From positions 1 through 64,000 of the forward strand of contig SVQC01000005.1 in assembly GCA_015065585.1 (NCBI GenBank): DNA of 64,000 nt. The letters are read 5' to 3'. Below the pieces are notes generated by a model. That model saw only the letters and a program-made list of their open reading frames with translations. It was not told where the DNA came from and did no database searches. This document shows positions 1 to 64,000 of the stretch, in pieces (position 1 is the stretch's first letter; each line of letters starts with the position of its first letter). The position numbers were made by a program, and so were the translations under genes. The DNA comes from Oscillospiraceae bacterium. Its GTDB lineage: Bacteria > Bacillota > Clostridia > Oscillospirales > Acutalibacteraceae.

Positions 1-72
1 TACCGCTGCGGCGGGATTACTCATCGGCAAAAGCCTCTTTGGAACCACACGCTTAGCGTGTGGTTTTCGTTG
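1..72. repeat. 70-bp interspersed repeat, left copy (cut by window edge)
   Basis: This stretch recurs in inverted orientation at 7434-7504 with one mismatch visible over about 70 bases. It contains a near-perfect palindrome at 43-65 (CCACACGC/GCGTGTGG arms). The copy may continue beyond the left edge, as the right copy runs on into a larger hairpin-rich element. Confidence 0.85.
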
Positions 73-107
73 TAAAAAAACAACCCGTGTCATTGTAGAC
101 ACGGGTT
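73..107 (-). terminator. Terminator of the 127-702 surface protein gene
   Basis: Arms AACCCGTGTC (82-91) and GACACGGGTT (98-107) form a 10-bp stem with a 6-nt loop. On the minus strand it is followed by a run of seven T (74-80 on the plus strand). Confidence 0.85.
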
Positions 108-126
108 TAAGTTTATAAAAATCAAA

Positions 127-702
127 TTATGCCTTAACAGCTTTGCGGGAAGCGAGCATTAAAGCTGCACCGCCGATAACAGCAGCAAAGAGAATTGCTA
201 CAACAGAAAGGCTAGCGCCGGTAACGGGTGAATTAACAGTACCGTCGGGTACTTTGAATTCGATTTTAACGCCCTTATAAACTTCAGATACGTATACGGT
301 ATCAGCAAGAGGCTTAATAGTTACGTTAATATATGCACCGTCTTTAGGAATAACCTGACCGTTTTTAATTTCGTAATCGGTACCCTCAACAGCCTTAGAG
401 CCGTCTTTCTTGGTAACAGCTACAATTTCGAAATCTTTACCTTCAACAGCAGCTTCCATATTGGGCTTAAAGAATTTCCAACCTTCAAAATCCCTCTGGT
501 CGTTTTCAACAGGTTTGAGTTCTAATTCGCCGTTTTCTTTAACAACAATGCGTTCAGCAGTTTCAGAGCTAGCACCATCGTTGGTTCTATTAACAATAAC
601 CTCATGATAAACGGTACCACCAGGGCTCTTAAGAGCAAAAGCCGAAACAGAGAACGAAAGAACGAGAACTACAGTTAAAACTACAGCCAATAATTTTTTC
701 AT
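127..702 (-). CDS. Secreted surface protein with C-terminal sorting-like signal
   Basis: 191 aa. A lysine-led hydrophobic signal peptide ends near AFA (about residue 23). The middle is soluble and has no recognised domain. The C-terminus reads SPVTG, then a hydrophobic stretch, then a short basic tail (SRKAVKA). This is the layout of a sortase-type cell-wall sorting signal, although the motif is not classical LPxTG. The protein at 7843-9618 ends with a similar SPATGD signal. No sortase is encoded in the window. The start is supported by GGAGG 9 nt upstream, and a promoter lies at 745-773. Function unknown; wall attachment is an inference. Confidence 0.75.
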   Translation of the reverse strand: MKKLLAVVLTVVLVLSFSVSAFALKSPGGTVYHEVIVNRTNDGASSETAERIVVKENGELELKPVENDQRDFEGWKFFKPNMEAAVEGKDFEIVAVTKKDGSKAVEGTDYEIKNGQVIPKDGAYINVTIKPLADTVYVSEVYKGVKIEFKVPDGTVNSPVTGASLSVVAILFAAVIGGAALMLASRKAVKA

Positions 703-744
703 TTTTAACTCCTCCGTAAAATTCAGATATTTTTAGTTGTAATT

Positions 745-773
745 ATTATATCATTCAAATTTTCATTTGTAAA
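745..773 (-). promoter_or_regulatory. Promoter of the 127-702 gene
   Basis: On the minus strand TTTACA (768-773) is followed after 17 nt by TATAAT (745-750). It lies about 45 nt upstream of the start codon. Confidence 0.65.
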
Positions 774-802
774 GTGTTTTTTAGATTTTTTATAAAATAT
801 GT

Positions 803-830
803 TTGAGATTTTCTAAAATTAATGTATAAT
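803..830 (+). promoter_or_regulatory. Promoter of birA
   Basis: TTGAGA (803-808), a 16-nt spacer, then TATAAT (825-830). Transcription would begin near 837, leaving almost no leader before the GTG at 842. This bears on the start choice for birA. Confidence 0.65.
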
Positions 831-841
831 ATAACAGCGAG

Positions 842-1597
842 GTGATTAAAATTAATACCTTATTTCCCTTTAAATTGTATTTTTATGGGTCTATTGATTC
901 CACTAATAACGAATGCAAACGTCTGGCTTTAAAGGGCATTGAGGAAGCTTTAGTTATTGCCAATAGTCAATATGCAGGCAAAGGCAGACTCAGTCGAAGC
1001 TTCTTTTCCCCAAAAAACAGCGGTCTTTATATGAGCTTACTTTTAAGACCAACCTTTTCTGCCGACAAAAGCGCCGCAGTCACTACTGCCGCTGCTGTAG
1101 CCGTTTCCCTTGCCATCGATGAAATAAGCGGTAAAAATTCTATGATTAAATGGGTAAACGACATTTATGTTGAAAACCGAAAGATTTGTGGAATTCTGGC
1201 TGAATCCGGATTTTCACAGAACAACTCCGCCCTCAATTATATTATACTGGGCATTGGTATAAATTTATGCAAACCCGAAGACGATTTTCCCGAGGACATA
1301 AAGGACAAGGCAGGTTATCTTTTTGATAAAAAAAGTCTTTCAAAAGAAGAAAAACTGGATATTGCCAAGCTTATTATAGACCGATTTTTGAAAATCTATA
1401 ATGATATAGAAAATAAAGATTATATGAACATTTACCGACAAAAATCTTTACTTTACGGAAAGAAGGTTTCCTTTGAGAAAAACGGACAGCGTTTCTGCGG
1501 TATTGTAGAGTATATTAACGATAACGCTGAAATTATAATCAATGCAAATGGCGAAAAATTTTTCCTCTTTGCAGGAGAAGTTTCTCTTGAATTTTAA
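842..1597 (+). CDS. birA: Biotin--[acetyl-CoA-carboxylase] ligase
   Basis: Activates biotin with ATP to biotinyl-AMP and transfers it to the lysine of biotin-dependent carboxylases or decarboxylases. About 250 aa with no N-terminal helix-turn-helix, so it is a monofunctional ligase rather than the E. coli repressor type. Visible family motifs are GSIDSTNNE (about residue 16), the biotin-binding loop GKGRLSR (about 47), KWVNDIY (about 101) and KICGILAES. The first in-frame GTG (842) overlaps its own Shine-Dalgarno. GAGG at 839-842 sits at the normal spacing for an in-frame ATT at 851, so translation may really begin there. It has its own promoter and terminator and is convergent with the symporter. 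Confidence 0.93.
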   Translation: MIKINTLFPFKLYFYGSIDSTNNECKRLALKGIEEALVIANSQYAGKGRLSRSFFSPKNSGLYMSLLLRPTFSADKSAAVTTAAAVAVSLAIDEISGKNSMIKWVNDIYVENRKICGILAESGFSQNNSALNYIILGIGINLCKPEDDFPEDIKDKAGYLFDKKSLSKEEKLDIAKLIIDRFLKIYNDIENKDYMNIYRQKSLLYGKKVSFEKNGQRFCGIVEYINDNAEIIINANGEKFFLFAGEVSLEF

Positions 1598-1630
1598 AAA
1601 CCGACTTCAAACAGAAGTCGGTTTTATTTT
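1597..1630. terminator. Bidirectional terminator between birA and the symporter gene
   Basis: Twelve-base arms AAAACCGACTTC and GAAGTCGGTTTT with a 5-nt loop. T-rich tracts lie on both outer sides, so it can serve both convergent genes. Confidence 0.85.
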
Positions 1631-3188
1631 ATCCCAAAGAGTCTTTTTTGTTAGTTACAACCTTTTGTTCATAACAAGAAAATTTTTCTTCTATGTTGTG
1701 AGGTAAGGTTTTTTGAGTAAAAATACTTACTATCGGCACAAGTATTAATCCACCAATCATTGCGAAAACGCCTGAATACAGAGAATTGGTAAAGACAAAG
1801 CTTAACACCGGTATATTTACAACACTAATGAAACCCATACCTATAAGAAGCTGAACAAGTTCAAGTCCTACACCGAAAACAAAGCTGATCAGCACTGCCG
1901 CTTTAGTGGTTTTCTTGGAGTATAAGCCATAAAGGAAGGGAGCGAGGAATGCACCGGCAAGCGCACCCCAGGAAACACCCATCATTTGCGGAATAAATAC
2001 CGAATCTGCCCAAACCGTATCCTTAAGTATTGCAATCATTGCCGAAAGAGCAATAAAGAAAACAATAAACAACCTCATAATAAATACGCTCTTTTTATCG
2101 CTTATTTCTTTCTTAACGGCAGGCTTTACAACGTCAAGCACAAGCGTGGAGGAAGAAGTCAGCACAAGGGAAGAAAGGGTTGACATAGAAGCTGATAACA
2201 CCAAAACCACAACGATAGACACTATCACAGGGGAAAGATTATTCATCATAGTAGGAATTATGGAGTCAAAAAGCACCTGACCGTTTTTCATAACAGGTTC
2301 GTATAGCCTTCCGAAACCACCAAGGAAGTAACACCCACCGGCAACAACAATAGCAAATACTGTTGAAATTACAGTACCCTTTTTAATAGAATCCTCATCT
2401 TTAATGGAGTAGAATTTACCCACCATCTGAGGAAGGCCCCATGTACCAAGAGAGGTAAGCAATACTACGAAAATGAGGAATATGGGGTTTGGTCCGAAAA
2501 GCGAAGTGTATTCGCTTCCCGATTTAACACCGAGAGCCTCTACAGCCGCATTAAAGCCGCCGTTTTTAGACAAGACAGAGGCGATTACAGCAATAATTCC
2601 TCCAAGCATAATAACACCTTGAATAAAATCGTTTACGGCAGTTGCCATATAGCCGCCGAATATTACGTATACGCCCGTAAGTACCGACATAACTACTACG
2701 ATTATCCAGTAATCGATATTGAAAATATTGTTAAAAAGCGAGGAAAGGCCGTTATAGAGAGAGGCGGTATAGGGGATAAGGAATATAAACACTATAAAAG
2801 AAGCAACAACCTTGAGTTTCTTGCTGTCGTATCTTTTTTCAAAAAAGTCGGGCATAGTTTTAGAGCCTAAATGCTGAGTCATTACTCTTGTTCTTCTGCC
2901 GAGAACTGACCACGCAAGAAGTGAGCCTATAAAAGCATTGCCAAGGCCTATCCAGGTAGATGCAAGGCCAAAATTCCAGCCAAACTGTCCGGCATAGCCA
3001 ACAAAAATAACGGCAGAAAAATAGGAAGTACCGAAAGCAAAAGCGGTAAGCCACGGGCCAACATTTCTTCCGCCAAGCACAAAGCCGTCTACATTAGTAG
3101 TATGTTTTCTGCAATAAAAACCAACACCTATCATAAGTCCGAAAAAACAAATTAACATAGGTATAGTAATCATCATCGTGGTTGTCAT
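1629..3188 (-). CDS. Sodium:solute symporter (SSS family)
   Basis: 519 aa, almost entirely hydrophobic with about 13 predicted membrane segments and the SSS-type GG(R)NVGPWLTAFAFGTSYFSA region near residue 40. It should import an organic solute with Na+; the substrate cannot be read from the sequence. It is transcribed divergently from the acyl-CoA ligase-iorAB operon. Both promoters carry the same palindrome (CTTTA-N6-TAAAG), which suggests a shared regulator and an aromatic or branched carboxylate/amino acid substrate. The ATG is preceded by GGGAG at normal spacing. Confidence 0.9.
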   Translation of the reverse strand: MTTTMMITIPMLICFFGLMIGVGFYCRKHTTNVDGFVLGGRNVGPWLTAFAFGTSYFSAVIFVGYAGQFGWNFGLASTWIGLGNAFIGSLLAWSVLGRRTRVMTQHLGSKTMPDFFEKRYDSKKLKVVASFIVFIFLIPYTASLYNGLSSLFNNIFNIDYWIIVVVMSVLTGVYVIFGGYMATAVNDFIQGVIMLGGIIAVIASVLSKNGGFNAAVEALGVKSGSEYTSLFGPNPIFLIFVVLLTSLGTWGLPQMVGKFYSIKDEDSIKKGTVISTVFAIVVAGGCYFLGGFGRLYEPVMKNGQVLFDSIIPTMMNNLSPVIVSIVVVLVLSASMSTLSSLVLTSSSTLVLDVVKPAVKKEISDKKSVFIMRLFIVFFIALSAMIAILKDTVWADSVFIPQMMGVSWGALAGAFLAPFLYGLYSKKTTKAAVLISFVFGVGLELVQLLIGMGFISVVNIPVLSFVFTNSLYSGVFAMIGGLILVPIVSIFTQKTLPHNIEEKFSCYEQKVVTNKKDSLG

Positions 3189-3205
3189 AAATCCACTCCC
3201 TTCTG

Positions 3206-3221
3206 CTTTAGTGATTTAAAG
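3206..3221. promoter_or_regulatory. Candidate operator CTTTA-N6-TAAAG, symporter side
   Basis: CTTTAGTGATTTAAAG, an inverted repeat with 5-bp half-sites and a 6-nt centre, lies 18-33 nt upstream of the symporter ATG and downstream of its -10 box. A second site of the same form is at 3322-3337. Confidence 0.5.
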
Positions 3222-3241
3222 CGATAAAATTTTATGAATAT

Positions 3242-3270
3242 ACTTTACCACCTGTTTTCACATTTGTCAA
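3242..3270 (-). promoter_or_regulatory. Symporter promoter
   Basis: On the minus strand TTGACA (3265-3270), 17 nt, then TAAAGT (3242-3247). This is the same -35/-10 pair as in the divergent promoter at 3310-3338. Confidence 0.7.
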
Positions 3271-3309
3271 TACCTAATTTTAAATTTTCTTTATTTTTTC
3301 GGTTTTTTG

Positions 3310-3338
3310 TTGACATTTCCGCTTTAAAGTGCTAAAGT
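3310..3338 (+). promoter_or_regulatory. Promoter of the acyl-CoA ligase-iorAB operon
   Basis: TTGACA (3310-3315), exactly 17 nt, TAAAGT (3333-3338). The operator-like palindrome at 3322-3337 fills the spacer and overlaps the -10 box, a typical repressor position. Confidence 0.7.
3322..3337. promoter_or_regulatory. Candidate operator CTTTA-N6-TAAAG, ligase side
   Basis: CTTTAAAGTGCTAAAG overlaps the -10 box of the ligase-iorAB promoter. Extended similarity with the site at 3206-3221 on the opposite strand (CTTTAG....TTTAAAGCG) makes chance less likely. The cognate regulator is not in the window. Confidence 0.5.
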
Positions 3339-3370
3339 ATATGTAGACTATTTTTAATGAGGTAATTAAA

Positions 3371-5005
3371 ATGACCATTGTCCATTTGCTAGAAAGAAAT
3401 GCAAAAGAATTTGCGGGAGATACGGCGCTGATTGAGATTAATCCCGACCAGCCCGAAACCCGAAAGCTTACCTGGCACGATTACGAATTGGTGCAGCCTA
3501 CCAATAAAAAGCACTATCGCAGAGAAATCACTTGGGAGGTTTTTAACGAGAAGTCCAACCGCCTTGCCAATATGCTTAAATCAAGCGGTATAGGAAAAGG
3601 TAAAAAGGTTGCTATATTATTAATGAACTGCATTGACTGGCTTCCTATATATTTCGGTATATTAAAGGCTGGCGCTCTGGCCGTTCCTCTTAATTTCCGT
3701 TATTCCTCCGACGAAATCGACTACTGTCTTGATTTGGCTGAGGCTGACGTGCTGATTTTCGGAAATGAATTTGTGGGACGTGTTGAAGCTGTTGCAGAAA
3801 AAATAAGCAAAAAATGTACCCTTATATATTTTGGTTCAGGTTGCCCTGATTTTGCCGACGATTACAACGACCTTATTTCTGAATGTTCAGGTTCTTTCCC
3901 CGAATGTACTTTAGAAGAAAGCGACGATGCGGCCATTTATTTTTCATCAGGTACAACAGGTTTTCCAAAAGCTATTTTACATAACCACGAAAGCCTAATT
4001 CACGCCTGCCGTGTTGAACAGGCTCATCATAATCAAACAAAAGACGATTGCTTTTTATGCATCCCTCCCCTTTATCATACCGGCGCTAAGATGCATTGGT
4101 TTGGAAGTCTTATTACAGGAAGTAAAGCCGTAATTTTAAAGGGTACTGCTTCTAAAAGCATACTTGAAGCCGCCAGCAGTGAAAAATGCTCTATCGTATG
4201 GCTTCTTGTTCCGTGGGCTCAGGATATTTTAAACGCCATCGAGCGCGGCGAAATTGACCTTAAGGATTATGACCTTAAGAATTGGCGACTTATGCATATC
4301 GGCGCTCAGCCCGTTCCCCAGAGTCTCATAAAGAAGTGGCTTGAAATCTTTCCTAATCACGATTACGATACAAACTACGGACTTAGCGAATCTATCGGCC
4401 CCGGCGCTGTTCATTTAGGTATAGAAAATGTACATAAAGTCGGCGCTATCGGTGTTGCCGGTTACGGCTGGTCTGTTAAGATAGTTGACCCAAAGGGCAA
4501 CGAAGTATCGCAGGGTGAGGTTGGTGAGCTTTGTCTTAAAGGCCCCGGCGTTATGACCTGTTACTACCGTGACGAAAAAGCCACTACCGAGTCCTTAAAG
4601 GACGGTTGGCTTTATACCGGCGATATGGCTATGCAGGATGACGAAGGCTTTATTTATCTTGTTGACCGTAAAAAAGACGTTATTATTACGGGCGGCGAAA
4701 ACCTCTATCCCGTACAGATAGAAAACTTCCTTTCTGCCCATAACAAAATAAAGGACGTTGCCGTTATAGGTCTTCCCGATACCCGTCTTGGCGAAATTGC
4801 CGCCGCTATTATTGAAATTAAAAAGGGTATGACCTGCACCGAGGAAGAAATTAACGAATTCTGTCTTGAGCTTCCCCGATACAAGAGGCCCAGAAAAATT
4901 ATTTTTGCCCACATTCCGAGAAATCCCACCGGCAAAATCGAAAAACCCAAGCTCCGCAAAATTTACGGCGCTGAAGGTCTTGTTGATTCGCAAAACAAAT
5001 CTTAA
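3371..5005 (+). CDS. AMP-forming acyl-CoA synthetase/ligase
   Basis: 544 aa, ANL (adenylate-forming) superfamily. It activates a carboxylic acid with ATP to an acyl-adenylate and then forms the CoA thioester. Motifs: P-loop-like YFSSGTTGFPK (about residue 190), YGLSESIG (about 336), YTGD (about 415), the hinge region DRKKDVIITGGENLYP (about 432) and the catalytic lysine in NPTGKIEKPK near the C-terminus. An insertion of about 30 residues near residue 30 (around the LTWHDYELVQ stretch) is unusual. It starts an operon with iorA (19-nt gap) and iorB, which suggests that its substrate is an arylacetate or a related product of IorAB chemistry. The exact acid is not determinable here. Confidence 0.9.
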   Translation: MTIVHLLERNAKEFAGDTALIEINPDQPETRKLTWHDYELVQPTNKKHYRREITWEVFNEKSNRLANMLKSSGIGKGKKVAILLMNCIDWLPIYFGILKAGALAVPLNFRYSSDEIDYCLDLAEADVLIFGNEFVGRVEAVAEKISKKCTLIYFGSGCPDFADDYNDLISECSGSFPECTLEESDDAAIYFSSGTTGFPKAILHNHESLIHACRVEQAHHNQTKDDCFLCIPPLYHTGAKMHWFGSLITGSKAVILKGTASKSILEAASSEKCSIVWLLVPWAQDILNAIERGEIDLKDYDLKNWRLMHIGAQPVPQSLIKKWLEIFPNHDYDTNYGLSESIGPGAVHLGIENVHKVGAIGVAGYGWSVKIVDPKGNEVSQGEVGELCLKGPGVMTCYYRDEKATTESLKDGWLYTGDMAMQDDEGFIYLVDRKKDVIITGGENLYPVQIENFLSAHNKIKDVAVIGLPDTRLGEIAAAIIEIKKGMTCTEEEINEFCLELPRYKRPRKIIFAHIPRNPTGKIEKPKLRKIYGAEGLVDSQNKS

Positions 5006-5024
5006 TTAGTGAGGTTTATATACT

Positions 5025-6749
5025 ATGAAAAAACTTATGATAGGAAATGCCGCTGTTGCTCAGGGTTTACACGACGGCGGACTTGGTGTTGTTTCCAGTT
5101 ATCCCGGAACTCCCTCAACCGAGATTACCGAATTTTTAGCTAAATTCGACGACTTATATTCTGAATGGGCTCCTAATGAAAAGGTTGCCTGTGAGGTTGC
5201 TTTCGGCGCTAGTCTTGCAGGCGCAAGAAGTGCCTGCGCTATGAAGCACGTTGGTCTTAACGTCGCTGCCGACCCCCTTTTCACCCTTTCTTATACCGGT
5301 GTAAACGGTGGTATGGTAATCTGCGTTGCCGACGACCCTGCTATGCATTCTTCACAGAACGAGCAGGATTCACGTCACTACGCTATTGCCTCTAAGGTAC
5401 CTATGTTAGAGCCTGCTGATTCTCAGGAGGCTTACGATTTTTCAAAGGCCGCTTTTGAGCTTTCAGAAAAATTCGATACCCCCGTTTTGCTTCGTATGTG
5501 CACCCGAATTGCTCACAGTCAGTCGGTCGTTGAAACAAGCGAGGCTATCCCTCCCGTTTTGAAGGATTACGAAAAGAATCCTGCTAAATATATAATGATG
5601 CCGGGTAACGCTATTAAGCGCCACCCAATTGTTGAAGACAGAACTGCTGCTCTTGCTGAGTATGCAAACGACTGCCCATTCAATACTGTCAGCTACAACA
5701 GCGACGAAATCGGTATCATTACCTCCGGTTGTTCTTATCTTTACGTTAAAGAGGTTTTGGGCGATGACGTCAGCATACTTAAAATCGGTATGCCCAACCC
5801 TCTTCCCGACAAACTTATACTCGAATTTGCCTCTAAGGTTAAAACCCTCTATGTTATTGAGGAGCTTGACCCAATAATTGAAAATCACGTTAAAGCTCTT
5901 GGTATAAAGGTTATCGGCAAGGACCTTTTCTCTATGCTCGGCGAATTCTCACAGAACGTTATTGCCAAGGCCTTTAACAAGGGTGAAGTTTACAGCGTTT
6001 CTGCCGACAGCGCGATTCCTCCCCGTCCTCCTATGATGTGCGCAGGCTGTCCTCACAGAGGTATGTTCTACACCCTTTCTAAAAACAAGATTACCGTTAT
6101 GGGTGATATAGGCTGTTATACTCTCGGCGCTGTCGCTCCCCTTAATGCCCTTGATTCTACTCTTTGTATGGGTGCTTCCGTATCGGGACTTCACGGCTTT
6201 AATGCCGCAGGCAGAGAAGGCTCCGAAAACAAGAGCGTTGCTGTTATCGGCGACTCCACGTTTATGCATTCAGGTATGACAGGTCTTGTAAATATCGCAT
6301 ATAATGCTACAAATTCTACCGTTATTATTCTTGACAACTCAATTACCGGTATGACAGGTCATCAGCAAAATCCCACTACCGGCTTTAACATTAAGGGCGA
6401 GGTTGCCGCTAAGGTTAACCTTGAGGCGCTTTGCAAATCCCTTGGCATTAATCGCGTAAGAGTGGTTGACCCTTATGACCTTAAGGCTTGTGAAACCGCC
6501 GTTAAGGAAGAACTGGCCGCTAACGAGCCATCGGTTATTATTTCAAGACGCCCCTGTGTTCTTTTGAAATCTGTAAGAACCCTTCCCGCCCTTAAAGTAG
6601 ACAGTGATAAGTGCCGTTCCTGCAAACGCTGTATGGGACTTGGCTGTCCTGCTATCAGTCTTAAAGACGGCAAGGCTAAAATAGACAACACTCTTTGCGT
6701 CGGCTGTGGAGTATGTAAACAGCTTTGCGCATTTGATGCAATAGTTTAA
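5025..6749 (+). CDS. iorA: Indolepyruvate ferredoxin oxidoreductase, alpha subunit
   Basis: 574 aa. Oxidatively decarboxylates aryl pyruvates (from Trp, Phe, Tyr transamination) to aryl-acetyl-CoA, reducing ferredoxin. Domains in order: pyrimidine-binding N-terminal domain (YPGTPSTEI near residue 27), a transketolase C-like middle domain, the thiamine-diphosphate domain (CAGCPHRG about 340, GDIGCYTLG about 360, GDSTFMHSG and NSITGMTG further on), and two C-terminal 4Fe-4S motifs, CRSCKRCMGLGCP (about 529) and CVGCGVCKQLC (about 558). Full length for the family. It is followed 14 nt later by iorB and preceded by the acyl-CoA ligase in the same operon. Confidence 0.95.
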   Translation: MKKLMIGNAAVAQGLHDGGLGVVSSYPGTPSTEITEFLAKFDDLYSEWAPNEKVACEVAFGASLAGARSACAMKHVGLNVAADPLFTLSYTGVNGGMVICVADDPAMHSSQNEQDSRHYAIASKVPMLEPADSQEAYDFSKAAFELSEKFDTPVLLRMCTRIAHSQSVVETSEAIPPVLKDYEKNPAKYIMMPGNAIKRHPIVEDRTAALAEYANDCPFNTVSYNSDEIGIITSGCSYLYVKEVLGDDVSILKIGMPNPLPDKLILEFASKVKTLYVIEELDPIIENHVKALGIKVIGKDLFSMLGEFSQNVIAKAFNKGEVYSVSADSAIPPRPPMMCAGCPHRGMFYTLSKNKITVMGDIGCYTLGAVAPLNALDSTLCMGASVSGLHGFNAAGREGSENKSVAVIGDSTFMHSGMTGLVNIAYNATNSTVIILDNSITGMTGHQQNPTTGFNIKGEVAAKVNLEALCKSLGINRVRVVDPYDLKACETAVKEELAANEPSVIISRRPCVLLKSVRTLPALKVDSDKCRSCKRCMGLGCPAISLKDGKAKIDNTLCVGCGVCKQLCAFDAIV

Positions 6750-6763
6750 GGAGGTATAAAAAA

Positions 6764-7333
6764 ATGACTAAAAGCGTTATGATAGTCGGTGTAGGCGGTC
6801 AGGGCAGTCTTCTGGCTTCCAAGCTCCTCGGCAGACTTCTTATGGATGAAGGCTTTGACGTTAAGGTTAGCGAGGTTCACGGTATGAGCCAACGCGGAGG
6901 AAGCGTAGTAACCTACGTTCGCTACGGTGAGAAGGTTTATTCCCCAATCATTACCGAGGGTCAGGCTGATATAATTATCTCCTTTGAAAAGTTAGAGGCC
7001 GCCAGATATGCGCCTTTCCTTAAAAAAGATGGTAAAATTATTGTAAACACTCAGCAGATTGACCCTATGCCCGTTATTATCGGAGCAGCACAGTATCCCG
7101 ACAACGTTCTTGATGAGCTTTCCCGCAAGGGTGTCAGCGTAGAAGCACTTGACGCGCTGCAACTTGCCGAAAAAGCAGGTTCCAGCAAGGCGGTTAATAT
7201 AGTACTGATGGGCAAAGCCGCAAAATACTTCGGCATCGACTATAATAAATGGATTAAAGCCATTGAAAACACCGTTGCCGAGCGTTTTGTTGAAATGAAT
7301 AAAATTGCTTTCGATTTAGGATATAATTCTTAA
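6764..7333 (+). CDS. iorB: Indolepyruvate ferredoxin oxidoreductase, beta subunit
   Basis: 189 aa, the gamma-type (POR/KOR gamma) domain that partners IorA. GVGGQGSLLASKLLG at residues 9-23 is the family glycine-rich motif, and HGMSQRGGSV follows near residue 40. AGGAGG sits 9 nt upstream of the ATG. It is the last gene of the operon, closed by the terminator at 7389-7430. Together with IorA it completes the two-subunit enzyme of amino-acid-fermenting anaerobes. Confidence 0.95.
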   Translation: MTKSVMIVGVGGQGSLLASKLLGRLLMDEGFDVKVSEVHGMSQRGGSVVTYVRYGEKVYSPIITEGQADIIISFEKLEAARYAPFLKKDGKIIVNTQQIDPMPVIIGAAQYPDNVLDELSRKGVSVEALDALQLAEKAGSSKAVNIVLMGKAAKYFGIDYNKWIKAIENTVAERFVEMNKIAFDLGYNS

Positions 7334-7388
7334 TCGTGTAGCAACGGTACTTCTAACACCGCAAACCACAACCGCTATAAAAACAACC

Positions 7389-7430
7389 AGGCGCACCTAT
7401 CTTTGCACAGGTGCGCCTTTGTTATTTTTT
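7389..7430 (+). terminator. Terminator of the ligase-iorAB operon
   Basis: Stem AGGCGCACCT/AGGTGCGCCT with a 10-nt loop, followed by TTGTTATTTTTT. Confidence 0.88.
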
Positions 7431-7433
7431 GTA

Positions 7434-7504
7434 TAACGAAAACCACACGCTAAGCGTGTGGTTCCAAAGAGGCTTTTGCCGATGAGTAATCCCGCCGCAG
7501 TGGT
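7434..7504. repeat. 70-bp interspersed repeat, right inverted copy
   Basis: Inverted copy of bases 1-72 with one difference visible near the inner end (GCAGTGG against GCAGCGG). It begins just after the iorB terminator. The pair brackets 7.4 kb holding the surface protein, birA, symporter, ligase and iorAB. Confidence 0.85.
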
Positions 7505-7730
7505 AGGCTCCACTTGTCAGGGGAGCTGGCAAAACCGTAAGGTTTTGACTGAGGGGTAGTTCGGAAGAATTCGTATTTCTCTCCCTCATCAGATGGAGGC
7601 GGACTGCCGTATATGGCAGTGGGGCACGTTTGCGATTGACAGATTATTCAGTGGACTTTCAGTCCAGCCAGTAACAGCGGCTTATAGCCGCAGAGCAAAC
7701 TACCGGCTTAGCCGGTAGTCATGATTATTT
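7505..7730. repeat. Hairpin-rich interspersed element
   Basis: This non-coding stretch holds a chain of short palindromes with 3-6 nt loops: AAAACC/GGTTTT, ACTGCC/GGCAGT, GGACT/AGTCC, GCGGCT/AGCCGC and CTACCGGC/GCCGGTAG. CTGAGGGGTA and CCTCATCAG resemble the repeats at 62.2 and 63.6 kb. It is contiguous with the 70-bp repeat, so the whole unit is about 290 bp. No open reading frame or promoter was seen. Confidence 0.65.
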
Positions 7731-7789
7731 TTACCAACAAGTTGACTTGCTGAGGTTCTTTTATTATAAAGGTCTTTTGTAAATATAAT

Positions 7790-7820
7790 AACCCGAGCAC
7801 CAAACAGCGCTCGGGTTTAT
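7790..7820 (-). terminator. Terminator of the 7843-9618 gene
   Basis: Stem AACCCGAGC/GCTCGGGTT with an 11-nt loop. On the minus strand it is followed by an AT-rich tract rather than a pure T run. Confidence 0.7.
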
Positions 7821-7842
7821 TATTATTTATAGGTGACTTCTA

Positions 7843-9618
7843 TTAAAGAGCAAATCTTTTCTTAGTGATAACTACAAGACCTGCAACAGCAGTAAGAGCA
7901 ACGAGTGCTAATACAACTACGTTCATAGAATCGCCGGTGGCAGGAGATTTGCCGCTTTCCTCAGGAATTTCTTCGTACATAAGTACGATGGTATCCTTAA
8001 GGTCTGCAGAAATCACAAGGCTGTCGCCCTTGATTTCAGAAACAAGAGTCTTAGAATTATCAGCATTTACGCGATAAGCCTTAAAGTTAGTGTAAAGGTC
8101 CTTAACACCAGAAATGTCAAGAGTATAAACGATTGCACCTTCAAGGTCGTCTACGATATAAGAGCCGAATGTGAATTCAACCTCTACCTTACCGTCTTCT
8201 TCTTTACCGTCAATAATTTCAATATTAACGTCTTCGGGGAGTATAGCCTCTGTAGCAGTAATAGATGCACCATCCTGCTTAATTTCAGCAGCAAGTTTGT
8301 CAAGAGGAACTACCTTATGCTCGCCACATCCGTTAAAGCAAGGAACCTTAGCGCTACCTTCTGCAGCAGCAGTAGGCTTTAAGGTAACTTCCATCACATC
8401 ATAGTAATCATAATCATAGTCATGCTCAAGAGCGTCTACGGGAACCTTCTTGGTACCATCAGGACAGTTTTCATTCTGACATACGTATACGTCTTCGCCG
8501 GCCACACCACACTTAGGTGCAGTAGAAGCCTCTTCGTCATATTCCCAATCATGCTCTAAAGCGTCTACGGGAACCTTCTTGGTACCCTGAGGACAGTTTT
8601 CATTCTGACATACGTATACGTCTTCACCGGCTACACCGCACTTGGGCGCAGTAGAAGCGGCTTCATCTAACTCCCAATCATGCTCGAGAGCAGGAAGCTC
8701 TTTGGGTTCTTCATGACCGCAGCCGCGAGAACACATCATAGTTACAGAACCGGGAACACCGCATTTTGCAGGAACCTTAGTTCCAGGTTTCTCTACGAGA
8801 ATGTGAGAAAGAGCGTCGGTAGGTACATCTTTGGTATTGCCACATCCGTTAAGACAATCATAATACTCTTTACCGGGCTTTCCGCACTCAGCGCCTTCTA
8901 CGCGGTCAGGAGTTTCGTTGTATTTGTGCTGGAGAGCAGTTAAAGGTTCTCTTCTGAGTTCCTTGCCGCAAACAGAACACTTAAATACATCTTCGCCGGC
9001 TACACCGCACTTAGCAGGAGTGCTCTTTTCGGTATCCTTAACTTCGTTATGAGAAGTACACTCAACGGTGTAAGTAATCGTGGCAGGGCTAACTGTTACA
9101 TTATATGCCGAAGATTCACCTTTTTTCTGTCCATCTTCCTCATGGAACTTAACATACTGAGGGTTAGCATCCACAAGAGTAAAGGTATAAGTACCAACTT
9201 CAGTCGGTGCTGTGAAATAAGCAGTTCCCAATAAACCAGAGGGGGTAGAAATACCTTGTAAACCTTCATTTACCAACAAAATAAAACGAACATAGTCGCC
9301 ATGAGCTCTTGCTTCTGTTTCTAATATAACATCAGCGGGATCGCCGAACTCGTCTATGAACTCATCCTTATAGGTGCCGTCTTTACCGCCAATTGCATTG
9401 ATACCGTTTTCACTCTTAACATCAAAAGATGCTGCGTAAAACAAACCGGTATTGTCGGAAGCCACAATCGGGATTAAGAGTCTTCCGTTACTTACTTCAA
9501 TTGTACCGAAGCCTATTGTTATTGTAGGAACTTCATCAGCACTGATAGCGAGCATAGGCGCTAACAACGAAGCAAGCATAACTACAGAAAGAACAATAGT
9601 TAAAAGTTTTTTCTTCAT
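7843..9618 (-). CDS. Secreted cohesin-like protein with Cys-rich repeats and SPATGD sorting-like signal
   Basis: 591 aa. The signal peptide ends near ISA (about residue 26). Residues about 30-185 resemble a cohesin-type beta-sandwich (alternating strands, G-rich turns). Residues about 190-430 hold repeats of about 40 residues, each with paired cysteines (CxxC or CxNxNC) and a conserved KCGVAGEDVYVC or similar. Two consecutive copies are nearly identical at DNA level (8421-8678). A further beta domain follows, then SPATGDSMNV, a hydrophobic segment and the basic tail KKRFAL. This is a wall-anchor-like layout. Lacking a dockerin while its neighbours have one, it could be an anchoring scaffold; this is an inference. 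It has its own promoter (9687-9715). Confidence 0.8.
   Translation of the reverse strand: MKKKLLTIVLSVVMLASLLAPMLAISADEVPTITIGFGTIEVSNGRLLIPIVASDNTGLFYAASFDVKSENGINAIGGKDGTYKDEFIDEFGDPADVILETEARAHGDYVRFILLVNEGLQGISTPSGLLGTAYFTAPTEVGTYTFTLVDANPQYVKFHEEDGQKKGESSAYNVTVSPATITYTVECTSHNEVKDTEKSTPAKCGVAGEDVFKCSVCGKELRREPLTALQHKYNETPDRVEGAECGKPGKEYYDCLNGCGNTKDVPTDALSHILVEKPGTKVPAKCGVPGSVTMMCSRGCGHEEPKELPALEHDWELDEAASTAPKCGVAGEDVYVCQNENCPQGTKKVPVDALEHDWEYDEEASTAPKCGVAGEDVYVCQNENCPDGTKKVPVDALEHDYDYDYYDVMEVTLKPTAAAEGSAKVPCFNGCGEHKVVPLDKLAAEIKQDGASITATEAILPEDVNIEIIDGKEEDGKVEVEFTFGSYIVDDLEGAIVYTLDISGVKDLYTNFKAYRVNADNSKTLVSEIKGDSLVISADLKDTIVLMYEEIPEESGKSPATGDSMNVVVLALVALTAVAGLVVITKKRFAL
8421..8678. repeat. 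129-bp tandem duplication inside the 591-aa protein gene
   Basis: Two adjacent copies with a period of exactly 129 bp (43 codons), starting at the CATGCTC of 8421 and of 8550. They differ at scattered positions. They encode two successive Cys-rich modules. Confidence 0.85.
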
Positions 9619-9686
9619 TTTAAATCACCTGGTTTTCCTTTTCTTAGTTTTTAGCATAATATCCCTAAGGACAATTACTTAAGTTT

Positions 9687-9715
9687 ATTATAATTGTTTA
9701 TTTTGACAATGTCAA
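9687..9715 (-). promoter_or_regulatory. Promoter of the 591-aa surface protein gene
   Basis: Minus strand TTGACA (9710-9715), 17 nt, TATAAT (9687-9692): a consensus sigma-A promoter. A strong match suits an abundant secreted protein. Confidence 0.8.
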
Positions 9716-9756
9716 TTGTTTTTTTATAAAATATTCTTTTTTCCAGTATTTTACCT

Positions 9757-11292
9757 TTAATAAGCGCCCGCAAGTATAAGCTTTAGCATCGCAAGGTCGT
9801 TAATCTCCACAACTTCATTACCGTCAACGTCGGGCTCAACAATATTTTCATCGGTTTTATCTATCGCGCCGACAAGATAAAGCTTTAAAAGAGCAAGGTC
9901 GTTTATTTCCGCCTCACCGTTACCGTTAACGTCGCCCTTGACAGCAGTAGCTGTTTTCATAAAGCTTATTACGGTAGCAGGATATGGCAGGTCAAGGCTA
10001 TAATTCCAATCGCCGTTTGTAAAGGTTATATCCCCAGCCAAAGACTTATCGGTAATATAGGCTTCTTCCCCCTTAACCGTACCCGAAAAAGCAACCTTTT
10101 CGGCGTTAATGGTAGAATAACAACGGATTATTTCTCCATTGCCCTCTCCGAGAAACGCGCCTTTTTTACCACCGTCAGAGCTACCCAGAACGGCGCAGTC
10201 ATAAATTTTTGACAGAACACCAGCCTTAGCGGACACGCCGCCCGTAAGAACAACACCGCTTATATCAACCTCTACAGCGCATTCCCTGACAGTTCCTTTA
10301 TTTTCGCAGCACACACCGCCGGCATAGTTATTACCAAGAATATCGCCAACGATATAGCACTCTCTTACCGTTCCGTAATTTATACCGCAAAGAGTTCCGG
10401 CAGAGGCATTTGAAGCACCGCTGCGGTCATACTTATTAAATACCTCGTCGGTTACGGTGGCGTTAGGGTCGGTCCAGCTATTCGGGTTTTCAAAGTCATC
10501 AGATGCTTGTCTGCTATTTAGAGAATCTTCTATTGTCTCAGACTTGGTCTCACCGGCAGTTTCCAGCAGTACCTGAGTGTTTATACCGTTTCGCACATCA
10601 ACCTTAATATTCTTAAGATATAAATCCTCAATTTCGCCCTTATTAACACCAAAAACGCCGTTGTAAAGATAGTAGGCCTTATTAATCCTAAGGCCCTCTA
10701 TAGTTTTTCCGTTACCGTAAAAGCTTCCGGTAAAAGCGTTAGTAGACAGAGTTCCTATAGGAATCCAGCCGTAACCGCCGTTATAGAAGGCTCCATCTTC
10801 AGCGAAATCCTCCTCGGTAAAAATTATATCATTCATCAGGATATAATCACCCGACATATTATTTCTTATATTATTAAGGTCTTCCTTGGTATAGACGGGG
10901 GTGTATATTGGTCTGATTTTTACGTCCTTATAAAAATCAGGCTCTCTGTTACCATCAATCGTGATATTTTTTAAGGAAACGAAAGTATCGGTTTTATAAA
11001 TAGGTTCTAAAACTATTTCATACGGGCCGTCTTGGGCATTAAAGGAAAAGGTGTATTTATAGTTTTCCATATCGTACTCAGCGCCCGAAACGAGATTAAA
11101 GAAAGCGCTAATTTCTATCTCGCCCGAAACGATACCCGCAGTATTTTCAGCGTTTAAAACAACCCTTAGCAACTCGTTCATATAAACTTCGTCGTTTACC
11201 GATATCTCCAGCTCTGAGTTTTCGGCAAAAACAGGAACAGATACAGTAAAAATAAGTATTGCGCAAAGGATAAAAGCTATTATTTTCTTCAT
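9757..11292 (-). CDS. Secreted GLUG-repeat protein with C-terminal dockerin
   Basis: 511 aa. Signal peptide to about residue 23 (VFA). An N-terminal beta domain is followed by a region (about 135-400) with GLUG-type repeats, such as FTGSFYGNGKTIEGLRI and YLYNGVFGVNKGEIEDL, seen in Gram-positive surface proteins. The last 60 residues are a type I dockerin with two calcium loops, DVNGNGEAEIND and DVDGNEVVEIND, each followed by LA(L/M)LKL. The dockerin predicts docking to a cohesin. No catalytic domain is recognised. It lies 24 nt after the 11317-11934 gene and is probably its operon partner. AGAAAGGAAAA is the ribosome binding site. Confidence 0.85.
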   Translation of the reverse strand: MKKIIAFILCAILIFTVSVPVFAENSELEISVNDEVYMNELLRVVLNAENTAGIVSGEIEISAFFNLVSGAEYDMENYKYTFSFNAQDGPYEIVLEPIYKTDTFVSLKNITIDGNREPDFYKDVKIRPIYTPVYTKEDLNNIRNNMSGDYILMNDIIFTEEDFAEDGAFYNGGYGWIPIGTLSTNAFTGSFYGNGKTIEGLRINKAYYLYNGVFGVNKGEIEDLYLKNIKVDVRNGINTQVLLETAGETKSETIEDSLNSRQASDDFENPNSWTDPNATVTDEVFNKYDRSGASNASAGTLCGINYGTVRECYIVGDILGNNYAGGVCCENKGTVRECAVEVDISGVVLTGGVSAKAGVLSKIYDCAVLGSSDGGKKGAFLGEGNGEIIRCYSTINAEKVAFSGTVKGEEAYITDKSLAGDITFTNGDWNYSLDLPYPATVISFMKTATAVKGDVNGNGEAEINDLALLKLYLVGAIDKTDENIVEPDVDGNEVVEINDLAMLKLILAGAY

Positions 11293-11316
11293 AACGGTTT
11301 TCCTTTCTAAGCTATA

Positions 11317-11934
11317 TTACAGCGCGCCTGCAAGATACAATTTAAGATTAGCAAGGTCACTGATATCAACCGAGTTATCTTTATTAATGTCGGAATATGC
11401 ACGGTTAACATCGGCAGTAGCCCCCGCAAGATAAAGCTTAAGGGTCGCTAAATCACTAATATTTACAATGCCGTCATCGTTAACGTCCCCCGTAGTAGCG
11501 CAAAGAACCTCGAAGGTACAGACTGTATCATCATATTCATACTCCTGTGTATCAGCGCAAAGAGCGTTTTGCACAGTCACCGTAACATTGCCCGGCTTTT
11601 TCGTCGTAAAATAATAAGTAGTGCTAACGGTATTGCCGTCAGCATCGTCCACAAAGGTAATAACACCTACAGAGGTGGAATTTATACTGCTCGACGAAGC
11701 CTTTACAAAAGACAGCTCATCCTTATTATATATAAGGTCATAGGAAAAAGCATTCATAACGCCGTCTGCTTTTAAGGTTACGGTGAGAGCCACCGTATCC
11801 CCCGCCGTTACACTTTCTTTTTCAAAAGAAAAAGCAACGGATTTTTCGGCGAAAGCGCCAAAGGAAAAGCAGGAAAACATTATGACACAGGCAAGGCACA
11901 GCGCTACCGCGCTTCTTATTGTTATTTTTAACAC
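11317..11934 (-). CDS. Secreted cohesin-dockerin protein
   Basis: 205 aa from the GTG at 11934. An ATG further up at 11985 is in frame, but it lies upstream of the TATAAT (11957-11962), and AAAGGAGG sits correctly before the GTG. Signal peptide to about AFA. A cohesin-type domain follows (FSFEKESVTAGDTVALTVTL, then AFSYDLIYNKDELSF). The C-terminal dockerin has loops DVNDDGIVNISD and DINKDNSVDISD. Carrying both modules, it could connect other dockerin or cohesin partners. It is first in a two-gene operon with the GLUG-dockerin protein. Confidence 0.85.
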   Translation of the reverse strand: MLKITIRSAVALCLACVIMFSCFSFGAFAEKSVAFSFEKESVTAGDTVALTVTLKADGVMNAFSYDLIYNKDELSFVKASSSSINSTSVGVITFVDDADGNTVSTTYYFTTKKPGNVTVTVQNALCADTQEYEYDDTVCTFEVLCATTGDVNDDGIVNISDLATLKLYLAGATADVNRAYSDINKDNSVDISDLANLKLYLAGAL

Positions 11935-11956
11935 ATCAGTTTCCTCCTTTTCCTCA

Positions 11957-11985
11957 ATTATACCCGACTTTGTATTTTTCTTCAA
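11957..11985 (-). promoter_or_regulatory. Promoter of the cohesin-dockerin two-gene operon
   Basis: Minus strand TTGAAG (11980-11985), 17 nt, TATAAT (11957-11962). Transcription near 11950 puts the AAAGGAGG and the GTG start immediately downstream. This excludes the longer reading-frame start. Confidence 0.75.
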
Positions 11986-12000
11986 TCTTCAATTTTTGGC

Positions 12001-12030
12001 AAAAAACCGCCCGAACCGTTCGGCTCGGGC
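12001..12030 (-). terminator. Terminator of the 12055-12777 gene
   Basis: Minus strand stem GCCCGA.CCG/CGG.TCGGGC followed by GGTTTTTT. It lies directly between the gene and the next promoter downstream. Confidence 0.82.
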
Positions 12031-12054
12031 AAGGTTATTTATAGATTTAAGAGG

Positions 12055-12777
12055 CTATGCAGCACCAACCAAGATAAGCTTAAGCTGAGCAAGGTCGTTT
12101 ATCTCAACAACGCCGTTTTCGTTAACGTCCGGATTAACAATTTCTGCATCACCATCAGCAAGAGCGCCCACAAGACGAAGCTTAAGAACTGCAAGGTCGT
12201 TTATCTCAACTTCGCCGTTTCCGTTAACGTCACCTGGGATTGCGGTGGACTCTTCAACGGTCATCTTAAAATCAGAGCCTTTTACCAAAACGCGTTTGTC
12301 ACCGTCTTTAGCAACAACGTCGATAGAAATATCGTTTGCGCCAAGAACAGCGTTACCGGCAACAGCAAAGGTAACCTTAGCTACAATCTTATCTTCGGTT
12401 ACGGTTTCATTGGCAGTAACTACAATAACGCCATTATCCAATACAGCAGTTCCTACTTCACCGTTGGCAACAGCCGTAACGGTAATACCGGCAGGAGCAT
12501 CAACGGTTACTCTGAGCTCAGTAAATCCGGGGTTTTCTGCAATAGAAAGGTCAAGAGTTACTTTTCTGTTCTGCTTCGCGGTAACATCTTCAAAGCTTAA
12601 GGTAGGATTACCAAATATATCGCCGGCGCCAAGCTCTCCATCGTCATAATCAGGACCGAAGAGGCCGGTTATATCGTCGATATTAATCTCGGTATCGTCC
12701 AATCCGTCAGCGAAAGCGGTGAGACTGAAAGTGAAAACTAATAAAATACTAAATAAAATACATGCTAATTTTTTCAT
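12055..12777 (-). CDS. Secreted cohesin-like protein with dockerin
   Basis: 240 aa. Signal peptide to about AFA (residue 23). An acidic linker (DDTEINIDDITG) is followed by a cohesin-like beta domain (about 50-170) and a C-terminal dockerin with loops DVNGNGEVEIND and DVNENGVVEIND, each followed by LA.LKL.LVGA. Both binding modules are in one small protein without an enzyme domain. It is a single-gene unit with its own consensus promoter and terminator. The dockerin repeats closely resemble those of the 511-aa neighbour, so they may recognise the same cohesin class. Confidence 0.85.
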   Translation of the reverse strand: MKKLACILFSILLVFTFSLTAFADGLDDTEINIDDITGLFGPDYDDGELGAGDIFGNPTLSFEDVTAKQNRKVTLDLSIAENPGFTELRVTVDAPAGITVTAVANGEVGTAVLDNGVIVVTANETVTEDKIVAKVTFAVAGNAVLGANDISIDVVAKDGDKRVLVKGSDFKMTVEESTAIPGDVNGNGEVEINDLAVLKLRLVGALADGDAEIVNPDVNENGVVEINDLAQLKLILVGAA

Positions 12778-12808
12778 TTTAGAACACCTTCCTAATATAT
12801 CTACCTAC

Positions 12809-12837
12809 ATATTAGCATAAAAGTATGCCGTTGTCAA
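12809..12837 (-). promoter_or_regulatory. Promoter of the 240-aa dockerin protein gene
   Basis: Minus strand TTGACA (12832-12837), 17 nt, TAATAT (12809-12814). Confidence 0.7.
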
Positions 12838-12932
12838 TTAAAGTTTTATGAATATTGCATAATTTTTTAAAAAATATTAAAGAACAAATGGCATTTTGCA
12901 TATTTTTAGCCGGTTTTAACTACAATTATAGA

Positions 12933-13814
12933 TTATATATTATTATAAAGACCCTCATCCATAAGCTCGGTTATAGCCTTTACAACCGCGTCTTTATCTT
13001 CTTTATACGTTACGCCGTACCACTTATCCTCTGCAACAAGCACCTTTACCTGTTTCTCACCCTTGTCAATAAGCTCGCCTACAACGGTGGGCAAGAAATA
13101 TTCCGATTTGGGAGTAGTAAGGTTTTCATTTAAGAATTCCTTAAAGCCCTTTTCAAGATAAGCAAAAATTTCGGGAGTAAAACCCCACATATTCATTGAA
13201 ACAACGGTATCGGGAGCCATTTCAATCCAATTTTCACCATCGAGAGTATAACGGCAATTGGCATCAATTTTCGTTCTCTCAACAACCTCGGTAAGATAAC
13301 CACCTTCTGCAGAACAAACACCGCGTGATACGGTACCGTTTTCTGTAAGAGTATTAACAAGGCGGAAGCCTACCATCGAAAAGTTACCGGTTTCCTGCTT
13401 TAAATAATCATACATTTTAGAAAAAGCAGTTTTTCCGTAATAGTCGTCGGCATTAACCACAGCAAATGGTGTATCAACAACGTCTTTACAGCATAAAATA
13501 GCGTGGCCCGTTCCCCAAGGCTTAGTTCTGTCAGCCGGCGCGGTATATCCCTCGGGCAAACCGTCTATTTCCTGAAAAACATATTCAACCTTGATTTTTT
13601 TAGCAATTCTGTCGCCAACAAGACGCTTGAAATCCTCCTCGATTTCGTGTTTTATAACGAAAACGATTTTGTCAAAGCCTGCCTCAATAGCGTCATAAAC
13701 CGAGAAGTCAAGAATAACCTCTCCGTTTTTACCAATCGGTTCAAGCTGTTTAAGGCCGCCGAAACGGCTACCCATTCCTGCCGCCATTACTACTAGTGAT
13801 GCACTGAAACTCAT
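12933..13814 (-). CDS. Sugar-phosphate nucleotidyltransferase family protein
   Basis: 293 aa. The N-terminal Rossmann-like nucleotidyltransferase signature VMAAGMGSRFGGLKQLEPI (residues about 8-26) has the GxGxR(F)GG motif and a following lysine. VVNADDYYG (about 120) would be the metal-binding D-D. Probably makes a nucleotide-activated sugar; the base and sugar are not identifiable. Its ATG overlaps the stop of the sugar transferase gene by one base (TAATG), indicating translational coupling and a shared role in surface polysaccharide synthesis. Confidence 0.85.
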   Translation of the reverse strand: MSFSASLVVMAAGMGSRFGGLKQLEPIGKNGEVILDFSVYDAIEAGFDKIVFVIKHEIEEDFKRLVGDRIAKKIKVEYVFQEIDGLPEGYTAPADRTKPWGTGHAILCCKDVVDTPFAVVNADDYYGKTAFSKMYDYLKQETGNFSMVGFRLVNTLTENGTVSRGVCSAEGGYLTEVVERTKIDANCRYTLDGENWIEMAPDTVVSMNMWGFTPEIFAYLEKGFKEFLNENLTTPKSEYFLPTVVGELIDKGEKQVKVLVAEDKWYGVTYKEDKDAVVKAITELMDEGLYNNI

Positions 13815-15187
13815 TACTGTTCTTCCTTTCTGTTTGGGGCTTTTAAATGAGCGTTAGCTTTAGCATCAAAGCCCTCCGTGCTTTCTTTCATAAAGAGTAT
13901 TTTTATGGTCATAAGGATTAACTTAAAATCGAGGAATATTGAGTACTGCTCAATATATATAAGGTCCATTTTCAGCTTGTCCTCAGGACTTGTATTATAT
14001 TTACCGTATATCTGGGCGTAACCCGTGAGTCCGCCTTTTACACGGTGTCGAAGATTAAAATCGGGATATTTTTCGGTATATTCGTAAACATTTTCAACAC
14101 GCTCAGGACGAGGGCCTACAAGTGACATATCGCCGAAAAGTATATTAAAAAACTGTGGAAGCTCGTCAATTCTGAAGGGACGGATAATTTTACCTACGGG
14201 AGTAATTCTGTCATCGTCGTTTTCCGCCTTTTTCGCGCCGTCCTTATCGGCATCAACTATCATAGAACGGAATTTCAGCACGTTAAAGATTTTACCGTTT
14301 TGGGTTACGCGGTTTTGCTTAAAGAAAACCGGACCTTTATCGTAAAGCTTTATAGCCAGAGCCACCGTAAGCATTATTGGCGAAGTAATAATAATTCCCA
14401 CAACGGCAACGAAAATATCAACGGCGCGCTTAATAAACTCCTGTTCAAGACGAAGTCCGCGGTTTTTACACATCATAATAGGTGTGTCAAAAATCTGAAT
14501 TTGTTCAGAGTTCCTTATAATAACATCAGCGCTGGAAGGTAAAACGTAGGTACGCTTTTGCTTTGCATAGCAATATCTTAAAAGCTCGGTTTTGATAGTT
14601 TTATCTATATCGCAGAGAAGCACAGCCTCGTATTTATCAATAAGAGCTTTTATTTCTTCGATACTGCAACGGTTAATAGAGGCACCTCTTTCAATATTAA
14701 AGCGGTCCGGAATTCTTGACACCTTACGGATAATAGCGGTGCCTTCCTCGTCATCGGCGAATATTGCCAACATTTTTCTGGCGGGGTAAAGCCTGAAATA
14801 TATGGTATTTGCACACATTGAGCAAACTATCGCCGTTGCTATCTGATAAGCAAAACCTAAAATATAGGGAGCAAGGCTTATGAGCTGTCTTGCCAAGAGA
14901 CAAAGTTCAAAGTACATAATAATATTTGTAAAAACGCTGGCAAGGCAAAGACTGTACGCCACTTCGTGCAAACGGTTTACGCCGATTTTAAAAGCGCCGT
15001 AAAGCTCGGCAAAAAGCGAAAGCAATATAATATAGGAAAGAAGCACAATATAAATACTTCCCGGTGAATTAACGGCATAGTCATATCCATTAAGCCATAC
15101 ATTTATAAAGCCAAGCGCCATAGCGGCAACAAAGCTCACCTTTATTATAAACATTATGGTTTTTCTGAACTTCATTAAAAGTTTCAT
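13814..15187 (-). CDS. Polyprenyl glycosylphosphotransferase (exopolysaccharide initiating sugar transferase)
   Basis: 457 aa. Five N-terminal membrane helices and a soluble linker domain are followed by a bacterial sugar transferase domain (about 256-450). Signatures are KRAVDIFVA, GPVFFKQNRV, LKFRSM, the RIDELPQFFN motif with the Asp-Glu pair, and DMSLVGPRPE. It transfers a sugar-1-phosphate from a UDP-sugar to undecaprenyl phosphate at the inner membrane, the first step of an exopolysaccharide or teichoic-type glycan. Layout is that of the WbaP/WcaJ family. It is coupled to the nucleotidyltransferase that follows. Confidence 0.92.
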   Translation of the reverse strand: MKLLMKFRKTIMFIIKVSFVAAMALGFINVWLNGYDYAVNSPGSIYIVLLSYIILLSLFAELYGAFKIGVNRLHEVAYSLCLASVFTNIIMYFELCLLARQLISLAPYILGFAYQIATAIVCSMCANTIYFRLYPARKMLAIFADDEEGTAIIRKVSRIPDRFNIERGASINRCSIEEIKALIDKYEAVLLCDIDKTIKTELLRYCYAKQKRTYVLPSSADVIIRNSEQIQIFDTPIMMCKNRGLRLEQEFIKRAVDIFVAVVGIIITSPIMLTVALAIKLYDKGPVFFKQNRVTQNGKIFNVLKFRSMIVDADKDGAKKAENDDDRITPVGKIIRPFRIDELPQFFNILFGDMSLVGPRPERVENVYEYTEKYPDFNLRHRVKGGLTGYAQIYGKYNTSPEDKLKMDLIYIEQYSIFLDFKLILMTIKILFMKESTEGFDAKANAHLKAPNRKEEQ

Positions 15188-15238
15188 TATATTACCCTCT
15201 CGATAAGGATTAAATATTTAGGAAATCTTATATATTAT

Positions 15239-15266
15239 AGTATATATGCTTCCCCGATTTTGTCAA
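15239..15266 (-). promoter_or_regulatory. Promoter of the sugar transferase operon
   Basis: Minus strand TTGACA (15261-15266), 16 nt, TATACT (15239-15244). Confidence 0.65.
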
Positions 15267-15283
15267 GTAAAGGTTGGTTTATT

Positions 15284-15865
15284 ATGCTTTGCATTCTTAT
15301 TAAAAAGCAGGTTAAAAGGCGGTTTTTAGCAAAAAAAGCAGGATTTTTTAGGGTTTTTCATATAGATTATGACCTATATTCCACATCCTTCGGTGAAATT
15401 TGCATTTATACCCTTTATTACGTTAAAAACGACGAAAAAGCAATCAAAAAACTAAAAGATTTGATACCATTCAACATATACGATAAAAACAGTTTGATAT
15501 TTCCCGACTACGTAAAGAAAGTGCAGATTTTAAGAACGATTAATTTGTTAAAGCAAAAACCCGGAGTCAGTGTATACGCCGACTTTGAAAGTTTGGAAAA
15601 AGAAGAAATTATTTCCCTTTTAAAAAACAGTTCAAGACTTATTCTTTCCTTTGAACCGGAAAGGAAAGAGAGGGAAGAAATCTATTCCCTTTGCGGAACT
15701 TTGCCCGATTACTCAAATAACACCGCCGCAGATATCTGCATAAGCAGTAAACTCCTTCCACACATTACTTTGCCCGAGGAGCTTAGTTCTATTTGTCCTA
15801 AAGAAATTTCTCCCCTTCTGTTTGCCTCCCTTTTATATAGAGAAAACGGCAGACTCGTTATTTAG
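15284..15865 (+). CDS. Hypothetical protein
   Basis: 193 aa from ATG 15284, with AAAGG upstream. An in-frame TTG at 15260 lies inside the opposing promoter and is less likely. No family is recognised. The N-terminus is basic (KKQVKRRFLAKKAG). The rest alternates hydrophobic strands and charged helices, with several KKEEIISLL-like helices. No signal peptide or membrane span. Codon use is like the neighbours. The 3' end lies inside the bidirectional terminator shared with the Mrp gene. A cytoplasmic sporulation-type protein of unknown function is possible but not supported. Confidence 0.65.
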   Translation: MLCILIKKQVKRRFLAKKAGFFRVFHIDYDLYSTSFGEICIYTLYYVKNDEKAIKKLKDLIPFNIYDKNSLIFPDYVKKVQILRTINLLKQKPGVSVYADFESLEKEEIISLLKNSSRLILSFEPERKEREEIYSLCGTLPDYSNNTAADICISSKLLPHITLPEELSSICPKEISPLLFASLLYRENGRLVI

Positions 15866-15875
15866 TCTGCCGTTT
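15844..15875. terminator. Bidirectional terminator between the hypothetical gene and mrp
   Basis: Stem AAACGGCAGACT/AGTCTGCCGTTT with an 8-nt loop. Its left arm is coding for the end of the 193-aa protein. Confidence 0.75.
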
Positions 15876-15878
15876 ATA

Positions 15879-16700
15879 TTAAAGATTTTCAAGAATTTCT
15901 ACAGCCTTACTCAAAACCGAGGTATCAGCCTTTTCAATACATCCATTATCAACCATTACCGCGTGGTCGGGATTAATAGGCATTTCGGCAAGAAGCGGTA
16001 CGCCGATTTCATCAGCAACGCTTTGAGATTTACCCTCCCCGAAAAGACGAAGCTTCTTTTTACAGTCGGGACATTCAATATAGCTCATATTTTCAACAAT
16101 ACCTAAAACGGGAATGTTCATAAGCTCAGCCATTTTATAAGCCTTTTTGACTATCATTGAAACAAGGTCCTGAGGAGAAGTAACAATGATAACTCCGCTT
16201 AAGGGAAGGCTCTGAAAAACAGTAAGAGGAACGTCACCCGTACCGGGAGGACAGTCAACAAACATATAGTCAACATCGTTCCAGATAACATCGCTCCAGA
16301 ATTGCTTTACAGCGCCGGCAATTACAGGTCCGCGCCACACAACAGGCGCTTCGGTATCCTCAAGCAACAGATTAATCGACATAATTTTGATGCCCTTTTC
16401 GGTAACGGCAGGGAAAATACCCAAATCATTACCCTCTGCTCTATCCTTTATTCCAAAGGCTTTAGGGATTGAAGGGCCGGTAATGTCGGCATCTAAAACA
16501 GCAACTTCCTTGCCTCTATTTCTCATAGCAACGGCAAGCAAAGAGGTTACCATAGATTTACCGACTCCGCCTTTACCGCTTATGACGCCAATCACCCTTT
16601 TTACGTTGCTTAGTTCATTAGTGGGTTCGATTAAGCTTTCCTTTTCACGTGACGCGCAGTTCTGAGAACAGCTGCTGCAGTCATGAGTACATTCTGACAT
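15879..16700 (-). CDS. Mrp/NBP35-family P-loop ATPase, Fe-S carrier
   Basis: 273 aa. The deviant Walker A GKGGVGKSMV is at about residue 42, VDCPPGTGD is about 120, and a C-terminal CPDC pair (about 218) is the Fe-S cluster site of the Mrp family. The N-terminus carries four close cysteines (C4, C8, C11, C15), like Nbp35-type proteins but with different spacing. Proposed role: ATP-dependent binding and transfer of Fe-S clusters to apo-proteins. It starts 13 nt after the 586-aa dockerin gene with AAGGAG upstream. No terminator separates the two, so read-through is likely, although the functions appear unrelated. Confidence 0.9.
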   Translation of the reverse strand: MSECTHDCSSCSQNCASREKESLIEPTNELSNVKRVIGVISGKGGVGKSMVTSLLAVAMRNRGKEVAVLDADITGPSIPKAFGIKDRAEGNDLGIFPAVTEKGIKIMSINLLLEDTEAPVVWRGPVIAGAVKQFWSDVIWNDVDYMFVDCPPGTGDVPLTVFQSLPLSGVIIVTSPQDLVSMIVKKAYKMAELMNIPVLGIVENMSYIECPDCKKKLRLFGEGKSQSVADEIGVPLLAEMPINPDHAVMVDNGCIEKADTSVLSKAVEILENL

Positions 16701-16712
16701 TTTTAAAACTCC

Positions 16713-18473
16713 TTATCTTAACATATATCCGGTTCCTACACCCGTAAGATGTAGCTTCATCAGCGCAAGGTCGGTTGTTGTCACACTACCGTTGGTATCA
16801 ACATCCGCGCCAAGTCCGATATCATCGACAGCGCCGACAAGGTAAAGTTTCATCAAGGCAAGGTCGTTTATTGTAATTTCCTTGTCACCGTCGGCATCGC
16901 CAACAAGATAAGCTTGCGCCTTAAACTCAAATCCGCTGATGTTTACAAAAGTAATATTACCGTATTCATCGCAAAAATCAGTTTCAGGATTATAGTAAAT
17001 ATCTACATCCTGAGTGGTTGCCCCATCATTTACGGTAAAATCAAGATAGAAAAGCACACCGTCTTCTTTATAATTTTCTTCATCAATTTCCATAAGCACC
17101 ACAAGATTACCTTCCGTAGCCTCGCCAACGCTTATAGCATAGGGAACGTCGCCTATAGTACAGGAATCAAGGGTAAAGGCATCGGGGTTATAATCAACTC
17201 TAACAATACCGTAGGCGAAACCGCTATGGTCTGAAACCTTAACGGGAATTCTCACGGTGTCTCCGGGAAGAGCCACAGTGTCAGGTGCTTCAGCATAAAT
17301 CGTATCTGAAACAGGCTCAAGAGTTACGGTATTAAGTACCGCATCGCAATGCTTACAGTGATATTTTCCTTCGCCGGAATTATTTAAAGCAGGAGCAGTA
17401 ATAACCTCAAGTCTGCCTTTCTCATGAGTCGTTTTATCGATATATTCTTCTCTTACTACCGCATTGCAGTCTTTACAAAAGACAGAGATTACACCAACAG
17501 CCGAACAGGTAGGCTCTCTCGTTATTCTATGCTCGCCTTCTCTGTGGGGAAGCTTAGGGATTGCTCGTGTGTCGCCACGCTCCAAGCAGCAAAGAGAACA
17601 CATATAAATTTCGACGCCTTCACTATAGCAAGTCGCTTCTTTAATAGTTACCCAGCCCATAGCGTGAGTACCGGTGGCGGCAATTACTCTGGTTTCAAGA
17701 ACAGCATCGCACTTAGTGCAAAAGCGAGCCTCTTGACCGTTATTTACACAATCGGCAGGATATTTTACCCGCCAAGTACCGTTGTCATGTCCCGTTGCCC
17801 CAACATCCGTTTTGGCGCTTTTTCCGCAAAGAGTACAAATTCTGACTGCTACGCCTTTCTCGGTACAAGTAGGATATTTTATAATCGTTTCCTCTGAGAA
17901 AACGTGAGCACAGCTGGCGGTAACATAACCCTTGGTTTGACCTACATTAAGAGGAGTATTATCGCTGTCTGCACCCCAAGATTTATTTTTATTTACAACT
18001 ATTTCATAATCTCCCGAAACATTTAAAGCAGTAAAATTAAGTGTAATTATTTCGCCGGTCTGAGTAAAATCGGCAACATTATTTACTTGGTCAATTACCT
18101 TTGAAGTAAGGGTAATGACAGCACCGTTTGAATCCCCTGCAAATTGTACGGCAAGATTGCTATTGTTTGCAGTTACAGAGTTAAGAACAAAAGAAGCCTT
18201 ATCAAATTCAATATTAATCACTGCCGTTGTAAAGCCGTGATTAATACCAAGAGTACCATTTATAGAAAAGTCAGCACCCGAAACAACCTCAGCGGAAGAA
18301 AGGTCCAAACGAATATTATCTCCAAAAATAACCTCATGGTCGAACATACTATCGTCCGTATTCAGAGAATAGGAATAAGAACCGACACCCACTGTTTCTA
18401 CAGCAAATACAGCAGGAACGGCAGTATAGGTCATAAGGCAAACGCACAGTAATAGCGCTAAAGTTTTTTTCAT
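16713..18473 (-). CDS. Secreted protein: two cohesin-like domains, Cys-rich repeats, dockerin
   Basis: 586 aa. Signal peptide to about VFA (residue 24). Order: cohesin-like domain 1 (about 35-185); five or six Cys-rich repeats of about 45 residues (about 190-390) with the pattern CTxxG.....C..C..., such as YPTCTEKGVAVRICTLCGK; cohesin-like domain 2 (about 395-520, DTVALPGDTVRIPVKVSD); and a C-terminal dockerin (DADGDKEITIND and DVDTNGSVTTTD). It shares the Cys-rich module type with the 591-aa protein at 7843-9618. With two potential cohesins and one dockerin it has scaffoldin-like architecture, though small. No enzyme domain is seen. Confidence 0.85.
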   Translation of the reverse strand: MKKTLALLLCVCLMTYTAVPAVFAVETVGVGSYSYSLNTDDSMFDHEVIFGDNIRLDLSSAEVVSGADFSINGTLGINHGFTTAVINIEFDKASFVLNSVTANNSNLAVQFAGDSNGAVITLTSKVIDQVNNVADFTQTGEIITLNFTALNVSGDYEIVVNKNKSWGADSDNTPLNVGQTKGYVTASCAHVFSEETIIKYPTCTEKGVAVRICTLCGKSAKTDVGATGHDNGTWRVKYPADCVNNGQEARFCTKCDAVLETRVIAATGTHAMGWVTIKEATCYSEGVEIYMCSLCCLERGDTRAIPKLPHREGEHRITREPTCSAVGVISVFCKDCNAVVREEYIDKTTHEKGRLEVITAPALNNSGEGKYHCKHCDAVLNTVTLEPVSDTIYAEAPDTVALPGDTVRIPVKVSDHSGFAYGIVRVDYNPDAFTLDSCTIGDVPYAISVGEATEGNLVVLMEIDEENYKEDGVLFYLDFTVNDGATTQDVDIYYNPETDFCDEYGNITFVNISGFEFKAQAYLVGDADGDKEITINDLALMKLYLVGAVDDIGLGADVDTNGSVTTTDLALMKLHLTGVGTGYMLR

Positions 18474-18511
18474 ATGGTAATAAATCTCTTCCTTTTGTTT
18501 TATTTTCCTTC

Positions 18512-18540
18512 ATTTTACCATTTACCATTTAATAAGTCAA
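18512..18540 (-). promoter_or_regulatory. Promoter of the 586-aa dockerin protein gene
   Basis: Minus strand TTGACT (18535-18540), 17 nt, TAAAAT (18512-18517). Confidence 0.65.
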
Positions 18541-18574
18541 TAATAATTACTATGTATTTCCATTATTTTGTTTT

Positions 18575-19498
18575 TTAAAAATCTTCGCAAAAATCTGTAA
18601 ATATCTGCTTTTCACAGCCTTTTGGCGAATATTCGAAACGGTCTATAACACCCTCTTTTTTAAAGTATTTTATCTTGGGAGAATATTTTTCCTCGCAAAC
18701 GTCAATAATAATAAGTTTGACCTTCATTTTTTCAGGGATAATATTTTTTATATAAACCCCTACGGTATCTCCTGCTTTAACACCCTCGGCAAGTTCCGCA
18801 AGTCCCGCAAGATTAGGAGCAAGCTCCACGAATACGCCATAATCTTCAACACTTCGCACCACTCCCGAAACGGTCTGATGAGGCGAAAATTCCATAACGT
18901 TTTCTTCCCAAGTACCAAGAAGTTCTTTGTGCGAGAGAGTCACCTTACCGTCACTTGATATTGCCTTTATTACGGCTTTAATTTCATTTCCGACGCTAAA
19001 GCGGTCTGAGGGGTGAGAAATTCGGGACACCGAGATACAATCAATAGGCAAAAGGGCTGCCACACCGCAGCCTATATCGCAAAAAGCTCCAAAAGAGTCA
19101 AGATGGGTTACCCTTGCTTTTATGATACTTCCTATTTTAAGATTTTCTTTCATAAAGCTCAAAAACATTTCCTGAGCTTTTCGACGGGATAAAAGAGCTA
19201 TTTTCTTGCCATCGGCTTCATCGAAACCCGTCACCGTAAAGCAAACGCTTTTTCCTACACGGGAAATAAGAGCAATATCTCGGGTTGTACCCTCCTTTAT
19301 TCCCTTAGCGCCTTCTTCACGCTTTATTACGCCGCGCATAGAACCTAAATCTACAATAAGATTATGCTCTGTATCACACATTTGCACAGGCGCTTCTAGG
19401 ATTTCACCGCTAAGCATAGCCTGCTCTAGAAAAGCTGTACTGTAAAAACCTTTGTTTTTGTTTATTCCTTCCGGATAAAACTCTTTCATTATTATCAT
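18575..19498 (-). CDS. S1 RNA-binding domain protein (short ribosomal protein S1-like)
   Basis: 307 aa. Three S1-type OB folds can be followed: about 30-105 (HNLIVDLGSMRGVI), about 118-190 (GSIIKARVTHLDSFGAFCDIG, the best match), and about 205-265 (GVVRSVEDYGVFVELAPNLAGL). A role in RNA or ribosome binding follows from the fold. Clostridial S1-like proteins of this size are common, and full ribosomal S1 function is not certain. Two ATGs are possible: 19498 lies too close to GAAGGG, and the in-frame ATG at 19489 has better spacing. Confidence 0.85.
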   Translation of the reverse strand: MIIMKEFYPEGINKNKGFYSTAFLEQAMLSGEILEAPVQMCDTEHNLIVDLGSMRGVIKREEGAKGIKEGTTRDIALISRVGKSVCFTVTGFDEADGKKIALLSRRKAQEMFLSFMKENLKIGSIIKARVTHLDSFGAFCDIGCGVAALLPIDCISVSRISHPSDRFSVGNEIKAVIKAISSDGKVTLSHKELLGTWEENVMEFSPHQTVSGVVRSVEDYGVFVELAPNLAGLAELAEGVKAGDTVGVYIKNIIPEKMKVKLIIIDVCEEKYSPKIKYFKKEGVIDRFEYSPKGCEKQIFTDFCEDF

Positions 19499-19552
19499 GC
19501 CCTTCTTTTTTATCTTACTTTAAATATATGAAGGATAGGCATAATATATGAA

Positions 19553-19586
19553 AAAAGAGACCGTAACAAAATCGTTACGGTCTCTT
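19553..19586 (-). terminator. Terminator of the spoIIIA-asp23 operon
   Basis: Minus strand stem AAGAGACCGTAAC/GTTACGGTCTCTT with a 6-nt loop, then TTTTTT. Confidence 0.88.
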
Positions 19587-19598
19587 GTGCGGTTCTGC

Positions 19599-19940
19599 TT
19601 ATTTTTCCGGAATTGACTCTACGTCAGCTACAGTTACATTAACGCGGGTAATAGCGTTACCTGTCATACTCTGAAGCTTTTCTTTTACGTTTTCCTGTAC
19701 CTTTTCAGCAACCTCTTTAGCGTTGGCTGTATCATATATTTTTATATGAATATCCAAAGCAACAGCGCCGTTTTTCTCGGTTACATGTACTGCTTTAAAA
19801 AGCTTACCGCGGTTTAGCGCATTTTTCAAATCCACACCGTTTTCGGCAAGACCTGCTACGCCCTCAACCTCTTTAACGGCTATTTTTGCCATTTGCTCGA
19901 GTACACCTGCATTTATAGCAAGATTACTGTTTCTTTCCAT
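19599..19940 (-). CDS. Asp23/Gls24 family envelope stress protein
   Basis: 113 aa, the usual length for the YqhY/YloU group: LAINAGVLEQMAKIAVKEVEGVAGL, then an amphipathic beta-alpha region ending ITRVNVTVADV. Family members sit near the membrane and affect lipid or envelope homeostasis; the biochemical role is unclear. It follows spoIIIAH directly, the same neighbourhood seen for yqhY in many Firmicutes. AGGAGG is upstream of the ATG, and the terminator follows. Confidence 0.9.
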   Translation of the reverse strand: MERNSNLAINAGVLEQMAKIAVKEVEGVAGLAENGVDLKNALNRGKLFKAVHVTEKNGAVALDIHIKIYDTANAKEVAEKVQENVKEKLQSMTGNAITRVNVTVADVESIPEK

Positions 19941-20005
19941 TTTATATATCCTCCTTAGGCGGACTTTTGTGTTTTTATTTAGTATAACACATTATTTCAA
20001 AATTC

Positions 20006-20539
20006 TCAACTATTAACTGTAACAATTTTTATATTGGCAAGTGAAATATCACAAAGGGACATTACTGCGTCCTGTATCTGCACCGTCTGATTGGCAAGAA
20101 GCCCCTCGCTTCCTATTACCACGGTTACGCTATCGTCACCTATTATAGCAAGTACCTTTTCAAAGCCCTTGGCGACAAGCAGATTTTCTATAGCCGTTTC
20201 ATCGGTTTTTCGCTTGGCTATCTGTTCGGTAATCTTTACTGCCTTTTCTTTTTCTTCGCCGTTTGTACTTTTAAGAAGCTCTACCACCGTTTCTTCGGCC
20301 TCCTTATAAGCCTTTTCTCTGTCGGTTGTTGCCTTTGAAAAATAATCGTTTTGTACTTCTGCGCCTACCATAGTTGCATTATTATCACTCTGGCTTCCCA
20401 CAAGGGCTGTTTCACCCATATATTTGGTGTTTTCCTGCTGTTTTGAATATTTAGTATTAAGCCATACCGCCCCCGCAAGTACGAAAACCATAACCACGAG
20501 TCCTATCTGTCCTTTTGTAAAAACCTTTCCCTTTTTCAC
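20006..20539 (-). CDS. spoIIIAH: Stage III sporulation protein AH
   Basis: 177 aa. One N-terminal membrane helix (about residues 10-26), then an extracytoplasmic domain with a YscJ/FliF-like C-terminal half (LLVAKGFEKVLAIIGDDSVTV onwards). In spores SpoIIIAH in the mother-cell membrane pairs with forespore SpoIIQ to bridge the two membranes. Length is shorter than the B. subtilis protein (218 aa). It overlaps the end of spoIIIAG by 4 nt (ATGA type). Last gene of the spoIIIA set. Confidence 0.92.
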   Translation of the reverse strand: MKKGKVFTKGQIGLVVMVFVLAGAVWLNTKYSKQQENTKYMGETALVGSQSDNNATMVGAEVQNDYFSKATTDREKAYKEAEETVVELLKSTNGEEKEKAVKITEQIAKRKTDETAIENLLVAKGFEKVLAIIGDDSVTVVIGSEGLLANQTVQIQDAVMSLCDISLANIKIVTVNS

Positions 20540-21084
20540 TGTGTTTGCCCTCCTGTAACGCTTACTCTTTTTGATGTTATATTAAGTGATGCCGTAACGG
20601 CGCTTATTATTTTTTCTCTTATTTCTTCTCTTTGTCCTCCGTCACAGACTATTGCCACCCCTCGTATCTGAGGCATATATTCTATTACAGTAACCGCCGA
20701 CTCAGAGCCGTCCGAGGTTTTGACCGTTATCGTTTTAATTTTTTTATCATCGCTTATTTCTTCGCCGTTTTCGTCTGTTTTCTGACTTTTTGCATCCTGA
20801 GTTTCTCCTGCATATTCCCGTCTTATTCCCGTTTCCAACGTAACAAAAACCTTTGGACTTTTATCGCCGCTTATTTCCTTTACGATTTGTTTTAGATTGC
20901 TCTGCACAAACTCCACGTATTCTTTTTCGGTTGCAGTGGCTGTTACGGTATTGGTTTTCTGACTTTTTTGCGGGATAAAAGAGGAAACTCCTATAAGCAC
21001 CATTCCCACAATTCCTATAACGGCGAGTTTTTTGCCCGAAGTTAGTTTTTTAAGCAGCTTTTTTATATTTATTTTTTCTATAAT
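20536..21084 (-). CDS. spoIIIAG: Stage III sporulation protein AG
   Basis: About 182 aa if read from 21084; a GTG at 21009 gives 157 aa but cuts off the cytoplasmic basic segment and lies inside the membrane helix (AVIGIVGMVLIGVSSF). The extracytoplasmic domain ends EEIREKIISAVTASLNITSKRVSVTG, the ring-forming motif that oligomerises in the channel between mother cell and forespore. The only Shine-Dalgarno (GAGGTGA, 21090-21095) points at CTG, ATT or ATA codons. ATT at 21084 overlaps the spoIIIAF stop as TGATT, the pattern expected for TGATG. The start is therefore uncertain. Confidence 0.85.
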   Translation of the reverse strand: MIEKINIKKLLKKLTSGKKLAVIGIVGMVLIGVSSFIPQKSQKTNTVTATATEKEYVEFVQSNLKQIVKEISGDKSPKVFVTLETGIRREYAGETQDAKSQKTDENGEEISDDKKIKTITVKTSDGSESAVTVIEYMPQIRGVAIVCDGGQREEIREKIISAVTASLNITSKRVSVTGGQTQ

Positions 21085-21494
21085 CAGCTCACCTCTATCT
21101 GCTCAATCCCCGTATTTTCGCTTATTATTTTCTTTACTTTTTCGGGTTCTTTTGCTCCTGTCACCCTTATCTTTTCTATATTTATGCTGCCGTCCTCGTT
21201 TTGAGAATAGCTAATACTTACTTTTTTAAATTCTGTTTCCTCTTTTTTAAGCATTTGCTCAACCGTACCGGTAAATGCCGCTTCGCTAAGATTATAATTG
21301 GTATAATCCTGCGACGACATACTAAAGGGGATATCGATAAAGCTTATAGACGGCAAGCCGGAAAGAAGCGAACACAAAAGGGTGACGGCAAAGACAAAGC
21401 GCGTCATTTTTGCCGTTTCACCGCTGTTTTTAATAAAGGCGGCGCTTCCGTAAGAAACAAGTATTATACAAAGCGACATAAAGAAGTTTCTCAT
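21084..21494 (-). CDS. spoIIIAF: Stage III sporulation protein AF
   Basis: 136 aa. Two N-terminal membrane helices (about 5-22 and 30-50), then a soluble domain ending VRVTGAKEPEKVKKIISENTGIEQIEVS-like, the SpoIIIAF domain with SpoIIIAG/YscJ-like topology. Component of the SpoIIIA-SpoIIQ complex in the mother cell. It overlaps spoIIIAE by 4 nt and is followed by spoIIIAG at a TGATT junction. Shorter than the B. subtilis protein (206 aa). Confidence 0.92.
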   Translation of the reverse strand: MRNFFMSLCIILVSYGSAAFIKNSGETAKMTRFVFAVTLLCSLLSGLPSISFIDIPFSMSSQDYTNYNLSEAAFTGTVEQMLKKEETEFKKVSISYSQNEDGSINIEKIRVTGAKEPEKVKKIISENTGIEQIEVS

Positions 21495-22564
21495 ACCTTC
21501 ATCATTACCCCCATAGAAATTATAAGCAAAGCAAGGCTTAAAAGAACAAGCCCTAAAAGAAGCGAAATTACCGCCTCGCAGGAGGACATAAGAGAGGATA
21601 TTTTAAGGCAGGAAAAAACATCTGAAAAGCTTTTTAAAAAAAGCAGAGAAAACCGCCAGCAAATAAGTGAGCAGATAAGAGGCAAAACAATAATTACCGC
21701 CCCTGCTACTATGTATATTCCCGCCCCTGAGCGCAATACCCCTATACTTGCCGCAACTGCCGTTGCCGATTCGCTCAAAGCGTTGCCTGCAACGGGAACG
21801 GCTGTGCCAAGAACGAATTTTGCGGTTTTCATTGAAAGATTATCGGTAAAGGTACCCACCGCCGTTTTTGTGCCGATTATAAAAAGAAAAACCGTAACGC
21901 AAAAGGAATACAGCCACATACTCAGCTTTCTTATGGTATCCATAAGGCTGTTAATGCTTTGTTTGTCGGCGAATGCAGAGCACATACCGATAGCAAGATA
22001 AGCGTTCATAACGGGGGAAAGTATAAAGGTGCAGATATAAGACATAACCTCACAGGCTACCAAAACCACTCCTCCGGCCTGAGCCGTCGCCGCCTTTCCT
22101 CCTGTAATTAAAAGTCCTAAATATACGGGTATAGCCGTTGTGACAAATCCGAAAACCGCCGTTAAAGTCTGCTCAGCCGCCTTTATACAGCTATACACCG
22201 AAAAGGTCAGAAAGGAGGCGCAGGAAAGAAGACAAACGGTATCCACCGTACCGCTTATATCCCCCGTAGAAAAGCTGTTCATAAGGGAACTTAAAAGAAT
22301 AATGGAAACTATTGCCGCCGCGCTTTTTATAACGGCGGAGAAGCCTTCCATAAGAAAGTCACTTATAACCAAAAAAAAGCCCTTTTCCGATAATTTTTCA
22401 CCTATGTTATCAGTCTGCCAGCCGTTTTCCTCAAAAATTTCTCTTGCGTTTTCAGGCAATGCCTCCATTATACTGTCAATATTGCTTGCTTCTTCTATTT
22501 CCTCTGCCCTTACAGGTATACAAAAAAACAGCAAAAGCAGTATTATAACCCCGATTTTTTTCAC
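21491..22564 (-). CDS. spoIIIAE: Stage III sporulation protein AE
   Basis: 357 aa. Signal-like N-terminus (MKKIGVIILLLLFFCIPVRA), then about eight membrane helices including VETAGG-type and GTAVPVAGNALSESA segments typical of SpoIIIAE. Probably the polytopic transport part of the SpoIIIA channel that feeds the forespore. It overlaps spoIIIAD by 4 nt and spoIIIAF by 4 nt, so translation of the operon is tightly coupled. Confidence 0.93.
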   Translation of the reverse strand: MKKIGVIILLLLFFCIPVRAEEIEEASNIDSIMEALPENAREIFEENGWQTDNIGEKLSEKGFFLVISDFLMEGFSAVIKSAAAIVSIILLSSLMNSFSTGDISGTVDTVCLLSCASFLTFSVYSCIKAAEQTLTAVFGFVTTAIPVYLGLLITGGKAATAQAGGVVLVACEVMSYICTFILSPVMNAYLAIGMCSAFADKQSINSLMDTIRKLSMWLYSFCVTVFLFIIGTKTAVGTFTDNLSMKTAKFVLGTAVPVAGNALSESATAVAASIGVLRSGAGIYIVAGAVIIVLPLICSLICWRFSLLFLKSFSDVFSCLKISSLMSSCEAVISLLLGLVLLSLALLIISMGVMMKV

Positions 22565-22950
22565 TTTCCCACCAACTCTGTTGCCAAACTCAGCAATTCG
22601 CTTATAAGTGGCAGAGCAATAATAAAAATAGTTACTCTGCCGGCAAAAACTATCTTAAGCGCCATAGCGTTTTGTCCCGCGTCCTTTGCCATATTTGAAG
22701 CAAATTCACATATATATCCCACCCCTAACGACTTTATTGCCACAGCAAAATATTTGGAATTTATACCGCTGTCAGCCAAAATTCCCCTGAAGGCAGAAAA
22801 ATATCCCTGAAGCTCGCTTACACAAAGAAAAAAAGCCGCCGAAGCCCCTGCCACCGAAATTATAAAGGCAAGCTCGGGGCGAAAAGGCTTTACGGTAAGG
22901 GTTGCCGCAACGGTTATAAGCCCTATTCCTATTACCTTAAAAAGCATCAT
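22561..22950 (-). CDS. spoIIIAD: Stage III sporulation protein AD
   Basis: 129 aa, four membrane helices; FKVIGIGLITVAATLTVKPFRPELAF is the characteristic start. Small membrane subunit of the SpoIIIA channel complex, related to SpoIIIAC. It overlaps both spoIIIAC (4 nt) and spoIIIAE (4 nt). Length is standard for the family. Confidence 0.93.
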   Translation of the reverse strand: MMLFKVIGIGLITVAATLTVKPFRPELAFIISVAGASAAFFLCVSELQGYFSAFRGILADSGINSKYFAVAIKSLGVGYICEFASNMAKDAGQNAMALKIVFAGRVTIFIIALPLISELLSLATELVGK

Positions 22951-23141
22951 AATCCAAACACACTTTTAACGGTATCAAAAAGGTCGCCGATAACCCCGAC
23001 TATCATTACAAGAACCACAACAAGTCCTGCAAGAGTAGTCATCATCGCCTGTTCCTCTCTGCCCGAGCGAACTAAAAGCTGGTTTAAAACCGTTACTATA
23101 ATGCCGATACCTGCAACCTTGAATATAAAATCTACATCCAT
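22947..23141 (-). CDS. spoIIIAC: Stage III sporulation protein AC
   Basis: 64 aa, two membrane helices (IFKVAGIGIIVTVLNQLLVRSGREEQAMM, then VVLVMIVGVIGDLF). Full-length SpoIIIAC, with the conserved GREEQA loop. It lies between spoIIIAB (3 nt gap) and spoIIIAD (overlap). Acts in the mother-cell membrane during engulfment. Confidence 0.93.
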   Translation of the reverse strand: MDVDFIFKVAGIGIIVTVLNQLLVRSGREEQAMMTTLAGLVVVLVMIVGVIGDLFDTVKSVFGL

Positions 23142-23144
23142 TCT

Positions 23145-23597
23145 TTACCACCACAAAACCGAAAATACAACTCCGAAAAGAAATCCGCCCACCGAAAAGA
23201 GCTTATACTTTTCCGTTTCTTCTTTTTCCGCCTTTTCCAGTTGTTTTTTTAATATATTCTTATACGACGCGCATCTTTTAAGCTCATATTCTCCGTCCCA
23301 CATACCAAGCTCGCTGAAAAACTCATTTATAATGCCCTCGTCCTCTGCCGTAATACAGGCTTTCTTATCAGCATATACGCCATATTCCGAAAGACAGAAA
23401 TCTTCAGGCAAGGCCTTTTGTAAAATTTGCTCCTTATCGTAATTTTCAAGCTTTATATACTGAGAAATTTTTTCAAGGCAAAGGATAATCCCGTTAATAG
23501 ATGCTACCCTTTTTTTCAGGCTTCCCGCCTTTATGATACCGAAAAAGGTGGTGCAGATAATTATAAGAAAGCACCCTGTTATCCGTAAAATCCACAA
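23145..23597 (-). CDS. spoIIIAB: Stage III sporulation protein AB
   Basis: 150 aa with a TTG start inside the end of spoIIIAA (overlap 19 nt); GAGGTGA lies about 10 nt upstream. An N-terminal membrane helix and a C-terminal one (FSVGGFLFGVVFSVLWW) flank a helical GspF-like cytoplasmic domain. Probably couples the SpoIIIAA ATPase to the channel, by analogy with type II secretion. Confidence 0.9.
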   Translation of the reverse strand: MWILRITGCFLIIICTTFFGIIKAGSLKKRVASINGIILCLEKISQYIKLENYDKEQILQKALPEDFCLSEYGVYADKKACITAEDEGIINEFFSELGMWDGEYELKRCASYKNILKKQLEKAEKEETEKYKLFSVGGFLFGVVFSVLWW

Positions 23598-24511
23598 GCC
23601 TTTTTCACCTCGCTTAAAGTATATATTTTGTATTCTCCGTACCTATCGCTTTCAAGTATTACTATAAGATTTACTGCTCCCGTGCCGAGAAGCTTTTTAG
23701 TAACGTTTCGTCTGAAAATTTCCTTTATATTGTCAATATGAACAGTGGTTACAATATCCACACCGCCAAAAAGACAATTCTCTACCTCTTTTGCTTCCTC
23801 GACCGAGCCTATTTCGTCAAAGGCTATCAGGTTTGGAAACAGAGTTCGGGTCGCTTTTTCTATGCCGTCGGCTTTATTAAAGCCGAGAAGAACATCGGTA
23901 TTTACACCTATATCGTTTTGGCAAACACCCTTAAAGGATGCCGAAATTTCCCCTCGGCTGTCCACAACCGCTACCCTTTTTCCACCGTCTGAAACAAGTC
24001 TTATGAAATCTCTGAGCAGCGTGGTTTTTCCGCTTCCGGGGGCGCCGCAAATTAAAACTCCGCCCTTTTCGTAATTCTCGTAAAGAGCGTCGGCAACTCC
24101 TTTTATCTGTCTTGCAATACGGATATTAACCGAAGAAATATCGGTAATCCCCGCCTGTTCGCTGAAATTACCCGCAATCCCTGCTCTGCACCCGTTTTTC
24201 ATCATAACAAAGCCCTGTTTTATCTCTTTTATATGTGAATAAACCGAATTTTGAGTAAGCTTTATAAAGGCTTCTTCAAGGTCACTCTCCTTTACGGTTA
24301 CGGCATAATTTTTATCCCTTGTGAGTGCGCCGTCTGCCCTTACAAAATAGCTCTTCCCAAAAACAGTTACTGCCAAGGGCTTTTCCTTTCTTAGTCTTAT
24401 TTCCTGTATTTCTTCCTTTTTTTCATCACTAATAAAGGCTAAAATCCTCTCTATTTTATCTCCCACGCCGTAAAGGGCGCAATCAAACTGCCGTACCTTA
24501 TCCGTTTTCAT
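23579..24511 (-). CDS. spoIIIAA: Stage III sporulation protein AA (ATPase)
   Basis: 310 aa. RecA-type P-loop ATPase with Walker A GAPGSGKTTLLRD (about residue 153), Walker B-like LIAFDEIGS (about 227) and the RGEIS element. GspE/VirB11-like energiser of the SpoIIIA complex in the mother cell. First gene of the operon. Upstream, on the minus strand, CATACC about 20 nt before the ATG could be part of a sigma-E -10, but the -35 is not convincing. Confidence 0.94.
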   Translation of the reverse strand: MKTDKVRQFDCALYGVGDKIERILAFISDEKKEEIQEIRLRKEKPLAVTVFGKSYFVRADGALTRDKNYAVTVKESDLEEAFIKLTQNSVYSHIKEIKQGFVMMKNGCRAGIAGNFSEQAGITDISSVNIRIARQIKGVADALYENYEKGGVLICGAPGSGKTTLLRDFIRLVSDGGKRVAVVDSRGEISASFKGVCQNDIGVNTDVLLGFNKADGIEKATRTLFPNLIAFDEIGSVEEAKEVENCLFGGVDIVTTVHIDNIKEIFRRNVTKKLLGTGAVNLIVILESDRYGEYKIYTLSEVKKACGFYG

Positions 24512-24544
24512 AGCTTTACCTCAGTAAAAGGTATGTCCTAAAGG

Positions 24545-24585
24545 TAAAAAAAAGAACAACCCACAGAAATTTCTGTGGGTTGTTC
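24545..24585 (-). terminator. Terminator of yebC
   Basis: Minus strand 14-bp stem GAACAACCCACAGA/TCTGTGGGTTGTTC followed by a run of T. It separates yebC from the spoIIIA operon. Confidence 0.88.
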
Positions 24586-24604
24586 GTAAAATATTTACTT
24601 AATA

Positions 24605-25330
24605 TCAGATGTTTTCACAGTTGTGCCAGATAGCCTGAACGTCGTCGTTATCTTCCATCATATCGATAAGCTTTTCCATTTTTTCAAGCATAGCTTCGTC
24701 TGTAAGTTCGGTCATATTCTGAGGAATATAAGCCACCTCTGCCGAAACAAAGGCGTAACCCTTTTCTTCGAGAACATCACGCACCTGACCCAAATCGTTA
24801 GGGGCGGTAATGATTTCAAATATATCTTCTTCTGCGCTGAAATCCTCTGCGCCGGCTTCAAGAGCATCCATCATTACCGTGTCTTCGTCAAGGTCTTCAG
24901 AATCTATGATAATCTGACCTTTACGGTCAAACATAAAGGCAACGCTGCCCGACTGACCGAGATTGCCGCCGCATTTATCAAAATAGTGACGCATTTCACC
25001 GGCAGTACGGTTACGGTTATCGGTTAAGGTTTCAACGATACAGGCAACACCGCCGGGGCCGTAGCCCTCGTAAACCAGTTCTTCATAGTTATTAGCCTCG
25101 CCGTCACCTGCGGCTTTTTTGATAATACGCTCAATATTTTCATTAGGCACGTTTGCCGCCTTAGCCTTGGCGATAACGTCTTTAAGTTTGCTGTTTTCAG
25201 CGGGATTAGGACCTCCCTGCTTTACCACAACGGCGATTTCTCTGCCCATTTTGGTGAAAATTTTTGCCTTTGCGGCATCGGTTTTTTCTTTTTTTCTTTT
25301 AATATTGTTCCATTTACTGTGACCGGACAT
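24605..25330 (-). CDS. YebC/PmpR family protein
   Basis: 241 aa, full length. N-terminal signature MSGHSKWNNIKRKKEKTDA, then YEGYGPGG, TDNRNRT and a C-terminal acidic domain. Family members were long described as transcription regulators. More recent work on homologues indicates a role in translation of proline-rich stretches at the ribosome, so assignment between these is open. Single gene with its own terminator, following the dus gene on the same strand. Confidence 0.93.
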   Translation of the reverse strand: MSGHSKWNNIKRKKEKTDAAKAKIFTKMGREIAVVVKQGGPNPAENSKLKDVIAKAKAANVPNENIERIIKKAAGDGEANNYEELVYEGYGPGGVACIVETLTDNRNRTAGEMRHYFDKCGGNLGQSGSVAFMFDRKGQIIIDSEDLDEDTVMMDALEAGAEDFSAEEDIFEIITAPNDLGQVRDVLEEKGYAFVSAEVAYIPQNMTELTDEAMLEKMEKLIDMMEDNDDVQAIWHNCENI

Positions 25331-25370
25331 TTTTTACACGTTCCTTTCGGCAATTTCAGTTGTTATTTTA

Positions 25371-26339
25371 TCACAATGCTCTTTCTGTTTCAAGTGCTTT
25401 TTCTATTATTCTCTCTATATCGCTCATAGAGGATATTTCACCGCACATTCTTCTCATAGCGGCGGCGCCACGTATACCCTTTATGTACCAAGAAGTGTGT
25501 TTTCGGCTCTCCAGCATTGCGGTATGCTCACCCTTATACAGAACCATAAGCTTTACCTGTTCTCTGAGGGCGTTAAGCCTTTGTTCAAGGGTGAAAACAG
25601 GTATTTCTTTATTTTCAAAACCCGCATTTATTTCGGCAAAAACAAAGGGATTTCCCATAGCCCCTCTGCCCACGGCAAGATAGTCACAGCCCGTTTCTTC
25701 TTTCATTCTTTTTGCCGAGGCAAAATCAGTAATATCACCGTTTGCTATTACGGGAATTTTTACGGCTTCTTTTACGGCTTTTATAGTCTTTATATCCACA
25801 GGAGGCGCATACATTTGCTGACGGGTTCTGCCGTGAACCGTAACCGCCGCCGCGCCGCATTCCTCAGCAATTTTTGCAAGGTCAGGCGCATTTAAATTTT
25901 CCTTATCCCAGCCTGTTCGCATTTTAACCGTAACAGGTATATCCACAGACTTTACCACCGCCTCGATTATCTTACCCGCAAGACAAATATCCTTCATCAA
26001 GGCACTTCCGCCGCCGTGTCCTGCAACCTTCGGAGCAGGGCAACCCATATTTATATCGATAAAATCAGGGCAAAGTTCAGCCGCCCTTTTAGCCGCCTCG
26101 CCCATAGAAACGGGGTCGTTTCCGAAAAGCTGAGAGGCAAAGGGACGCTCCTTATCCGAGCAAAAAAGAAGCTGCTGACTTTTCTTATCGCCGCGGCTTA
26201 CGCCTTTGGCGCTGGTCAGCTCTCCTACACAGTATCCCGCGCCGTATTTAATACAGATTTCGCGCATTGCTCTGTCTGCCACCCCTGCCATCGGCGCGAG
26301 GCAGGTGTGGTTTTTAATTTCTATATTTCCTATCTTCAT
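25371..26339 (-). CDS. dusB: tRNA-dihydrouridine synthase (DusB-type)
   Basis: 322 aa, FMN-dependent TIM barrel that reduces uridines in tRNA D-loops with NAD(P)H. Motifs: LAPMAGVADRAMR (about 14), FIDINMGCPAPKV with the catalytic cysteine region (about 93), VKMRTGWD (about 138), VHGRTRQQMY (about 170), IANGDI (about 196) and GRGAMGNPF. Divergent from polA. Confidence 0.93.
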   Translation of the reverse strand: MKIGNIEIKNHTCLAPMAGVADRAMREICIKYGAGYCVGELTSAKGVSRGDKKSQQLLFCSDKERPFASQLFGNDPVSMGEAAKRAAELCPDFIDINMGCPAPKVAGHGGGSALMKDICLAGKIIEAVVKSVDIPVTVKMRTGWDKENLNAPDLAKIAEECGAAAVTVHGRTRQQMYAPPVDIKTIKAVKEAVKIPVIANGDITDFASAKRMKEETGCDYLAVGRGAMGNPFVFAEINAGFENKEIPVFTLEQRLNALREQVKLMVLYKGEHTAMLESRKHTSWYIKGIRGAAAMRRMCGEISSMSDIERIIEKALETERAL

Positions 26340-26402
26340 AGCCCTGTTATTATACCGCCCTTTTTAAATTATGTCAAATTTGAAAATTTTTTAAATTTAA
26401 TG

Positions 26403-26431
26403 ATGACAAACGGTATATTAGTTGTTATAAT
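26403..26431 (+). promoter_or_regulatory. Promoter of the polA operon
   Basis: ATGACA (26403-26408), 17 nt, TATAAT (26426-26431). It is the only clear promoter seen for the long polA-to-aspS gene run. Confidence 0.7.
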
Positions 26432-26469
26432 ATATAATGAGTATTTATTGAGTAAAAGAGGAAGAAAAA

Positions 26470-29010
26470 ATGAAGCTACTTGCCATTGACGGAAACAGCA
26501 TAATTAACCGCGCTTTCTACGGTATCCGTCTGCTTTCCACATCCCGCGGCGTTCACACCAACGCTATTTACGGCTTCATTAATATTTTAAACCGACTTGT
26601 TGAAAAAGAGTCACCCGACGGCGTTGCCGTTGCCTTTGACCTTAAAGCGCCCACCTTCCGCCACCAAAAATACAGCGGTTACAAAGCCGGAAGAAAACCG
26701 ATGCCCGACGAGCTCAGAGAGCAGGTTCCGCTACTTAAAAAATGGCTTACCCTTTACGGCTACCGCGTTATTGAGTGCGAGGGCTTTGAGGCTGACGATA
26801 TTTTAGGGACTCTTGCCCGTATTTGCGAAGACGGTGAAAATTCCTGTGTTATTGCCACCGGCGACCGCGACGCTCTTCAGCTTATCAGCGACAGGGTTCG
26901 GGTTTTACTTTCCGCTACCAAGGCGGGCAAGCCTGAAATTATAACCTACGACAAAGAGGCTCTTTTTAGTACCTACGGTCTTTCCCCTGAACAGATGATA
27001 GAGCTTAAAGCCCTTATGGGAGATACAAGCGATAAAATCCCAGGGGTTTCCGGCGTGGGAGAAAAAACCGCTACCGAGCTTATTAAAAATTTCGGAAGTC
27101 TTGACGGGGTTTACCAGAACCTTGAGAGTCCTCTTATCCGTCCCGCCGTAAAGGCTAAGCTTGAAGCCGACAAGGAAAACGCTTATTTAAGCCACTTTTT
27201 AGGCACTATTTCAAGAAATGCACCTATTTCGGAAAATCTTGAAGATTATCTTCCCGAAAAGCAGGACACAAACGCCCTTGCCTCTTTTATGACCGACCTT
27301 GAGCTTTTCAGGCTTATGGACAGTATGGGTATTAACCCTGTGCAAAGTCAGGAAAGTATTGAGCTGAGCTTGAGCCGTACCGTAAACACTGTTTCCCCCG
27401 AGGATTTTATCGTCTATGATATAGCCGATATAGTCTGTGACCTTGAAAAGGGGGAAATTGCCGTTGTTTCAAAAGATAACGGAACGGTTTTTAAATGCGA
27501 GGATAAAAAACTTCACGATATATTAACTTCAGATATCAAAATACGCGCCTATGACTGTAAGGCTCTTTACCGTTACTCTCTAAGCAACGGCACAGAGCTT
27601 AAAAATGTTGTTTTTGACGCTTTGCTCGCAGGCTATATTGCCGACCCCTCGGCTTCCTCTTATGACATAGACCGTCTTATCGGCAGATACCATATAGCCG
27701 ACGTGGGCGGTTTTGAGGGAATTCTCCGCACCGCCGTTCTTCACGGGCCGGTTTGCGATGCTCTGGAAAAGGAACTTAAAAAAACCGAGCAATTAAAACT
27801 TTTAATAGATATTGAGCTTCCTCTTGCCGAGGTTTTGGCAAGTATGGAATTAACCGGTGTTCTGGTTGATACAAAAGGCATATCCCAAATGGGTGAGGAA
27901 TTAAGCCATCGCATTGAGGCATTACAAAAAGAAATCTATTCTCTTATCGGTTATGAGCTTAATCTTAATTCCCCAAAGCAGTTGGGTATTGCCCTTTTTG
28001 AAGACCTGAAATTACCCGGCGCAAAAAAGACCAAAAGCGGTTATTCCACAAGTGCTGAAATTCTTGAAAATCTAAAATACGAGCATCCCGCCGTAGAAAA
28101 GCTCTTAGAGTACCGACAGCTTTCCAAGCTTAAATCTACCTATTGTGACGGTCTTCTTGCCGCCACGGCTGCTGACGGCAGAATTCACTCTACCTTTAAT
28201 CAGGTTGAAACAAGAACCGGCAGAATAAGTTCTTTAGAACCTAATCTTCAAAATATCCCCGTAAGAAGCGAGGAAGGAAGAAGGCTCCGGAAATTCTTTA
28301 TTGCTGACAAGGGCAAGGTTCTTTGCGACGCCGACTACAGTCAGATTGAGCTTCGCGTCCTCGCCGCAATTTCTGAGGATAAGAATATGATTAACGCCTT
28401 TTCAAGCGGTCTTGATATTCATACCGCCACGGCGACTCAGGTTTTTTCTCTGCCGAATGAAATGGTAACTCCGTCGCTCAGAAGCAAAGCAAAAGCGGTC
28501 AACTTCGGTATCGTTTACGGCATCGGTGCTTTTTCTCTGTCAAAAGACATCGGAGTTACAAGGAAAGAAGCCGACCAATATATAAAGGGGTATCTTACCG
28601 CCTACAGCGGCGTTGACAGCTATATGAAAAAGGTTATTCTCGATGCTAAGGAAAAGGGATTTGTTACCACCCTTTTTGGCAGAAGAAGATATCTTCCCGA
28701 GCTTTCCAGCTCTAATCATATGTTAAAAGCCTTTGGCGAAAGGGTTGCCCGTAACGCTCCTATTCAAGGAACCGCCGCCGATATTATAAAAATCGCTATG
28801 GTAAAGGTTTACAGGGCGCTAAAAGAAAAGCTGCCTTCTGCCCGTCTTATTTTACAGGTGCACGACGAGCTTATAGTTGAATGCAACAAGGAAGATAAGG
28901 AATTCGTTTGCAGTCTTTTATCTAACGAAATGCAAAATTCCGTAAAGCTTGCCGTAAGCCTTATTGCCGATGCGAATTACGGCGAAAGCTGGTACGAGGC
29001 AAAGGGATAA
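26470..29010 (+). CDS. polA: DNA polymerase I
   Basis: 846 aa. 5'-3' exonuclease domain at about 1-290 (IDGNSIINRAFYG, FEADDILGT, ATGDRDALQL, GVSGVGEKTA). A remnant 3'-5' exonuclease-like domain (about 310-460) begins VYDIADIVCD and lacks the D-x-E metal ligands, so proofreading is probably absent. The polymerase domain has motif A DADYSQIELRVLAAIS, motif B RSKAKAVNFGIVYG and motif C QVHDELIVE. It fills gaps and removes RNA primers. First gene of a long operon, 3 nt before the phosphatase-RimI fusion. Confidence 0.96.
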   Translation: MKLLAIDGNSIINRAFYGIRLLSTSRGVHTNAIYGFINILNRLVEKESPDGVAVAFDLKAPTFRHQKYSGYKAGRKPMPDELREQVPLLKKWLTLYGYRVIECEGFEADDILGTLARICEDGENSCVIATGDRDALQLISDRVRVLLSATKAGKPEIITYDKEALFSTYGLSPEQMIELKALMGDTSDKIPGVSGVGEKTATELIKNFGSLDGVYQNLESPLIRPAVKAKLEADKENAYLSHFLGTISRNAPISENLEDYLPEKQDTNALASFMTDLELFRLMDSMGINPVQSQESIELSLSRTVNTVSPEDFIVYDIADIVCDLEKGEIAVVSKDNGTVFKCEDKKLHDILTSDIKIRAYDCKALYRYSLSNGTELKNVVFDALLAGYIADPSASSYDIDRLIGRYHIADVGGFEGILRTAVLHGPVCDALEKELKKTEQLKLLIDIELPLAEVLASMELTGVLVDTKGISQMGEELSHRIEALQKEIYSLIGYELNLNSPKQLGIALFEDLKLPGAKKTKSGYSTSAEILENLKYEHPAVEKLLEYRQLSKLKSTYCDGLLAATAADGRIHSTFNQVETRTGRISSLEPNLQNIPVRSEEGRRLRKFFIADKGKVLCDADYSQIELRVLAAISEDKNMINAFSSGLDIHTATATQVFSLPNEMVTPSLRSKAKAVNFGIVYGIGAFSLSKDIGVTRKEADQYIKGYLTAYSGVDSYMKKVILDAKEKGFVTTLFGRRRYLPELSSSNHMLKAFGERVARNAPIQGTAADIIKIAMVKVYRALKEKLPSARLILQVHDELIVECNKEDKEFVCSLLSNEMQNSVKLAVSLIADANYGESWYEAKG

Positions 29011-29013
29011 ATT

Positions 29014-29865
29014 ATGAATATTATTTTTGTTTGTACCGGCAACACCTGCCGTTCCCCTATGGCTGAGGGATATTTAAAAAGCTTAAATATTGACGGCGTT
29101 TTGGTTTCCTCTGCCGGTCTTGAAGAAAACGGCGCTCCCGTTTCGGAAAATTCCGCCGCCGTAATGCGTGAAATGGGAATTGATATTTCCCTTCATACTT
29201 CCCGCGCTTTAACAAGGGAAGATATAGAAAGCTCAGATAAAATTTACGTTATGACACCTACTCACAAACACTTTTTAGACGGTGTGCTTAAAAATTTTGA
29301 TATAGACGGTAAAAAAATTGAGGTTTTAAGCGAAAAAGGTATTTCCGACCCCTATCTTTCAGATATAGGCGTTTACAGAAAATGTCGCGACGAAATAATA
29401 GAGGCTATAAACAAAATTTTCGGTATTTGCGAAGCTCCCGTTTTGAGCCTTGATAAAAATGATGCCGAGACTATAGAAAAAATCGAAAAAGCCTGTTTTA
29501 GCACCCCCTGGAGTATAAACAGCATAAATGAAGCCATAGAGCACAACAATATTTTCCTTGGCATAAAAGAAAATGAAACCCTTATAGGTTATATAAGCTT
29601 CAACTGTCTTTTTGACGAATGTTATATAGGCAATATTGCCGTGCTTCCGGAATATAGACAAAAGGGAGTAGCAAAAAAGCTTCTTAGCAGCGCTATTGCT
29701 TTATCAATCGAAATGAACGCCGCTTTTATAAGCCTTGAGGTTCGCGAAAGCAACTCTCCTGCCATAAATCTTTATAAAAAATTTGGTTTTAAAGAGGAAG
29801 GCAGACGGAAAAATTATTACGAGCATCCTAAGGAGGATGCTATTATACTTACAAGAAGGTTCTGA
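29014..29865 (+). CDS. Fusion: low-molecular-weight protein arginine phosphatase-like + RimI-type N-acetyltransferase
   Basis: 283 aa. Residues about 1-140 are a low-molecular-weight phosphatase. The loop is VCTGNTCRSPMAEG with the Thr typical of YwlE-type arginine phosphatases, and the aspartate loop is SDPY. Residues about 143-283 are a GNAT domain of the RimI type: CFSTPWS, YIGNIAVLPEYRQKGVAKKLL (acetyl-CoA binding), then LEVRESNSPAINLYKKFGF. One uninterrupted frame with no internal start preceded by a ribosome binding site, so a real fusion. RimI next to tsaD is a familiar arrangement; here rimI is welded to the phosphatase. The coupling of protein arginine dephosphorylation to ribosomal-protein acetylation is unexplained. 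Confidence 0.92.
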   Translation: MNIIFVCTGNTCRSPMAEGYLKSLNIDGVLVSSAGLEENGAPVSENSAAVMREMGIDISLHTSRALTREDIESSDKIYVMTPTHKHFLDGVLKNFDIDGKKIEVLSEKGISDPYLSDIGVYRKCRDEIIEAINKIFGICEAPVLSLDKNDAETIEKIEKACFSTPWSINSINEAIEHNNIFLGIKENETLIGYISFNCLFDECYIGNIAVLPEYRQKGVAKKLLSSAIALSIEMNAAFISLEVRESNSPAINLYKKFGFKEEGRRKNYYEHPKEDAIILTRRF

Positions 29866-29868
29866 TTT

Positions 29869-30879
29869 ATGAAAATTCTCAGTATTGAATCGTCCTGTGA
29901 CGAAACAAGCGCCGCCGTTACATGCGGCAGAGAAGTTCTTTCAAACATAATATCCACACAGATTGATGAGCACCGTATATACGGCGGTGTCGTTCCCGAA
30001 ATCGCTTCACGAAGACACTGTGAAAACATTGCCGCCGTTGTAAACGAGGCAATCAGTACTGCGGGGGTTACCTACGACGATATTGACGCCGTTGCCGTTA
30101 CCGCCTATCCCGGTTTAATCGGCGCTCTGCTTACCGGCGTTAATTTTGCAAAGGGTCTTAGTCTTTCTCTATCAAAGCCTCTTATTGCCGTTCATCATCT
30201 TCGCGGTCACATAGCCGCAAATTACCTTACCCATAAAGAATTGAAGCCTCCTTTTTTATGTCTTGTGGTTTCAGGCGGTAACACCGTAATTTGCAGTGTT
30301 AAGGATTATACCGATTTTTCTGTTATCGGTCAGACCCTTGACGATGCGGCGGGGGAATGTTTTGATAAATGCGCAAGGGCTATGGGGTTGCCTTATCCCG
30401 GCGGAGTTAATCTCGATAAAGTTGCAGCAGGCAGTGACGAGAGCCTTTTCCCTCTCCCCACACCCAAAAGCGGCGGCGGAGAATATGATTTTAGTTTCTC
30501 AGGCCTTAAAACCGCCGTTCTTAATCTTATCCACAACAAAAAGCAAAAGGGCGAGGATATTGACATTCCTGCCCTATGCGGAACTCTAAGAAAAAAGGTT
30601 TGCGATATTCTTATAAGCAAAACTATTTCTGCCGCAAAGGAAAACGGCTTTAAGAAAATAGTTCTTGCCGGGGGTGTCAGTGCCAACAGCGAACTTAGAG
30701 AAAGAATGAAAAACGAATGTGAAAAGCAAGGCTTTTCCTTCTTTACTCCCGAGCTTAAATACTGCGGTGACAACGCCGCTATGATTGGCGCTCAGGCTTA
30801 TTATGAATTTATGGCAGGAAACATAGCCGATTTATCCCTTAACGCTTCTGCCACCAAAGATATAACTAATACCGATTAA
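29869..30879 (+). CDS. tsaD: tRNA N6-threonylcarbamoyladenosine transferase
   Basis: 336 aa, ASKHA fold. ILSIESSCDETSAAV start, HHLRGHIAAN metal site (two His), GGNT, GQTLDDAAGE and VLAGGVSANSELR are all present. It transfers the threonylcarbamoyl group to A37 of ANN-decoding tRNAs, working with TsaB and TsaE, which are not in this window. It begins 3 nt after the fusion gene. Confidence 0.96.
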   Translation: MKILSIESSCDETSAAVTCGREVLSNIISTQIDEHRIYGGVVPEIASRRHCENIAAVVNEAISTAGVTYDDIDAVAVTAYPGLIGALLTGVNFAKGLSLSLSKPLIAVHHLRGHIAANYLTHKELKPPFLCLVVSGGNTVICSVKDYTDFSVIGQTLDDAAGECFDKCARAMGLPYPGGVNLDKVAAGSDESLFPLPTPKSGGGEYDFSFSGLKTAVLNLIHNKKQKGEDIDIPALCGTLRKKVCDILISKTISAAKENGFKKIVLAGGVSANSELRERMKNECEKQGFSFFTPELKYCGDNAAMIGAQAYYEFMAGNIADLSLNASATKDITNTD

Positions 30880-30891
30880 GGAAGTGTTTTT

Positions 30892-31782
30892 ATGAAAAGA
30901 CTTTTACTTATCGTTAACCCTGCTTCCGGTACTGGAAAAATCAAAACACAGCTTTTTCACGTGGTTAATATTTTATCCCAGCAGTATGAAGTTACGGTTT
31001 ATATTACAAGAAAAAGAGGCGACGCCACAGTTTATGCAGAAACTCTTGACAGCTCCTTTGACACCATAGTTGTCTGCGGCGGTGACGGTACGCTGAACGA
31101 GGTCGTTACCGGTCTTATTAAAAACAAGAATTCATACCGTTTAGGTTATATTCCCTCAGGTACCCTTAACGAATGGTCCAGCGGTCTTAAAATTTCAAGA
31201 GATATGAAAAAAGCCGCCCTTGATGTTCTTTTTAACAATACCATTCCTTTAGACCTAGGCAAATTCAATGACAATTATTTTACCTATACCGCTTCCTTTG
31301 GGGCATTTACCGAAGCTTCTTACTCTGCTCCTCAGGATATAAAGAACCTGCTTGGTAAGCTTGCTTACTTCTTTGAGGGCATTAAAACCCTCGAAAGCAT
31401 ACGCCCGATTCCACTTAAGATAACCTGCGGAGATAGAGTTATTGAAGACAACTTCGTTTTCGGAACCATTTCAAATTCTCTGTCTGTGGGCGGTGTGGTT
31501 CATTATAACGAAACTGTTGTTGAGCTTTCTGACGGCGAATTTGAAGTTCTTTTGCTTCATTACCCTAAAACGCTTAACGACTTAAACAATCTTATTACGG
31601 GTATTTTAACCCGCGACCTTAACCGCGATGGTATTACCTTTTTACAGACAAATAAGGTATTTATCGAAAATGCAGGAAACGTGGAGTGGACTCTTGACGG
31701 CGAGTATGTTGCTCCGCAGGACAAAATAGTTATAGAAAATCTTCACAAGGCGGCAACCTTTATCGTACCGCCAAAGAAGTAA
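30892..31782 (+). CDS. Diacylglycerol/lipid kinase (YegS/DgkB family)
   Basis: 296 aa. LLIVNPASGTGK at the N-terminus, VVCGGDGTLNEVV (about residue 62) nucleotide motif, GTLNEW, and a C-terminal beta-rich domain. Phosphorylates diacylglycerol or a related lipid, returning it to phospholipid or lipoteichoic acid synthesis. Within the operon between tsaD and mreB, it fits an envelope role. Confidence 0.9.
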   Translation: MKRLLLIVNPASGTGKIKTQLFHVVNILSQQYEVTVYITRKRGDATVYAETLDSSFDTIVVCGGDGTLNEVVTGLIKNKNSYRLGYIPSGTLNEWSSGLKISRDMKKAALDVLFNNTIPLDLGKFNDNYFTYTASFGAFTEASYSAPQDIKNLLGKLAYFFEGIKTLESIRPIPLKITCGDRVIEDNFVFGTISNSLSVGGVVHYNETVVELSDGEFEVLLLHYPKTLNDLNNLITGILTRDLNRDGITFLQTNKVFIENAGNVEWTLDGEYVAPQDKIVIENLHKAATFIVPPKK

Positions 31783-31814
31783 AAATATTAATTTAAAAAG
31801 GGAAGAAAAAAATA

Positions 31815-32834
31815 ATGTTCACTAGAGATATCGGAGTAGACCTTGGAAGCGCTACGACCTTGGTCTGCGTAAAAGGAAAAGGAATTATTATGAGAGAGCC
31901 CTCTGTTGTTGCTTACGACGTAAGAAACGACGCCGTTAGAGCAGTAGGAAGTGAGGCTAAAAATATGATAGGCCGTACCCCCGGCTCTATTATTGCGGTG
32001 CGTCCTCTGAAGGACGGCGTTATTGCCGACTTCGACGTTACCGCCGCCATGCTTAAAAGATTTATAAGTCAGGCTCTTAAGGGCTCGCTTTTTTCAAGAG
32101 TACGTATGGTTATCTGCATACCTGCCGGTGTTACCGAGGTTGAAAGCCGAGCTGTTTACGATGCAGCAAAAACTGCGGGCGCTGCTGAAATTGACCTTAT
32201 TGAAGAGCCTATGGCTGCCGCTGTAGGCGCGGGACTTCCCATTTGGGACGCGGCAGGTAATATGGTTGCCGATATAGGCGGCGGCACTACCGATGTTGCC
32301 GTTATTTCCCTCGGCGACATCGTTACCAGTCAGTCGCTCCGTATGGCAGGAGACGACCTTGACCAAGCAATTATTCAGTACGTAAAAAGAAAACACAATC
32401 TTCTTATAGGTGAACGCACCGCCGAGCAGATTAAAATTGAAATCGGCTCTGCGCTTCCTTATGAGGACGAAAAGGTTATTGAAATTCGTGGCAGAAATGT
32501 AGTTGACGGTCTTCCCAAAAACATAAATATTTCCTCCGCCGAAGCAAGAGAGGCTATGGCAGGCGTTATAAAGCAGATTGTTGATACCGTTCGCAGTACC
32601 CTTGAAAAAACTCCTCCTGAGCTTAGCGCAGACATTATCGACAGAGGCATTACCCTTACTGGCGGTACTGCTATGCTTCGCGGTCTTGCCGAGCTTATTG
32701 CAAGAGAAACGGGTATGCCGGTGCAAATTGCCCCCAATCCCATTGATTGCGTTGTTCTTGGCACCGAAAAGCGACTTGACGGCAGTAACGGTTTCGAAAA
32801 CTATGTTTTCCGTCAGGTAAAACGATTCAGATAG
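31815..32834 (+). CDS. mreB: Rod shape-determining protein MreB/Mbl
   Basis: 339 aa actin homologue. Motifs: DIGVDLGSATTLVCVKGKGI phosphate loop, ADIGGGTTDVAV phosphate 2 (about 154), EEPMAAAVGAG, and ITLTGGTAMLRGL adenosine site. It organises the elongation machinery under the membrane. GGGAAG upstream. Followed by mreC and mreD, the standard order. Confidence 0.95.
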   Translation: MFTRDIGVDLGSATTLVCVKGKGIIMREPSVVAYDVRNDAVRAVGSEAKNMIGRTPGSIIAVRPLKDGVIADFDVTAAMLKRFISQALKGSLFSRVRMVICIPAGVTEVESRAVYDAAKTAGAAEIDLIEEPMAAAVGAGLPIWDAAGNMVADIGGGTTDVAVISLGDIVTSQSLRMAGDDLDQAIIQYVKRKHNLLIGERTAEQIKIEIGSALPYEDEKVIEIRGRNVVDGLPKNINISSAEAREAMAGVIKQIVDTVRSTLEKTPPELSADIIDRGITLTGGTAMLRGLAELIARETGMPVQIAPNPIDCVVLGTEKRLDGSNGFENYVFRQVKRFR

Positions 32835-32847
32835 GAGAAAAATTATT

Positions 32848-33708
32848 ATGCGATTTTTCCTGAGAACCCGCAGATTTAAAATCTGCATGGGCGTTATTGC
32901 CTTGGTTATTGCAGGGGCTGTTGCCATTAATATTATCGGAGGAATCTTCTCCCCCGGCTCAAGTATTATGGGCGTAATTATTTCTCCCTTTCAGGATATG
33001 GCTACGGGTTTTAGCAACGCTATTAACGATTTCGGCAAGAAGTTTACCGAAGGCAACGCTCTGCTTCTTGAAAATCAGGAGCTTAAAGAGGAACTTGACA
33101 CCCTTCGTAAAAATGCCGCCGACCTTGACAGCATAAAAAGAGAAAACGAATTTTTCAGAGAATATCTTGAAATCAAGGACAAAAACCCAGATTTTACCTT
33201 TTGCGATGCCCGTCTTATTTCGGTGGACAAGGATGATTCCTACAGAAACTTTATAATTAATAAAGGCTCTGCTACCGGAATAAGTCAGTATGACCCCGTT
33301 ATTATAGGCAATTCTCTTGTGGGTTACGTAAGTCAGGTTGGTCTTACCACCTCTAAGGTAACCACTATTTTAAGCCCCGAAATTACCCTTGGCGCTAATG
33401 ACAGCCGTACAGGAGATGCCGGTATTTTAACGGGCACCGCCGATTATGCGGCAGAAAAGAAGGTTAAGCTGTATAATCTTGCCCGTTCCTGCAATGTGGT
33501 TGTGGGCGACACCATAGTAACCTCCGGCGAGGGTCTTTTTCCAGAAGGCTTTCTTATCGGCAGTGTAGATACCATTAAAAATGACACCTACACCTCCTCC
33601 CTTTACGCAACCGTAACTCCTTTTGTAGATTTTGATGAAATCCGAAACGTTATGGTTATTACCCATTTTGACGGTCAGGGCGTTCTTGGCGCAAAGGAGA
33701 GCGAATAA
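32848..33708 (+). CDS. mreC: Rod shape-determining protein MreC
   Basis: 286 aa. One N-terminal membrane helix (about 12-32), a coiled-coil segment (about 65-100, LLLENQELKEELDTLRKNA), then the beta-barrel domain with NKGSATGIS and TSGEGLFPEGFLIG. Links cytoplasmic MreB with periplasm-side synthases. 13 nt after mreB. Confidence 0.94.
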   Translation: MRFFLRTRRFKICMGVIALVIAGAVAINIIGGIFSPGSSIMGVIISPFQDMATGFSNAINDFGKKFTEGNALLLENQELKEELDTLRKNAADLDSIKRENEFFREYLEIKDKNPDFTFCDARLISVDKDDSYRNFIINKGSATGISQYDPVIIGNSLVGYVSQVGLTTSKVTTILSPEITLGANDSRTGDAGILTGTADYAAEKKVKLYNLARSCNVVVGDTIVTSGEGLFPEGFLIGSVDTIKNDTYTSSLYATVTPFVDFDEIRNVMVITHFDGQGVLGAKESE

Positions 33709-33711
33709 ACT

Positions 33712-34239
33712 ATGTTTTCTGAGAAAAAATACGCTTTCCCTTTAATTGAAAGTATATTGGCATTTGTTATTTTTCTGCTTCACTATACCGGTCTTCTCGA
33801 CCTTACTGTTTACACCGCTTCCCCCTTTATTCTTTTACCCCTTTGCATTGCCATTGCGGTTTTCAGAGGGGAGCTTGCCGGTCTTATTTTCGGACTTGTT
33901 ATAGGTGTTGCCTGTGATGCCTGCGCCTCCTCAACCACCTGCTTCAACTCCGTTACCCTTATGCTTACAGGCTTTCTTGTAGGTATACTTTCTAAACATA
34001 TATTTAACAAAAACTTTAAGGGTACTTTTGCCCTTGCTCTTCTTTCCTGCGCCGTTTATTTTGCGGCAAAATGGTTTATTTTTTACCTTTTACCCGATGT
34101 GCAGGGGAAAATTTATTTTCTTTTGTATCACTCCCTTACCAGCGCTTTTTACACCACCCTTTTCATTATTCCTTTTTATTATCTTGAAAAGTGGGTGCTT
34201 AGCGAAAGGCGCCCAAGGGACAAGCAGTATATACGATGA
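33712..34239 (+). CDS. mreD: Rod shape-determining protein MreD
   Basis: 175 aa with five or six membrane helices and the FRGELAGLIFGLVIGV core. Membrane partner of MreC in the elongasome. It starts 3 nt after mreC. Sequence is poorly conserved in the family, so the call rests on topology plus position. Confidence 0.9.
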   Translation: MFSEKKYAFPLIESILAFVIFLLHYTGLLDLTVYTASPFILLPLCIAIAVFRGELAGLIFGLVIGVACDACASSTTCFNSVTLMLTGFLVGILSKHIFNKNFKGTFALALLSCAVYFAAKWFIFYLLPDVQGKIYFLLYHSLTSAFYTTLFIIPFYYLEKWVLSERRPRDKQYIR

Positions 34240-34260
34240 TTTTATTTTTGATGAAAGGCG

Positions 34261-36231
34261 GTGAATTCTTTGCCCTTTGCAAAAAAACGCCACACACGTT
34301 TTAACGCTCTCGCCTTGGTGCTTTGTGTAATTTTTATTATCTGTACACTCAGAACCTGTCACTTAAGCGTTGTTAAAGCCAATAAATATTTAAGCACCGA
34401 CGGCGTTACCACCCGTACTGCCGTGCTAAAAGCTCCCAGAGGCGAAATACTTGATAATGCAGGCAGAGAAATTGCCGTTAACCGTGAGGGCTATAACATA
34501 ATATTTAACCGCGCTTATATTGATTTTGATTCTATAAACGATACCATTTTAACTTTATGTGATTATCTTACCACAAAAGATACTCCTTGGGAGGATAAGC
34601 TTCCTCTCACCAAAACAGCGCCCTATAGCTTTACCGATGAAGTTAGCGAAAGGTTTCTTACCTCTATCGGTCTTGCTCACTACGCTACAAGCGAAAACGT
34701 TTTCGCAAAGCTTATTGATACCTACAAATTAGAGGGCTATACCGAAAGTCAGGCGCGTACCATAATGGGCGTAAGATACACTATGGTTTATTCTGATTTT
34801 TCTATTGCCAATCCTTATATTTTTGCCGAGGACGTACCCACCGAGGTTATGCAGAAGGTGAGCGAAAGCGGATTTTTACTCAAAGGCGTCACGGTTGAAA
34901 CCGCCCATTTCAGAGAATATGTGGACTCCGACCTTGCTCCGCATCTTATTGGTACCGTAGGCTCTATCTACGCTGAACAATGGGAAGAGCTTAAAGCCAA
35001 GGGTTATTCCTACAGCGACAAGGTTGGTAAAAGCGGAATAGAAGCCTATGCTGAAGATGTACTTCGTGGTATTGACGGCGAAATAACATACTATATAGAT
35101 GCCGACGGCGTAATTATCGGCAGTGAGGTTACCAAGGAGCCTATTGCGGGAAAAACCGTTATGCTGACCCTTGACAAAGCCATTCAGGACAACACTCAAA
35201 GTGCTTTAAAGCAGGTTATTGATGACCTTAACGGCAAGGGCGGTAAATGTACCGGCGGCGCGGCAGTTGTTATGAACGTTAAAACGGGAGAAATTTTTGC
35301 TTCGGCAAACTATCCCACCTACGATATGAAGGATTATATGGAAAATTATAACGCTATTTTAAACGCCCCCAACAATCCTCTTATCAACCGCGCTTTTCAG
35401 GGCATTTATCCTATAGGCTCCACCATTAAACCTATCGTAGCTATTGCAGGTATTGACAACAATCTTGTAACCGCTACCGAAAATATCCGCTGTGTTCATA
35501 CCTATTATCATTTTTCCGACTATACCCCATCCTGTATGGGTACTCACGGTCTTATAAGTCTTAACCGCGCCCTTGCAAAATCCTGCAACTACTACTTCTT
35601 TGAGGTTGGTACCCGTGTTGGCGCAACAAAGCTCACCAATTATTTTACTGAATTCGGTCTTGGTGTTAAAACCGGTGTTGAGATTTATGACAGCGCCGGT
35701 CTTCTTGCCGAAGTTGCCGACGGAAGCGGTGACACCTTACAGATTTCTATAGGTCAGAAAAACGCCTTTACCCCATTACAGCTTGCGGTTTATACCTCTA
35801 CCCTTGCAAACGGAGGTACACGCTTTAGAGCAAGTCTTATAGATAAAATTGTTTCCTACGACCTTAAAACCATACATGAGGACAGCAAGGGCGAGGCACT
35901 CAACACCGTTAAAATCAATCCCTCCACCCTTGACAGCGTAAAGCAGGGTATGCTTTCGGTTACGGTTGACGGTACGGGTAGTTCCGTTTTCGGTAGCTAT
36001 CCCATTAAGGTTGGCGGTAAAACCGGTACTTCTCAGAACCAAGGTATTGACCACAGTATATTCGTCGCCTTCGCGCCTTTTGAAAATCCCGAAATTGCTA
36101 TTGCCGTTGTCCTTGAACACGGTAACTCCGGCTTTGCGGCAGGCTCGGTTGTAAAGGCGGCATTAGACGCTTATTTCTTCTCTCAGGAAACCACCTTGGA
36201 CACCCTGCCCCCCTACTCCGTTTTACCCTAA
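34261..36231 (+). CDS. mrdA: Penicillin-binding protein 2 (elongation transpeptidase)
   Basis: 656 aa. One membrane helix (about 15-33), a dimerisation domain, and a transpeptidase domain with the active-site S387-T-I-K, S441-C-N and K587-T-G. Cross-links peptidoglycan during side-wall growth. The called GTG (34261) overlaps its Shine-Dalgarno AAAGGCGGTGA. The TTG nine bases later has the usual spacing and may be the true start. Downstream of mreBCD, as in most rods; rodA is not in this window. Confidence 0.94.
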   Translation: MNSLPFAKKRHTRFNALALVLCVIFIICTLRTCHLSVVKANKYLSTDGVTTRTAVLKAPRGEILDNAGREIAVNREGYNIIFNRAYIDFDSINDTILTLCDYLTTKDTPWEDKLPLTKTAPYSFTDEVSERFLTSIGLAHYATSENVFAKLIDTYKLEGYTESQARTIMGVRYTMVYSDFSIANPYIFAEDVPTEVMQKVSESGFLLKGVTVETAHFREYVDSDLAPHLIGTVGSIYAEQWEELKAKGYSYSDKVGKSGIEAYAEDVLRGIDGEITYYIDADGVIIGSEVTKEPIAGKTVMLTLDKAIQDNTQSALKQVIDDLNGKGGKCTGGAAVVMNVKTGEIFASANYPTYDMKDYMENYNAILNAPNNPLINRAFQGIYPIGSTIKPIVAIAGIDNNLVTATENIRCVHTYYHFSDYTPSCMGTHGLISLNRALAKSCNYYFFEVGTRVGATKLTNYFTEFGLGVKTGVEIYDSAGLLAEVADGSGDTLQISIGQKNAFTPLQLAVYTSTLANGGTRFRASLIDKIVSYDLKTIHEDSKGEALNTVKINPSTLDSVKQGMLSVTVDGTGSSVFGSYPIKVGGKTGTSQNQGIDHSIFVAFAPFENPEIAIAVVLEHGNSGFAAGSVVKAALDAYFFSQETTLDTLPPYSVLP

Positions 36232-36314
36232 TATATATTAGGTATTAATTGACAATAAAAAAACATTATGATATACTATCTTTGCTAAAATCCACCGAGG
36301 AGGTGTCGGTAAAA

Positions 36315-37049
36315 ATGAATAATCTTTTCGCCGTCACTTCGGGCAAAGGCGGCGTTGGTAAATCTACGGTTGCCTCAAGTCTTGCAGGCGCAGCAGAAAT
36401 GCTTGGAAAAAAAACCCTGCTTATTGACCTTGACGAAGGGCTTCGCTGTCTTGATATGATGCTCTCTATGAGCGAATCAATCGTCCTTGATTTATCTGAC
36501 GCATTTAACGGTCACGATATCAATCACGCTATTTATCCCGTTCCCTCTCATCCTCTCCTTTATTTGCTACCTGCCCCTGCCTTTTACGGCAGAATTGACG
36601 AAGGGGCTTTCGGCGAGTTTATAAGAGAATCGGTTTCTCATTTTGATATTGTTATTGTGGACTTTCCCGCCGGTATTGATTTAAGGCTTTATAAACAGCT
36701 TCCCGATACAACCCGTTTTCTGACGGTTTGCAATCCCGACCCTGTAAGTGTCCGTGACGCCTCTGTGGTATCCGACCGACTATCTGAAATTGGAAAGACC
36801 GATAACCGTCTGATTTTAAACCGTTTTTGTATGGATTACATAAAAAGCGGTGTATATAAAGGCATTGACGATATAATCGACTTGTCCAGAATCCGTCTTG
36901 CCGGTGTTGTTCCCACCGATAATCAGATTTTACTCGCTCAGGCAAAGGGAAAGCTAATAAAACGCGGAAAAGCGGCTAAATCCTTTACCCGCATTATGAA
37001 AAGGCTTTTAGGGGAAGATATCCCTCTTCCAAAACCCAAAAAAATATAA
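36315..37049 (+). CDS. minD: MinD-like septum-site/partition ATPase
   Basis: 244 aa from ATG 36315, which is preceded by GAGGAGGTG; an upstream frame extension lacks a binding site. Deviant Walker A TSGKGGVGKSTV (about 8-19), VIVDFPAGID (about 110) and LNRF. The C-terminus FTRIMKRLLG could be the amphipathic membrane-targeting helix. Probably positions division or a cell-pole function. No minC or minE is next to it, so naming is provisional; a more general ParA/MinD ATPase is possible. Confidence 0.8.
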   Translation: MNNLFAVTSGKGGVGKSTVASSLAGAAEMLGKKTLLIDLDEGLRCLDMMLSMSESIVLDLSDAFNGHDINHAIYPVPSHPLLYLLPAPAFYGRIDEGAFGEFIRESVSHFDIVIVDFPAGIDLRLYKQLPDTTRFLTVCNPDPVSVRDASVVSDRLSEIGKTDNRLILNRFCMDYIKSGVYKGIDDIIDLSRIRLAGVVPTDNQILLAQAKGKLIKRGKAAKSFTRIMKRLLGEDIPLPKPKKI

Positions 37050-37083
37050 CTTGTTTACTACCTTACGAAAGGATGTATAAAAT

Positions 37084-37485
37084 ATGAACATTGCCCTGAT
37101 TGCACACGACGCCAAAAAAGAACTGATGGTTCAGTTCTGTATCGCTTACTGCGGTATACTTTCCCGCCACACCCTGCTTGCCACCGGCGCCACCGGAAAA
37201 ACGGTTTCCGAAGCAACAGGTCTTGAAATCATCCGCTTTTTAGGCGGTAATCAAGGCGGAAGTCAGCAAATCGGCTCCCGTATAGGCTGTGACGAAATAG
37301 ACCTTCTTCTCTATTTCCGCGACCCCCTTAATCCCAAACCCCATGAGCCTGACGAGTCATCACTTCTTCGCCTTTGCGATGTCCATAATATCCCCGTTGC
37401 CACCAATATTGCTACTGCCGAGGTTCTTATCCACGGTCTTGAACGCGGCGACCTTGACTGGCGTGAGTATGTAAAACAGCATTGA
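37084..37485 (+). CDS. mgsA: Methylglyoxal synthase
   Basis: 133 aa. Converts dihydroxyacetone phosphate to methylglyoxal and phosphate, a relief valve for sugar-phosphate excess. [12 protein letters not shown] start, LATGATGK phosphate site, [11 protein letters not shown] and the catalytic Asp region in [12 protein letters not shown]. Full length for the family. Following minD in the shape operon, an arrangement often seen in Clostridia. Confidence 0.95.
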
Positions 37486-37490
37486 TATCT

Positions 37491-37518
37491 GGCTGTCCTG
37501 CCGAAAGTCAGGACAGCC
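37491..37518 (+). other. Intercistronic hairpin between mgsA and hisS
   Basis: Stem GGCTGTCCTG/CAGGACAGCC with an 8-nt loop, followed by GCTTTGCATAAAAAAA. No T run, so it is more likely an RNA-stability or processing element, or a weak terminator, than a strong intrinsic terminator. Confidence 0.6.
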
Positions 37519-37556
37519 GCTTTGCATAAAAAAATACACCCGATTGGAGAAAAAAT

Positions 37557-38816
37557 ATGAGCGAAATCAATCGTGCGGTAAAAGGCACAAACGATGTACT
37601 GCCCGAAGACAGTTATAAATGGCAGTATATTGAGGATAAAATGTTAAAAACTGCCGCCCTTTACGGCTTTAAAGAAATCCGTGTTCCCGTTTTTGAGCAT
37701 ACCGAGGTTTTTAAAAGAAGCGTTGGCGACACTACCGACGTCGTTCAAAAGGAAATGTATACCTTTGATGACAAGGGCGGAAGAAGTATTACTCTACGTC
37801 CCGAGCTTACGGCAGGTGTTATAAGAAGCGTTATTGAAAACGGACTTTATAATCAGAGTCTTCCTCAGAAGGTTTGCTATATCGGCGGATGCTACCGTTA
37901 CGAAAAGCCTCAGGCAGGCAGACTCAGAGAATTTCATCAGTTCGGTGTTGAATGTATCGGCGCTGCTGCCCCTGCTGCTGACGCTGAGGTTATTGCTCTT
38001 GCTCAGAACATATTAACCTCTATCGGAATTGAAGGTCTTTCTCTTGAGGTTAACTCCATTGGCTGTCCTACCTGCAGAAGTAAATATCATGAAGCTCTGA
38101 AAGCATATTTTGAAAGCAAAAAGGAAAACCTTTGTGATACCTGTAAAGAACGCCTTGACAGAAATCCGATGCGAATTCTTGACTGCAAGTCTCCTGTTTG
38201 CAAGGATATTGCAAAGGATGCTCCCGTAATGCTTGACTTTCTTTGCGAAGAATGTGGTGAGCATTTTGAAACCGTTAAGACTCTTCTTTCCGAAATGGGA
38301 ATTGAATATACGGTTAATCCCACTATCGTACGCGGTCTTGATTATTACACCCGCACCGTTTTTGAATTTGTCAGTGGTGATATCGGCGCTCAGTCCACCG
38401 TTTGCGGCGGCGGCCGTTATGACAGGCTTATGGAGCAGATGGGCGCTCCCGCTACTGCCTCCCTCGGTTTTGCAATGGGTATTGAAAGACTTCTTATGGT
38501 TCTTGAAAACACCGGCAAAGACCTTGGTAGCAAGCCTGTTTGCGATATTTATATTGCGCCAATGGGCGAAAATGCGCTTAAAAAGGCTTCCTCCCTTTGC
38601 TCTACTCTCAGAAAAGAAGGCTTTTCAGCTCAAACCGACATTTGCGGCAGAGGACTTAAAGCGCAGATGCGCTATGCTAACAAAATCGGCGCTTCATACA
38701 GCGTTGTTCTAGGGGATAACGAACTTGAAACGGAAATTATCCGCCTTAAAAATATGGAAAACGGCGAGGAAAAAGAAATAAATATAAACTCTCTCGCCGA
38801 GGCTTTAAGAAAGTAA
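37557..38816 (+). CDS. hisS: Histidyl-tRNA synthetase
   Basis: 419 aa class II synthetase. Motif 1-type AVKGTNDVLPEDSYKW, RPELTAGVIR, motif 2 YRYEKPQAGRLREFHQFGVE, the histidine-specific GGGRYDRL and LGFAMGIERL motif 3, and a C-terminal anticodon-binding domain. GGAGAA upstream. 9 nt before aspS; the hisS-aspS pair is common in Firmicutes. Confidence 0.96.
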   Translation: MSEINRAVKGTNDVLPEDSYKWQYIEDKMLKTAALYGFKEIRVPVFEHTEVFKRSVGDTTDVVQKEMYTFDDKGGRSITLRPELTAGVIRSVIENGLYNQSLPQKVCYIGGCYRYEKPQAGRLREFHQFGVECIGAAAPAADAEVIALAQNILTSIGIEGLSLEVNSIGCPTCRSKYHEALKAYFESKKENLCDTCKERLDRNPMRILDCKSPVCKDIAKDAPVMLDFLCEECGEHFETVKTLLSEMGIEYTVNPTIVRGLDYYTRTVFEFVSGDIGAQSTVCGGGRYDRLMEQMGAPATASLGFAMGIERLLMVLENTGKDLGSKPVCDIYIAPMGENALKKASSLCSTLRKEGFSAQTDICGRGLKAQMRYANKIGASYSVVLGDNELETEIIRLKNMENGEEKEININSLAEALRK

Positions 38817-38825
38817 GGTATTGTT

Positions 38826-40607
38826 ATGGCACTTGACAGAATGGACTCACTGAAGCGCACTCATTATTGCGCCAACCTTTCTACCGAGGATATCGGCAAG
38901 GAGGTTGTTGTTTGCGGTTGGACTCAAAGACAAAGAGATTTAGGCGGTCTTATCTTTATTGATTTAAGAGACAGAACCGGCATTATTCAATTAGCCTTTG
39001 ACGACAACACCGACAAGGAAATTTTTGAAAAGGCTTTTACTGTTCGAAGTGAATTCGTGCTTATGGCGCAGGGAAAGGTTCGCCGTCGTTCCTCAGTAAA
39101 CAAGGATATCCCTACCGGCGAAATTGAAATAGAGGTTACCACTCTTAAAATTCTCGGTAAGGCTGAAACTCCTCCCTTTGACATTAGTGACGATACCAAG
39201 GCTAACGAGGAGCTTCGTCTTAAATACCGTTATCTTGACCTTCGCCGCAGCAAATTGCAAAAAAACATTATGACCCGTCACCGTATCGCAAAACTTACCC
39301 GCGATTACTTTGACGAAAACGGTTTTCTTGAAATTGAAACCCCGACCCTTATAAAATCCACCCCCGAGGGCGCCAGAGACTATCTCGTTCCCTCCCGTAT
39401 CCATCACGGAAGCTTTTATGCTCTGCCTCAGTCTCCTCAGCTTTACAAACAGCTTTTAATGCTTTCCGGCTTTGACCGCTACGTTCAGCTTGCCCGTTGC
39501 TACAGAGACGAGGACCTGCGCGCCGACCGTCAGCCCGAGTTCACTCAGATTGACGTTGAAATGTCCTTTGTTACCATGGAGGATATTTTCGAGGTTGCCG
39601 AGGGATATATGAAGCGTCTTTTCGGTGAAATTTTAGGTGTAGAGCTTACTTTACCTTTAAAAAGACTTAAATTTAACGACGCTATGGAGCAATACGGCTC
39701 AGACAAGCCTGACATACGTTTTGATATGAATCTTATCGACCTTTCCGATACCGTTAAGGATTGCGGTTTCTCGGTATTTGCTGATACCGTTAAAAACGGC
39801 GGTACCGTCAGAGCTATTTGTGCTAAGGGCGGCGCTTCGGTTTATACCCGCAAAGAAATTGACAAGCTTACCGAGGAAGCCAAGGGTATGGGAGCTAAAG
39901 GTCTTGCCTTTATCCGCTATGCCGAAGAAACTCCTACCTGCGCTTTTTCTAAATTCTTAAGCGAAGACGAGTTTAAGGCTATCCTTGATAAAACCGGCTG
40001 TGTGCAGGGCGACGTAGTATTTATTATTGCTGATAAAAAGCGTCTTGCTTTATCGGTTCTCGGCAACCTGCGTCTTACCGTTGCAAAGCGTCTTGATATT
40101 ATACCCAACACCTTTGCACCTTTGTGGATAACCGAATTCCCCTTCTTTGAATATAACGAGGATACAGGCAACTGGGATGCTATGCATCACCCCTTTACCT
40201 CCCCCCTCGATGAATGTATCCCCTATCTTGAAAGTGAGCCTGACAAGGTTTATGCAAAGGCTTACGACCTTGTTATGAACGGCATTGAGCTTTCTTCGGG
40301 TTCTATCCGTATTACCGACCCAGAGCTACAGACCCAGATGTTTAAGGCTCTGGGACTAAGCGAGGAAGAAGCCCACGAAAAATTCGGTTTCCTTACCGAT
40401 GCTTTCCGTTTCGGCGCACCTCCCCACGGCGGTCTTGCTATCGGTCTTGACAGAATTTGTATGCTTCTAACCGACAGCGACAGCCTACGTGACGTTGTAG
40501 CCTTCCCCAAGGTTTCTAACTCAAGCGAGCTTATGTCGGGTGCTCCCGCCGCTGTTGATGAAACACAGTTAAGAGATTTGGCAATATCCGTAATTAATAA
40601 AGAATAA
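38826..40607 (+). CDS. aspS: Aspartyl-tRNA synthetase
   Basis: 593 aa, bacterial type. N-terminal OB anticodon domain (CGWTQRQRDLGGLIFIDLRDRTGI), class II core with ETPTLIKSTPEGARD and FTQIDVEMSF, a GAD insertion, and motif 3 GLAIGLDRICMLL. Last gene of the polA-to-aspS run, closed by the terminator at 40623-40656. Discriminating versus non-discriminating type cannot be decided by eye. Confidence 0.96.
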   Translation: MALDRMDSLKRTHYCANLSTEDIGKEVVVCGWTQRQRDLGGLIFIDLRDRTGIIQLAFDDNTDKEIFEKAFTVRSEFVLMAQGKVRRRSSVNKDIPTGEIEIEVTTLKILGKAETPPFDISDDTKANEELRLKYRYLDLRRSKLQKNIMTRHRIAKLTRDYFDENGFLEIETPTLIKSTPEGARDYLVPSRIHHGSFYALPQSPQLYKQLLMLSGFDRYVQLARCYRDEDLRADRQPEFTQIDVEMSFVTMEDIFEVAEGYMKRLFGEILGVELTLPLKRLKFNDAMEQYGSDKPDIRFDMNLIDLSDTVKDCGFSVFADTVKNGGTVRAICAKGGASVYTRKEIDKLTEEAKGMGAKGLAFIRYAEETPTCAFSKFLSEDEFKAILDKTGCVQGDVVFIIADKKRLALSVLGNLRLTVAKRLDIIPNTFAPLWITEFPFFEYNEDTGNWDAMHHPFTSPLDECIPYLESEPDKVYAKAYDLVMNGIELSSGSIRITDPELQTQMFKALGLSEEEAHEKFGFLTDAFRFGAPPHGGLAIGLDRICMLLTDSDSLRDVVAFPKVSNSSELMSGAPAAVDETQLRDLAISVINKE

Positions 40608-40622
40608 CGCATAAATATTTAC

Positions 40623-40656
40623 AAGACATCTTCTTTTTAGAAGATGTCTTTTTTTA
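40623..40656 (+). terminator. Terminator of aspS
   Basis: Stem AAGACATCTTCT/AGAAGATGTCTT, 4-nt loop, then TTTTT. Confidence 0.9.
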
Positions 40657-40735
40657 TGCACAGTAAGGTTATGAACAATAAAAATCCCTATTTTTCGCGG
40701 TTTTTTGCAGTTTTTAGGGGTAGTTATAAATGTTA

Positions 40736-40775
40736 TGCACCGAGTTATACACATTTTGCTCGGTGCATTTTTATT
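40736..40775 (+). terminator. Second terminator-like hairpin upstream of the phage cassette
   Basis: Stem TGCACCGAG/CTCGGTGCA with a 14-nt loop, then TTTTTATTT. The loop contains TTATACACA, a DnaA-box-like nonamer. It insulates the cassette from aspS or ends a short transcript. The rest of 40657-40857 shows no clear sigma-A promoter and no convincing gene. Confidence 0.65.
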
Positions 40776-40857
40776 TCCTTTTCTTTCTCAAATGTCGGTG
40801 AATGTCGCAAAAATCATCAATATACTTTGCCTGCAAAACCGAGAAGGAATGTGATTT

Positions 40858-41124
40858 ATGAAAAGTGAAAACCTAAAAAACGAAATGTTACAGTTACTTT
40901 CTCAGTCCTTGCCACAGGAGGAAAAATCCTCGCTTAAAGAGGAGGGTTTTAAATTTAAGAACCCCACAAGAACCTCCTGCATTGTTGCGGCTTTATACAG
41001 AAAAGCCGCCGGCGGCGATATGTCGGCAATAAAAGAAATACTAAACATTATTTCTGACAGCGCCGCCGAAAAATGCGACGGGGAGGTGACCATTATAGAC
41101 GATGTACGAAATAAAGGTAGCTGA
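40858..41124 (+). CDS. Small terminase-like phage protein
   Basis: 88 aa. Helical and charged, with the stretch NPTRTSCIVAALYRKAAGGDMSAIKEI resembling the short DNA-binding or assembly part of small terminase/DUF5681-type proteins. Position directly before the large terminase, overlapping it by 23 nt, supports a packaging role. Shorter than usual small terminase subunits, so the DNA-recognition domain could be reduced. GAAGGAATGTG precedes the ATG. Confidence 0.6.
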   Translation: MKSENLKNEMLQLLSQSLPQEEKSSLKEEGFKFKNPTRTSCIVAALYRKAAGGDMSAIKEILNIISDSAAEKCDGEVTIIDDVRNKGS

Positions 41125-42376
41125 CCTTATAGGTAAGGGCTATGACGATTTCTGGAACTGCGAAAAACGATACCGTGTCCTTAAAGGCGGTAAGGGCAGT
41201 AAAAAATCCAGCGTTACCGCCCTTAATCTTATCTATCGCCTTATGAAATATCCGAAGTCTAATCTTTTGGTAATCCGCGCGGTAATGAACACCCACAGAA
41301 ATTCTACCTTTGCGGTTCTTTCGTGGGCGCAAAAACAACTAAGGGTCGAAAAACTATGGAGTAACAGCCTATCAAATATGGAAATGACCTATCTTCCTAC
41401 GGGACAGAAAATTATTTTCAGAGGGACCGACGATGTACTGAAGCTTGCGGGATTAACCGTTGACACAGGTTACATTAACTTTGTGTGGATTGAAGAAGCC
41501 TTCGAGATTACTAAGGAGGAGGATTTTGACAAGCTTGACCTTACAGTCCCCCGCGGAAAGCTTTCTGACGGTCTTTTTAAGCAGACCACAATAACCTTTA
41601 ATCCGTGGAGCAGTGAGCATTGGCTGAAACGAAGATTTTTTGACATTGAGAGCGACTCAGCCCAAGTTTTTACCACTAATTATTTGTGCAACGAATTCCT
41701 TGATGATACCGACCGACTTGTTTTCGAGCGTATGAAAAAAAACAATGCAAGAAAATATGCCGTTGCCGGTCTTGGTGAATGGGGAGTTGCAGAAGGACTT
41801 GTTTTTGAAAACTGGTCGGTAGAGCACCGGAAAATCACCTCAAACGGTACTTGGAAAGCCTTTTTTGGACTTGATTACGGCTACACCAATGACCCCACCG
41901 CCTTTATTGCCTTTTATGTTAACCCTAAAACTATGGAAATACATATTTTTGACGAGTTTTATAAAACGCGAATGTTAAACTCGGATATCGCGAGGGAAAT
42001 AAAGAAGCGAGGTTTTTCAAAGGAAAGAATACGAGCCGATTCTGCCGAACCTAAATCAAACGAGGACCTTCGCCGAATGGGCATCTCCCGAATCTTGCCT
42101 GCTTCAAAAGGCGCAGACAGTATACTGAACGGTATTTCAAGAATAAGCGAATATAAAATTACCGTTGAACCCCACTGCATTCACGCGGTAGCCGAGCTTA
42201 ACAGCTACCACTACAAAACTGATGCTAACAGCAATCCGAAAAGGCTCCCCGAGGACAGCGATAATCACCTGATGGACGCTTTAAGGTATGCCTTTGAGGA
42301 CGTTAAATATTTTAAGGAGGATAGCAAGGCTTACTCATACAGTGATAATTCCTTGCTTCTTAAAGAATGGATATAA
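41102..42376 (+). CDS. terL: Phage terminase large subunit
   Basis: 424 aa, PBSX/Terminase_3-type packaging motor. ATPase half: Walker A-like GGKGSKKSS (about residue 28) and Walker B VWIEEAFE (about 128). Nuclease half: GLDYGYTNDPT (about 256), RADSAEPKSNEDL (about 310) and DNHLMDALRY (about 387), the three acidic clusters of the RNase-H fold. All key residues appear present, so the motor may be active. It pumps and cuts DNA into the capsid through the portal. Codon use is like that of the neighbouring host genes. Confidence 0.93.
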   Translation: MYEIKVADLIGKGYDDFWNCEKRYRVLKGGKGSKKSSVTALNLIYRLMKYPKSNLLVIRAVMNTHRNSTFAVLSWAQKQLRVEKLWSNSLSNMEMTYLPTGQKIIFRGTDDVLKLAGLTVDTGYINFVWIEEAFEITKEEDFDKLDLTVPRGKLSDGLFKQTTITFNPWSSEHWLKRRFFDIESDSAQVFTTNYLCNEFLDDTDRLVFERMKKNNARKYAVAGLGEWGVAEGLVFENWSVEHRKITSNGTWKAFFGLDYGYTNDPTAFIAFYVNPKTMEIHIFDEFYKTRMLNSDIAREIKKRGFSKERIRADSAEPKSNEDLRRMGISRILPASKGADSILNGISRISEYKITVEPHCIHAVAELNSYHYKTDANSNPKRLPEDSDNHLMDALRYAFEDVKYFKEDSKAYSYSDNSLLLKEWI

Positions 42377-42582
42377 CAGCTTTAATATTTATTATTGCCC
42401 TTAATATTGCCGCCTTTTTGGTGGGAATTCTTTTGGGAAGACTTTACCGTCTTAATAAAAACCACAGTTTTGGGCGAAAAAAATGTTCAAACACAAAAAA
42501 CGCCGATTGGCTTTTGCTTATGAACTACTATCCCGACGAACCGACAGAAATTCTGTCTTCAAATAAAAATAAAAGGAGATAA
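42367..42582 (+). CDS. Small membrane protein of the phage cassette
   Basis: 71 aa. One N-terminal membrane helix (about residues 4-24) followed by a basic, then polar cytoplasmic tail (ADWLLLMNYYPDEPTEIL). It overlaps terL by 10 nt and ends 2 nt before the scaffold-like gene. No family is recognised. Translation is coupled to terL, so it probably belongs to the cassette. Confidence 0.65.
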   Translation: MDITALIFIIALNIAAFLVGILLGRLYRLNKNHSFGRKKCSNTKNADWLLLMNYYPDEPTEILSSNKNKRR

Positions 42583-42584
42583 AA

Positions 42585-43184
42585 ATGGAAGAAACAAATA
42601 AAATTTTGACGGAAGCCGAAAATCCCGCTTCCGAGGACCCCTTTATTCCTGTTAAGTTTAACAAGGAAACACGAAATCTTACTGTCAGCGAGGCTTCATG
42701 TCTTTCCCAAAAGGGACTCAAGTACGATGCAATTTCTCCACAGTGGGAAAAGCTGAAGCTTTTTGCGAGACAGGAAAATATGAGTACCGCTCAGTTTCTG
42801 GACGCGCTAGAGAAAGAGAGAACACAAAGAAAAACAGAAGAGCTCACACGTCAGTGCGGCGGAAACAGCGATATGGCAAAGCGGATAATGGAACTTGAGG
42901 GAGTAAAAGAGGAGGTTATTCGCGGAGAAAAAGATTTCAAAGAGTATTTTCCCCATAAATCCACCGACTCTCTTCCCTCGGAGGTCCTTGACCGCGTAAA
43001 AGAAAATAACTCCAATCTGCTTGACGAATATCTCAGATATAAGGCAAGAAATGAAAATGTTAAACGCGCAGAGGAAAAACAGCTAAGGGAAAATCTTTTA
43101 AGTTCTGTCGGTTCGCAAAAGGACAGCGGAATTTCCCGCACAGAAGAAAGCCGCGAATTTATACGCGGTATATGGAACTCATAA
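42585..43184 (+). CDS. Phage scaffold-like protein
   Basis: 199 aa, highly charged and mostly helical, with no hydrophobic core sequence. Immediately before the major capsid gene. The N-terminal FNKETRNLTVSEASCLSQKGLKYDAI and following STAQFLDALEKE match the style of tailed-phage scaffolding proteins; the C-terminal half is a long predicted coiled coil (about 95-185). Scaffolds guide capsid assembly and then leave. Assigned mainly on position and composition. AAGGAG is at the ribosome binding site. Confidence 0.7.
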   Translation: MEETNKILTEAENPASEDPFIPVKFNKETRNLTVSEASCLSQKGLKYDAISPQWEKLKLFARQENMSTAQFLDALEKERTQRKTEELTRQCGGNSDMAKRIMELEGVKEEVIRGEKDFKEYFPHKSTDSLPSEVLDRVKENNSNLLDEYLRYKARNENVKRAEEKQLRENLLSSVGSQKDSGISRTEESREFIRGIWNS

Positions 43185-43207
43185 AAACAAAAGGAGATTA
43201 AAAAATT

Positions 43208-44383
43208 ATGGCTATCAACAATTTAGAAAATGCTACTGTTTACAGCGAAGAGCTTGACCGTCTTTTTACACAGAAAAGCGCTACCGGCTTCTTCGCAGAC
43301 AACACCTTCGGCGCCCGTTTTGTAGGCGCCAAAACGGTTATCGTTCCTGATATTGATTTTCAGGGCCTTGCCGATTATGACCGTGACAACGGTTTTACCC
43401 GTGGCGCTATCACCGTATCCAATACCTCTTACACTATGAAGATGGACCGCGCCCGTTCTTTGCAGATTGACCGTGAAGACCTTGATGAAACCGGCGTTGC
43501 GAATCTTGCAGGTAAGATTCTTGGCGAATATGTTCGCACCAAGGTTATTCCCGAGTGTGACGCTTATGTTCTTTCAAAGCTTTCCACTCTTGCAGAATCC
43601 AGAGGCAACACAGTTAACGGCGACAAAAACGCTCCGTACTCTGTTCTTGTTTCCCTTATTAACAACGTTCAGGAAAACGTAGGTTATGACACCGAGCTTG
43701 TTGCTTTTATCGACAGCTGTATGTACGCTCAGCTTATGAACTCTGCTGAAATTTCTAAAATGATTACCCTTTCTGACTTCAAGCAGGGAGAAATCAATCT
43801 TCAGGTAAAAACCCTTAACGGCGTTGCCCTTATCCCTGTTGTAAGCGAAAGAATGAAATCTGCTTACAATTTTGAAACCGGTGCTGCAGGCGGTTTTGCT
43901 CCCGCGGATACCGCTAAGGAAATTTATATGCTTGTTTGTCCCAAGGACGGCGCTCATCTTATGAAGAAAACCGAAAATATGCGTATTTTTACCCCCGAAC
44001 AGAATCCTGATGCCGACGCTTTTAAGTTTGACTACCGTATTTATTACGACGTATTCGTAAAGAAAAGCGGTCTTGATGCTGTATGGGCTTGGTTTTCTCC
44101 GGAAATAAAAATTTCTGCTCAGCCTGAGAATCTTGTTGTAAACGAGGGAAGCATTGACGAAACCCTTACCGTAACCGCCGAGGCTGAAGGCGAAGAAATC
44201 ACTTACCAGTGGTTTAAATGTGACTCCGCCGGTAAAAATGCCGTAAAGGTAGTCGGCGCCACCTCTGCCACACTTACTCTTGACGAGAATCTTGAGTGCG
44301 GCGACCATTACTTCTATGCTTTAATTACCGTAGACGGTCTTGCAAAACAGAAGTCTGGCGTGGCTAAAATTACCGTAATCTGA
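43208..44383 (+). CDS. Major capsid protein with C-terminal Ig-like domain
   Basis: 391 aa. Residues 1 to about 300 fit an HK97-type major capsid: an N-terminal arm, SYTMKMDRARSLQIDREDLDET, a central A-domain region and IYYDVFVKKSGLDAVWAWF. Residues about 302-391 form a separate Ig-like beta-sandwich (ISAQPENLVV, ITYQWFKCDSAGKNAV, GATSATLTL). Such appended Ig folds are displayed on capsid surfaces of gut phages and can bind glycans. Assigned from position after the scaffold and from sequence character. The shell needs about hundreds of copies, and AAAGGAG upstream is a strong ribosome binding site. Confidence 0.85.
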   Translation: MAINNLENATVYSEELDRLFTQKSATGFFADNTFGARFVGAKTVIVPDIDFQGLADYDRDNGFTRGAITVSNTSYTMKMDRARSLQIDREDLDETGVANLAGKILGEYVRTKVIPECDAYVLSKLSTLAESRGNTVNGDKNAPYSVLVSLINNVQENVGYDTELVAFIDSCMYAQLMNSAEISKMITLSDFKQGEINLQVKTLNGVALIPVVSERMKSAYNFETGAAGGFAPADTAKEIYMLVCPKDGAHLMKKTENMRIFTPEQNPDADAFKFDYRIYYDVFVKKSGLDAVWAWFSPEIKISAQPENLVVNEGSIDETLTVTAEAEGEEITYQWFKCDSAGKNAVKVVGATSATLTLDENLECGDHYFYALITVDGLAKQKSGVAKITVI

Positions 44384-44457
44384 TAACTTTTACTACGGGG
44401 GAGAATGCGGAGGGTAAAACCTCCGCAATATCTTCCCTTCTTTTGAAAGGAAATATT

Positions 44458-45882
44458 ATGAACACCCCTAAAGAAATTATAAAAGAATATGAACATGCCC
44501 GTATGTTTAAAAATTCCCTCGGCAATAAAGGTCTTTACAGACAGAATGTTATAAATCGCCGTTTTTTTGCCGGCGACCAGTGGTACGGCGCTAACACAGG
44601 TTCAGACCGTCCCTTAGTCCGCCACAACATAATAAAGCGTATCGGCGAATATAAAACGGGTAGTTTGCTTGAAAACGATATAAGGATTGAATTTTCGGCA
44701 GAGGGCATTTCTTCTACCCTGCTTCAAAAGCAAAATACAAAGGATTTAAAGGCAAGTCTTTCAGCAGGAGAATATATTTTCAACAAGGATACCGACGAAA
44801 ACGAAATCCGCCTTTTAACCGACACCTTAAGTGATTATCTTGAGGTAGTAAAGAATAAACTCTGCTTTAAAGGCAAGCTTGCCGATATATTGAAAAACAG
44901 CTTTATTACCGGTACCGGAGTTCTATACACCTATTGGGATACTCTCGCCGCCGGAGGCAAAGGAGATATTGCCTGTGAGGTTTTACCTATTGAAAATCTT
45001 TATTTTGGCGACAGCTTTGAGGACTCGGTAGAAAATCAGCCCTATATAATTCTTGTTTCGGTGGTAAACACCGAAAAACTACGACGCACCGCCCAGGCCT
45101 TTGGGCTTAATCCCGACAGAATTATCTCTGACCGTCCCGATAACAAAACCGTTTTATACACTAAGCTTTACAAGGAATATGACGGTAGCTCTTATAAAAT
45201 TATGGCTGTTTCAGTTACCGAAAAAGCCTTCGTCCGCCCCGTTTACGACACCCATCTTACCCGTTATCCTATAAATATTCTTTGTTGGGATAAAAGAGAA
45301 AACTGTGTTTACGGGGAAAGCGAAATAACCCATTTACTTCCCAATCAGATTGCTATTAACCGTATGCTTACGGCAAACGTTTGGGCAAGTATGAGTATGG
45401 GTATGCCTATTATGACGGTTAACGGAGATACCGTTACGTCAGATATTACCAACGAGCCGGGGCAGATTATAAAGGTTTACGGCACTAACGAAGATGTCGC
45501 AGGGGCTATTCACTATATTACTCCCCCTGATTTCTCGGCTAATTTCGCAGAAGGCATATCCTCGCTCATTAAAAACACCCTTGACAGCAGCGGCGCGGGA
45601 ATTACTGATATTGAAAAGCTTTCATACAACAATACCGCTGCCGTAAAAAGCGTTATTGATACCTTTGGTATTTCTTCACAGTCCCTTAAAATCCGTTATG
45701 AAGCTTTTCTTGTTGACGTGGCTCTTTTATGGCTCGATTTCTTCATAAATAAATACGGAAAGAGAAACATTCACATTCAGGACGAAAACGGCTCCTGGTA
45801 TTTCCCCTTTGACAGCAACCGTTATTCCAAGCTTTCATTTCTGGCAAAGGCAATAAAGGAGGAAAAAAATGAAGCTGATTGA
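44458..45882 (+). CDS. Phage portal protein
   Basis: 474 aa from ATG 44458 (AAAGGAAATATT upstream). Portal features: RRFFAGDQW near the start, RHNIIKRIGEYKTGSL, a central wing domain (EVLPIENLYFGDSF), and a C-terminal crown (INRMLTANVWASMSMGMP, then ITDIEKLSYNNTAAVKSV). Closest in style to portals of short-tailed phages that enter the head through a 12-mer vertex. It overlaps the adaptor-like gene by 14 nt. A 74-nt gap follows the capsid gene and contains a small GGAG...CTCC hairpin. Confidence 0.88.
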   Translation: MNTPKEIIKEYEHARMFKNSLGNKGLYRQNVINRRFFAGDQWYGANTGSDRPLVRHNIIKRIGEYKTGSLLENDIRIEFSAEGISSTLLQKQNTKDLKASLSAGEYIFNKDTDENEIRLLTDTLSDYLEVVKNKLCFKGKLADILKNSFITGTGVLYTYWDTLAAGGKGDIACEVLPIENLYFGDSFEDSVENQPYIILVSVVNTEKLRRTAQAFGLNPDRIISDRPDNKTVLYTKLYKEYDGSSYKIMAVSVTEKAFVRPVYDTHLTRYPINILCWDKRENCVYGESEITHLLPNQIAINRMLTANVWASMSMGMPIMTVNGDTVTSDITNEPGQIIKVYGTNEDVAGAIHYITPPDFSANFAEGISSLIKNTLDSSGAGITDIEKLSYNNTAAVKSVIDTFGISSQSLKIRYEAFLVDVALLWLDFFINKYGKRNIHIQDENGSWYFPFDSNRYSKLSFLAKAIKEEKNEAD

Positions 45883-46201
45883 TTTTTATAACAAAGGACT
45901 TATTCTTGCGGGTCAGCAGGAAAATCAACAAATGGTTTTAAATGGTGAAGAACACGACAGGCTTTTCTTTATAAATCTTGCTCTTGCCGACCTTGAGCTA
46001 AAACCTGCCACCGATATTTTTGAAGAGCGCGAATTTTCCGTAAAGGTGGCCGATGCGCTTATTTACGGAATTGCTTATTTATTATCGGTACACTGCGGTT
46101 TTTACAGCACCTGCGCCTTTATAGCAAAAATATACAACGGCAAAAGAGCCTCCGTTTTAAACAAAAGTTCAAAAATAAAAGATACATTCAGCAATTTATG
46201 A
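45869..46201 (+). CDS. Head-tail adaptor-like protein
   Basis: 110 aa, helical: MKLIDFYNKGLILAG, ELKPATDIFEE, then VADALIYGIAYLLSVHCGFYSTCAF. Its length, helix content and position between portal and the large beta-rich protein match the adaptor (gp11/gp4-like) of short-tailed phages. Sequence alone is too divergent for a firm call. Coupled to the portal gene by overlap. Confidence 0.6.
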   Translation: MKLIDFYNKGLILAGQQENQQMVLNGEEHDRLFFINLALADLELKPATDIFEEREFSVKVADALIYGIAYLLSVHCGFYSTCAFIAKIYNGKRASVLNKSSKIKDTFSNL

Positions 46202-46211
46202 GGTGATTTAA

Positions 46212-48287
46212 ATGCGACTACCGGAATACGACCCAAATAGAGAAAGAAAATTTTTCATTACCCATCCCGACGGCACCATAACTAAGGCGCATCCCGTTTA
46301 TCATTCTGCCGACAAGCTTAACGACAGTCTTAACGTTTTTAACGAAACAGGAATTCTTACAACCCGAAAGGGTTTTCTTAAAACCAAAAACGGACATCTT
46401 GTTTCGGATATAACGGGTTGTGATAATTCTTCGGTATTTTATTCCGATTTCCCCTTTACAAAAATCTCCGGATATAATAAATTATGTATGGTGGTACGTG
46501 AATTCAGTGCGGGAATTACTTCTCTTGATTTTCTCGTTCTTGATGACGATGGTAATGCAAAGCATCTGTTTATGAAAACCCTTGCCTCAGCTACGGGCTA
46601 CACTATGTTCCAAATTATTAACGCTACCTTTATACCAAGCGTTGTAAACGGTGTGGAAAACCTTTATCTCGTTATGCCGCTTATCAGGGTTAACGTGAGA
46701 GACGGAACTACGGAAAAGGAAGTTCAATACTACCGTTTTAATGAGGATTTTTCGGATATTTACAGAGATAGCGGCAGAGACTTTTATATCCCGTTATTTA
46801 TGAAAAACGGCCACGGTAATGCAGTTATTGTAGAAGACCCGCTAGCCAGAACTCCGACTCAGTATCCCGAAGGCATTAACGTATTGAACGGCGCCTTTGA
46901 AGCCTGTTTTCACGTTGACGAGGCATCAGACCTATACTCTCTGCCTATAGCTATGGCAAAGGATTCTCCCGTGGAGATACATTATTATACCAGCACAGTC
47001 AGCTACAAAACCTTTAAAATAGGCGCTAACGAAACCGAATCGGATTCCCAGCCGCTGATGGATTATATGCTTTCCTTCAAAGTCGATAAGGAAACAGGCT
47101 CAATATATCCCTGCTGCAACGGTCAACGTTTTGCTTTACCCTGTTTTATTACAGACAATTCTCTTAGAATCTTTGCATATACTGATGTAGGGGATGACGC
47201 TTTTGAGATTTTAAGCCGACGAAGCGGACGAATTGCCTTCGACGGCAGATTTCTTATTCCAGGCGGCGAAGATAACGGAGGCAAAATTTATTATTCTGGT
47301 AAAAATCAGCCTCTGTATTTTGCAAAAGAAAACCACATTACTATTGGCGACAGCTTTGAGGAAATCACAGCTTTATCCAAGCAAAACCGTTATCTTATCG
47401 CCTTTAAAAAATCTGAAATTTATCGTCTTTCCTTAACCGAAACCACGCTTCCCGACCGAGAAGAAGCTCTTCACGATTTAAACTTTACGAAAATGCCTCA
47501 GCCTAAATGCACGGCGGTACGTATAAACAGCACTATAGGCTGTGACCGTCCCCTTACTATCGAAACCTGCGGAAACCGTCTTGTCTGGTATCACAGCTCC
47601 GGAAAGGTCTATACCCTTTACGGAAGCAATCTATATTCCGACGGAAGCGTTTATGAGCTTTCTTCCGAAATCAGCGACCGTCTTTCTTCATTAACGAGTG
47701 AAGAAAAGAGCGGTATCTTTGCCACAAAAATTATGGGACGGTACGCCCTTGTTACAAAGGACAACATATTCGTTATGGAATCCCTGGTCAGCGGATTTAC
47801 ATATCTTTCGGGGCATAAAACACCAAACAAGGATTATGGAGGTCTTTCATGGTTTTTATGGCAACCCCCTGAAAATATGACGCTTCTGTCCTCTTTTGAT
47901 ACCGGCGGAAAGGAATTCTTTATTCTATCCGATAAAAAAGGAAGTATGTATCATATAGCTATACTTTCGGGATATGAAGATACTATTTATTCAAAGATAG
48001 ACGGCAGTCAAAAAACTTCATATCCAAAATACAGTGTAACCTCATGCCTTTTCGGCGTTGATGACAAGCGTCCCGACCGCCTTAAATTTGATATTAATAT
48101 TGAATGGCCGGCTCAGGCAGAGGTTTTTGATATAAACGGCTACAGCAAAACCTACCGTGTAGGACCTTGCTGTAAATTCATTCAGTATATAATTCCCCTG
48201 TCCCGACCGAAAGGAAAAATCGGTCTAAAACTTTCGGGCGAAGGATTTTTCTCCCTTGAGTATATTTTCTGTTCGGTAACCGATTAA
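46212..48287 (+). CDS. Phage tail-nozzle/stabilisation-like protein
   Basis: 691 aa, beta-rich without membrane segments. Features recalling nozzle (tail tubular B) and stabilisation proteins of short-tailed phages are the N-terminal NVFNETGILTTRKGFLK, a central SGKNQPLYFAKENHITIGDSFEEIT followed by RYLIAFKKSEIYRLSL, and repeated Y(A/L)LV.KDNIFVM-type blades suggesting a beta-propeller. Such proteins form the exit tube beneath the portal. No fibre or spike gene follows it. Named from pattern and position, not from a database match. Confidence 0.6.
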   Translation: MRLPEYDPNRERKFFITHPDGTITKAHPVYHSADKLNDSLNVFNETGILTTRKGFLKTKNGHLVSDITGCDNSSVFYSDFPFTKISGYNKLCMVVREFSAGITSLDFLVLDDDGNAKHLFMKTLASATGYTMFQIINATFIPSVVNGVENLYLVMPLIRVNVRDGTTEKEVQYYRFNEDFSDIYRDSGRDFYIPLFMKNGHGNAVIVEDPLARTPTQYPEGINVLNGAFEACFHVDEASDLYSLPIAMAKDSPVEIHYYTSTVSYKTFKIGANETESDSQPLMDYMLSFKVDKETGSIYPCCNGQRFALPCFITDNSLRIFAYTDVGDDAFEILSRRSGRIAFDGRFLIPGGEDNGGKIYYSGKNQPLYFAKENHITIGDSFEEITALSKQNRYLIAFKKSEIYRLSLTETTLPDREEALHDLNFTKMPQPKCTAVRINSTIGCDRPLTIETCGNRLVWYHSSGKVYTLYGSNLYSDGSVYELSSEISDRLSSLTSEEKSGIFATKIMGRYALVTKDNIFVMESLVSGFTYLSGHKTPNKDYGGLSWFLWQPPENMTLLSSFDTGGKEFFILSDKKGSMYHIAILSGYEDTIYSKIDGSQKTSYPKYSVTSCLFGVDDKRPDRLKFDINIEWPAQAEVFDINGYSKTYRVGPCCKFIQYIIPLSRPKGKIGLKLSGEGFFSLEYIFCSVTD

Positions 48288-48303
48288 AAGAAAGGAGTTT
48301 CTT

Positions 48304-49434
48304 ATGAAACGAATACTTTGCATTTTACTGTCATCTGTTTTAATATTTCTGTGCGGTTGCGCTGAAAAAAATACCGTAACTGTGCCTATAGATAATAAAT
48401 CGGATTTTTTTGGAATATGGGTAACCTATGCCGAGCTTGAAAATGCAGCAAAGGGAGATTTCAAAGAGAATTTCAGTAAAATCTGCGAAAATGCAAAAAG
48501 TATTTCTGCAACTGCCCTCTTTGTACATATCCGTCCCTTTTGCGACAGCCCTTTTAAATCGGAATATTTTCCTCTTTGCTCTTATGCAAAGAATGCCGAC
48601 TATGATGTACTTGAAGTTATGACAGAGCTTTGTCACAAAAACGGTCTCGAATTTCACGGCTGGATAAACCCCTATAGAATTTCATCTACATATAAGACAA
48701 GCGATAATCCTATATCAAAGAATTCCGCTTTGCTTCTTTCTACCGAAACGGGCATTTATCTTGACCCTGCTCTTGCCGAAAACCGAAAGCTTATTATTGA
48801 CGGGGTAAGAGAGGTAGTTGAAAACTACGATATAGACGGTATACATTTTGACGATTACTTTTATCCTACCACAGATGAAGGTTGCGACAATAATAGTTAT
48901 AACGCCTATAAAAATTCAGTTTCTTCCCCTCTGCCCCGCGATGTTTGGCGAAGAACCAACGTAACCTTACTTATATCCGGTATTTCTTCCTACCTTAAAA
49001 GTCAGGATAAAAAGATTTGTTTTTCAGTAAGTCCTGCGGCGGATATAGAGCGAAATTATAATAATCTTTATGCCGATATAAAAAACTGGGTTGATGCAGA
49101 TTATCTTGATGCCGTTATCCCTCAGATTTATTTTGGCTTTGACTATCCTACAGAGAAATTCACTTTTGAACGGCTTTTACTCGATTGGATTAATCTTGTA
49201 GATTCTAAAACCAATCTATATATAGGCCTTGCCCCCTATAAGCTGAATACCGGGCAAAAGCCCGACTGCACGGAATGGAAAGGCGGCACTGATATTGTAG
49301 GCCGTCAAATCCGATGTCTTAAAAATCAGGGAGAGGTATCAGGCGCCGTTTTATTTTCCTATTCCTATATTTTTAAAGAAGCAACAGATTTTATTAAACA
49401 AAAAAATGAAATAGCAACCGCTATTAAGGAGTAA
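48304..49434 (+). CDS. GHL10-family glycoside hydrolase lipoprotein
   Basis: 376 aa. Lipoprotein signal with lipobox-type LFCGC-like end (IFLCGC, Cys about residue 19). One GHL10 (DUF187) TIM-barrel domain at about 37-360: FGIWVTYAEL, WINPYRIS (about 119), DGIHFDDYFYP (about 177, catalytic acidic pair) and PQIYFGFD (about 275). Relatives include YngK of B. subtilis and E. coli DigH, a lipoprotein that cleaves peptide-free (denuded) peptidoglycan glycans. It sits between the tail-nozzle-like protein and the holin-like gene, the usual endolysin place. Whether it is phage lysis machinery or a host enzyme captured in the cassette is open. Confidence 0.88.
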   Translation: MKRILCILLSSVLIFLCGCAEKNTVTVPIDNKSDFFGIWVTYAELENAAKGDFKENFSKICENAKSISATALFVHIRPFCDSPFKSEYFPLCSYAKNADYDVLEVMTELCHKNGLEFHGWINPYRISSTYKTSDNPISKNSALLLSTETGIYLDPALAENRKLIIDGVREVVENYDIDGIHFDDYFYPTTDEGCDNNSYNAYKNSVSSPLPRDVWRRTNVTLLISGISSYLKSQDKKICFSVSPAADIERNYNNLYADIKNWVDADYLDAVIPQIYFGFDYPTEKFTFERLLLDWINLVDSKTNLYIGLAPYKLNTGQKPDCTEWKGGTDIVGRQIRCLKNQGEVSGAVLFSYSYIFKEATDFIKQKNEIATAIKE

Positions 49435-49437
49435 AAA

Positions 49438-49695
49438 ATGAAATACAGTATCTCAAAAGGTACTATTGTCAGAACTATTATGGTTTTTATCGTTATAATT
49501 AATATAGTTTTAGAAAAGCTGGGTCTTGATATTATAAACACAAACGAAAGCGCCGTGGCAGGCATTGTAGAGGTTATTATTGAGGTTGGCTCGATTATAG
49601 CTTCCTGGTGGTACAACAACAGTTATACCGAGCTTGCCCGTAAAGCCGACAGGTTTTTTGCCGCTTGTAAGGACCTTGAAAAAACAGAGAATTGA
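49438..49695 (+). CDS. Phage holin-like protein
   Basis: 85 aa. Two hydrophobic segments (about 9-30 and 40-62) with AGIVEVIIEVGSIIASWWYNNSYTELARKAD, the pattern of SPP1-type phage holins. Holins open the inner membrane. It starts 3 nt after the GHL10 stop, so the two genes are co-translated. The last gene of the cassette; its stop overlaps a possible promoter for manA. Confidence 0.82.
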   Translation: MKYSISKGTIVRTIMVFIVIINIVLEKLGLDIINTNESAVAGIVEVIIEVGSIIASWWYNNSYTELARKADRFFAACKDLEKTEN

Positions 49696-49720
49696 CAAAA
49701 CGTACTTATAAATGTAAAAT
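49692..49720 (+). promoter_or_regulatory. Possible promoter before manA
   Basis: TTGACA (49692-49697), 17 nt, TAAAAT (49715-49720). A terminator-like hairpin follows at once, so it may be an attenuated leader or a chance match. Confidence 0.45.
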
Positions 49721-49756
49721 AATAGGTAGCAGAAATGCTATCTATTATTTTTTTGG
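49721..49756 (+). terminator. Terminator-like hairpin at the end of the phage cassette
   Basis: Stem AATAGGTAGC/GCTATCTATT (one G-T pair), 6-nt loop, then ATTTTTTT. It would stop transcripts coming from the cassette just before manA. Confidence 0.75.
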
Positions 49757-49766
49757 AGAACTTATT

Positions 49767-50711
49767 ATGAGTGAAATTTTAAAACTTAAACCCGCCTTTA
49801 AGGATTATCTTTGGGGAGGTCAATACCTAAAGAAAAAATACTGTGTTTGTGATATGGAAAAGGTTGCTGAGGCTTGGGTGCTTTCTACCCATAGGGACGG
49901 TCATTCCATAGTTTGCGGCGGAAGGTATGACGGTATGACCCTTAGTGAAGCTGTGGCTAATATGGGGGATACCGCCCTTGGAAGCAAAGCCGCGGCTTTT
50001 GAAATGTTTCCTCAGATGATAAAAATCATTGATGCAGAGCAAAGCCTTTCCTTGCAGGTACACCCCAGCGATGAGTACGCCCTTAAAAACGAGGGACAGT
50101 ACGGAAAAACGGAAATGTGGTATATTCTTGACGCTAAAGAAGGCGCAGGTATATACTACGGCGTAAAGGAAGAAATAACTAAGGAGCAGCTTAAAAATGC
50201 CATCGCCACAAACACGGTAGAGGACATTCTTAATTTTGCACCCTGCACCGCGGGAGAGAGCTATTTTATCCCCTCGGGGACCCTTCACGCTATTGGCGCA
50301 GGTCTGCTTATCGCCGAGGTACAACAAAACTCTAACGTTACCTACCGCGTTTACGATTACGGCAGAGTCGGTGCTGACGGCAAACCCCGCGAGCTTCATA
50401 TTGAAAAAGCCTTAAAGGTTTCCGACCTTTCTCCCGTAAAAGCGGAGGCCGAAAAGACCTCTGTTAAAAAGGACGATGCGGATTTAACCACCCTTTCAAG
50501 ATGTCCTTATTTTACGGCCGTAAAAGCGGTTGTTAACGGAAATTACCGAATCACCCCCAAGGATAGCTTCATGTCAGTGCTTATCACAAAAGGCGACGGC
50601 GAAATTGACGGTAAGCCTTTCTCGCTTTTTGATACATTCTTTATCCCAGCCGATACACACTCGGTTACCCTTTCGGGTGATTTTGAAGCCGTTATAACAT
50701 ATTGTGAATAA
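49767..50711 (+). CDS. manA: Mannose-6-phosphate isomerase (class I)
   Basis: 314 aa from ATG 49767, with GGAGAA 8 nt upstream; an in-frame upstream ATG lies in the promoter/terminator region. Cupin fold with the zinc site: SLQVHPSDEYA (Gln-x-His), the E of KTEMWY, and IPSGTLHAIGAG (His). Interconverts mannose-6-P and fructose-6-P, supplying mannose derivatives for surface glycans. Bacterial short-type class I length. Confidence 0.95.
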   Translation: MSEILKLKPAFKDYLWGGQYLKKKYCVCDMEKVAEAWVLSTHRDGHSIVCGGRYDGMTLSEAVANMGDTALGSKAAAFEMFPQMIKIIDAEQSLSLQVHPSDEYALKNEGQYGKTEMWYILDAKEGAGIYYGVKEEITKEQLKNAIATNTVEDILNFAPCTAGESYFIPSGTLHAIGAGLLIAEVQQNSNVTYRVYDYGRVGADGKPRELHIEKALKVSDLSPVKAEAEKTSVKKDDADLTTLSRCPYFTAVKAVVNGNYRITPKDSFMSVLITKGDGEIDGKPFSLFDTFFIPADTHSVTLSGDFEAVITYCE

Positions 50712-50743
50712 AAAAAGAGAGGAACTGAAGTTCCTCTCTTTTG
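50712..50743. terminator. Bidirectional terminator between manA and the 58-aa protein gene
   Basis: Stem AAGAGAGGAAC/GTTCCTCTCTT, 4-nt loop, A run to the left and T run to the right. Confidence 0.88.
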
Positions 50744-50745
50744 TC

Positions 50746-50922
50746 TTACTCTTCTTCGGTTTCTTCTTCGAGTTCGTCGGATTCGATAACCAGCTCTTTA
50801 ATTTCTCCGGTTAATTCTTTTCTCTTTTTAACAAGGGTGTAAACACCGAAAGCAGCGGCGCCGGCAATTACAGCAGCGCCGGTAGCGATTAATATTTTCT
50901 GAGTAACGGTTAATTCTTTCAT
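50746..50922 (-). CDS. Small single-span membrane protein
   Basis: 58 aa: MKELTVTQKILIATGAAVIAG..., one membrane helix at about residues 9-29, a basic LVKKRKE stretch, then a very acidic tail (ESDELEEETEEE). GGAGG lies 9 nt upstream and a shared terminator lies directly downstream, which supports a real gene. It has no recognised family. It lies between manA and the XRE regulator and is transcribed with the same direction as the latter. Confidence 0.7.
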   Translation of the reverse strand: MKELTVTQKILIATGAAVIAGAAAFGVYTLVKKRKELTGEIKELVIESDELEEETEEE

Positions 50923-50976
50923 CTCTATTTCCTCCGTCTTTCTTTTTAATTATTATACCACAGCATTTTTAAAAAA

Positions 50977-51588
50977 TCAATAGGTCGGTTTTTTCGCCCT
51001 CGTTTTAAGGAAGGACCATAAAATTATAATAATCTGCGCCGGAATACCCAAAAGCAGTAGCGTCCACACGTTATAGTCGAAAAGAAGCAAAGTTATAAAC
51101 ACCACAGATAGAACAGTCCACATAATAAAAGAAATAATAAGGTAATTATATCGTGTATTTCCCCATATAGAATTAAATATAAGAGCTACAATCAAAGAGG
51201 TGGGTACGGCGTATATGAAAACCAGCCAGTTCATATTATTTTTGGCAAAAAGGTCAATATTCATATATATAAAGAGCGCCACAAGCCACACCGTTACAAC
51301 CGAAATAAGAGAAATTATTTTGCGGTTTTTCTTTTTTGTTTTACGGATTTCTTTTTTCTCTTTTTTATACTCGGTATGCTCTACGGTAATAAGATAATCC
51401 AACGTAACAGAAAAGGTATCGGCAATTTGCTTTAATGCAGAAATATCGGGAACAGATTCAGCTCTTTCCCATTTTGAAACAGCCTTATCGGTATAGTTTA
51501 TTTTTTGCGCCAATTCATTTTGAGTCATTTTGTGTTCTTTACGAAGCAATTGAATATTTGCCGCAATAATAGTTTTAAGTTCCTGCAT
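50977..51588 (-). CDS. XRE-family regulator with membrane domain
   Basis: 203 aa. N-terminal HTH (about 8-60: LRKEHKMTQNELAQKINYTDKAVSKWERAESVPD), a basic linker (KKEKKEIRKTKKKNRK), and four membrane helices (about 88-195). This is the common clostridial membrane-tethered XRE type, probably sensing envelope state or a peptide. Its promoter is bracketed by TACTCTT/AAGAGTA half-sites, suggesting autoregulation. Target genes unknown. Confidence 0.9.
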   Translation of the reverse strand: MQELKTIIAANIQLLRKEHKMTQNELAQKINYTDKAVSKWERAESVPDISALKQIADTFSVTLDYLITVEHTEYKKEKKEIRKTKKKNRKIISLISVVTVWLVALFIYMNIDLFAKNNMNWLVFIYAVPTSLIVALIFNSIWGNTRYNYLIISFIMWTVLSVVFITLLLFDYNVWTLLLLGIPAQIIIILWSFLKTRAKKPTY

Positions 51589-51609
51589 TTTTTCGCCTCC
51601 TTTTCCATT

Positions 51610-51653
51610 TACTCTTAAAATTATATCATTTTTTCTATTTTAAATCAAGAGTA
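51610..51653 (-). promoter_or_regulatory. XRE gene promoter flanked by inverted half-sites
   Basis: Minus strand TTGATT (51643-51648), 17 nt, TATAAT (51620-51625). TACTCTT (51610-51616) and its inverse AAGAGTA (51647-51653) sit at the two ends of the core promoter. Confidence 0.6.
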
Positions 51654-51700
51654 TTTGTTATGTAAATTGGCTCTCTTTTCAACAGCATTCGACATTTTAT

Positions 51701-51729
51701 TTGACTTTACAGCGAAAATATAGTATCTT
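51701..51729 (+). promoter_or_regulatory. Promoter of the E2-like gene
   Basis: TTGACT (51701-51706), 17 nt, TATCTT (51724-51729). Confidence 0.55.
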
Positions 51730-51767
51730 TATATATGTAATATTCTTTTTATTTGAGGAGATTTTTT

Positions 51768-52634
51768 ATGAGACCTGACGGTAAAAGAGTTAAAAGCGAC
51801 GATGCGGAATATGCGGTTGTTCCCCATATAATGGTAGAGAGAAACGACTCTCTTAATTTTATTGAGATTAACGTTCCTCTCGCCCCCATGCAGAAATATC
51901 TTAACGAAAAGCGTAAAGAGGGCATATCTATAAGCCATCTTGCCTTAGTTCTTGCTGCTTACACCCGTATTGTCGGTGAGTTCCCGTTGCTCAACCGTTT
52001 TATTGTTAACAAAAAAATTTATGCCAGAAACGAGCTTGCCGTTGGTATGGTTGTGCTTAAGGCAAATTCTGATAACGGCACAATGTCTAAGGTTAAGTTT
52101 GACCCCTCCGATACCGTTTTTGAGGTTAACGATAAAATTAACGCTTACATAGATACAAACCGTGAAGCCGGTGATAACAATAAAACCGATAAGCTGGTTT
52201 CCACATTGCTCAGCATACCCGGTCTTTTAACTGTTGGCGTTGCTATATTCAAGTGGCTGGATAAACACGGTCTTTTGCCTTATTCTATTGTTGACGCAAG
52301 TCCGTTCCACACAAGTATGAGCATAACAAACCTTGCAAGTATCCGAACCAATCATATCTTCCATCATATTTATAACTTTGGTACTACCAGCGTATTTCTC
52401 GCTATGGGTAATTCTGTGGAGATTCCTTATAAAAAGCCAAACGGCGAATTAGACAGTGAAAAGTGCATCCCCTTTGGCTGTGTTATGGATGAGCGAATTT
52501 GTTCGGGTGTTTATTTTGCAAAGGCATTCAGAAAATTCAGAAAATATCTCGCTAACCCTGAGCTTCTTGAAGTAAAACCCGAAGAAACTGCCGTTATAAA
52601 AGAAGTTGTTTACCGCGCTGATAGAAAGAAATAA
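51768..52634 (+). CDS. CAT/2-oxoacid dehydrogenase E2-like acyltransferase homologue lacking the catalytic His
   Basis: 288 aa from ATG 51768, with GAGGAGA upstream. The whole length follows the catalytic domain of dihydrolipoyl acyltransferases/chloramphenicol acetyltransferase: HIMVERNDSLNFIEINVPL, FPLLNRFIVNKKIYAR, SITNLAS and FLAMGNSVE. The catalytic DHRxxDG motif is replaced by DERICSG (about residue 244), so His and the Asp are both missing. No lipoyl or subunit-binding domain and no dehydrogenase genes nearby. It may be non-catalytic or use a different mechanism. Stand-alone proteins of this type occur in Firmicutes with unknown role. Confidence 0.8.
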   Translation: MRPDGKRVKSDDAEYAVVPHIMVERNDSLNFIEINVPLAPMQKYLNEKRKEGISISHLALVLAAYTRIVGEFPLLNRFIVNKKIYARNELAVGMVVLKANSDNGTMSKVKFDPSDTVFEVNDKINAYIDTNREAGDNNKTDKLVSTLLSIPGLLTVGVAIFKWLDKHGLLPYSIVDASPFHTSMSITNLASIRTNHIFHHIYNFGTTSVFLAMGNSVEIPYKKPNGELDSEKCIPFGCVMDERICSGVYFAKAFRKFRKYLANPELLEVKPEETAVIKEVVYRADRKK

Positions 52635-52635
52635 T

Positions 52636-53139
52636 ATGACCAAAAGAGAAATGACCTGTTGTTTTTCGGGGCACCGTTTTATCAAAAAAGCGTTTCTTGA
52701 AAGGCTATCAAACGACCTTTACAAAAGCATTGAGGAGCTTATCGAAAAAGGCGTTACCCGTTTTGCCGCCGGCGGCGCTCTTGGGTTTGATACCCTTGCC
52801 GCAAAAACGGTTTTAAAAGCAAAAGAAAAATATCCCCATATAGAGCTTCTTTTAATTTTGCCCTGTAAAAATCAGGCTGAGCGTTGGCGGGAAAAAGATA
52901 AAGCCATTTACGAGAATATAAAGGAGCAAAGCGATACTATTATTTATACCACTGAATTTTATGTTGACGGCTGTATGCAGGCTCGTAACCGCGCCCTTGT
53001 TGATATGAGCAGTTTTTTAATCTGCTTTAAGGAGAGAGACAGCGGAGGCGCCGCCTATACCGTAAACTACGCTGTAAACGAGGGACTAAAAATCATAAAC
53101 CTCGCCGAAAATCCATTGCAACAAGAAATAGATGTATAA
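52636..53139 (+). CDS. SLOG/DUF1273-like (YpsA-type) Rossmann protein
   Basis: 167 aa from ATG 52636. TCCFSGHRFIKK start, GVTRFAAGGALGFDTLAA (glycine-rich loop about 50), then LLLILPCKNQAERW. This is the DUF1273/YpsA pattern of the SLOG superfamily (proteins that bind or process nucleotide derivatives). It starts 1 nt after the E2-like gene and is probably co-expressed. Convergent with the LOG gene. Exact ligand unknown. Confidence 0.85.
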   Translation: MTKREMTCCFSGHRFIKKAFLERLSNDLYKSIEELIEKGVTRFAAGGALGFDTLAAKTVLKAKEKYPHIELLLILPCKNQAERWREKDKAIYENIKEQSDTIIYTTEFYVDGCMQARNRALVDMSSFLICFKERDSGGAAYTVNYAVNEGLKIINLAENPLQQEIDV

Positions 53140-53163
53140 AAAGAGAGTCTAACGACTCTCTTT
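53140..53163. terminator. Bidirectional terminator between the SLOG and LOG genes
   Basis: Stem AAAGAGAGTC/GACTCTCTTT, 4-nt loop, T run following to the right. Confidence 0.85.
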
Positions 53164-53691
53164 TTCTATATATTCTATTATTTCTTTATCATTATTACTG
53201 ATAAAAAGGCAATCCATTTTTTCCTTTGCCAAAAATCCCTCTTTAACGGTATAATCAAGCATCAACTTTAAGGGTTGATAGTATCCCTGCGCATCAAAAA
53301 CCGCAATAGGCTTATTAATTTGCTTTAAGGAATTAAGGGTGAAAACCTCAAATAATTCATCATAGGTTCCTATACCGCCGGGGAGAACTATTATGGCATC
53401 GGCTTTCTTTTCAAGCAGTTCTTTTCGGCTTCGCATATCATCAGTATAGATAAACTCGGTGCAGTTTTCAAAAAGCACACCGTCGGGCTTGAAAAATTTC
53501 GGGGCAATTCCGATAATTTTTCCATTTTCACTTTCGGCGCCTCTTGCCACAGCGCCCATAAGTCCGTTTTTACCGCCGCCGAAAATTATTGTATGTCCTC
53601 GCCTTGCCAGAGTTTTACCAAGAGAAAAACAGGCTTCCTTATACTCATTTTTAATATTTTCACTTGCGGCACCGTAAACCGTAATATTCAT
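53149..53691 (-). CDS. LOG-family protein (TIGR00730, nucleoside-5'-monophosphate phosphoribohydrolase)
   Basis: 180 aa. GGGKNGLMGAVARGA (about 40), RKELLEKKADAIIVLPGGIGTYDELFEV with the PGGxGTxxE catalytic motif (about 110), and FDAQGYY. Hydrolyses the N-glycosidic bond of purine nucleotides (AMP-like) in known relatives; called lysine decarboxylase in old annotations. It begins 2 nt upstream of the dut gene end and shares its direction. Convergent with the SLOG protein. Confidence 0.9.
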   Translation of the reverse strand: MNITVYGAASENIKNEYKEACFSLGKTLARRGHTIIFGGGKNGLMGAVARGAESENGKIIGIAPKFFKPDGVLFENCTEFIYTDDMRSRKELLEKKADAIIVLPGGIGTYDELFEVFTLNSLKQINKPIAVFDAQGYYQPLKLMLDYTVKEGFLAKEKMDCLFISNNDKEIIEYIEKESR

Positions 53692-53693
53692 AG

Positions 53694-54134
53694 TTATTTC
53701 TTTCCCGTTGAGCCAAAACCGCCTGCGCCTCGCTGGGTTTCATCAAGCTCATCAACCTCTTTAAATTCTACGCTTAAAAAAGGCATAATAACAAGCTGTG
53801 CAATTCTGTCGCCGTTCTTTACAACCCTTTCGGTATCACAGTCGTTATGAAGGGCAACGATATACTCACCTCTATAGTCGGAATCAGCAACACCTACACA
53901 ATTAGCGGGGCGTAGATTTTCCTTAGCCGCAAGACCGCTTCTCGCAAAAATTGCGCCGAAATAACCCTCGGGAACTGCAATACTAAGTCCCGTACCGATT
54001 TTTACGTTACTGTTAGGTTTTATAGTAACGCTGTCACTATCAAGACAGGCATAAAGGTCGTACCCTGCGGCAGACACACTTCCTCTTGTAGGTAAAACTG
54101 CATTTTCTTTAAGCTTTTTAATCAGAATTTCCAT
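53694..54134 (-). CDS. dut: Deoxyuridine 5'-triphosphate nucleotidohydrolase
   Basis: 146 aa homotrimeric dUTPase. Motifs in order: AGYDLYA, ARSGLAAKENL, GVADSDYRGEYIV, NGDRIAQLV, and the C-terminal Phe motif RGAGGFGSTGKK. Converts dUTP to dUMP and PPi, keeping uracil out of DNA. Next to nrdG-nrdD, it fits a deoxynucleotide operon. Confidence 0.95.
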   Translation of the reverse strand: MEILIKKLKENAVLPTRGSVSAAGYDLYACLDSDSVTIKPNSNVKIGTGLSIAVPEGYFGAIFARSGLAAKENLRPANCVGVADSDYRGEYIVALHNDCDTERVVKNGDRIAQLVIMPFLSVEFKEVDELDETQRGAGGFGSTGKK

Positions 54135-54145
54135 AATTTTCCCCT

Positions 54146-54667
54146 TTATAAATCCAGAAGTATAACCTTTTGCTCTTTTATGGTTTGCTTTACGTCTATA
54201 AGGCGTTGGTTTTCGCTTCCTCTGAATTTAAGCATTAAATTTCGTTTATCCTTTTCAAATCTACCGTCCACAAGCACATCAAGATAGGATATAAGCTCCT
54301 CTACTATTTCGGTATTGGGATAAGCCTTTCTGTCAAGCAGCTCATCATAGGTAAAACCGGTATAGCACCAGATATCCTTTTGCGGCAGTTCCTTTTTTAC
54401 CCTTTTTACAAGGTTTAAAAGGGGCTGTTGATTTTTAGGCTCCATAGGTTCTCCTCCCAGAAGAGAAAGGCCCCGAACAAAGTCGGGGCGCAGAGCCTCA
54501 ATAATTTCATTTTCCGTTTCCTGTGTGTAAGGCTTTCCGTAATGAAAATCCCATGTGTCGCGGTTAAAACATTCTTCGCAATGATTAGTGCAACCTGATA
54601 CGAAAAGAGCAACTCTTACTCCGAGTCCGTTTGCAATATCACGCTTTTTCAGTTCGCCGTAATACAT
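54146..54667 (-). CDS. nrdG: Anaerobic ribonucleotide reductase activating protein
   Basis: 173 aa radical SAM enzyme. VSGCTNHCEECFN supplies the CxxxCxxC 4Fe-4S motif (about 29), and GGEP (about 76) is the SAM-binding element. Generates the glycyl radical on NrdD. Starts 1 nt after nrdD, the usual order. Confidence 0.95.
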   Translation of the reverse strand: MYYGELKKRDIANGLGVRVALFVSGCTNHCEECFNRDTWDFHYGKPYTQETENEIIEALRPDFVRGLSLLGGEPMEPKNQQPLLNLVKRVKKELPQKDIWCYTGFTYDELLDRKAYPNTEIVEELISYLDVLVDGRFEKDKRNLMLKFRGSENQRLIDVKQTIKEQKVILLDL

Positions 54668-54668
54668 A

Positions 54669-56846
54669 TTATAAATGAAGCACTCTTTCTTTTATTTCTT
54701 GTGTTCTGCCCTGATTCCAGTACTGTGTACCAATATATCCGCAGGTTCTTCTTGCAACGTTCATCTTGGTCTGGTCAATATTGCCACAGTTAGGGCATTT
54801 CCAGATAAGCTTTCCGTCTTCGTTTTCGGTAACCTCTATTTCACCGTCAAAGCCACATTCCTGACAGAAGTCGCTCTTGGTATTAAGCTCAGCATACATA
54901 ATATTATCGTATATGAACTTCATAACCTCTAGAACTGCCTCAATATTATGCTGCATATTAGGAACTTCTACGTATGAGATAGCTCCGCCGGGAGAAAGAG
55001 CCTGGAACTTAGACTCAAGCTCAAGCTTTTCAAAAGCATCAATAGGCTCGGTAACGTGAACATGGTAAGAGTTAGTGATATAGCTCTTATCGGTGATGTC
55101 CTTAATTATACCGAATCGCTTCTGCAGAGATTTAGCAAATTTATAGGTGGTACTCTCAAGAGGAGTTCCGTAAAGGCTGTAGTCGATATTTTCTTCTGCC
55201 TTCCATTTTGCAGTATACTCGTTAAGCTTCTTCATTATAGCAAGACCGAATGCCTCGCCCTCTTTTTCGGTAAGCTTCTTGCCGGTCATTGCATATACAC
55301 ATTCCCAAAGACCTGCATAGCCGAGAGAAAGGGTTGAATAACCGCCGTGGAGGTACTTATCTATAGTTTCGCCGGGCTTGAGGCGGAGAAGTGCTCCGTG
55401 CTGCCAAAGAATAGGCGCAGCGTCGGAAAGAGTTCCGGTAAGGCGCTCGTGACGGCACTGTAACGCTCTGTGGCAAAGCTCCATACGTTTATCAAAAATC
55501 TGCCAGAATTCGTTAATATCCTTCTGAGCAGAAAGACCAATATCAACAAGGTTAACGGTAACAACACCCTGATTAAAACGACCGTAATACTTGGGCTTAC
55601 CCTGCTCATCAAGATAAGGGGTAAGGAAGCTTCTGCAACCCATACAGGTGTAGCAGTTGCCGTTGCCGTTTTTGTCAATTTTGTTCTGAAGCATAATCTT
55701 CTCGGAAATATAGTCGGGAACCATACGCTTAGCAGTACATTTGGCAGCTAGCTCGGTTAAGTACCAATATTTAGAATCCTCGGTAATATTATCCTCTTCA
55801 AGCACATAAATAAGCTTGGGGAAAGCGGGAGTAATCCACACGCCCTGCTCATTTTTAACACCCTGATAACGCTGTTTGAGTACTTCCTCAATAATAAGAG
55901 CAAGGTCTGCCTTAGTGCGTTCGTCCTTTGCCTCGTTAAGATACATAAATACGGTAACGAAGGGCGCCTGACCATTGGTGGTCATTAAGGTTACAACCTG
56001 ATACTGAATCATCTGAACGCCTTTTCTGATTTCGTCAAGAAGACGCTTTTCAGCAATAGCATCAATCTGATTACCGTCAAGGGCAACGTCAGCCTCGGCA
56101 TATTCTTCCTTTACCTGACTTCTGATTTTCTGTCTGCTTATCTCAACGAAAGGAGCAAGGTGGGTAAGAGAAATACTCTGTCCGCCATACTGACAGGAAG
56201 CAACCTGAGCAATAATCTGGGTAGCGATATTACAAGCGGTAGAAAAGCTATGGGGCTTCTCAATAAGAGTTCCGCTGATAACAGTACCGTTTTCAAGCAT
56301 ATCCTCAAGGTTAACAAGGTCGCAGTTATGCATATGCTGAGCAAAATAGTCGGCATCGTGGAAATGGATTATACCTTGGTCGTGGGCTTCTACGATATCT
56401 TTTGGAAGAAGAATTCTTCTCGTTATATCCTTACTAACCTCACCAGCCATATAGTCACGCTGAACCGAATTAACGGTGGGATTTTTATTGGAGTTTTCCT
56501 GCTTAACCTCTTCGTTGTTACACTCGATAAGGCTTAAAATCTGCTCATCGGTAGTGTTGGATTTACGAATAAGGGCGCGGGTATAACGGTAGGTAATATA
56601 GCTTCTTGCAACACTAAAAGCGCGCTGATTCATAATCTGGTTTTCTACCATATCCTGAATTTCCTCAACACTCAGCGCACGGTTAACGTTCATACACGCC
56701 ATTTCTACATCTTCGGCAATACGTTTAATCTGTATAGGTGTCATTCTTTCACTGCTGACTACGCTTTCATTCGCCTTGGTAATAGCCGTAACTATCTTAC
56801 TTGCGTCAAAGTCAACTTCTCTGCCGCTTCTTTTGATTATCTTCAT
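54669..56846 (-). CDS. nrdD: Anaerobic ribonucleoside-triphosphate reductase (class III)
   Basis: 725 aa from ATG 56846; an in-frame upstream ATG lies in the promoter region, and GAGGAAAAGATT precedes 56846. N-terminal ATP cone (MKIIKRSGREVDFD), ten-stranded barrel, four-Cys zinc site (CQECGFDG and CPNCGN) and the glycyl radical loop RRTCGYIGTQYW close to the C-terminus. Reduces NTPs to dNTPs without oxygen. First gene of nrdD-nrdG-dut-LOG; an NrdR-like box overlaps its promoter. Confidence 0.95.
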   Translation of the reverse strand: MKIIKRSGREVDFDASKIVTAITKANESVVSSERMTPIQIKRIAEDVEMACMNVNRALSVEEIQDMVENQIMNQRAFSVARSYITYRYTRALIRKSNTTDEQILSLIECNNEEVKQENSNKNPTVNSVQRDYMAGEVSKDITRRILLPKDIVEAHDQGIIHFHDADYFAQHMHNCDLVNLEDMLENGTVISGTLIEKPHSFSTACNIATQIIAQVASCQYGGQSISLTHLAPFVEISRQKIRSQVKEEYAEADVALDGNQIDAIAEKRLLDEIRKGVQMIQYQVVTLMTTNGQAPFVTVFMYLNEAKDERTKADLALIIEEVLKQRYQGVKNEQGVWITPAFPKLIYVLEEDNITEDSKYWYLTELAAKCTAKRMVPDYISEKIMLQNKIDKNGNGNCYTCMGCRSFLTPYLDEQGKPKYYGRFNQGVVTVNLVDIGLSAQKDINEFWQIFDKRMELCHRALQCRHERLTGTLSDAAPILWQHGALLRLKPGETIDKYLHGGYSTLSLGYAGLWECVYAMTGKKLTEKEGEAFGLAIMKKLNEYTAKWKAEENIDYSLYGTPLESTTYKFAKSLQKRFGIIKDITDKSYITNSYHVHVTEPIDAFEKLELESKFQALSPGGAISYVEVPNMQHNIEAVLEVMKFIYDNIMYAELNTKSDFCQECGFDGEIEVTENEDGKLIWKCPNCGNIDQTKMNVARRTCGYIGTQYWNQGRTQEIKERVLHL

Positions 56847-56874
56847 AATCTTTTCCTCCGTCAAATTATTAAAA

Positions 56875-56890
56875 CCACTATATCTTGTAT
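56875..56890. promoter_or_regulatory. NrdR-like box overlapping the nrdD -10 element
   Basis: Minus strand ATACAAGATATAGTGG matches 13 of 16 positions of the NrdR box acaCwAtATaTwGtgt. TATAGT inside it is 17 nt downstream of TTGCCG, so the box would cover the -10. Only one box is clear; NrdR normally binds two. Confidence 0.6.
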
Positions 56891-57054
56891 GTATAAAATC
56901 GGCAATACTCAATAAATTCCGATTTTTGAGCCTTTTCATTATACCACATCTTTATACAATTTCAAGAGCTATTTTTGTTTTGTTACTCTTTTTGCCGTTT
57001 TATACAAACCCTGTTGACATTTTTCGTCTTTTTGCCCATAACTTTTGCTTTTTC

Positions 57055-57083
57055 TTGCCATTAGCATATTATTATGGTATAAT
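57055..57083 (+). promoter_or_regulatory. Promoter of rarA
   Basis: TTGCCA (57055-57060), 17 nt, TATAAT (57078-57083). Confidence 0.75.
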
Positions 57084-57112
57084 TAAGGAAATATTTTAAA
57101 GGAGGCAGGCTT

Positions 57113-58378
57113 ATGAATTCTCCCCTTGCGGACAGACTTCGCCCAACGGACATAAGTGAGGTTGCCGGACAAAAGCATTTGCTTGGCGACGGTAAAATTT
57201 TACGCCGTATTATTGAAACGGGCGAAATTAAAAATCTTATATTTTACGGCCCCTCCGGTGTGGGCAAAACCACCGTTGCTAATATTATCGCCAAAAAAAC
57301 GGGCAAAAAGCTTTTCCATCTTAATGCTACCGTTTGTTCAACTCAGGATATTAAGGATATTATTGCTTCTCTTGACACTCTTGAATGTGCCGGTGGTGTC
57401 CTTTTATACCTTGACGAAATTCAGTATTTTAATAAAAAACAGCAACAAATTTTGCTTTCCTACATAGAAAATGGTGACATTACCCTTATTGCCTCTACTA
57501 CCGAAAATCCTTTTTTCTATGTTTACAACGCTATTCTTTCCCGTTCTACCGTTTTCGAGTTCAAAACTCTCGAAAAAGAGGATATTGCCTCTCTCTTAGA
57601 CCGCGCTATCGCTCTTTGCTCTAAGGACGACTCAAAGGATTACTCCTTTGAAGAGGGTGTCAGAGAAAAATTGGCAGTTTCCGCCGGCGGCGACGTCAGA
57701 CGAGCCCTTAATATGCTTGAGCTTTGTCTTTTAACCTTAAAATACGACCAAAGCGTTATTATTACCAATGAAATTGCCGAACAGATTTTAGAAAACAATG
57801 CTGTTCGTTACGACCGCGAGGGCGACGAGCATTACGACCTTTTATCCGCCTATCAGAAATCTATGCGGGGAAGCGACCCCGACGCCGCCGTTTATTATCT
57901 TGCGAGGATTCTTGCCGCCGGTGATTTGCCCAGCGCCTGCAGACGTCTTATGGTTTGTGCCTGTGAGGATGTTGGTCTTGCCTATCCTCAGATAATTCCC
58001 ATAGTGAAAGCGGCTATCGATGCGGCTATGTTCGTAGGTCTTCCCGAAGCCAGAATCCCTCTTGCCGACGCGGTTATCCTCGTTGCCACCTCACCTAAAT
58101 CAAATTCGGGAGAAATGGCAATTGATGCGGCTATGTACGATGTTGAGCACGGTATCGGCGGCGATATCCCCCGTCAGCTTCAGAACAAGCACTATGACGG
58201 CGAGGATGCGTCAGTACGCGGTCAGCATTATCTTTACCCCCACGACTACGAAAACCATTATGTGAAACAGCAATATCTGCCCGATAATATAAAAAATAAA
58301 ACCTATTATAAATACGGCGACAATAAAAACGAGCAGAAATTCAAAGAATATAACGATAAAATCAAGAAAAATGTATAA
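57113..58378 (+). CDS. rarA: Replication-associated recombination protein RarA (MgsA/WRNIP family)
   Basis: 421 aa AAA+ ATPase. PLADRLRPTDISEVAGQKHLLG start, Walker A GPSGVGKTTVA (about 46), Walker B LYLDEIQYF (about 100), STTENP sensor region, and the RarA C-terminal domain (SDPDAAVYYLARIL, then SPKSNSGEMAIDAA). Acts at stalled replication forks, loading or unloading the clamp. AAAGGAGG upstream. Confidence 0.94.
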   Translation: MNSPLADRLRPTDISEVAGQKHLLGDGKILRRIIETGEIKNLIFYGPSGVGKTTVANIIAKKTGKKLFHLNATVCSTQDIKDIIASLDTLECAGGVLLYLDEIQYFNKKQQQILLSYIENGDITLIASTTENPFFYVYNAILSRSTVFEFKTLEKEDIASLLDRAIALCSKDDSKDYSFEEGVREKLAVSAGGDVRRALNMLELCLLTLKYDQSVIITNEIAEQILENNAVRYDREGDEHYDLLSAYQKSMRGSDPDAAVYYLARILAAGDLPSACRRLMVCACEDVGLAYPQIIPIVKAAIDAAMFVGLPEARIPLADAVILVATSPKSNSGEMAIDAAMYDVEHGIGGDIPRQLQNKHYDGEDASVRGQHYLYPHDYENHYVKQQYLPDNIKNKTYYKYGDNKNEQKFKEYNDKIKKNV

Positions 58379-58381
58379 TTA

Positions 58382-58415
58382 AAAATCACCGTCAAACACT
58401 AATGACGGTGATTTT
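58382..58415 (+). terminator. rarA terminator that also holds the spoVAE ribosome binding site
   Basis: Stem AAAATCACCGTC/GACGGTGATTTT, 10-nt loop. The GGTGA ribosome binding site (58407-58411) is inside the 3' arm, and the arm ends at the ATG of spoVAE (58416). It would both terminate rarA and hide the spoVAE start in longer transcripts. Confidence 0.75.
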
Positions 58416-58778
58416 ATGTTTATAAGAATTATTATTGCTTTTTTGGTTGGCGGAGCATTTTGCGTTATCGGACAGCTTCTTATTTCCTTTACTAAGCTTA
58501 CCCCTGCCAGAATTTTAACGGGCTACGTTGTTTCGGGAGTGCTTCTTACAGCTATCGGCGTTTACAAACCCCTCGTTCAGATTGCCGGGTGCGGTGCCAC
58601 CACTCCCCTTACGGGTTTCGGCTACCTTTTAGCCACGGGAGTAGAAAAAGGTGTTGAGGAATATGGTCTTATCGGCGCTTTGACCGGCGGACTTACCGCA
58701 ACGGCAGGAGGAATAACCGCCGCCATTCTTTTCGGTTTTATTATGAGTCTTCTTTTTGACTCGGGCGCAAAGGACTAG
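58416..58778 (+). CDS. spoVAE: Stage V sporulation protein AE
   Basis: 120 aa, about four membrane helices, with the characteristic TPARILTGYVVSGVLL and GATTPLTGFGYLLATGVEKGV. Part of the SpoVA channel that moves dipicolinic acid into the forespore. spoVAC and spoVAD, normally adjacent, are not next to it. It starts at the end of a hairpin and overlaps rsmA tail to tail by 4 nt. Confidence 0.92.
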   Translation: MFIRIIIAFLVGGAFCVIGQLLISFTKLTPARILTGYVVSGVLLTAIGVYKPLVQIAGCGATTPLTGFGYLLATGVEKGVEEYGLIGALTGGLTATAGGITAAILFGFIMSLLFDSGAKD

Positions 58779-59623
58779 CAAAGCAAATCGGAAAGGGTCG
58801 CCAATTCCTCTAATGTCAAAACCTCGCCTCTGATACTTTGCTCTTTGCCCATTTGGGTCAGAGCGTCGGATATTTTGCTTTTATCAATTTTCAAAGTATT
58901 ACTGACGGTGTTTAAAAGTGTTTTTCGCCTTTGAGCAAAGCAAGCCTTTATAATCGAGAAGAAAAACTTCTCGTCCTTTACCTTGACGGGCGGTTCTTTT
59001 AAAATATCAAGCTTTATAACCGCCGAATCGACGTTAGGCGGCGGCATAAATGAGTATCTGTCAACCTCAAAAAGTAAAGTAGGCTGACTGTAATAAGCGC
59101 AAGCCGCCGTAACTGCCCCTGCATCTCTTGAGCCAACCTCGGCGCAAAGACGCTCGGCAGCCTCTTTCTGCACCATAACAGTAATGCTGTCAATATTCAG
59201 TTTACTCTCCAGCAATTTCATTATAAGTGGCGAGGTTATATAATAAGGAAGGTTTGCGCAAACGGCAACGCGCTCACATTCACTAAACTTTTCCTTAATT
59301 AAAGAAGCAAGGTCAAGCTTTAGAGCGTCACCAAAAACAACCTCGGCATTATCATAATCGGCAAGAGTTTTATTTAAAACCGCTTCAAGCCTTTTGTCAA
59401 GCTCAATTGCCACAACCTTTTTGGCAACCTTAGCGCATTCTACCGTTAAAACACCTATACCGGGGCCTATTTCAAGGACTCCGGTATTTTTGTCGGCAGA
59501 ATACTCTGCCATAGCGGGACAAACCGAGGAATCAATAAGAAAATTCTGTCCCAAAGATTTTTTAAAGGAAAAACCAATAGGCTCTAAAAGGCTTTTTACA
59601 ACTTTATAATCAGCAAGGTTCAT
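58775..59623 (-). CDS. rsmA: 16S rRNA dimethyladenosine transferase
   Basis: 282 aa. SLGQNFLIDSSV start, SAM site LEIGPGIGVLT (about 51), LPYYITSPLIMKLL (NLPY motif, about 126). Dimethylates A1518 and A1519 of 16S rRNA. The gene ends convergently with spoVAE and starts 1 nt after parB, which suggests co-transcription with parAB. Confidence 0.95.
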   Translation of the reverse strand: MNLADYKVVKSLLEPIGFSFKKSLGQNFLIDSSVCPAMAEYSADKNTGVLEIGPGIGVLTVECAKVAKKVVAIELDKRLEAVLNKTLADYDNAEVVFGDALKLDLASLIKEKFSECERVAVCANLPYYITSPLIMKLLESKLNIDSITVMVQKEAAERLCAEVGSRDAGAVTAACAYYSQPTLLFEVDRYSFMPPPNVDSAVIKLDILKEPPVKVKDEKFFFSIIKACFAQRRKTLLNTVSNTLKIDKSKISDALTQMGKEQSIRGEVLTLEELATLSDLLC

Positions 59624-60463
59624 TTATTCTTCCTTTTCTGCAAGACGGCGGGCAAATTCGGCAAGTTCAGCCTTGCTGTAAAATTCAATCGTAAGGGTGC
59701 CCCTGTCGGCGCTTCCCTTGACGGTAACAGGACGGTGGAGAACGTCCTTTAAGGCAAGAGCTACTTCCTTGCAGTAATTGTCAACTTTCTTTTCTTTTTT
59801 TACGCTTTTAGTACCCTTTTTAAGCATCGCCTCAATTTCGCGAACCGATGCGCCGTCGATTGCGGCATTTAACATCTCTTTTTGCTTTTCACCCTCGGCA
59901 GAAAGCATGGCGCGGGCGTGACCTGCAGTAATTTTACCTTCTCTGAGCGCGGCTAAAATATCTGCGGGAAGCTTTAAAAGTCTTAAAGCGTTTGTAACGG
60001 CGGTACGGGACTTTCCTACCCTTTCAGCCGCTTCTTCCTGCGTTAAAGAGAATTTTTCAATAAGAGCAGAATAACCCAGGGCTTCTTCGTAAGCGTTAAG
60101 GTCTTCTCTCTGTAAATTTTCGATAAGAGCGGCTTCGGCGGCAGCTTGTCCGTCCATAGCCTTTACAATTACGGGAACTCGGTAGAGTCCGGCAATTCTG
60201 CTTGCTCTCCAACGGCGCTCGCCCGCAATAATTTCATATCTGCCGTTAAGCAGAGGACGAACAACTATAGGCTGAAGCAAGCCGTGTTTTTCTATACTGG
60301 CGGCAAGCTCGTTTAGTGCCGCTTGGTCAAAATCCTTTCGGGGCTGTTCGCGGTTAGGCTCAATTTCGTTAAGCTCAACCTCAACAAGACCGCCGTTATC
60401 TATTGTATTTTCGTCTAAAACAGAGCCGAAGCCTCTGCCAAGACCGCCTTTTTTAACTGCCAT
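59624..60463 (-). CDS. parB: Chromosome partition protein ParB (Spo0J)
   Basis: 279 aa. GLGRGFGSVL start, CTPase/ParB domain with IEPNREQPRKDFD, GERRWRASRIAGL, the HTH around ERVGKSRTAVTNALRLLKLP, then TAGHARAML and a C-terminal dimerisation region. Loads at parS and organises the origin region. 14 nt after parA. Confidence 0.95.
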   Translation of the reverse strand: MAVKKGGLGRGFGSVLDENTIDNGGLVEVELNEIEPNREQPRKDFDQAALNELAASIEKHGLLQPIVVRPLLNGRYEIIAGERRWRASRIAGLYRVPVIVKAMDGQAAAEAALIENLQREDLNAYEEALGYSALIEKFSLTQEEAAERVGKSRTAVTNALRLLKLPADILAALREGKITAGHARAMLSAEGEKQKEMLNAAIDGASVREIEAMLKKGTKSVKKEKKVDNYCKEVALALKDVLHRPVTVKGSADRGTLTIEFYSKAELAEFARRLAEKEE

Positions 60464-60477
60464 AATAAAATTCCTTC

Positions 60478-61242
60478 CTACTTATTTCGTTTGAGAAATT
60501 CTTTTGCAAGATTATCGTAGGCTATAGCGCCTTTGCTTCTTTTATCGTAATACTGTATCGGCATACCGTAGCTTGGGGCTTCGGATAGACGTACAGCTCT
60601 CGGAATAGCGGTAGCATAAAGCTTGTTGCCAAGAAATTTCTTGATTTCGGCAACAACCTGTCCTGTGAGATTAAGTCTGCCGTCATACATAGTAAGTATA
60701 ACGCCTTCAAGCTCTAAAGTCGGGTTGTAAAGACGCTTTACCTGACGGATAGAGGTCATAAGCTGAGAAAGTCCCTCCATAGCGTAATACTCGCACTGCA
60801 TAGGAACCAAAACGGTGTCGCTGGCCACAAGGGCGTTAACGGGAACAAGACCGAAAGAGGGCGGACAGTCAATAAAAATAAAATCATAGCTGTCTTTAAC
60901 CTCGGCAAGAGTCATATTAAGCTGATTGTGACGGTTTTCGATTTCAACAAGCTCAACCTCCGCCGCCGCTAAATTCATATCGGCAGGAATAATATCAACG
61001 TTATTAAACTCAGTATTAATAATAGCGTGTTTTGCAGAGTAAGCGCCGATAAGCAAACCGTAAGACGACTTTTCAATGCGCCGTTTATCAATACCGTAAC
61101 CGCTTGTAGAATTACCCTGAGGGTCACAGTCAATAAGTAAAACCTTTTTACCGGCAATACCCAGCGCCGATACAAGATTAACGGCAGTAGTGGTTTTACC
61201 CACGCCGCCCTTTTGATTTACAACAGCAATAACTTTTCCCAA
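60478..61242 (-). CDS. parA: Chromosome partition ATPase ParA (Soj)
   Basis: 254 aa from the TTG at 61242, which has GAGG at the usual 8-nt spacing. An in-frame ATG-type extension upstream runs into the promoter. KGGVGKTTTAVNL deviant Walker A (about 10), IDCDPQGNSTSG, FIDCPPSFGL and MYDGRLNLT. Works with ParB in origin segregation and replication control. Confidence 0.94.
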   Translation of the reverse strand: MGKVIAVVNQKGGVGKTTTAVNLVSALGIAGKKVLLIDCDPQGNSTSGYGIDKRRIEKSSYGLLIGAYSAKHAIINTEFNNVDIIPADMNLAAAEVELVEIENRHNQLNMTLAEVKDSYDFIFIDCPPSFGLVPVNALVASDTVLVPMQCEYYAMEGLSQLMTSIRQVKRLYNPTLELEGVILTMYDGRLNLTGQVVAEIKKFLGNKLYATAIPRAVRLSEAPSYGMPIQYYDKRSKGAIAYDNLAKEFLKRNK

Positions 61243-61270
61243 AACTTCCACCTCGTACTTTCTTAAACCT

Positions 61271-61299
61271 ATTATAACAAATTTCAGCAAAAAAAACAA
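61271..61299 (-). promoter_or_regulatory. Promoter of the parAB-rsmA operon
   Basis: Minus strand TTGTTT (61294-61299), 17 nt, TATAAT (61271-61276). Confidence 0.6.
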
Positions 61300-61305
61300 T
61301 AGTAA

Positions 61306-61334
61306 TTGAAATTTAGAAAAGAATATGTTAGAAT
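61306..61334 (+). promoter_or_regulatory. Promoter of the 143-aa lipoprotein gene
   Basis: TTGAAA (61306-61311), 17 nt, TAGAAT (61329-61334). Confidence 0.55.
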
Positions 61335-61361
61335 AAAATATATATGTAGAGGTGTGTATAT

Positions 61362-61793
61362 ATGAAACGAATTTATTGCTTGATTTTTTCGCTTTTATTT
61401 GTATTTTCCCTATGCGCTTGTGAAGACCCCGGCGAGTTCCATTCAGCCAGCGGCGGTGACGTTGAGGTAAATATTACCGAAAGCTCCTCCTCTGCGCCTC
61501 AGGTTTCTGCCGATGCTACTCCCCTTCTTGGTAAATGGGAGCTTCTTTCCCTTACTAACGGAAGCAGAACCGTAAACTATATAAATTCTTATTTCGACTT
61601 TAGAGAAAGCGGAACTTTAAAAACCAAATTCGACAAACAGGAGCAGTTTTTAAAATATTCCGTTACCGGTAATCTTATTACCATTATCGAAGGCGCAACC
61701 TATAATACCGTTACCTATAAAATTGAGGGTGATAATTTAACAATTTACACCCAAAGCGGCGGTATCCAAAGGCTTGTCCGCGCTAAAGAATAA
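61362..61793 (+). CDS. Lipoprotein, function unknown
   Basis: 143 aa. Lipoprotein signal peptide (MKRIYCLIFSLLFVFSLCAC, Cys about residue 20), a Ser/Ala-rich linker, and a C-terminal small beta domain (LLGKWELLSLTNG... ITIIEGATYNTVTYKIEGDNLTIY) resembling the lipocalin-like or DUF5640-type domains of clostridial lipoproteins. Divergent from parA. The ribosome binding site is GAGGTG at a slightly long distance. No partner suggests a specific role. Confidence 0.78.
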   Translation: MKRIYCLIFSLLFVFSLCACEDPGEFHSASGGDVEVNITESSSSAPQVSADATPLLGKWELLSLTNGSRTVNYINSYFDFRESGTLKTKFDKQEQFLKYSVTGNLITIIEGATYNTVTYKIEGDNLTIYTQSGGIQRLVRAKE

Positions 61794-61807
61794 TAGTGTG
61801 TTATATA

Positions 61808-62202
61808 TTAAAATCCCTTCTCAAACGGGCAGAGTTCCTAAGGACAGTTAAAAAGGATGTGTAGAAAAATTTCTACACATCCTTTTGTCTTATACTGCGA
61901 CAAGTAGGGAATTTGTACGGCAAATTCCACTTGTTAGGAGAACCTAAAACCCTTTAACCTATCTCAAAAGAAAACTTAAAAAGTGATATTGTGAGACAGG
62001 TCTCACAGTGTTATTTTGCCTTGCGGCAAAGTGATATTAAAACCTTTCGGTTTTAGTGATATTTCATTCGCCACTAAACTCGCGAAGCGAATAACACTCG
62101 GCGATAGTCGAATATAACTGCGTAGCAATACAACTCGCCGAAAGGCGAATAAAACTGCCCAAGTGTCCTTAAGAACACTTGGGCAAAGAGAAGGGATTTT
62201 TC
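61808..62202. repeat. Hairpin-array element with imperfect terminal inverted repeats
   Basis: About 395 bp non-coding. The ends AAAATCCCTTCTC and GAGAAGGGATTTT, with inner CTAAGGACA/TGTCCTTAAG, form imperfect terminal inverted repeats of about 37 nt. Inside are a terminator-like hairpin (61851-61886), a hairpin with 8-bp arms (GGAATTTG/CAAATTCC, about 61917) and a series of 5-7 bp perfect hairpins: GTGAGAC/GTCTCAC, TTGCC/GGCAA, AAAACC/GGTTTT, TCGCC/GGCGA and TGCCCAAGTGT/ACACTTGGGCA. The spacers between the first ones are copies of AGTGATATT or AGTGTTATT, and those between the last ones are ATAnAACT-type. Confidence 0.65.
61851..61886 (+). terminator. Terminator-like hairpin after the lipoprotein gene
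   Basis: 17-bp stem AAAAGGATGTGTAGAAA/TTTCTACACATCCTTTT with a 2-nt loop, then TTTTGT. Confidence 0.7.
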
Positions 62203-62204
62203 GT

Positions 62205-62409
62205 CAAAGCATTCTCTCTTGGGAGAAGGGGGACCGCTTGCGGTGGCTGAGGGGTATACTAGGTTTTAGATACTAAGAGATAACGCCTTCTGCGGAAGGC
62301 TACACCTCATCAGTTACTTCGTGACAGCTTCTCCTTACCGGAGACCGTCCCCTCTGTCCTTCGGACATCTCCCCATACTTATGGGGAGTCACCTCAAGGA
62401 GAAGGCTTC
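62205..62409. repeat. Interspersed repeat R1 (left copy)
   Basis: About 200 bp, direct orientation relative to R2 (63579-63806). In the last 120 bp shared, only about two differences are visible. R1 has an extra stretch near 62262-62275. It contains palindromes such as GCCTTC/GAAGGC, CACCGCAAGCGGT-type and CTCCCCATA/TATGGGGAG. It supplies the last four codons and the stop of the AI-2E transporter gene. Confidence 0.85.
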
Positions 62410-63494
62410 GCTTTAAGGTCGTCGCGGATTATACGGAAAATTGCGGCGGTTAACGGTACGAAAAGCAACATACCGCCCACACCGAACACTCCGCCGCCTA
62501 TGGTTACAGCGGCAAGCACCCATATTGCAGGTATACCGATTGATGAGCCAACAACCTTGGGATAAATAAGATTGCCCTCTAGCTGTTGAAGAACTAAAAT
62601 ATAGATTATAAATATTAAAGCTTTTACAGGGTCTTCGGTAAGTATCATAAACGCTCCCACACTTGCCCCAAGAAATGCTCCGACAATAGGGATAAGGGCG
62701 GTAAAGGCTATAAGCGCGCCTATCATTGTAGCGTATGGAAGTCCTAAAATAAGCATACCTATGGTACAGAGAACACCAAGGATAACCGCCTCAATACATT
62801 GACCTACAATATAACGGTGGAAGCTGTCGTTTAATATCTTAAAGATATATTTGAGCTTTCCGTAGAGCTTTTCACTAAGATAATGCCTTGTAACCTTGCA
62901 AACCTGCCTTAATAGTTTGTTTTTTCCAAGCAGGAAGTAAATAGCAAAAATAAGACTTAAAAAGCCGGTTACTATGCCCGAAAATACGGCGGTTACCGAG
63001 GAAATAATCACACCGACGATATTTGTAACACCTGTAGTTGCAATTCCCGCAAGCTGAGCGATTCGCTCTTGCCAGTTAATACTGCTAAGAGCAGAAATAA
63101 CGTCGTCGGAAATAAATTCTATTTCGTTTAGTCTGCCGATTAATTTGGTTATAGCCTTGGGGAGTTTTTCTATAAGTACCTGTATACAGGATATAAATTC
63201 AGGTACGACAAGTCCAACAACAAGAGCAATAACGGCAAAAACCGTCAAAAAGGCTAATATCATACAAACGGCGCGGCGGCTTTTCTTAGCAAATTTCTTT
63301 TTTGATTTTGGGAAATAAAATTTTTCATAAGCACACATAATTATATTTACGAGATAAGCAATAATAAAGCCGATAATTATGGGAGCAAGAGCGCTGATAA
63401 TGGTTACTGAAACCTTATCCCAATAACTGATAAGCAAATATGTAACAAGGGCAGTAAGACCAAGGCGCACACAAGTTTTTACGTCGAATTTCAT
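62394..63494 (-). CDS. AI-2E family transporter (PerM/YtvI-type)
   Basis: 366 aa from ATG 63494 (AAAGGTGATTTA upstream). About eight membrane helices with the family features in PLIFAIYFLLGK, LNDSFHRYIVGQCIEAVILG, GLPYATMIGALIAFTALIPIVGAFLGA and NLIYPKVVGSSIGIPAIWVL. Members export or exchange small solutes; AI-2 transport is not general for the family. The last residues KPSP and the stop codon come from repeat R1. Flanked by direct repeats on both sides. Confidence 0.9.
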   Translation of the reverse strand: MKFDVKTCVRLGLTALVTYLLISYWDKVSVTIISALAPIIIGFIIAYLVNIIMCAYEKFYFPKSKKKFAKKSRRAVCMILAFLTVFAVIALVVGLVVPEFISCIQVLIEKLPKAITKLIGRLNEIEFISDDVISALSSINWQERIAQLAGIATTGVTNIVGVIISSVTAVFSGIVTGFLSLIFAIYFLLGKNKLLRQVCKVTRHYLSEKLYGKLKYIFKILNDSFHRYIVGQCIEAVILGVLCTIGMLILGLPYATMIGALIAFTALIPIVGAFLGASVGAFMILTEDPVKALIFIIYILVLQQLEGNLIYPKVVGSSIGIPAIWVLAAVTIGGGVFGVGGMLLFVPLTAAIFRIIRDDLKAKPSP

Positions 63495-63578
63495 TAAATC
63501 ACCTTTAAATTTGGTTGGTAACTTAAGTATACTACTTTTGTATAAAAATTTCAATATTTATATTATGTCTGGTACAAA

Positions 63579-63806
63579 GCATTCTCCCTTGAGGCACACT
63601 CCGTAAGGAAGTGTGCCTCAAGGGAGAATGGGGACCGCTTGCGGTGGCTGAGGGGTACACTAAGAAATAACGCCTTCTGCGGAAGGCTACACCTCATCAG
63701 TTACTTAGTGACAGCTTCTCCTTACCGGAGACCGTCCCCTCTGTCCTTCGGACATCTCCCCATACTTATGGGGAGTCACCTCTAGGAGAAGGCTTGAAGG
63801 AGAAGG
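63579..63806. repeat. Interspersed repeat R2 (right copy)
   Basis: Direct repeat of R1. Its left end carries a near-perfect 21-bp inverted repeat (63580-63630, CATTCTCCCTTGAGGCACACT arm) not present in full in R1. The pair brackets the transporter gene. Confidence 0.85.
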
Positions 63807-63811
63807 CATAG

Positions 63812-63846
63812 AAAAAAGGCACTCAAATTTCTTTGAGTGCCTTTTA
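63812..63846 (-). terminator. Terminator of the gene at the right edge
   Basis: Stem AAGGCACTCAAA/TTTGAGTGCCTT with a 4-nt loop. On the minus strand it is followed by CTATGCC after TTTTTT, and it lies directly after the stop of the partial gene. Confidence 0.85.
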
Positions 63847-63875
63847 ATTAATTTAGCGTAGTCAGATTAATCAGA

Positions 63876-64000
63876 TTAACCTACCTGAGTTTCGTAATTT
63901 TCGATAGAATCGTCGTGTAATTCCTGAATATCGTCTACGCTACGATTGATAGCTGCAGAGTAGATAGTATGGATTGCGCCGTCTTCACCGATATACTTAA
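63876..64000 (-). CDS. C-terminal end of an unidentified gene (partial)
   Basis: The last 41 codons run off the window edge. The visible peptide reads KYIGEDGAIHTIYSAAINRS, then VDDIQELHDDSIENYETQVG and a TAA stop. A terminator follows 30 nt later. The family cannot be named from this fragment. Confidence 0.6.
   Translation of the reverse strand, partial: KYIGEDGAIHTIYSAAINRSVDDIQELHDDSIENYETQVG

Follow-up and report, generated by a model that had tools for sequence, protein, structure and literature searches.

Very few gene transfer agents (GTAs) are known outside the Alphaproteobacteria. FpGTA of Faecalibacterium (Borodovich et al. 2026) is an experimentally supported one and was reported as the first that is podovirus-like (PMC12946183). 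Its particles measure about 40 nm and carry host DNA fragments of 8.4–8.9 kb, and it was present in all Faecalibacterium genomes examined in that paper (PMC12946183). RcGTA of Rhodobacter capsulatus is siphovirus-like and comes from a Gram-negative host. PBSX of Bacillus subtilis is a phage-like element of a Gram-positive bacterium that packages host DNA and is described as not injecting it (PMC12946183). The PBSX tail is long and contractile.

We analysed a window of 64,000 nucleotides from an Oscillospiraceae genome and found that a ten-gene cassette at 40858–49695 resembles all three systems in part. Like FpGTA I/II it is podovirus-like and encodes TerL, portal, scaffold, capsid and a TerS without an obvious DNA-binding domain; FpGTA too forms an operon of about 10 kb without replication genes (PMC12946183). 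Fibres and lysis genes of FpGTA lie at a second locus, and relatives of our cassette in genus g233 likewise have a separate fibre locus, similar to FpGTA II. The cassette differs from FpGTA in its Ig-fused capsid and apparently in its order, scaffold-capsid-portal, whereas that of FpGTA is probably portal-scaffold-capsid, as inferred from accession numbers (capsid RCH50849, portal RCH50851). Moreover, FpGTA is backed by particle and DNA evidence, whereas the cassette has none. With RcGTA it shares a host-kept head-packaging cluster and apparently a TerS without an N-terminal HTH (PMC6854486), but RcGTA has no T7-type nozzle module and its regulation is not comparable. The cassette TerL scores above the cut-off for TIGR01547, the PBSX family large terminase, although a T7-type nozzle is encoded here in place of a long contractile tail.

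We consider it likely (probability roughly 0.8) that the cassette is a domesticated, vertically inherited, podovirus-type GTA-like element that packages host DNA. Packaging and transfer are inferred, as no expression, particle or packaged-DNA data exist.

Gene content and boundaries of the cassette

All ten open reading frames are intact, lie on the plus strand and overlap or nearly abut; no integrase, repressor or replication gene is among them. Both observations agree with an earlier note on this locus, which had also reported that lysogeny genes are absent. In order, the features are as follows.

40623–40650, plus strand: intrinsic terminator of aspS (12-pair stem and T run)
40858–41124, plus strand: TerS-like small terminase, 88 aa, preceding TerL (phrog_2412, 1e-4; weak DUF5681)
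41102–42376, plus strand: TerL, large terminase with ATPase and RNase H-like nuclease (Terminase_3, 2.5e-46; Terminase_3C, 9e-25; TIGR01547, 1e-50)
42367–42582, plus strand: g3, one-TM protein of 71 aa with a single hydrophobic N-terminal segment (profile relatives in 70/73 loci)
42585–43184, plus strand: scaffold-like protein, 199 aa, preceding the capsid (profile relatives in 72/73 loci and in prophages)
43208–44383, plus strand: major capsid protein with C-terminal Ig-like domain (phrog_422, 3e-73 over residues 3–296)
44458–45882, plus strand: portal protein (phrog_332, 6e-14; phrog_156, 2e-13; Head-tail_con, 0.003)
45869–46201, plus strand: head-tail adaptor-like protein, 110 aa (position; all-helical AlphaFold model, pLDDT 86)
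46212–48287, plus strand: predicted podovirus tail nozzle, beta-rich, T7 gp12-like, 691 aa (AlphaFold, pLDDT 79, and Foldseek)
48304–49434, plus strand: GHL10 lipoprotein, lipobox LCGC (PF02638, 6.6e-43)
49438–49695, plus strand: SPP1-type holin (Holin_SPP1), 85 aa (PF04688, 2.5e-18)
49692–49720, plus strand: promoter-like site for manA, immediately following the holin gene (TTGACA-17-TAAAAT, 11/12)

The aspS terminator, which the earlier note had announced and which we could place, would isolate the cassette on its upstream side, as far as can be judged from sequence alone. Two start codons given previously had to be corrected: for the portal, ATG 44458 is preferred over TTG 44443, and manA, which has a promoter-like site of its own at 49692, begins near 49767.

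No HTH DNA-binding domain was recognisable in the cassette TerS by family searches; its relatives were detected in 63/73 loci. Two integrase-bearing phage relatives carry a clear HTH TerS (PF13022, 7e-25 and 1e-15). The HTH-less type is also present in one phage-like locus (L233 of genome G201), and because of this we downgraded it as proof of a GTA or of non-specific packaging. The Walker A motif of TerL reads GGK[GA]SKKS, and the first nuclease motif was found in 61/64 relatives. Gene g3 invariably sits between TerL and the scaffold, and it is kept in 70 of the 73 loci despite fast sequence change (dN/dS about 0.75 in close pairs).

The scaffold-like protein had no family match, and its identity is inferred from position and relatives. 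The fused Ig-like domain of the capsid, overlooked in the earlier note, spans approximately residues 300–391 (Ig_3, 7.5e-4 over 301–359), and a motif of this region is retained in 71/72 loci. Portal relatives occur in all 73 loci. Profile searches of the PDB with alignments of capsid and portal found nothing.

For the adaptor, a Foldseek search returned nothing significant, so that the assignment rests only on position and the predicted all-helical fold. The nozzle likewise lacked a family match and had no match in the phage collection. Its predicted model, however, matched tail or nozzle chains of E1004, PhiM1 and T7 in the PDB (Foldseek, E 6e-17 to 1e-14), and we regard its identity as confirmed by fold at the level of a model. 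The nozzle-like call made earlier thus held, and the suggestion of a "tailless" capsid was only partly right, since a T7-type nozzle is encoded.

The genome has only one GHL10 gene, and the family is also found in the E. coli control genome. Denuded peptidoglycan strands are degraded by E. coli DigH (PMC12288456), which we take to be YddW, a GHL10 protein. Genes following the nozzle in relatives comprise GHL10 (46 loci), small holins, a SPOR-domain amidase, or NlpC/P60 with SH3; the lysis genes interchange, an amidase or NlpC/P60 replacing or joining GHL10. Because SPOR-domain amidases fill the same slot, it is reasonable to infer that GHL10 may be the wall hydrolase for particle release, a role that remains untested.

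Distribution, inheritance and selection

Seventy loci were retrieved. The order TerS-TerL-g3-scaffold-capsid-portal-adaptor-nozzle is constant across them, genes beyond the nozzle vary, and the eight core genes are complete in 50/53 loci when those cut by a contig end are left out. In a few relatives the adaptor and nozzle are absent or the genes are rearranged (L131, L184). In L184 we considered whether the inverted nozzle-adaptor-portal fragment is an invertible module, but it has no 18-base inverted repeats and is probably an assembly chimera. No integrase was recognised near the relatives' cassettes; the neighbours are housekeeping genes common to the members of each subclade. The position differs between subclades, and close relatives retain the same flanks.

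The cassette is not unique to one strain. A scan of named genomes gave seven contigs, all from metagenome-assembled genomes (herbivore gut or Oscillospiraceae). In the own genus (g1) it adjoins manA in 3/3 genomes, one relative keeping the aspS side too. The sister genus g75 (70 species genomes) yielded 56 full-length matches to the Ig-capsid, of which two or more belong to prophages and not to cassettes. Among its good-quality genomes the fusion occurs in 32/39 (31 full cassettes and 1 partial match, by manual count in the match table); the remaining 7/39 showed no Ig-capsid cassette match. A family-wide search added three carrier genera (g233, g211, g275) and two outliers (g215, represented by G508, and g78), which lie outside the main host clade, are possibly separate cases and were left out of the core claim. 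Other genera of the family have only prophage-type capsids without Ig, and most carrier genomes gave no second, prophage-type capsid match.

In a host tree of 52 family genomes, for which 23 further ones were added, the 25 carriers from the five main genera form a single clade (support 0.966). It is worth noting that genomes for this tree were picked as carriers, so it addresses monophyly and not frequency. A tree of TerL, capsid and portal from 29 genomes recovers 18/19 well-supported polA splits. Since the carriers group into a single host clade and their cassette tree agrees with polA, the cassette is inherited vertically. TerL sequences of the cassettes group as a single clade in their tree, with modest support (0.647); in the trees of capsid and portal, cassette and phage copies are less cleanly resolved from each other.

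In the closest pairs, dN/dS was 0.03–0.12 for TerL, 0.006–0.15 for the capsid and 0.08–0.24 for the nozzle. These values are far below 1 and show purifying selection on the cassette. Codon use is host-like, as the earlier note had claimed: the RSCU correlation to the host is 0.939 (mean of host subsets 0.962), unlike that of a prophage in the same genome (0.789). In three of the four closest pairs (L141/L144, L130/L133, L171/L172), the dS value of the nozzle amounts to two to four times the TerL value. This suggests recombination at the tail gene, and we infer that nozzle genes were probably exchanged in this way.

Temperate relatives, proposed working and rival readings

The same genome (G000) carries a second, complete related temperate prophage, missed by the earlier note and split over contigs C30 and C44. 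It encodes an integrase, repressor-like genes, an HTH-type TerS, a reverse transcriptase, a 2694-aa protein and its own complete head-gene set, its TerL being 64% identical to that of the cassette. The reverse transcriptase (L033:14280–15347 on C30; RVT_1, 2e-15) possibly belongs to a diversity-generating retroelement. Genome G491 holds both a cassette and an integrase-bearing prophage with an Ig-capsid (C11). Kinship of the cassette to phages is shown: these two prophages and a third (G006:C59) have homologous TerL, scaffold, capsid, portal and nozzle genes in the same order, but they differ from the cassette in carrying an integrase, repressors or early genes, and fibres. An extra protein of 2694–2845 aa is encoded by the prophages of G000 and G491, whereas the cassette has no such large protein. 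The Ig fusion is found in only some family prophages, G491 having it and G006 not. The prophages of G000 and G491 are likely to be ancestor-like, having an integrase, a TerS of the HTH type and large additional tail proteins. Since such relatives are still extant, domestication can be followed step by step.

Fibre genes follow the nozzle directly in g275. In two g233 genomes they (Gp10_C; Mtd_N with collagen) stand alone at the same place, between genes that we take to be plsC and galT, on contigs apart from the cassette (L324:7843–10806, L325:5069–8210). No fibres of the g275 or g233 type were found outside prophages in g1 and in most g75 genomes tested, and a search of the own genome for Mtd_N gave none.

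Two criteria of a GTA are satisfied: phage-derived structural and packaging genes reside in the chromosome unaccompanied by genes for replication or integration, and they are inherited vertically under purifying selection. We propose that the cassette began as a temperate, short-tailed member of this phage family, captured close to the root of a host clade that comprises at least five genera; it would then have lost its lysogeny, replication and mobility genes while retaining those for head, packaging, connector, nozzle and lysis. The cassette would be expressed in some cells or conditions; scaffold and Ig-decorated capsid would assemble on the portal, and TerS/TerL would fill the heads with host DNA without phage-specific targeting. 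Adaptor and nozzle would seal the particle, and it would be released by the holin together with a wall hydrolase, presumably GHL10 in this genome and an amidase or NlpC/P60 in relatives. On paper such a particle would operate much as FpGTA does. Expression, non-specific packaging, release and delivery are all inferred. That the cassette is a selected, particle-forming DNA packager is very likely on this inference; that it delivers DNA and is a GTA in the strict sense we favour only by a narrow margin, since no receptor-binding fibre of known type was found outside prophages in the own genus and most tested g75 genomes. A bolder reading, against which we would lean slightly, is that of an independent podovirus-type GTA lineage apart from FpGTA, in which g1 and g75 dropped classical fibres and lysins and replaced them with the Ig-decorated capsid, a fast-recombining nozzle and the GHL10 wall hydrolase.

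The rival that remains possible is a domesticated particle that carries or packages DNA without delivering it, for example a killing or decoy particle of the PBSX kind, or a device for lysis and DNA release. The failure to find fibres of the g275/g233 type in the own genus and most tested g75 genomes speaks for it, as do the lack of a large internal protein like the 2694-aa one of the related prophage and the precedent of PBSX, whose packaged DNA is not injected (PMC12946183). Against it stand the retention of nozzle and adaptor and the purifying selection seen in the closest nozzle pairs; moreover, sister genera keep fibres, where useless delivery would predict their loss.

A helper-dependent satellite, that is, a capsid-forming island mobilised by a prophage such as that on C30 and C44, had been left as an option by the earlier note. 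A related full prophage is indeed present in the own genome, and the cassette position varies among subclades. We nevertheless regard a satellite as very unlikely: the block has no integrase, regulator or replication gene and none is conserved in its flanks, the cassette tree follows the host, close relatives share the same flanks, and most carrier genomes lack a detected prophage-type second capsid. A decaying prophage remnant would agree with the presence of only part of a phage genome and with the few incomplete or rearranged relatives, but it is all but excluded by open frames throughout, dN/dS far below 1 and a gene set common to five genera. Neither is the prophage on C30 and C44 the missing half of the block, as it has its own head genes (att sites were not compared). 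The earlier preference for a domesticated GTA-like particle over debris is therefore supported by conservation, by low dN/dS and by the failure to find a remainder of the same prophage.

On our reading the domestication has persisted while no fewer than five genera of gut Clostridia diverged. Should DNA be transferred, the cassette would keep a channel for gene flow permanently open in the gut communities of animals; should it not, the reason for its selective upkeep is a testable question.

Order-wide kin

A portal search across the order found related portals in 133/394 genomes from many families, mostly one per genome. In most of the cassettes we read there, portal, scaffold and capsid follow one another in this order, and fibre, holin and lysin genes come after them; these cassettes match our profiles only weakly. 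Representatives L294–L313 show TerL-portal-scaffold-capsid-adaptor-nozzle-fibre-holin-lysin between host genes and apparently belong to an order-wide FpGTA-like family. Such cassettes likely fit FpGTA better than the present one does, with the reservation that the FpGTA order is itself inferred. From the difference between this FpGTA-like gene order and that of our cassette we infer that related phages were likely domesticated at least twice, separately. The cassette would then be a second podovirus-like domestication, apparently separate from FpGTA, although no direct comparison with FpGTA sequences was made.

At L303:7304–8827 an intact portal gene of 507 aa appears to stand alone between host genes, with no other head genes recognised by profiles. 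Conserved siphovirus-like clusters also lie between host genes in family f26 (L224–L229; genera g109 and g175), with no integrase noticed; they contain TerL, portal, capsid, tail genes and a tape-measure-like protein of about 250 aa, and are possibly GTA-like with a very short tail.
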